Both the position numbers and the translations under genes were made by a program. The notes below the pieces were generated by a model, which saw nothing but the letters and a program-made list of their open reading frames with translations, had not been told where the DNA came from and searched no databases. From Desulfobacterales bacterium (lineage in GTDB: Bacteria > Desulfobacterota > Desulfobacteria > Desulfobacterales > UBA2174_A), in the NCBI GenBank assembly GCA_025454075.1, contig JALOPD010000033.1, positions 1-21,744 of the forward strand: a stretch of DNA of 21,744 nucleotides. The letters are read 5' to 3'. Below, piece after piece: positions 1-21,744 of this stretch; the stretch's first letter is position 1, and each line of letters starts with the position of its first letter.

Positions 1-438
1 CCCGAGGCCGTAGAGGATCAGAAAACCGATCCCGTTTCGGGTGAACAGGAACGGGATGTTCAGCCAGATCTCCTTGCCGTGCAGGTCTTCGTGCAGCCAG
101 GGGAACAGGTGGTTTTTCCCGATCAGCAGCACGAGGAAGCAGACCAGCGACAGCGGGAAAAACCCGGCGAAGGCCCCCGCCAGCCCGCTGAGAGGACCGG
201 TCCAGCGTGCCTTGACCGTGTGGGTGACCGCCGAAAAAAGCACCGCGCCCTGGGCCATGGCCGACCACAAAAGAAAATTGATGAGAAAGGCCTGCCAGGC
301 CCTCTGCGGGTGCGGGCCGAGGAGGCCGGCCAGGAAGGCCGCCAGGCCTACGGCGGCCAACACCGCCCCGAGGGTGAAAAGGGAGCGCGGCGGCGCGGCG
401 CGGCGGCCGGGCTCCGCCGGTGGCGTGGTCGTGTTCAT
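1..438 (-). CDS. actF: ActF-like quinone-binding membrane subunit of alternative complex III (5' part only)
   Basis: The first 146 codons of a gene that continues past the left window edge. It starts at ATG 438 and overlaps the actD stop codon (ATGA), which implies translational coupling. After a proline/arginine-rich cytoplasmic start, hydrophobic segments lie at about residues 19-41, 50-72 and 86-107. The stretch LINFLLWSAMAQGAVLFSA (residues 52-70) is typical of the NrfD-like quinone-interacting subunits of alternative complex III, and the third segment is followed by a loop with KNHLFPWLHED. The family normally has ten membrane helices and about 400 residues, so most of the protein is unseen. 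Its place directly after actD is unusual, because actE (a monohaem cytochrome c) commonly comes between them. The family assignment rests on context and this motif; actC-like alternatives are less likely because actC is already present. Confidence 0.8.
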   Translation of the reverse strand, partial: MNTTTPPAEPGRRAAPPRSLFTLGAVLAAVGLAAFLAGLLGPHPQRAWQAFLINFLLWSAMAQGAVLFSAVTHTVKARWTGPLSGLAGAFAGFFPLSLVCFLVLLIGKNHLFPWLHEDLHGKEIWLNIPFLFTRNGIGFLILYGLG

Positions 439-941
439 GCGAATACCTTGACCTCCCCGCCCTTCTTCTGGAAGAAATCCATCAACTCCCCTTCGCGGCC
501 GGCCGCACAGGCGGCCAGCACCCCGAAGTGCTCGCCCGAGCAGCGCGGGTCATAGCTCTCGAGCCCCCGGTAGTCCGGCAGGCGCGAGCAGACCAACAGG
601 CCGACCACGTTGCCGAAAACGGAGAACAGGATCGTGAACTCGAAGCCGACGATGAAAAAGGGGATCAGCGAAACGATCGGCTTGCCGCTGACGATCAGGT
701 TCCATTCCACCGCGGTGAAGATGGCCAGGGCGAAGCCGGTGAAAAACCCGACGATGCCCCCGGCCAGCGTGAACCAGCCCACGCGGCCCTTTTTCAGCTT
801 CAAGGCCTCCAGGATCCGGTGGCTGGGGATGGGACTGTGGGCGCGGCGGAAGCTGAACCCCGCCGCGGCCAGCTCCTGTATGGCCTTGGCGGCCTTGCCC
901 TCGTCCTTGAACAGGCCCATGATGCTTGCCTCACCCGGCAT
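435..941 (-). CDS. actD: ActD, DUF3341 membrane subunit of alternative complex III
   Basis: A 168-residue protein of the DUF3341 family, the small integral-membrane subunit ActD of alternative complex III. It begins with a soluble region containing GLFKDEGKAAKAIQELAAAG, the usual DUF3341 opening. Two hydrophobic helices follow, roughly residues 54-76 (WFTLAGGIVGFFTGFALAIF) and 90-117, joined by a short loop with VEWNLIVSGKP. The C-terminal domain is soluble and ends just inside the next gene. The first ATG (941) has AAGGAGA nine bases upstream and overlaps the actC end by 11 bases. A second ATG at 920 has GTGAGG upstream and gives the more common M-x-x-LF start, so either may be used. Overlaps on both sides mark a tightly coupled operon. 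The role in quinol:acceptor oxidoreduction is inferred from the family; ActD carries no cofactor. Confidence 0.88.
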   Translation of the reverse strand: MPGEASIMGLFKDEGKAAKAIQELAAAGFSFRRAHSPIPSHRILEALKLKKGRVGWFTLAGGIVGFFTGFALAIFTAVEWNLIVSGKPIVSLIPFFIVGFEFTILFSVFGNVVGLLVCSRLPDYRGLESYDPRCSGEHFGVLAACAAGREGELMDFFQKKGGEVKVFA

Positions 942-2235
942 GGTGCGCGGTCTCCTTCATCTCGGTCATGGACACGGAAGGCAAATGCTTGCAGAAGAGC
1001 AGGAACAGGAAAAAGAACAGGCTGAAGCTGCCGATCATGACGCAGTACTCCACCAGCCGAGGCGCATAGAGGCCCCAGGCGTGAGGGGCAAAGTCGTGGG
1101 CGACCCCGCCGACGATGATGACGAAACGCTCCCACCACATGCCGAAGTTCACTACCAGCGAGAGGGCGAAGAGCCAGGGGATGCTGCGGCGCACCTTTTT
1201 GAACAGAAAAAGCGAAGGCAGCAGGACGTTGCAGACGATCATGAAATAAAGACCGTAGGCGTACTCGCCCAGGGCGCGCCAGCGGAAGGACTCCCACTCC
1301 ACCGCGTTGTGGCTGTACCAGGCGATGAAGTACTCGGTGCCGTAGGCCAACCCCACGATGAGGCCGGTCAGGATCATGGTCTTCGCCACGTTCTCCAGGA
1401 CGTCCAGGGTGATGATGGCCTCGTAGCGGAAGATGCGGCGCAGGGGGATCATCAGGGTGAGCACCATGGCAAGCCCCGAGTGGATCGCGCCGGCGACGAA
1501 GTACGGCGCAAATATCGTGGTGTGCCAGCCCGGCACGATGCCGAGCGCGAAATCCCAGGACACGACGCTGTGAACCGATATCACCAGCGGGGTGGCGAGC
1601 GCCGCAAAGAAGAGGTAGCCGCGGCTGTAGTTCAGCCACTGGTCGTGGGCCCCGGTCCAGCCCAGGGAGAGCACCCGGAAGATCCTGTACCGCAGGCCGG
1701 TGGAGCGGTCGCGCACGACGGCCAGATCCGGCACCAGGCCGGTGTACCAGAACAGCGAACTCACCGTGAGATAGGTGCTGATAGCCACGACATCGAACAT
1801 CAGCGGCGACAGAAAGTTGGGCCACAGCAGCCGCTGGTTGGGGATCGGAAGCATGTAGTAAACCTGCCAGACCCGGCCCAGGTGGATGAAGGGGAAAAGC
1901 CCGGCACAGCAGACCGCGAACACGGTCATGGTCTCGGCCGCGCGCGCGATCGGGTTGCGCCAACCGGCCCGGAACAGGTGCAGGATGGCCGAAATGAGCG
2001 TCCCGGAGTGGGCGATACCGACCCAGAACACGAAATTGATGAGGTAGGTGCCCCAGGCCACGGGGATGTTCTGGCCGCCGACGCCGATGCCGGTGAAGAT
2101 CTGGTAGGCCCAGGCGGCGGCGCCCAGGAGCACGCCGCACAACAAGAGCGCGACAAAGACCCAGTAGCGCGGCCGGGGCCGCTCCAGGGTGTTCAGAACG
2201 GTCTGGTCGATCTGTGCGAAGGTCAGGTCGGTCAT
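931..2235 (-). CDS. actC: ActC, NrfD/PsrC-type quinol-binding membrane subunit
   Basis: A 434-residue polytopic membrane protein of the NrfD/PsrC family, matching ActC of alternative complex III, which oxidises membrane quinol and passes electrons to the Fe-S subunit ActB. About ten hydrophobic helices are visible. The segment WGTYLINFVFWVGIAHSGTL (about residues 61-80) is characteristic of ActC, and the N-terminal region before helix 1 is cytoplasmic and polar. The length is close to the family norm of 430-480. It lies 83 bases after actB, a gap that contains an inverted repeat, and its end overlaps actD by 11 bases. The ATG at 2235 is the first in-frame ATG after the gap; its ribosome-binding site is weak (no clear GGAGG in the CCGGACCAACAAAACC stretch before it), so translation may depend on the upstream structure. 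Assignment is strong from sequence and order. Confidence 0.92.
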   Translation of the reverse strand: MTDLTFAQIDQTVLNTLERPRPRYWVFVALLLCGVLLGAAAWAYQIFTGIGVGGQNIPVAWGTYLINFVFWVGIAHSGTLISAILHLFRAGWRNPIARAAETMTVFAVCCAGLFPFIHLGRVWQVYYMLPIPNQRLLWPNFLSPLMFDVVAISTYLTVSSLFWYTGLVPDLAVVRDRSTGLRYRIFRVLSLGWTGAHDQWLNYSRGYLFFAALATPLVISVHSVVSWDFALGIVPGWHTTIFAPYFVAGAIHSGLAMVLTLMIPLRRIFRYEAIITLDVLENVAKTMILTGLIVGLAYGTEYFIAWYSHNAVEWESFRWRALGEYAYGLYFMIVCNVLLPSLFLFKKVRRSIPWLFALSLVVNFGMWWERFVIIVGGVAHDFAPHAWGLYAPRLVEYCVMIGSFSLFFFLFLLFCKHLPSVSMTEMKETAHHAG

Positions 2236-2248
2236 GGTTTTGTTGGTC

Positions 2249-2300
2249 CGGTGTTTGGTGGTTCAGGTGTCTGGTTGTTTGGCAGAATACCCAAACACCG
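2249..2300. repeat. Inverted repeat in the actB-actC spacer
   Basis: The 10-base arm CGGTGTTTGG (2249-2258) is repeated in inverse orientation at 2291-2300, leaving a 32-base loop that itself contains related GGTGTCTGG and GTTTGG words. The structure occupies most of the 83-base gap between the actB stop and the actC start. It lacks a T-run, so it is not an intrinsic terminator. It could adjust the actB:actC ratio by stabilising mRNA or hiding the actC ribosome-binding site; that role is inference. Confidence 0.5.
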
Positions 2301-2318
2301 AAACACCCTGATACCGGC

Positions 2319-5258
2319 TCATACCTCGTGCAGCACCTTCTTGAGATATATCACGGCCGGCTTCGTGTTGAGATACCCCATGGCCTGGTAGGCCCGCGGG
2401 TCGTCGCAGAGCCGGCGCACGCGGCTGTCCCGGTCCATCAGATTGCCGAAGACCAGCGCGTCCGTCGGGCAGGTCTGGACGCAGGCCGGGACGATCTCGC
2501 CCTCCCGGATCGGCCGGTTCTCGTTCTTGGCGTTGGTGCGCGCCGCCTTGATGCGCTGGACGCAGAAGGAGCATTTCTCCATGACCCCCTTGCTGCGCAC
2601 GGTGACGTCGGGGTTGAGCTGCCAATGCATCGGCTCCGGCCACTCCCAGTCGAACCAGTTGAAGCGCCGCACCTTGTAGGGGCAGTTCTGCGAGCAGAAG
2701 CGCGTGCCGATGCAGCGGTTGTAGATCTGGTTGTTCAGGCCTTCCGAGGAGTGATGGGGCGCGTACACCGGGCAGACCGACTCGCAGGGGGCGTTGTCGC
2801 AGTGCTGGCAGAGCATGGGCAGGAACATCACCCGCTCCATGCGGCGTTCGTCGTGGTAGCGCACGATCTCCAGCCACGCCATCTCCCGCCCCTGGGCGAT
2901 GCGCTTCTCGCCGACGATGCCCACGTTGTTCTCGGCGTAGCAGGCTGCCGCGCAGGCGCCGCAGCCGGTGCACCGATCGAGGTCCACCACCATGGCCCAG
3001 CGGTAGTGGTCGTGGTCGTGCGCCGGGTAGAAGTCCCGCCGGGGATCGTAGCCCTCCGGCAGCGGCAGGGTAAGCGGGAAGTTGTCCATGGTGAGTCCGG
3101 TCTTGGCCGGGGGCGGTCCTTTCCGGAGCTCGGCCGGCGTGGTGGTCAAAATGAACGCGCGGCCATGCTGGGTACGGCTGCCGTCGGTGTGGGCCAGCTC
3201 GACTCTGCGGCCGGCGGCTTCGAGCTGGATGTCGGGCAGGCCGCATCCCGGCCCGCCGCAATTCGGTTCCACAGCGGCGGGCAATAGGGACAGCGGGTTG
3301 GCGCCGAGGTTCTCCGCGTATCGGCCGTAGGCGGTGTGCCCTTGCCCGGCGGCCATGAGAACCTGGCCGGGATGAACCACCTCGGCGGCATAGACCGGGG
3401 CCTCGAGGCTGCCCCAGGGCGAAGTGACCCGCACGACATCCGCCGTGCGGAGGCCTTTGGCCGCGGCGGTCCTCGGGTGCAGGATGACCGGGGACTGCCA
3501 GGCCACCCGGGAGATCGGGTCCGGGATTTCGCACAGCCAGGGTTTGTTCGCCCCGCGGCCGTCGAAAAGGCGCACGGACGGAACGGCCGCGAAGGCCAGC
3601 CCGGCCGGCGGGGGCTGGTACGGCAAAGCGAGGTGCCGGGGGAGCCGCTGCGGCCGTGCCGCCGGGGGGGCGCTGGCCGCCGGCCCCGCCGGCGGGAAAA
3701 GGCCTCCCTGCTGCAGGGCTTGCACCCACTCGAGCTCGTTGCGGATGCGGCCCGCCTTCCGAAGTCGCTCGGCGATGTAGGTCTTGTAGTCCGGCGCCGG
3801 TCGGGTTTCAAACCCGACGTCCAGGAAAAGGTCCCCGGCATGCGGTGCCCCGGTGATCCTGCCCATGGCCGGCTGGAGGGTGGAGACGAGTGAAGACCAC
3901 CCGCTGTAATCGTCCCAGGTTTCCAGCGGCAGGCTCGCCGGCAGGATGAGGTCGGCCCGCTGGGAGGTTTCGTCGAGGAAGTTGCTCAGACTGACGACAA
4001 ACAGCTCCGGGGTCTCCAAGGCGGCCTTGGCCCCGCTTTCCGGCGGCAGGCTGAAAACGGGGTTGACGTTGTTCAGGATCAGGACATCCGTCCGGCCGGA
4101 GGAGACGACTTTGAGCAGATCGAGCACATCGGCCCGGCGGCTGGCGGTCTCCACCCGGTGGCGGCTGGCCGCGTCGATGAGGAGGAGTTCGGGGTCGAGC
4201 AGAAGGTTCAGCAGGTTGGCCGCCAGGTTGGCGGCAAGGCCGTTGGCATCCGACTGCCCGCTGCCGGCGCCCAGCACCAGGGGTCGGCGGGCTTCGGCCA
4301 GGCGCACCACCAGTTGCTCGTACTGGGCCAGCGGGATGCCGGAGAGCTTGAGCACCGACTCCTGCGGGTAGGCCTCGGTGGCCTTCAGCAAGGCGTCGCG
4401 CAGGTCCGGCGGCAGGTGCTGACCGCGCCGGATGTCCAGCATCTGGCGCACCAGGCCCAGGGCGACCACCGCCTCGGTGCCCGGCGCGCAGGCGAGCCAG
4501 CGGTCCGCGTTGGCGCCGGTGAGCGTCTGAAACGGGCTCACCAGGAAAAAGAAACCCTTTTCGGGCCCGCGGGCGGCGTGCATGGCCTTGAACTTCCAGG
4601 CGTACTCCACCGGCGACAGCCAGGTTTCCAGGAATTCGGCGCCGAAGGCCAGCAGCACGTCGGCCTGGTCCAGGCGATAGGACACCAGGCCGTCCACGCC
4701 GAAGACCTCGCGGTTGGCGGCCTTGAGCGCTTCGTAGGCAAAGGGCTCGAAGACGACGGGCGGCGGCGAGTTCCAGTTCTTGAGCGCGGACCGGAAGATC
4801 TCCATCTGGCCTTCGCCGACCACCTCGGTCATGAGCCGCACCCGTTCGGGGCCCCTGCGGGCCGCTTCCCAGACCTTGGTCTTGAGCAGGGCCTGCGCAC
4901 GGTCGAAGCCGATGGACAAAAACCCGTCCTTTTCCTTCAGCAGTGGTGTTTTCAACCGGTCCGGGTTGTAGACGGCCTGCAGGGCGGCCTGACCCCGCAT
5001 ACAGAGCTTGCCGCGGTTGAGCGGGTGCAGAGGGTTGCCCTCGACCTTGACAACGCGCCCCTCGCGGTTCCTGGCGATGAGGCCGCAGCCGGCCGGGCAC
5101 TCCCGGCAGGTGGAGGCGTACCAGGTGGCCTTGCCGGTCACCATGTCTTCCGGCGCCTGGACCAAACTGTAGAGGTGCTTGGGGGACTCGGGGCTGCAGC
5201 CCGCGGCGAAAGAGACGCTGCCGAGACCGGCCAGCTTGAGGAAGGTGCGTCGGTTCAT
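2319..5258 (-). CDS. actB: ActB, fused molybdopterin-like and four-cluster Fe-S subunit of alternative complex III
   Basis: A 979-residue exported electron-transfer subunit. The twin-arginine signal NRRTFLKLAGLG is followed by a lipobox-like FAAGC (Cys21), suggesting Tat export and possibly lipid anchoring. Residues 51-86 hold a Cys-x2-Cys-x3-Cys...Cys motif (STCRECPAGCG, then GKLCMRG) at the head of a molybdopterin-oxidoreductase-like domain; in ActB proteins this domain is known to lack molybdenum. From residue 763 comes a ferredoxin-type domain with four cluster sites: CTGCGACAAAC, CQHCDNAPCESVCP, CIGTRFCSQNCP and CSFCVQRI/CVQTCP. The third has Thr in place of the second Cys, as expected for the single [3Fe-4S] cluster of this family. 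An upstream in-frame TTG (5276) is possible, but ATG 5258 gives a proper Tat peptide. The preceding gene on this strand is an aminopeptidase, not the pentahaem cytochrome actA that usually comes first. Confidence 0.93.
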   Translation of the reverse strand: MNRRTFLKLAGLGSVSFAAGCSPESPKHLYSLVQAPEDMVTGKATWYASTCRECPAGCGLIARNREGRVVKVEGNPLHPLNRGKLCMRGQAALQAVYNPDRLKTPLLKEKDGFLSIGFDRAQALLKTKVWEAARRGPERVRLMTEVVGEGQMEIFRSALKNWNSPPPVVFEPFAYEALKAANREVFGVDGLVSYRLDQADVLLAFGAEFLETWLSPVEYAWKFKAMHAARGPEKGFFFLVSPFQTLTGANADRWLACAPGTEAVVALGLVRQMLDIRRGQHLPPDLRDALLKATEAYPQESVLKLSGIPLAQYEQLVVRLAEARRPLVLGAGSGQSDANGLAANLAANLLNLLLDPELLLIDAASRHRVETASRRADVLDLLKVVSSGRTDVLILNNVNPVFSLPPESGAKAALETPELFVVSLSNFLDETSQRADLILPASLPLETWDDYSGWSSLVSTLQPAMGRITGAPHAGDLFLDVGFETRPAPDYKTYIAERLRKAGRIRNELEWVQALQQGGLFPPAGPAASAPPAARPQRLPRHLALPYQPPPAGLAFAAVPSVRLFDGRGANKPWLCEIPDPISRVAWQSPVILHPRTAAAKGLRTADVVRVTSPWGSLEAPVYAAEVVHPGQVLMAAGQGHTAYGRYAENLGANPLSLLPAAVEPNCGGPGCGLPDIQLEAAGRRVELAHTDGSRTQHGRAFILTTTPAELRKGPPPAKTGLTMDNFPLTLPLPEGYDPRRDFYPAHDHDHYRWAMVVDLDRCTGCGACAAACYAENNVGIVGEKRIAQGREMAWLEIVRYHDERRMERVMFLPMLCQHCDNAPCESVCPVYAPHHSSEGLNNQIYNRCIGTRFCSQNCPYKVRRFNWFDWEWPEPMHWQLNPDVTVRSKGVMEKCSFCVQRIKAARTNAKNENRPIREGEIVPACVQTCPTDALVFGNLMDRDSRVRRLCDDPRAYQAMGYLNTKPAVIYLKKVLHEV

Positions 5259-5308
5259 AGGCGCTCTCGACTCCAACCGCGGTTCACTGAGGTCGAAACC
5301 CTAAAGGA

Positions 5309-5331
5309 GGCGGCACCGCCCATCGGCCGCC
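5309..5331 (-). other. Hairpin in the act operon leader
   Basis: A 6-bp G+C stem (arms 5309-5314 and 5326-5331) with an 11-base loop lies in the leader between the act promoter and actB. On the minus strand it is followed by TCCTTT, too weak a T-tract for a confident intrinsic terminator. It may be an attenuator or a weak 3' stop for readthrough from the aminopeptidase gene. Its function is not established. Confidence 0.3.
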
Positions 5332-5368
5332 TTCGCGCGAGACGAGAATGGAAACACCTCATGGCGGT

Positions 5369-5398
5369 TCTATATCGGAAACTTTTAGACAGTGTCAA
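5369..5398 (-). promoter_or_regulatory. Sigma-70 type promoter of the act operon
   Basis: On the minus strand a perfect -35 TTGACA (5398-5393) is followed after 18 bases by -10 TATAGA (5374-5369, five of six matches). The TGA within the -35 box is also the stop codon of the aminopeptidase gene. Transcription would start near 5362, giving a leader of about 100 bases before actB. This indicates that actBCD-F is transcribed independently and that actB is the first gene of its operon. Confidence 0.7.
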
Positions 5399-7881
5399 GG
5401 GTTGCGGCGCCGCAGCCGGCGGTTGATTTCCAGGCGTTCCAGGGAAAGCCGGATCACGTCCCGCGCCCTATCGGTCTTGCGCTGGTAGCCGGCAAAAAAA
5501 CCCAAAACCTCGTCGGGCCGCTCGAGGCCCGCCGCCGGCAGGACCGCCGCGACCACCCTTTCGTAAAGCATGGGGTGGAACCGCTCGATCCGGTCGAGGC
5601 GGCCGACGTACCAGTCCCACAGAATGGATGCCGCCTGGCGGTTGGCCGCCAGGGCCACCACCGGGATGAAGGTGTTGCGGGCCGGCACGGCGGTGAGGAT
5701 GTAGTCCAGAACCTTCTCGATTTCGCGGGCCGCCCGGAAGCAGCCCAAAGCGGCCAGGAGGTTCAACCGCTCGTGTTCGCTCTCGGACGTTTGAAACCGA
5801 CGGTCAAACCAGGCGAAAGCCCGGCCGTCGCCATGCCGGGCGCCAACCTGCAGGACGCTGCGCAGGATGTCCGGGTGGACGGAGCCGCCTTGCCGGAGGG
5901 CTTCGAACCGCTTCAGCGCAAAGGCCTCGGCTTCGCGGTCGCCGTATTGGGCCGCATCGAAAAGGATCTGGTCGCGCAGGATGGCCGTGGTCCGGCCCTC
6001 CTCCGGCCGGGGGTCGTGGCCGATGCGCGCGAGCACCGCCCCGAACCAGGGCCCGGCCAGGGCGGCGATCCGGGCGGCCGCCCCCGGGCCGACCGACAGG
6101 TAGGCATGGGACAGGTTGGCGGCAATGCCGGCCAGCGGCAGGTAGGCGTCCTCTTCCCGGTAGTGGTCGAGGAAGGCGAGATAGTCGTCGAGGCCCGCAT
6201 CCCCGGCCACGACCAGGGCGTAGAGATCGTTTTGAACCCCCCAGCGGTCCTCCGGCGTCAGGGCTTTCTGCCGCGCCATGACGCCGAGCCGCCGGAGGTT
6301 TTTCGCGTCGGCGTACCGCACGCGGTAGTAGCCGGTCTGGCCGTCGTTGAGCTTGTAGGCGGCGGCGTCCGCGCCGAGATCGACCCGGGTTTCACCGGTT
6401 TCCATCAGGGTCGTGGCCCGGCGCGACTCGCCCCGCGAGGTGAAGACGAGCAGGTTGACGGGGAGCAGCCATTTCTGTTCGGAGTCGTTGGGAAGGTAGG
6501 TGAACCGGCGCTGGGACAGCACCAGCGTGTCGCCCTCGCGGGCCGCGGTTAGGATCGGGAACCCCGGCTGCTCGACCCAGTTCTTCACCATGGCGGTGAC
6601 CGGCCGGTCCGAGACGGCCTCGAAGGCCTCCCACAGGTGGCTGCTTTCGGCGCACTGGTAGGCGTGGGTCTGCAGATAGTGCTGCAGGCCCTTCTGAAAA
6701 TTCTCCGCGCCGATGGTCCCCTCGACCTGTCTCAGGATGCTGCCGCCCTTGTTGTAGATGATGGGGGCGGTGCTCGTGTTGATCACCAGGTGCTCGCCGC
6801 CGGGGATTTCGATCGCGACGTTTTCCAGCAGGCCGTCCCGGTTCATGGCCGTGGCCGTGGTGCCGTGCAGAAACTGCTGCCAGATGGCCCAGTCGGGGTA
6901 GTAGTGGGCGACGACGCCGTAGCCGAAATACGTGGCGAAGCTTTCGTTCAGCCAGAGGTATTTCCAGTCCGACGGGGTGACCAGGTTGCCGAACCACTGG
7001 TGGGCGATTTCATGGGCGATGACCTCGCAGATCCGCTCCTCCCCGGAGGCGGAGGTGATCCCCGGGTAGTGCAGCAGCAGGTTCTCCCGGAAGGTGATGG
7101 CGCCCCAGTTTTCCATGGCGCCGAAGGCGAAATCCGGCACGGCGATCAAGTCCATTTTGGACAGGGGATACGGGATGCCGTAATAGGCCTCGCTGAACTG
7201 CAACGCCTTGCGGCCGAATTCCAGCCCGAAGCCTGCGTGCGGCTGGGACCCCGGCAGGGTGAGGACGCGCACCCGGCCGTCGATGGGGTCCTGCAGGGTC
7301 TCGAACTCTCCCACGCCGAAGAAAACGAGATAGGTGGACATCTTCGGGGTGGTCTCGAAGGTCACCCGCTTCTTGCCGCCTTTGAGCATCTCCAGGGCTT
7401 TGATGTCGGTGTTGGCGACCGCCGCCAGGCCGCGGCCGACCTCCATCTCGATGTCGAAGGTCGCCTTGCGGCCGGGGTGATCGATGCAGGGGAACGCCCG
7501 GCGGGCATCGCTCTCCTGGAACTGGGTCACGGCGATGTAGCGGGAGCGGCCGCCGCGGGCGTATTTGCTGCGGTAGAAACCGGCCATGCGGTCGTTGATC
7601 CGGCCGGTGTAGTCGATGCTCAGAAGGACCTCGCCCGACACCGCCTCGGGAAGCTGGATGCGAAGCTCCTCCGAGGAGGGCTCCACGCGGAAGGAACAGG
7701 GGGTGAGCGACTCGCCCCGCTGGACCGCGCAGCCCCAGACGGCGAGCTCGACGGCGTTTAAAACCACCTCGCTGGCGGGCTCCGGCATTTCCAGCCGTAT
7801 CTCGACATGGCCCTCGAAGGTGAATCGGCTGAGATCGGGCGCCAGGCGCAGACGGTAGTTCAGAGGCGTGGCTTCGGGCAT
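5395..7881 (-). CDS. M1-family zinc aminopeptidase
   Basis: An 828-residue metallo-aminopeptidase that removes N-terminal residues from peptides, probably in the cytoplasm because no signal peptide is seen. The substrate-anchoring motif GAMEN is at residues 254-258. The zinc site HEIAH (His290, Glu291, His294) is followed 18 residues later by the third ligand Glu313 in WLNESFATYF, the exact HExxH-x18-E pattern of the gluzincin M1 family. The N-terminal beta-saddle domain (about 1-200) and a long helical ERAP1-like C-terminal half (about 520-828) are present. The length fits the 780-860 residue group that includes archaeal tricorn-interacting factors, rather than PepN proper. The ATG at 7881 has AGGAG eight bases upstream. 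It is monocistronic or the first gene before the act operon, whose -35 box overlaps its stop codon. Confidence 0.95.
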   Translation of the reverse strand: MPEATPLNYRLRLAPDLSRFTFEGHVEIRLEMPEPASEVVLNAVELAVWGCAVQRGESLTPCSFRVEPSSEELRIQLPEAVSGEVLLSIDYTGRINDRMAGFYRSKYARGGRSRYIAVTQFQESDARRAFPCIDHPGRKATFDIEMEVGRGLAAVANTDIKALEMLKGGKKRVTFETTPKMSTYLVFFGVGEFETLQDPIDGRVRVLTLPGSQPHAGFGLEFGRKALQFSEAYYGIPYPLSKMDLIAVPDFAFGAMENWGAITFRENLLLHYPGITSASGEERICEVIAHEIAHQWFGNLVTPSDWKYLWLNESFATYFGYGVVAHYYPDWAIWQQFLHGTTATAMNRDGLLENVAIEIPGGEHLVINTSTAPIIYNKGGSILRQVEGTIGAENFQKGLQHYLQTHAYQCAESSHLWEAFEAVSDRPVTAMVKNWVEQPGFPILTAAREGDTLVLSQRRFTYLPNDSEQKWLLPVNLLVFTSRGESRRATTLMETGETRVDLGADAAAYKLNDGQTGYYRVRYADAKNLRRLGVMARQKALTPEDRWGVQNDLYALVVAGDAGLDDYLAFLDHYREEDAYLPLAGIAANLSHAYLSVGPGAAARIAALAGPWFGAVLARIGHDPRPEEGRTTAILRDQILFDAAQYGDREAEAFALKRFEALRQGGSVHPDILRSVLQVGARHGDGRAFAWFDRRFQTSESEHERLNLLAALGCFRAAREIEKVLDYILTAVPARNTFIPVVALAANRQAASILWDWYVGRLDRIERFHPMLYERVVAAVLPAAGLERPDEVLGFFAGYQRKTDRARDVIRLSLERLEINRRLRRRNP

Positions 7882-7904
7882 GGTGTTCTCCTGTCGGAGA
7901 GTTT

Positions 7905-7962
7905 TTTACATCGGGTGCAAGTCGTGCTAAGCACTTCTAAGAAATGAGGTCCGGAATGTCAA
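7905..7962. promoter_or_regulatory. Divergent promoter region with palindromic operator candidate
   Basis: Minus strand: -35 TTGACA (7962-7957), 17 bases, -10 TAGAAG (7939-7934), facing the aminopeptidase. Plus strand: weaker -35 TTTACA (7905-7910), 17 bases, -10 TAAGCA (7928-7933), facing the DUF77 gene. The 11-base palindrome GTGCTAAGCAC (7924-7934) covers the plus -10 and touches the minus -10, so a bound regulator could affect both genes. The minus promoter is convincing; the plus promoter and the operator are tentative. Confidence 0.5.
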
Positions 7963-7981
7963 ACTCGACAAGGAGCTCCCC

Positions 7982-8275
7982 ATGAGTGTGATTGTGGATT
8001 TTTCGATGTACCCCCTGGACAAGGGCGAGAGCCTGAGCCCCTACGTGGCGCGTTCCATCAAGACCATCCAGGAAAGCGGCCTGCCGTATGAGTTCCGCGC
8101 CATGGGCACCAGCATCGAAGGCGAGTGGGAAGAGGTCATGGCCGTGGTCAACCGCTGCTTCGAGACCATGCGCCGGGACTGCAGCCGCGTGGTCCTCTCG
8201 CTCAAGGCCGACTACCGCAAGGGGCCGTCCGGACGGATGCAGCGCAAGGTCGAATCGGTGAAGGAAAAACTCTGA
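7982..8275 (+). CDS. MTH1187/DUF77-family thiamine-binding-type protein
   Basis: A 97-residue cytosolic protein of the MTH1187/YkoF-like family (DUF77). These ferredoxin-like alpha/beta folds form dimers or tetramers and in some members bind thiamine or a related small molecule. The sequence shows the family layout: an opening beta strand VIVDFSMYPLDKGESLSPYV, helix, the GLPYEFRAMGTSIEG segment in which the ligand pocket lies, then VVLSLKADYRKGPSGRMQRKV near the end. The length is typical. The start is fixed by AAGGAG seven bases upstream of the ATG. It stands alone between a divergent aminopeptidase and a repeat-bearing spacer, with no thiamine genes nearby, so the ligand and biological role cannot be stated. 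Confidence 0.9.
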   Translation: MSVIVDFSMYPLDKGESLSPYVARSIKTIQESGLPYEFRAMGTSIEGEWEEVMAVVNRCFETMRRDCSRVVLSLKADYRKGPSGRMQRKVESVKEKL

Positions 8276-8303
8276 AGGCTTCGTATAAAGGCCGATTTCT
8301 GCG

Positions 8304-8370
8304 TTGCGCCTCATCCCGCAGTCGCTGCGGCGTACCAAAAGTACGCCTCGCTCTGCGGGATTCGCGCGCC
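8304..8370. repeat. REP-like extended palindrome in a 200-bp spacer
   Basis: The spacer 8276-8476 has no gene. It contains nested inverted repeats: GGCGTAC (8329-8335) and GTACGCC (8341-8347) around a CAAAA loop, enclosed by TCCCGCAG (8314-8321) and CTGCGGGA (8353-8360), with further G+C-rich flanks. A second partial pairing, ATACT/AGTAT, follows near 8413-8425. From memory, similar hairpins recur between genes in genomes of sulfate-reducing Desulfobacterota; only one copy is present in this window, so the repeat status is inferred. There is no T-run, so it is not a classical terminator. Confidence 0.55.
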
Positions 8371-8476
8371 TTGAACTCGGCTCTTTCTGCGCGGCCTTCG
8401 GGGTTGTCCTCGATACTGAAAGTATTTGTTTCCGACCTCTTGAACCCTCGGCCCCTCAAACCCTATTTTTACAAAC

Positions 8477-10396
8477 ATGAGACGAATCACCGCCTGCACC
8501 TATGACTGCCCGGACGCCTGCTCGCTGGTTTTGGAGCAGGGCGAGGACGGGGGCCTGCGGCTGACAGGCAACCCCGACAACCCCTTCACGCGCGGGGTCA
8601 TGTGCGCCAAGACCCGGCGACAGCTGCGGCGGCTGCGAAGCCCCCACCGCATCCTGAAGCCCCGGTTCAGGACCAAGGGCGGCTGGCAGGAGATCGGCTG
8701 GGAGGCGGCCTTCGACCTGTGCGCCGAAAAGATCCAGCGCCTGCGCAGCGAGCCGACCGCCATCCTGCACCTCCACAGCGACGGCGCCAAGGGGGTCCTC
8801 AAGGAGGCCGTCAACCTGTTCTTTGCTCAACTGGGGTCGAGCCGGATCAGGGGCTCGCTCTGCGACGCCGCCGGCTACATCGCCGGCGTCGAGGATTTCG
8901 GCGCGCGCGAGAACAACGACATCGAGGACCTGGCCAATGCCGCGGCCATCGTGAACTGGGGCAAGGATCTCTCGCGCAGCTCGATCCACACGGCCGCCGT
9001 CGTTCACCGGGCCCGCCGCCGGGGCGCGCGCGTGCTGACCATTTCGCCCGGCGGCGACGGCAACACCCCCTTTTCCGACAGCCGCATCCGTATCCGGCCG
9101 GGCACCGACCGCTTTCTGGCGGCCGCCGTGATCCGGCGGCTGATCGAGGTGGGACGCGTGCCGGAAGATGTGCTCATCCACACCCGCCGCCCGGAGACAT
9201 TCCTGGAGCTGGTCCGGGGCCGGTCGACGGAGGAGCTGCTGGCCGTATGCGACGTGACCCGGCCGGACGCCGAGAACCTCTTCCAAGCGTACGCCACGGT
9301 CAAGCCCCTGGCCACCTTCATCGGCGCCGGCCTGCAGCGCTACCGCTACGGCGGCGAGAACGTGCGCTTCATCAATGCCCTGGCGCTGCTTTCCGGCAAC
9401 ATCGGCCGCTCCGGCGGGGGCGTCTATTTCCACCTGCACTCCTACCGCAACCTTGACCTCGGCTGGATCAGGGGCCCGGGCCACAGGGGCCGGCGCGCCT
9501 TTCACATCGCCGCCATCGGCCCGGAGATCCTGGCCGCCCAGGACCCGCCGGTCCGGATGCTCTGGGTCAACGGCATCAATGTCGTCAACCAGGCCCCCGG
9601 CGCGCCGGAGACCGCCCGCGCCTTCGAGCGCGTGGAGTTCAAGGTGGTGGTGGACGCCTTCATGAACGACACGGCCGAGCGGGCCGACCTGGTCCTGCCC
9701 TGTGCGCTCATGCTCGAGCAGCAGGACGTCGTCGGGTCCTATCTGCACGAATACGTTCAATACGCCGCGGCAGCGGTGGCGCCGCCGCCGGAGGTCCGCA
9801 CCGACCTGTGGATCGTGACGGAGCTGGGCAAACGCCTGGACCCGCCGGTGGTCATGCCGACGGCGGAAGAGTGCCTGCAGACCGCCTTGACCTCGCCCCA
9901 TCTCGAGACCACCCTCGAAGCGCTGAAGACCAAGGGCTTCGTCCGCTCGAATCGGCCCCGGATCGCCTTCGAGGGGCTCCGGTTCGCCCATGCCGACGGG
10001 AAGTACCGGTTCCCGGGGCAGCTGCACGACGAGCCGCCGGCCCCGGCCGACTTCCCGCTGCGCCTGCTCACGCTGGTGCGGCGGACGGCCATCCACTCCC
10101 AGATCCTGCCGGAGGACCAGAAACCGTTTCCCCCCGTGTGGGTGGCACCCGACTGCCCGGCGCTGAAAGGCCTTGATCTTTCAAAGCCGGCGGCCCTAAT
10201 TTCACCTTTGGGCCGGTTGACGGTGACGGTCCGCCTGCTGCCCGGCCTGCACCCCGGCACGGTGGTTTACCGCCGGGGGGACTGGATGAATCGCGGGGGC
10301 GGCGCCAACCAACTGATCGCCGCGGGGCTGACGGACCTGGGCGGGGGGGCGCCGTTCTACGACCAATACGTCCGGCTTGAGAATTCCGGCGGCTGA
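8477..10396 (+). CDS. Cytoplasmic molybdopterin-dependent oxidoreductase (DMSO-reductase superfamily)
   Basis: A 639-residue molybdenum or tungsten bis-MGD enzyme of the DMSO reductase superfamily. The N-terminal [4Fe-4S] motif is Cys7, Cys11, Cys15 (CTYDCPDAC) and Cys43 (GVMCAKTR). Cys129 in GSLCDAAG lies where the protein ligand to the metal is normally found. Later segments match the two nucleotide-binding halves (VNWGKDLSRSS, LWVNGINVVNQAP, ADLVLPCALMLEQQDVVGSY) and a C-terminal beta-barrel ending in a molydopterin-dinucleotide-binding domain with RGDWMNRGGGANQLI. There is no Tat signal, so it should be cytoplasmic. No partner Fe-S or membrane subunit is adjacent, so it probably uses a soluble redox partner. 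The substrate is unknown; formate dehydrogenase-like or hydratase-like members of this group cannot be separated here. The ATG at 8477 has no obvious Shine-Dalgarno sequence. Confidence 0.88.
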   Translation: MRRITACTYDCPDACSLVLEQGEDGGLRLTGNPDNPFTRGVMCAKTRRQLRRLRSPHRILKPRFRTKGGWQEIGWEAAFDLCAEKIQRLRSEPTAILHLHSDGAKGVLKEAVNLFFAQLGSSRIRGSLCDAAGYIAGVEDFGARENNDIEDLANAAAIVNWGKDLSRSSIHTAAVVHRARRRGARVLTISPGGDGNTPFSDSRIRIRPGTDRFLAAAVIRRLIEVGRVPEDVLIHTRRPETFLELVRGRSTEELLAVCDVTRPDAENLFQAYATVKPLATFIGAGLQRYRYGGENVRFINALALLSGNIGRSGGGVYFHLHSYRNLDLGWIRGPGHRGRRAFHIAAIGPEILAAQDPPVRMLWVNGINVVNQAPGAPETARAFERVEFKVVVDAFMNDTAERADLVLPCALMLEQQDVVGSYLHEYVQYAAAAVAPPPEVRTDLWIVTELGKRLDPPVVMPTAEECLQTALTSPHLETTLEALKTKGFVRSNRPRIAFEGLRFAHADGKYRFPGQLHDEPPAPADFPLRLLTLVRRTAIHSQILPEDQKPFPPVWVAPDCPALKGLDLSKPAALISPLGRLTVTVRLLPGLHPGTVVYRRGDWMNRGGGANQLIAAGLTDLGGGAPFYDQYVRLENSGG

Positions 10397-10414
10397 CGCC
10401 GCCGGAATTCTCAA
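10377..10414. repeat. Perfect 17-bp inverted repeat across the stop codon
   Basis: Arms 10377-10393 and 10398-10414 are exact inverse copies with a 4-base loop TGAC. The TGA of that loop is the stop codon of the molybdopterin gene. The arms contain the word GAATTCCGGCGGC and its complement. No T-run follows, so it is not a standard intrinsic terminator, although the stem would be very stable. It lies 20 bases before the next gene start and may tune expression between the two genes or protect the upstream mRNA end. Confidence 0.75.
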
Positions 10415-10433
10415 CCGGTTGAAAGATGAAAGG

Positions 10434-11096
10434 ATGAATACTTTTTTTCAGGAAGAATTGCAGGGTATTTGCCGGGGTTGGGCGGCGGGCGTCAAGCGCA
10501 TCGGCGACAGCGGGGGCCGGATGGCTTTTTTCCGGGATGAGCTGTCGGCTTTTCTGGTCAATCGGACGCTTTTTGAGGGGCTCTTAAAGGCCATCACAAA
10601 CGGCGACCCTCACCCCGATCTGCGCCAGGAAACCCAGTTCGACAATGAGCTGGTCCTGCACCGCGACCCGGGCCGGCTTTTTTCTGTGCGCATGTACATC
10701 TTCGGCCCGGGCGTACATACCACCGTGCACGATCACTCCTCCTGGGGGGTGTCGGGGTCGGCGTTCGGGCCGCTCGAGGTGGTTCGCTACCGCCGCGAGG
10801 ACGACGGCTCGGACCCGGACCTGGCCCGGTTGGCAATGGCGGACCGTTATGCGCTGCGGCCGGGCGAAGTCGAAACAACCTTGCCGCTCGATCAGGGCAT
10901 CCACCGCACCGGCAACCCGGCCGAGGGAACCACCCTCATGGTCAGCGTCTACGGCACGCCCCTGCGGCGGCTTTACATCCAGCGCTTCAATCTCGAAAAC
11001 GGCGGCGTCCATCGTGTGTTTCCGCCGCGTTTCAAAAAGAAGATGCTCGCGGAGCAGGCCTTGAAGGCGATGGCGGCCGCCCCAAGGTCGGATTGA
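10434..11096 (+). CDS. Cysteine-dioxygenase-like cupin protein
   Basis: A 220-residue protein with the double-stranded beta-helix of the cysteine dioxygenase / 3-mercaptopropionate dioxygenase group, non-haem iron enzymes that oxidise thiols to sulfinates. The cupin motif HTTVHDHSSWGVSG supplies His99 and His101, and His157 in GIHRTGN is the expected third ligand of a 3-His iron site. The N-terminal 70 residues are helical, as in this family. The ATG at 10434 is chosen because the only upstream in-frame start is a TTG inside the inverted repeat; the ribosome site is weak (GAAAGATGAAAGG). It follows the molybdopterin gene by 37 bases, most of it hairpin. An oxygen-dependent thiol oxidation role is inferred from the family. 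In an anaerobe it might be used during oxygen exposure, or the fold may serve another reaction. Confidence 0.8.
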   Translation: MNTFFQEELQGICRGWAAGVKRIGDSGGRMAFFRDELSAFLVNRTLFEGLLKAITNGDPHPDLRQETQFDNELVLHRDPGRLFSVRMYIFGPGVHTTVHDHSSWGVSGSAFGPLEVVRYRREDDGSDPDLARLAMADRYALRPGEVETTLPLDQGIHRTGNPAEGTTLMVSVYGTPLRRLYIQRFNLENGGVHRVFPPRFKKKMLAEQALKAMAAAPRSD

Positions 11097-11223
11097 AAAA
11101 GATCATCGGGGTGTTATTTTTCCTGCGTATCATTTCTCGCCCTTTTGGCTTGGACCCTCGGCGCTATAGAAAGGCGGGCCCGGGCGCGGCGGCTCACCCC
11201 CATCCGGGAAAGGAAAACAGCTC

Positions 11224-12144
11224 ATGGCGGAAGTAAGAAAATGCGACGTCGTCATCCTCGGCACCGGCCCGGCCGGGCTGCAGGCGGCGATCCACGCCGC
11301 GCGCAAGAAGGTGTCCGTGCTCGTTCTCGGCAAGGAGGGCCGCAGCAGCATCTTTCACCACCACGTCGAAAACTACTGCTGCGTGTTCAACACGACCGGC
11401 GAGGACATCATCAAGACCGGCCGCCAGCAGGCGGCGGCTTTCGGGGCCGAGTTCCTGGACGAGGACGTTCTCGCGATGGCGGCCGAAGGCGGCCGGTTCG
11501 CCATTTCGCTCGAAAGCGGCGGCATCGTCGGCGCCGGCGCCGTGATCATCGCCACCGGAACGGCGCGCAAGCGGCTGGGGGTCCCAGGGGAGAAGGAACT
11601 GCTCGGCCGGGGGGTGAGCTACTGTGTCGAGTGCGATTGCAACTTCTACAAGGGGGCCGAGGTGGCGGTGGTGGGCAACGGCAGCGCCGCGGCGAGCGGC
11701 GCCCTGACCATGCTCGCCTATGCCCGCGCGGTGCACCTCGTCTGCGAGACGCTCGAGGTCAGCCCCGCGCTCGCATCCGAGCTGCGCAAAAGCGCCGTGA
11801 CCCTCCACGAAAACCGCAAGGTCAGGGAAATCAGCGGCCGGGACGGCGTCGAGGGGATCGTCATGGACGACGGCTCGCGGCTCGCGGTCCAGGGGGTTTT
11901 CATCGAGCTCGGCGCCAAGGGGGTGATGGAGCTCGCCGGCCTGCTCGGGGTCCAGCTCGACGACGAGATGAAACACATCCGGACGAACAAGAAGATGGAG
12001 ACCAGCGTGCCCGGCATTTACGCGGCCGGCGACATCACCGGCCCGCCCTGGCAGGTGGCCAAGGCCGTGGGCGAGGGCTGCATCGCCGGGCTGGAAGCCG
12101 CCGGCTACGCCAAGAAAAGGGGGGCGGAGTCCGCGTCGCCGTAA
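11224..12144 (+). CDS. Thioredoxin-reductase-like FAD-dependent oxidoreductase
   Basis: A 306-residue two-domain flavoprotein of the low-molecular-weight thioredoxin reductase family. FAD binding is shown by GTGPAGL near the N-terminus and by GIYAAGDITGPPWQVAKAVGEG near the C-terminus. The second nucleotide fold has VVGNGSAAASGA. The redox-active pair is Cys134 and Cys137 in CVECDC, with an extra Cys139 where most relatives have Gly. The HRRxxxR-type NADPH 2'-phosphate motif after the second fold is missing (VHLVCETLEVSP instead), so NADPH use is doubtful; NADH or a reduced protein donor is possible. A histidine/cysteine-rich stretch FHHHVENYCC at about residues 46-55 is also unusual. The ATG at 11224 is preceded by AAAGGAAA. 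It lies 127 bases after the cupin gene and converges on the HEAT-repeat gene. Reduction of thioredoxin or another disulfide protein is inferred. Confidence 0.87.
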   Translation: MAEVRKCDVVILGTGPAGLQAAIHAARKKVSVLVLGKEGRSSIFHHHVENYCCVFNTTGEDIIKTGRQQAAAFGAEFLDEDVLAMAAEGGRFAISLESGGIVGAGAVIIATGTARKRLGVPGEKELLGRGVSYCVECDCNFYKGAEVAVVGNGSAAASGALTMLAYARAVHLVCETLEVSPALASELRKSAVTLHENRKVREISGRDGVEGIVMDDGSRLAVQGVFIELGAKGVMELAGLLGVQLDDEMKHIRTNKKMETSVPGIYAAGDITGPPWQVAKAVGEGCIAGLEAAGYAKKRGAESASP

Positions 12145-12153
12145 TGAAGTGAA

Positions 12154-12176
12154 GCCGAACAGGTTCGACGTTCGGC
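12154..12176. terminator. Hairpin between convergent genes
   Basis: A 7-bp stem (GCCGAAC at 12154-12160, GTTCGGC at 12170-12176) with a 9-base loop lies in the 50-base gap between the convergent flavoprotein and HEAT-repeat genes. No strong T-tract follows on either strand, so it is a weak candidate for a bidirectional transcription stop. Confidence 0.35.
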
Positions 12177-12194
12177 GAAAGGTCCTCCCGGGCC

Positions 12195-14963
12195 TTATGG
12201 GTTCTGGCCGGAACCTCCCGCCAGCCGCGCCCGCAGGGCTTCGAGGGCCTTGGCGGCCGCCTCCGCGTGGGGGGTCTTGCCTTCGGCCAATTTGGACAGG
12301 AACTCCTCGGAACGGGCAAAGCCGATGGCGCCGAGGGCGGTCACGGCCGCGCCGACGATGGCTGCATCGTCCGCCACGGCGGTTTTGCGGATGCGCTGCA
12401 GCAGCCCCTTTTTGTGGCCCGCAGCGCGCTGGGCGGCCTCCAGCACCACCTCCTCGGCGGCTTCGGGTTCGTGGAAGCTCCGCATGCTGCCGACGGCCCG
12501 GAGCAGCTGAGCCACCTTGCGCGAGTGCCGCGCGGCCAGTTCCTTCTCCTCGGGGGGCTCCGCGCGCAGGCGGCTCAGGAGCTTGTCCATCGATTCCTTG
12601 GTCAGCGGGGAGAGCTCGCCCAAGGCATTGACGGCGCGCCAGCGGAGTTTCTCGTCGGCGTCGTCCAGCGCCTTGATGGCGAGGCGCTCCGCATCGGGGG
12701 TCTTCAACGCGACGAGGGTGTTCAGGGCCTCGTCGCGCACCCGTGCGTGGGCGTGGCTGAAGAGCTTGCGGGCGAGGTCGATGTCGCCGTCGCCCTTGGC
12801 GATGTGCCGCAGGAGCATCAGCGCGTTGCGTTTGAGATACCATTTCCGGGTCGGGTCCTCGAGCGTCGTGAGCACCCACTCGCGGGCCAAGTCCCCTCTC
12901 TGCACGAGGGCGGCCATGGCGGCCTTGCGCGCGCCCTTGTCCTCGCTGTCGGAGAGGACCTTGCAGAGGATTTCGATCCCGAAACCGCCCAGCAGCGCCA
13001 GCAGGGCCTCGATGGCCGTGCGCTGCGCCCCGTCGGCCTTTTCGTAGGCGAGCTCAAGCTCGCGGGTGCGGTCCTCGAAAATGAACCGGAGGGCATCGGG
13101 CCCCGTTTCGGCCTCTGCCTGGAGCAGCCCCTTCTCCGCGCCCTTTTTCACCGCCTGCACGATCTGAAGGACGACCGGCACCTCCCCCTGCTCCACCAGG
13201 TTCGGGATGACGCGCCGGAAGCATTTCAGCGTGGCGACCGCATCGCCGGAGGCGCGCGGCCGCAGGAGGCGTTCGAGATAGGCCCGCAGATGGCCGGCCA
13301 CGTCCCGGGCCATCTTCTGGGTGTTCACCAGGTATTGCACATCGGCCGGCAGCTCGTCGAAGGCCAGCACGCCGTTCGCATAAAGCTCTTCCAGAAACCG
13401 CTGCGCCCCGTGCACGTCCGCGAGCACCAGGCGGCGCGACACCCATTTCAAGATCCGCTTCACCCCGGCAAACCGCCGCTGGATGGAAGGGTTGACCGGG
13501 TCCTTGCCGCCGATCTCGCGCAGCCGGTTGAGCTCCTGGAAGATGTAGCGCGACGTCGGCAGCAGGGTCTCCATGGGGAAGGCCTCGATGATGACCTTTT
13601 CGATGTCTTCTTCCTGGATGTTCTTGACGTGTCGGGCGATGACGTAGCAGTTGACGATGAGGTCCTTGAGAAACTCCGGGTGCTTGAGCGGGCGCAGAAT
13701 GTCCTGGATGATCTGCAGCTTCATCCGCTTGATGGCCTCATCCGACTCCCCCTGGAACATCGGGAGCACCTTCAAATCCTTGGCCAGGCGCTGGATGGCC
13801 ATCTCCACCCGCCAAGGCAGGGTTTTCTCGAGGACGATGATGTCGTCCATGAAGACCAGGGAGATGTCGCTGATCCCCCGCTGCACCAGGGCTTTGGTCA
13901 GCAGCTCCCCGACTTTGGCGTTTGCACCGTGGTCGGCGGCGGGGTCGCTCATCACGTTCACGAAGCCGTCGAAATGCTCCGCCGAAATGCTTTTCCTGAT
14001 GGCGAAGCTGACGAGCCCCTTGCGGCTGAAATACTCCCGCAGCTTGGGGACGAAGAGCTCCGCCATGCCGGCCCCCACCAGAGTTCGCACGTTGACGGGC
14101 TCGTCCAGGATGCCGGTGATCAGGACGTCCGATTTTTCGCGGGTTTCCTGGCTGGTGAGCATGATTTCCGCGGAATCATTCAGGCATTTCCGGAAGGCCT
14201 CATACAGGCCGCGCTTGGCATTCTGGGAGCCGGGGTGGTCCGGAGAATAATAGCCGGTCCGCAGCATGGCCTTGGTGAGGTCCATGACGAAATCGCCGGC
14301 GGGTTTGATGCGCTCACGCTCCGCCGGGGTGAGGTCTTTTTTTTCGCGGCCGGCCGGAGCGGCCGGCTCCGGCCCCTGGGTTTCGCGGGAGGCCTCCGCC
14401 TGGGCCACGGCGGAGCGGATCCAGTCCATGGACAATTCAGGGGACGACCCGGTTGCCTGCTTGGGTTCAGGGCACCTTTGAGGGGTCGTCGCCGAAGCGC
14501 TGGCTGTGCCGGCCGGCTCGGCCGCCGGAGAAGTTGCCGCTGATGGCGTGATTTTTTCGATCGGAGCAAGGGATGGGACGCCGTCACCCGAACGCGCGGC
14601 ACCCGGCGGGTCCGAAGGGTTGCCGTCGGCGGCGGATGCGATGCCCAGCTCCTGCTCCAGGTCCCGAAGGGCCGCCGCCTCGTCGCCGACCAGGCCGAGC
14701 AGCATCCCGGCGGCTTTTTGGGTGTCCGCGGCAGCCTGACGGTCCGTTGCTTCAAGCACCTCCGCCTCGACCGAAATGCGCCGGCTCGCTTCGGGCAAAA
14801 CGAGCGCCAGCCTCATCCGGGTCTGCACCGGCAGCGGCATTTCGGTGGGGATGAAAATGCGGCCGGTTTTCAACTGGCGATAATGCGCCAGGGCCTGGTC
14901 GATGGAACGGTAGCGCAGCTTTAAAGATGTGGCCGTCAACGCCGCCTCGCAGAGAAAAAGCAT
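12195..14963 (-). CDS. PilZ-like domain and HEAT-repeat protein
   Basis: A 922-residue cytoplasmic protein without catalytic motifs. The N-terminal 115 residues resemble a PilZ-type domain of the kind common in myxobacteria and Desulfobacterota (GRIFIPTEMPLPVQTRMRL, then VEAEVLEATDRQ and GMLLGLV). The RxxxR and D/NxSxxG residues that bind cyclic di-GMP are not evident, so binding is uncertain. Residues about 115-230 are a Pro/Ala/Ser-rich linker. A helical middle domain (about 230-600) follows, then HEAT-like helical repeats (about 640-915, for example RVRDEALNTLVALKTPDAER and LRWRAVNALGEL). HEAT arrays usually scaffold protein contacts. ATG 14963 is chosen because a strong promoter lies just upstream and any longer start would run through it and into the divergent kinase gene; the ribosome site is poor. 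It is divergent from the hybrid kinase, so a signalling role is plausible. Confidence 0.8.
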   Translation of the reverse strand: MLFLCEAALTATSLKLRYRSIDQALAHYRQLKTGRIFIPTEMPLPVQTRMRLALVLPEASRRISVEAEVLEATDRQAAADTQKAAGMLLGLVGDEAAALRDLEQELGIASAADGNPSDPPGAARSGDGVPSLAPIEKITPSAATSPAAEPAGTASASATTPQRCPEPKQATGSSPELSMDWIRSAVAQAEASRETQGPEPAAPAGREKKDLTPAERERIKPAGDFVMDLTKAMLRTGYYSPDHPGSQNAKRGLYEAFRKCLNDSAEIMLTSQETREKSDVLITGILDEPVNVRTLVGAGMAELFVPKLREYFSRKGLVSFAIRKSISAEHFDGFVNVMSDPAADHGANAKVGELLTKALVQRGISDISLVFMDDIIVLEKTLPWRVEMAIQRLAKDLKVLPMFQGESDEAIKRMKLQIIQDILRPLKHPEFLKDLIVNCYVIARHVKNIQEEDIEKVIIEAFPMETLLPTSRYIFQELNRLREIGGKDPVNPSIQRRFAGVKRILKWVSRRLVLADVHGAQRFLEELYANGVLAFDELPADVQYLVNTQKMARDVAGHLRAYLERLLRPRASGDAVATLKCFRRVIPNLVEQGEVPVVLQIVQAVKKGAEKGLLQAEAETGPDALRFIFEDRTRELELAYEKADGAQRTAIEALLALLGGFGIEILCKVLSDSEDKGARKAAMAALVQRGDLAREWVLTTLEDPTRKWYLKRNALMLLRHIAKGDGDIDLARKLFSHAHARVRDEALNTLVALKTPDAERLAIKALDDADEKLRWRAVNALGELSPLTKESMDKLLSRLRAEPPEEKELAARHSRKVAQLLRAVGSMRSFHEPEAAEEVVLEAAQRAAGHKKGLLQRIRKTAVADDAAIVGAAVTALGAIGFARSEEFLSKLAEGKTPHAEAAAKALEALRARLAGGSGQNP

Positions 14964-14985
14964 TTTTGCTTCGGCAACTCGATCT

Positions 14986-15014
14986 AGTATATCGAAGAAG
15001 CCCTGCGAAGTCAA
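14986..15014 (-). promoter_or_regulatory. Sigma-70 promoter of the HEAT-repeat gene
   Basis: On the minus strand, TTGACT (15014-15009) and TATACT (14991-14986) are separated by exactly 17 bases; each box matches five of six consensus bases. Transcription would begin about 15 bases before ATG 14963, giving a very short leader. This supports that start and argues against the longer open frame reaching 15341. Confidence 0.75.
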
Positions 15015-15188
15015 AAAAACCGATGCCCCGCCGGCCGGCTGCAGCGGTTTCCCGGGAAGACAAAAAGTCAAAAAAATGACGCACTTGGCATTCACACCCG
15101 TGCCGCAGCCATCGACCAGGTCCGCCGGTCGGCCTGCAGCGCTGCGAACCGGTTGATTCCGCCGACCCCTGCCCGTCAAAACAACTCG

Positions 15189-15205
15189 TGGCATGTTTTC
15201 TGCAT
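15189..15205 (+). promoter_or_regulatory. Sigma-54 type promoter before the hybrid kinase
   Basis: TGGCATGTTTTCTGCAT contains GG-N10-GC spacing and matches the RpoN -24/-12 consensus TGGCAC-N5-TTGCA at all but two bases. It lies 51 bases before the kinase ATG, a normal leader distance. No sigma-70 promoter is obvious for the kinase. An enhancer-binding activator site was not identified, so the call is moderate. Confidence 0.55.
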
Positions 15206-15255
15206 CGTCCACACTTTGGAAGAAGAAATAGAACATCACGGGAGAAAGATTCGCG

Positions 15256-17250
<1,995 letters not shown>

Positions 17251-17503
17251 CCTGCCGGCCGGCCCAACCTTCCTTTTCGCACTTTCTGTTGTCTTGCCCC
17301 CGCCCCGTCGTTACAATAAGGCGTAAATTTCAGGCGGCCGTCGGCACTCAACCCGCGACTCATGCGGACCCGGTCAGGGGCGCTGCATGTTGGATTCCCT
17401 GTGGATGAACTCCCGGCGCTGGGTGGATCCGTCGGCGGCCTTGGCCCGGCGTGCGGCCTAAAGGGTGCAAACAAACGCCGGATAGTCGACTTCGGTTGGG
17501 CTT
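17251..17503 (+). other. Long leader region before the antiporter gene
   Basis: This 253-base stretch has no gene. The first part follows the kinase stop and has only a short CCGGC/GCCGG pairing as a possible stop signal. After the promoter at 17289-17317, about 180 bases of G+C-rich transcribed leader remain before the antiporter ATG. I searched it by eye for known riboswitch signatures and recognised none. Its length leaves room for a regulatory RNA. Confidence 0.4.
17289..17317 (+). promoter_or_regulatory. Sigma-70 type promoter of the antiporter gene
   Basis: TTGTCT (17289-17294) and TACAAT (17312-17317) are separated by 17 bases; the -10 box matches five of six consensus bases and the -35 box four. 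Transcription would begin near 17324, giving a leader of about 180 bases. Confidence 0.5.
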
Positions 17504-19171
17504 ATGGAAATCTGGGAGACACTCGCCAAACTCGTCCTGCTTCTTTCGGCCGCCTTCGTACTCGGCGCGGGGGCCCGGCGCCTCAATCAGAGCGCCATCA
17601 TCGGCTATCTGCTCGCCGGCACCATTCTCGGCTCGGCCCTGTTCGACCGGGAGGCCCTCGCCCACTGGGGGGAACTGGGGGTGGCGTTGCTGCTGTTCAG
17701 CATCGGCTTGGAGTTTTCCCTCGGGCGGCTCAAACGCATGGGGTCCATGGTGCTGCTGGGCGGGGTGATGCAGGTGGGGGTCACCCTGGCGCTGTTCGCT
17801 CTGATTTTTTCCTCGCGGGGCTCCGTCGGTGCGGCCGTCGCCTGGGGGGAGATGGTGGCCGTGAGCTCGACGGCCATCGTTCTCAGAACCCTCATGGACC
17901 GCGCCGAAATCGATTCGGTCTCGGGAAGGGCGGCGCTGGGCATCCTGCTCGTCCAGGACATCGCGGTGGTGCCGCTGGTGCTCGCTCTCACCGTGTTGAG
18001 CCACGGCGGCAGCGCACCGGAGGTCGCCCTGCAGATCGGCAAGACCATCGGCGCGGCCGGCGGGATGGTGGTCGTGTTCTACGGGTTGTTCTACCACCTC
18101 ATCCCGCGGCTGCTGATGGGTCGAGGGATGTTCGCCGACCGGGAGCTGGTGGTGCTGCTGGCCATCATCCTGGCCTTCGGTTCGGCGTGGGCGGCGCACT
18201 CCTTGGGGCTGTCGCCGGCGCTGGGGGCTTTCCTGGCGGGGATGCTGCTGGCCGAGTCTCCCTTTGCATCTCAGATTCGCACGGACGTCGGCTCCCTGCG
18301 CACCCTGTTTGTGACCTTGTTTTTCACATCCGTGGGGATGCTGGCCGACCCGAATTGGTTTCTGGCCAACTGGCAGGAGGTGCTCGTCTGGCTCGGAGTG
18401 GTCTTTGGCGGAAAGGCCCTTATCATCTTCGGCATCGGCGTGGCGCTCAAAATGAGCCCGGCCTACGCGCTGGCCACCGGGATCACCCTGGCCCAGATCG
18501 GAGAGTTCTCCTTCGTGCTGGCAACCGAGGCCAGGAACGGCGGCTTGATCGACAGCCACATTTTCTCCCTCGCGGTGTCGGTGACGATCCTCTCCATGTT
18601 CCTATCCCCCTACATGGTCGCCTTCGCGCGGCCGGTCGCCCGCAGGATCGTCGGGCTGTTTTCACCGCCGGGCCGCCCGACGGTGGGGGAGAAAGAGACC
18701 GTCCCTCCTGCACGGACGAGAGGCGTGTTCATCGTCGGCTTCGGGCCGGCCGGCCGCAAGGTAGCGCGGGCGTTGCTTGAGAAGGGCATCACCCCAAACG
18801 TGATCGAGCTCAACCCCCGCTCCGTCAAGGCGGCGCTGCGAATGGGGCTGAGGGTGCACTTGGGGGATGCCTCCAACGCCGACATCATCGCCCACGCCGG
18901 CATTCACAGCGCCTGCGTGATTGTGGTGACGGTGCCGGACCCGCGCTCGGCCAAACGAATCCTCCAGAACATCCAAGCGTTGTCTCCGGGCTCCAGCGCG
19001 ATCGTCCGCAGTCGCTACCATATTGCCACGCGTGAGCTGTGGGAGCTGGGGGCCGCTTTCGCAGTCGATGAAGAGAACGTGGTCGGGCGCGAGCTTGCGC
19101 GGCAGGTGATCGATTTTTTACAGGACTCCGGCCCGGCCGACACCGAGTGCGCCCTGTCGCCGGATAAATGA
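17504..19171 (+). CDS. Kef-type (CPA2) cation/proton antiporter with TrkA-N domain
   Basis: A 555-residue inner-membrane protein of the monovalent cation:proton antiporter-2 family. About twelve hydrophobic helices fill residues 1-385, opening with the family signature LNQSAIIGYLLAGTILG and LLLFSIGLEFSLGRLKRMG. The pair Gln151-Asp152 in LLVQDIAVVPLVLAL is the conserved ion-path motif of the KefB/KefC group. The C-terminal half is a cytoplasmic Rossmann RCK/TrkA-N domain from about residue 408, with GFGPAG (412-417), VIELNP and GDAS, which in relatives binds NAD(H) or other nucleotides and gates transport. There is no further RCK_C domain, so it is shorter than some members. An in-frame TAG sits just upstream of ATG 17504; the ribosome site is weak. 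Potassium/proton exchange is inferred from the family. It converges on the cyclic-di-AMP-riboswitch gene. Confidence 0.93.
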   Translation: MEIWETLAKLVLLLSAAFVLGAGARRLNQSAIIGYLLAGTILGSALFDREALAHWGELGVALLLFSIGLEFSLGRLKRMGSMVLLGGVMQVGVTLALFALIFSSRGSVGAAVAWGEMVAVSSTAIVLRTLMDRAEIDSVSGRAALGILLVQDIAVVPLVLALTVLSHGGSAPEVALQIGKTIGAAGGMVVVFYGLFYHLIPRLLMGRGMFADRELVVLLAIILAFGSAWAAHSLGLSPALGAFLAGMLLAESPFASQIRTDVGSLRTLFVTLFFTSVGMLADPNWFLANWQEVLVWLGVVFGGKALIIFGIGVALKMSPAYALATGITLAQIGEFSFVLATEARNGGLIDSHIFSLAVSVTILSMFLSPYMVAFARPVARRIVGLFSPPGRPTVGEKETVPPARTRGVFIVGFGPAGRKVARALLEKGITPNVIELNPRSVKAALRMGLRVHLGDASNADIIAHAGIHSACVIVVTVPDPRSAKRILQNIQALSPGSSAIVRSRYHIATRELWELGAAFAVDEENVVGRELARQVIDFLQDSGPADTECALSPDK

Positions 19172-19186
19172 AGGGTCAAGGGAACT

Positions 19187-19217
19187 AAAAAAGCGGGGCC
19201 TGAGTGCCAGGCCCCGC
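19187..19217 (-). terminator. Rho-independent terminator of the secreted FnIII gene
   Basis: A 10-bp stem, GCGGGGCCTG (19193-19202) with CAGGCCCCGC (19208-19217) and a 5-base loop, is followed on the minus strand by six T residues (19192-19187). This is a textbook intrinsic terminator for the minus-strand gene. On the plus strand the same stem lies 22 bases after the antiporter stop but has no T-run, so it would work poorly there. Confidence 0.9.
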
Positions 19218-19239
19218 CGACAGTTAATGTGATCCGAGA

Positions 19240-19902
19240 CTATTTAGTCGACTTTGCCCTTGCAGGAAGAAATCGCGTGAATGGGCGTTTGGCGCTGAGG
19301 ATCAGGCCGGCAACCATGCACCCCAAAGCCGTCAGGGCAACCAGGCAGGGGTTGAAAGGAGCCGAATCGATCGATGCCGTTTCGATAAAACACCCGGCAC
19401 CGCCGCCGCTGCCGCCGCCGCTGCTTCCGCTGCCGCCACCGTCCACATCCGTATTCGAACAGGGGGCGATCACATCGCCGACTTCGGCACACACCGAGTT
19501 CGAGAAAGAGCTTTCGTTTCCTTCGGTGTCATAGGCCGTCACCGCAAAATAGTAGCGAGCGCCTTTTTCAAGGCCGGTGACGGTGAAGTCCGGGCTGCTT
19601 GGGTTGGCGAGCTCACCCGTGGTGACATAGCCGAACAGATTATATGGGGGGCCCGACGTGCCCTTATTGAGATACACCCCATATCCCTCCAGATCGGATT
19701 CCGCGTTGGAATCCCATGCCAGCGTCACATCGACGGCAGATGCCCGGCCGGCGGCCAGCAAAACAATCAGAAAAAACAGTCCGGCGCCCAAAAATCTGAA
19801 AGCGGCATTTAAGATCTTTTTCTGATTCATCGATCGATAGCTGGGCAGGAAATGAAAAAGATGCTGGCACGGCACGGCTGCTGCGAAAAAAGCTGAAAAC
19901 AT
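19240..19902 (-). CDS. Secreted fibronectin type III protein with CFI-box C-terminal anchor
   Basis: A 220-residue exported protein. A signal peptide (KKILNAAFRFLGAGLFFLI, cut near ASA-VDV, residue 56) is followed by one fibronectin type III domain (about 57-141; VTLAWDSN, GYGVYLN, YYFAVTAYDTEGNES). A Gly/Ser-rich linker (155-170) then leads to CFIETAS (Cys171), a hydrophobic helix (about 188-206) and an Arg/Lys-rich tail. This tail fits the CFI-box-CTERM type of C-terminal sorting signal, so the protein is probably processed and held at the cell surface. ATG 19902 has a perfect GGAGG eight bases upstream; ATG 19830 would give a more ordinary signal peptide (MNQKK start) but has no ribosome site. 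A ydaO-type riboswitch, its own promoter and its own terminator make it a single-gene unit. Its binding partner and function are unknown. Confidence 0.85.
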   Translation of the reverse strand: MFSAFFAAAVPCQHLFHFLPSYRSMNQKKILNAAFRFLGAGLFFLIVLLAAGRASAVDVTLAWDSNAESDLEGYGVYLNKGTSGPPYNLFGYVTTGELANPSSPDFTVTGLEKGARYYFAVTAYDTEGNESSFSNSVCAEVGDVIAPCSNTDVDGGGSGSSGGGSGGGAGCFIETASIDSAPFNPCLVALTALGCMVAGLILSAKRPFTRFLPARAKSTK

Positions 19903-19910
19903 GGTCTGCA

Positions 19911-19944
19911 CCTCCGGAATCGAGATTGGAGAGGAAAGACCTCC
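19911..19944 (-). promoter_or_regulatory. Candidate translational switch between riboswitch and start codon
   Basis: On the minus strand the word CCTCTCC (19934-19928) can pair either with an upstream GGAGG (19944-19940) or with the true Shine-Dalgarno GGAGG (19915-19911). The two pairings exclude each other, a layout typical of riboswitch expression platforms that hide or free the ribosome site. The direction of control by ligand cannot be read from sequence alone. Confidence 0.45.
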
Positions 19945-19969
19945 GTTCGACTCCGAAGGTTCCCCTCAT

Positions 19970-20070
19970 CGATGCCTACGAGGTTAGCTGATGGGCTAGG
20001 GCCGATAAGGTTACCCTTCGTCGGTAGACGATTAGCCCCAAAGAAATGGGTCCCCCGTTTCCGGCAACAC
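19970..20070 (-). ncRNA. ydaO/yuaA-type cyclic-di-AMP riboswitch
   Basis: The leader RNA of the secreted FnIII gene carries the conserved words of the ydaO (cyclic di-AMP) riboswitch in order: GGGGGACCC (20056-20048), GGGGCTAATC (20039-20030), a 5-bp hairpin TCGTC/GACGA (20031-20018), AGGGTAACCTT, and the hallmark 3' block CAGCTAACCTCGTAGGC (19990-19974). A closing P1 helix can form between TGCC (20066-20063) and GGCA (19976-19973), and GGGCTA/TAGCCC forms an internal helix. Cyclic di-AMP riboswitches of this class are known mainly from Firmicutes and Actinobacteria, usually before cell-wall, potassium or osmolyte genes. The identification is by eye from recalled consensus. Confidence 0.82.
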
Positions 20071-20092
20071 CGGAATTAGGCAATATTGAAAT

Positions 20093-20121
20093 AGGCTATC
20101 CGATTTGTTGGGAATTGTCAA
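20093..20121 (-). promoter_or_regulatory. Promoter of the riboswitch-controlled gene
   Basis: On the minus strand a perfect -35 TTGACA (20121-20116) is followed after 17 bases by TAGCCT (20098-20093), a weak -10. Transcription would start near 20086, just before the first riboswitch helix. The position agrees with an independent transcript downstream of the SRPBCC gene. The stretch 20122-20185 shows nothing else. Confidence 0.6.
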
Positions 20122-20185
20122 CAGGAGCAAACACAGAAGCACGCCTATGCAGTTTTGTCGGCAAAGCGGCCCGAAGCGGCGAGAA

Positions 20186-20647
20186 TCAGGCGAGCGTTTC
20201 CGGTAAAGGGGCGGCGCTGCAAGCCTCGGAATGCCGCTTGATCTGGTCGAGCATCTGCACGGTGAGCCGGTGCAAGCGTTTGGGCACCCCGACCAAATGC
20301 CCCAGGGACAGCAGCGGCCCTTTGAATGTCTCAACACTCTCCAAAAGCACCCCGTCGGCAAGTTCCCGGAAGCGCCAGGTGTGCACGGCCCGGATGCCGA
20401 ACCGCTCGCCCTCCCAGACGACCTCCCGGCCCGGATCGCAGCTGACCACCCGCGGTTCCACCCGCACCGGGAAGATGATGGGCTTGACCACGAACGTGAA
20501 GCAGGCGCCACCTGTCAGTGCCTCCCCCTCAACGAACCGACAGCTGTTGCAGGCGGTGTTCCAGTCCTTCCAGTCGTCCAAGTGCGAAAACACCCGCCAG
20601 ACGACCGGCAGCGGTGCGTGGATATTCACTTCAGCTTGGATGATCAT
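20186..20647 (-). CDS. SRPBCC (START/Bet v 1-like) family protein
   Basis: A 153-residue soluble protein of the SRPBCC superfamily, helix-grip folds that enclose a hydrophobic ligand. The opening IIQAEVNIHAPLPVVWRVF and the DWKDWNTACNS turn are typical of the polyketide-cyclase/YndB-like group, and the C-terminal long helix (LVGVPKRLHRLTVQMLDQIK) would close the cavity. The length fits. AAGAGA lies six bases before the ATG. A possible promoter (TTGCGG at 20725-20720, 16 bases, TATGAT at 20703-20698) precedes it, divergent from the OsmC gene. No ligand or pathway can be assigned from sequence or neighbours. Confidence 0.82.
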   Translation of the reverse strand: MIIQAEVNIHAPLPVVWRVFSHLDDWKDWNTACNSCRFVEGEALTGGACFTFVVKPIIFPVRVEPRVVSCDPGREVVWEGERFGIRAVHTWRFRELADGVLLESVETFKGPLLSLGHLVGVPKRLHRLTVQMLDQIKRHSEACSAAPLPETLA

Positions 20648-20697
20648 GCGAATCTCTTAGCGGGGCTTGCCATTGCTCTCCGAATCCATATGGTGTA

Positions 20698-20725
20698 ATC
20701 ATAATACCTCGCCGCCCGCCCGCAA
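20698..20725 (-). promoter_or_regulatory. Candidate promoter of the SRPBCC gene
   Basis: On the minus strand TTGCGG (20725-20720), a 16-base spacer and TATGAT (20703-20698, five of six matches). It lies about 50 bases before the SRPBCC ATG in the 151-base divergent spacer. No equally good promoter for the OsmC gene was found on the plus strand; TTGCCA near 20668 with TATGGT is a weak option. Confidence 0.4.
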
Positions 20726-20798
20726 CCCGAGCCCATGATGGCTGCCGGACGCGGTGGCGGTTCTCCAGCCGCTCCCCACTCTTTTCAAGGAGGTTTCC

Positions 20799-21272
20799 AT
20801 GGCCGACGAAGTAGCTTACACCTCACGCGTCAAAATCGAACGCATCAAGGGGCCGCTGCGCCGGGCGTATCTGCCGCAGGTTCCCACACCCGTATTTTTC
20901 GGGGTGCACTCGGAAATCGCTCAACACTACGGGGTCGACACCAACGTCCACGAACCGCACGCCGCGACTCTCGACTACGTCGTGGCGGCCGCCGCGGGCT
21001 GACTGACCGGGACCTTCGGAGGCGCGCTGGAGGCGCGCAAAATCCCGGCCGGCGATGGACGGCTGGTGGCGGAAGCCCGGGGCGAAGTGGAGCGCGACGG
21101 CAAGGTGCTGGTGATCAAGCGCATTCATGCGGACTACCATCTCAAGTTGGACCCCGCCCAGCGCGAAACCGCGCAAAGGGCGCACGACATGCATGCCGAC
21201 TTCTGCCCGGTGGCCCGCTCCTTCAAGGGCTGCATCCAGATCACGACCCGGCTGCACATGGAGGATGCTTAA
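20799..21272 (+). CDS. Selenocysteine-containing OsmC-family protein (UGA read as Sec68)
   Basis: A 157-residue OsmC/Ohr-family protein when the in-frame TGA at 21000-21002 is read as selenocysteine (residue 68). The TGA falls in LDYVVAAAAG-U-LTGTFGGAL, exactly where this family has its peroxidatic cysteine (AAxAxC-L). The second conserved cysteine is present as Cys136 in HADFCPVARSFKG, and Cys145 follows. Frame and family similarity continue unbroken to the TAA at 21270, with no other stop. A stable hairpin follows the TGA at SECIS distance. OsmC proteins reduce organic hydroperoxides with a dithiol pair; a selenol would raise reactivity. AAGGAGG lies five bases before ATG 20799. OsmC-like selenoproteins have been described in other bacteria. 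A conventional gene caller would give two fragments (to 21002 and from 21066). A nonsense mutation is the alternative. Confidence 0.82.
21007..21048 (+). promoter_or_regulatory. Bacterial SECIS-like hairpin
   Basis: Just after the TGA codon, an outer helix CCGGGA/TCCCGG (21007-21012, 21043-21048) encloses a 6-bp stem GCGCGC (21022-21027 and 21033-21038) with apical loop UGGAG, 26-30 bases after the codon. Bacterial SECIS elements usually have their apical loop about 16-37 bases after UGA with a G among the first two loop bases; both conditions are met. A small CCT-TCGG-AGG hairpin may compete inside. Confidence 0.65.
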
Positions 21273-21288
21273 CGACGTGTCGGGCAGC

Positions 21289-21351
21289 CGGTCAGCCCGC
21301 CGACCGGGGGAGCGATCAAATATGGTTTTGTAGCCGGTAGACCGACCGGCG
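21289..21351 (+). other. Two hairpins between osmC and the PfpI gene
   Basis: CCGGTC/GACCGG (21289-21294, 21303-21308) and GCCGGT/ACCGGC (21334-21339, 21346-21351) form 6-bp stems with 8- and 6-base loops. They share sequence words and could also pair with each other. Neither has a following T-run. They occupy the 115-base gap and may limit readthrough or set mRNA ends. Confidence 0.4.
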
Positions 21352-21387
21352 GGCGGCGGAATTCTTATCAAAATCAAGGAGGTATTT

Positions 21388-21744
21388 ATGGCTGCGAAAA
21401 AGATTCTCATGCTGGTGGGGGACTTCGTCGAGGACTACGAGGTGATGGTTCCTTTCCAAGCCCTTTTGGCCGTCGGGCACACGGTGCACGCCGTCTGTCC
21501 CGGCAAAAAGGCGGGAGAAATCGTGCGCACGGCGATACACGATTTCGAGGGCGACCAGACTTACAGTGAAAAACGTGGCCACAACTTCACCCTCAATGCC
21601 GCCTTCGACGAGGTGAAGGCTGAGGGCTACGACGGCCTGGTGATTCCGGGCGGCCGGGCCCCGGAATACATCCGCCTGAACCCCAAGGTCATCGAGATCG
21701 TCAAGCATTTTGCAGGGGCCGGCAAGCCCATCGCCAGCATCTGC
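21388..21744 (+). CDS. DJ-1/PfpI family protein (5' part only)
   Basis: The first 119 codons of a DJ-1/PfpI superfamily gene cut by the right window edge. Visible parts are the opening strand [20 protein letters not shown], in which the Glu of VEDYE matches the conserved acid near the active site, the VCPGKKAGE turn, the [16 protein letters not shown] segment with the oxyanion glycines, and GKPIASIC, whose final Cys is the nucleophile-elbow cysteine and the last residue in the window. PfpI-type members are described as proteases, glyoxalases or stress chaperones, so the activity is open. AAGGAGG lies six bases before ATG 21388. It follows the seleno-OsmC gene in the same direction, which suggests a shared role in oxidative or electrophile stress. 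Confidence 0.92.

Follow-up and report, generated by a model that had tools for sequence, protein, structure and literature searches.

The catalytic triad of Ohr consists of Cys61, Arg19 and Glu51, with Cys125 as the resolving residue (PMC5962072). OsmC-like proteins carrying selenocysteine (Sec) are already known as a kind: three sequences with the motif UxxT were described from the Sargasso Sea in 2005 (PMC1088965), five from the GOS data in 2008 (PMC2398784), and such proteins are also listed in PMC9312934 and in PMC13188914, which prints the UxxT motif again, while the main texts of PMC8318568 and PMC12013277 contain no word beginning with "Osm". The first-pass annotation of the locus studied here had appealed to known OsmC-like selenoproteins, and these have been in print since 2005. 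As described in the available text of these sources, the published proteins share with our gene the assignment to PF02566/COG1765, a Sec residue in the redox-active site and, past the UGA, a hairpin resembling a SECIS. Compared with the printed motif UxxT alone, the gene reads U-L-T-G-T, and every row of the three subgroups described below has Gly at +3.

The window, by which we mean the whole stretch of 21,744 nucleotides from a Desulfobacterales bacterium, contains this gene near its right end, with the following features:

20787 to 20793, plus strand: Shine-Dalgarno sequence AAGGAGG, read in the sequence, 5 nt upstream of the ATG
20799 to 21272, plus strand: proposed OsmC-like selenoprotein gene, 157 aa with Sec68 (frame with one TGA, PF02566 match, predicted OsmC/Ohr fold)
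21000 to 21002, plus strand: in-frame TGA, codon 68, read here as selenocysteine, opposite the peroxidatic Cys of OsmC (all 81 genes have TGA; aligned with Cys59 of E. coli OsmC)
21022 to 21038, plus strand: SECIS-like hairpin GCGCGCU-GGA-GGCGCGC, seven pairs, 19 nt past the TGA (folding, resampling and covariation)
21204 to 21206, plus strand: TGC codon of Cys136, proposed resolving cysteine (alignment column; faces the second OsmC cysteine)

The frame runs from the ATG at 20799 to a TAA at 21270-21272, and the TGA at 21000-21002 is its sole interruption. When read through, the product matched PF02566 (OsmC) with an E value of 9.7e-13 and 48.8 bits against a curated cut-off of 27.5, and the OsmC/Ohr fold was predicted for it, which bears out the earlier description of an otherwise intact OsmC-like frame. 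The product scored 21.0 bits with the OsmC subfamily model TIGR03562, below the cut-off of 85.8. Ta0195 of Thermoplasma acidophilum (2onf), an uncharacterised protein, shows 13% identity to it.

An alignment with OsmC homologues had been proposed together with the claim that the TGA replaces the conserved peroxidatic cysteine and that the resolving cysteine is kept, and both parts of this claim stood. In the MAFFT alignment Cys59 of E. coli OsmC stands in the TGA column, and the cysteine of GCPVS, the second active-site cysteine of that protein, is aligned with Cys136, so that the two active-site positions of the OsmC/Ohr superfamily are both present, the first as Sec68 and the second as Cys136. 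In profile alignments the TGA column also faces Cys in T. thermophilus OsmC (1ukk) and in G. sulfurreducens 2opl, though these matches are weak (E 0.28 and 0.15, respectively). The Cys136 column is Cys in 119 of the 121 aligned rows, that is, the window gene and 120 listed database homologues. Across the three Sec sets G18, R21, Y44, T57, U68, G71 and T72 are invariant, and D59, C136 and P137 are kept at 99% or more. R21 and D59 are candidates for the catalytic Arg/acid pair, as suggested by their conservation; opposite them E. coli OsmC has Ser and Glu, respectively, in a part of the alignment that is weak. The product shares with Ohr and OsmC peroxidases the predicted fold, the two redox positions and candidates for the Arg and acidic residues, but it has Sec in place of the peroxidatic Cys and, as the candidate acidic residue, Asp rather than Glu, and it falls below the OsmC subfamily cut-off.

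Relatives were collected by scanning one-genome-per-species contigs with two peptide patterns that do not cover the site, which gave 338 confirmed loci, and the best 80 of these were kept for counting. All 81 genes (the window gene and the best 80 of 338 loci) have TGA at this codon; one locus, L015, carries an additional in-frame TAA downstream of the TGA. The nearest relative, L006 from a Desulfobacterales MAG, shares 80% identity (tree support 100/99), and the dN/dS of this pair is about 0.10 before the TGA and about 0.13 after it, the latter value indicating that the downstream half is selected as protein.

The first-pass annotation had also reported a SECIS-like hairpin past the TGA. We found it at 21022-21028/21032-21038 with the loop GGA at 21029-21031, 26 nt past the TGA, that is, a hairpin that shortly follows the TGA and whose apical loop contains G, as in bacterial selenoprotein genes, and it proved to be conserved and covarying in relatives. 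When synonymous codons were resampled in up to 81 sequences, a stability signal appeared only at codons 6-12 past the TGA, with a mean z of -1.77 and 80% below -1.5, whereas mean z ranged from -0.44 to +0.40 at the remaining 29 offsets; for the window sequence alone, codons 7-13 gave z -2.86 (p 0.02). Among the 81 sequences the choice of codons in this region is extremely narrow, with GCG in 74 at both codons 8 and 11, CTG in 74 at codon 9, and CGC, CGT and CGA in 54, 25 and 2 at codon 12. Standard pairs make up 96.4% of stem pair cells against 94.1 +/- 0.3 after shuffling (79 distinct sequences), and the stem covariation score lies above all 500 shuffles, a result that related sequences can give without structure.

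Both-sided change is seen in only one of the seven stem pairs, that between the silent third base of Ala codon 8 and the second base of codon 11, which combine as GCG with GCG, GCA with GTG, and GCC with GGG. This pair is Watson-Crick in 101 of 112 sequences and pairs in 105, and among distinct sequences it is formed in 89 of 98, against at most 75 in 10,000 permutations. In a set of 114 sequences the first two loop positions are G throughout, all seven pairs are formed in 94, and at most five of the seven in 10; left out of this set were the duplicates L083 and L123, the group-2 types L137 and L138, 24 group-2 loci, and L143, L144 and L147-L149. Five SAR202-like loci have an alternative stem, L084 and L127 form only four pairs, and the hairpin of group 2 differs and lies in another register. 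An Rfam search of the hairpin returned a single meaningless match (E 4.2).

The Sec machinery was searched in 30 carrier genomes chosen from the genomes of the 80 loci, followed by 10 more, and tRNA-Sec was counted from 64 bits up. Among the 30, tRNA-Sec was present in 26, SelB in 27 and SelA in 29 (SelB and SelA over cut-off), and 29 had at least two of the three; at the tool's own cut-off the tRNA-Sec count was 27, one of these at 47.0 bits. The exception is G028, the draft genome of the nearest relative L006, with SelA only, no SelB over cut-off and a best tRNA-Sec score of 47.0 bits, and the complete-looking chromosome G001 (L001) has SelA and SelB with a best tRNA-Sec score of 43 bits. 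Nine of the 10 further carriers had tRNA-Sec. In the sample of Chloroflexota described below, tRNA-Sec was found in 24 of 28 carriers versus 190 of 273 non-carriers, and all 50 genomes that had neither tRNA-Sec nor SelA were non-carriers (Fisher p 0.007 for either marker and 0.08 for tRNA-Sec alone, uncorrected for kinship). In two other samples the counts were 45 of 49 versus 23 of 31, with the partial match G703 left out (p 0.05; 0.0003 pooled, likewise uncorrected). Since the background of tRNA-Sec among non-carriers is high, this co-occurrence serves as supporting evidence only.

Among 120 listed of 636 database homologues, 97 have W at the site, 17 have C and 2 have L, and A, G, R and a gap occur once each. 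The W rows lie mostly on short metagenome contigs, and TGG was found at the site in no gene read at the DNA level (81 genes and 82 sampled-genome places). The W rows are thus most likely TGA codons translated with code 4 by gene callers on short contigs, as far as the sequences tell. One entry, P0095 (89 aa, 19 member sequences), comprises just the second half and starts right past the site. The expectation that automated annotation would split or miss the gene holds for relatives, as P0095 and the Trp in most of the full-length entries listed show. At the redox site P0072 and P0076 have Leu, P0038 has Ala, P0110 has Gly and P0114 has Arg; P0076 sits on a 5.9-Mb contig, so the loss of its redox residue is possibly real.

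The abundance of W rows could be taken to mean that the TGA is decoded as tryptophan, by code 4 or a similar code. We regard this as highly improbable: nine of the 13 other marked genes in the window stop at TGA, which is evidence against its use as a Trp codon throughout, and none of the 13, which use TGG for Trp, has an internal stop; besides the lack of TGG at the site, the W rows are only about 92% identical at most to TGA loci, where the codon is TGA, and OsmC itself has Cys there. It could also be argued that the TGA is a real stop leaving a 67-aa fragment, by sequencing error or in a pseudogene, given that the frame is broken at a single codon that is one base away from TGC or TGT; but every one of the 80 relatives (the best 80 of 338) has the identical TGA, both halves evolve under purifying selection, and the hairpin is conserved and covaries, which leaves this reading hardly any likelihood. 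By contrast, Sec coding is strongly supported by the conserved TGA, the conserved and covarying hairpin, the Sec machinery of relatives and the alignment with the OsmC active-site cysteine. The same four lines of evidence uphold the earlier proposal of selenocysteine at the peroxidatic position, and codon 68 almost certainly encodes selenocysteine.

What the protein does is a separate question. It might be a selenoprotein with the OsmC fold but without peroxidase activity, such as a redox switch of the thiol-disulfide or selenol kind or some other enzyme that handles electrophiles. We consider this possible though rather unlikely, since both redox positions, the invariant Arg and the acidic residue are retained, and the usual role of Sec is redox catalysis. 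An OsmC/Ohr-superfamily selenoprotein is, overall, very probably the best explanation of the gene, and peroxidase chemistry, by analogy with Ohr and OsmC, is its probable activity. On the selenoprotein reading, UGA 68 would be decoded by SelB with Sec-tRNA under the direction of the hairpin starting 19 nt past it. By homology, the cycle would run as follows: the selenolate of Sec68 on the central helix would attack and reduce an organic hydroperoxide with the help of Arg21 and Asp59; the selenenic acid so formed would react with Cys136 to give a selenenylsulfide, which resolves it; and the active enzyme would then be restored by a lipoyl protein or thioredoxin.

Genomes around five carriers were also searched with the family profile. 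Around Ca. Lucifugimonas (Chloroflexota) it matched 28 of 301 genomes, at 29 places; around the delta-type MAG L009 it matched 26 of 297 genomes, around L071 (Acidobacteriota) 24 of 247, at 25 places, and around L016 and L069, titled Gemmatimonadetes and Rhizobiales, 2 of 64 and 1 of 219, respectively. The sole match in this last, Pseudomonadota-type sample is the seed bin G873 itself, whose genome has no clear tRNA-Sec; the matching contig, 3.3 kb long, is probably mis-binned. All 82 places that span the site read TGA, each in its DNA; the 83rd, in G703, starts past the site. Genes of the Cys type were absent from the sampled genomes and were seen only as database proteins. None of 72 pattern matches in viral contigs was a relative.

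Three groups were distinguished: group 1, with U-L-T-G-T and close variants, contains the window gene; group 2, mostly U-M-M-G-T, accounts for 24 of the 26 delta-type carrier genomes; and group 3, U-M-Y/F-G-T, for 10 of the 12 loci fetched for that set. In the subgroup alignment and tree, the label "U3" includes L119 and L120 and the label "U2" includes L084, all three of which belong to group 1. In the tree, Cys rows are scattered among Sec rows; with a saturated branch for E. coli OsmC and 23 of 66 inner branches left open, the direction of change between Sec and Cys is not proven. We also observed further TGA-bearing OsmC subgroups (L085-L108, L109-L118, and L139-L142 with L145; UMMGT, UMYGT, UMLGT), whose hairpins differ in sequence or register, and two copies of a TGA-bearing OsmC gene in G309.

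For the surroundings of the gene, open reading frames in the 4-kb flanks of 81 loci were clustered, and no neighbour family occurred in more than 12 loci. No window gene fell into the 22 flank clusters listed, so the downstream DJ-1/PfpI and upstream SRPBCC genes gave no functional hint. The former (21388-21744, plus strand, 96.5 bits) begins 115 nt past the OsmC gene, is cut by the window end and is not a conserved neighbour; the latter, a Polyketide_cyc2 (SRPBCC-type) gene at 20186-20647 (minus strand), is divergent to the OsmC gene, and its product matched the Rv0910 toxin model weakly (33.8 bits against a cut-off of 100). Elsewhere in the window, a c-di-AMP (ydaO/yuaA) riboswitch at 19958-20092 (minus strand, 96.3 bits against a cut-off of 38) lies directly upstream of a gene for a fibronectin-III-domain protein (19240-19911, minus strand). 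A 985-aa fused subunit (2319-5276, minus strand) resembles QrcB plus QrcC with 255 and 229 bits, below the cut-offs of 440 and 400, and the genes that follow it we take to encode NrfD- and DUF3341-type subunits; the region 1-5276 (minus strand) is perhaps an alternative-complex-III or Qrc-type respiratory complex. A 239-aa open frame at 10377-11096 (plus strand) had no Pfam match at E 0.001.

On balance, these data favour a branch of the OsmC superfamily in which Sec is the rule and Cys the exception, with at least three subgroups (U-L-T-G-T, U-M-M-G-T and U-M-Y-G-T) that have conserved hairpins and occur in delta-type bacteria, Chloroflexota, Acidobacteriota and others. In such a branch the Cys, Leu, Ala, Gly and Arg forms would be scattered as if from loss of Sec, and code-4 gene calling would hide the Sec forms in protein databases behind a Trp. 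In the literature searched, which covered few subscription papers and no supplements, we found no account of a Sec-dominant OsmC branch or of Trp at the Sec site of OsmC homologues, and both the dominance of Sec and the misreading as Trp may be new. Against the three and five sequences given in the published text, TGA was found here in the best 80 of 338 loci and in 82 sampled places, so the branch appears to be much more common than those counts suggest, and it is often misread in databases. The covariation at a silent base provides an internal test of the hairpin and could help SECIS predictors. If the branch is indeed dominated by Sec, it would defeat discovery methods that require a majority of Cys homologues. 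These genes add an abundant and well-supported Sec-using branch, mostly from uncultured bacteria, to a selenoprotein family known from a handful of sequences.
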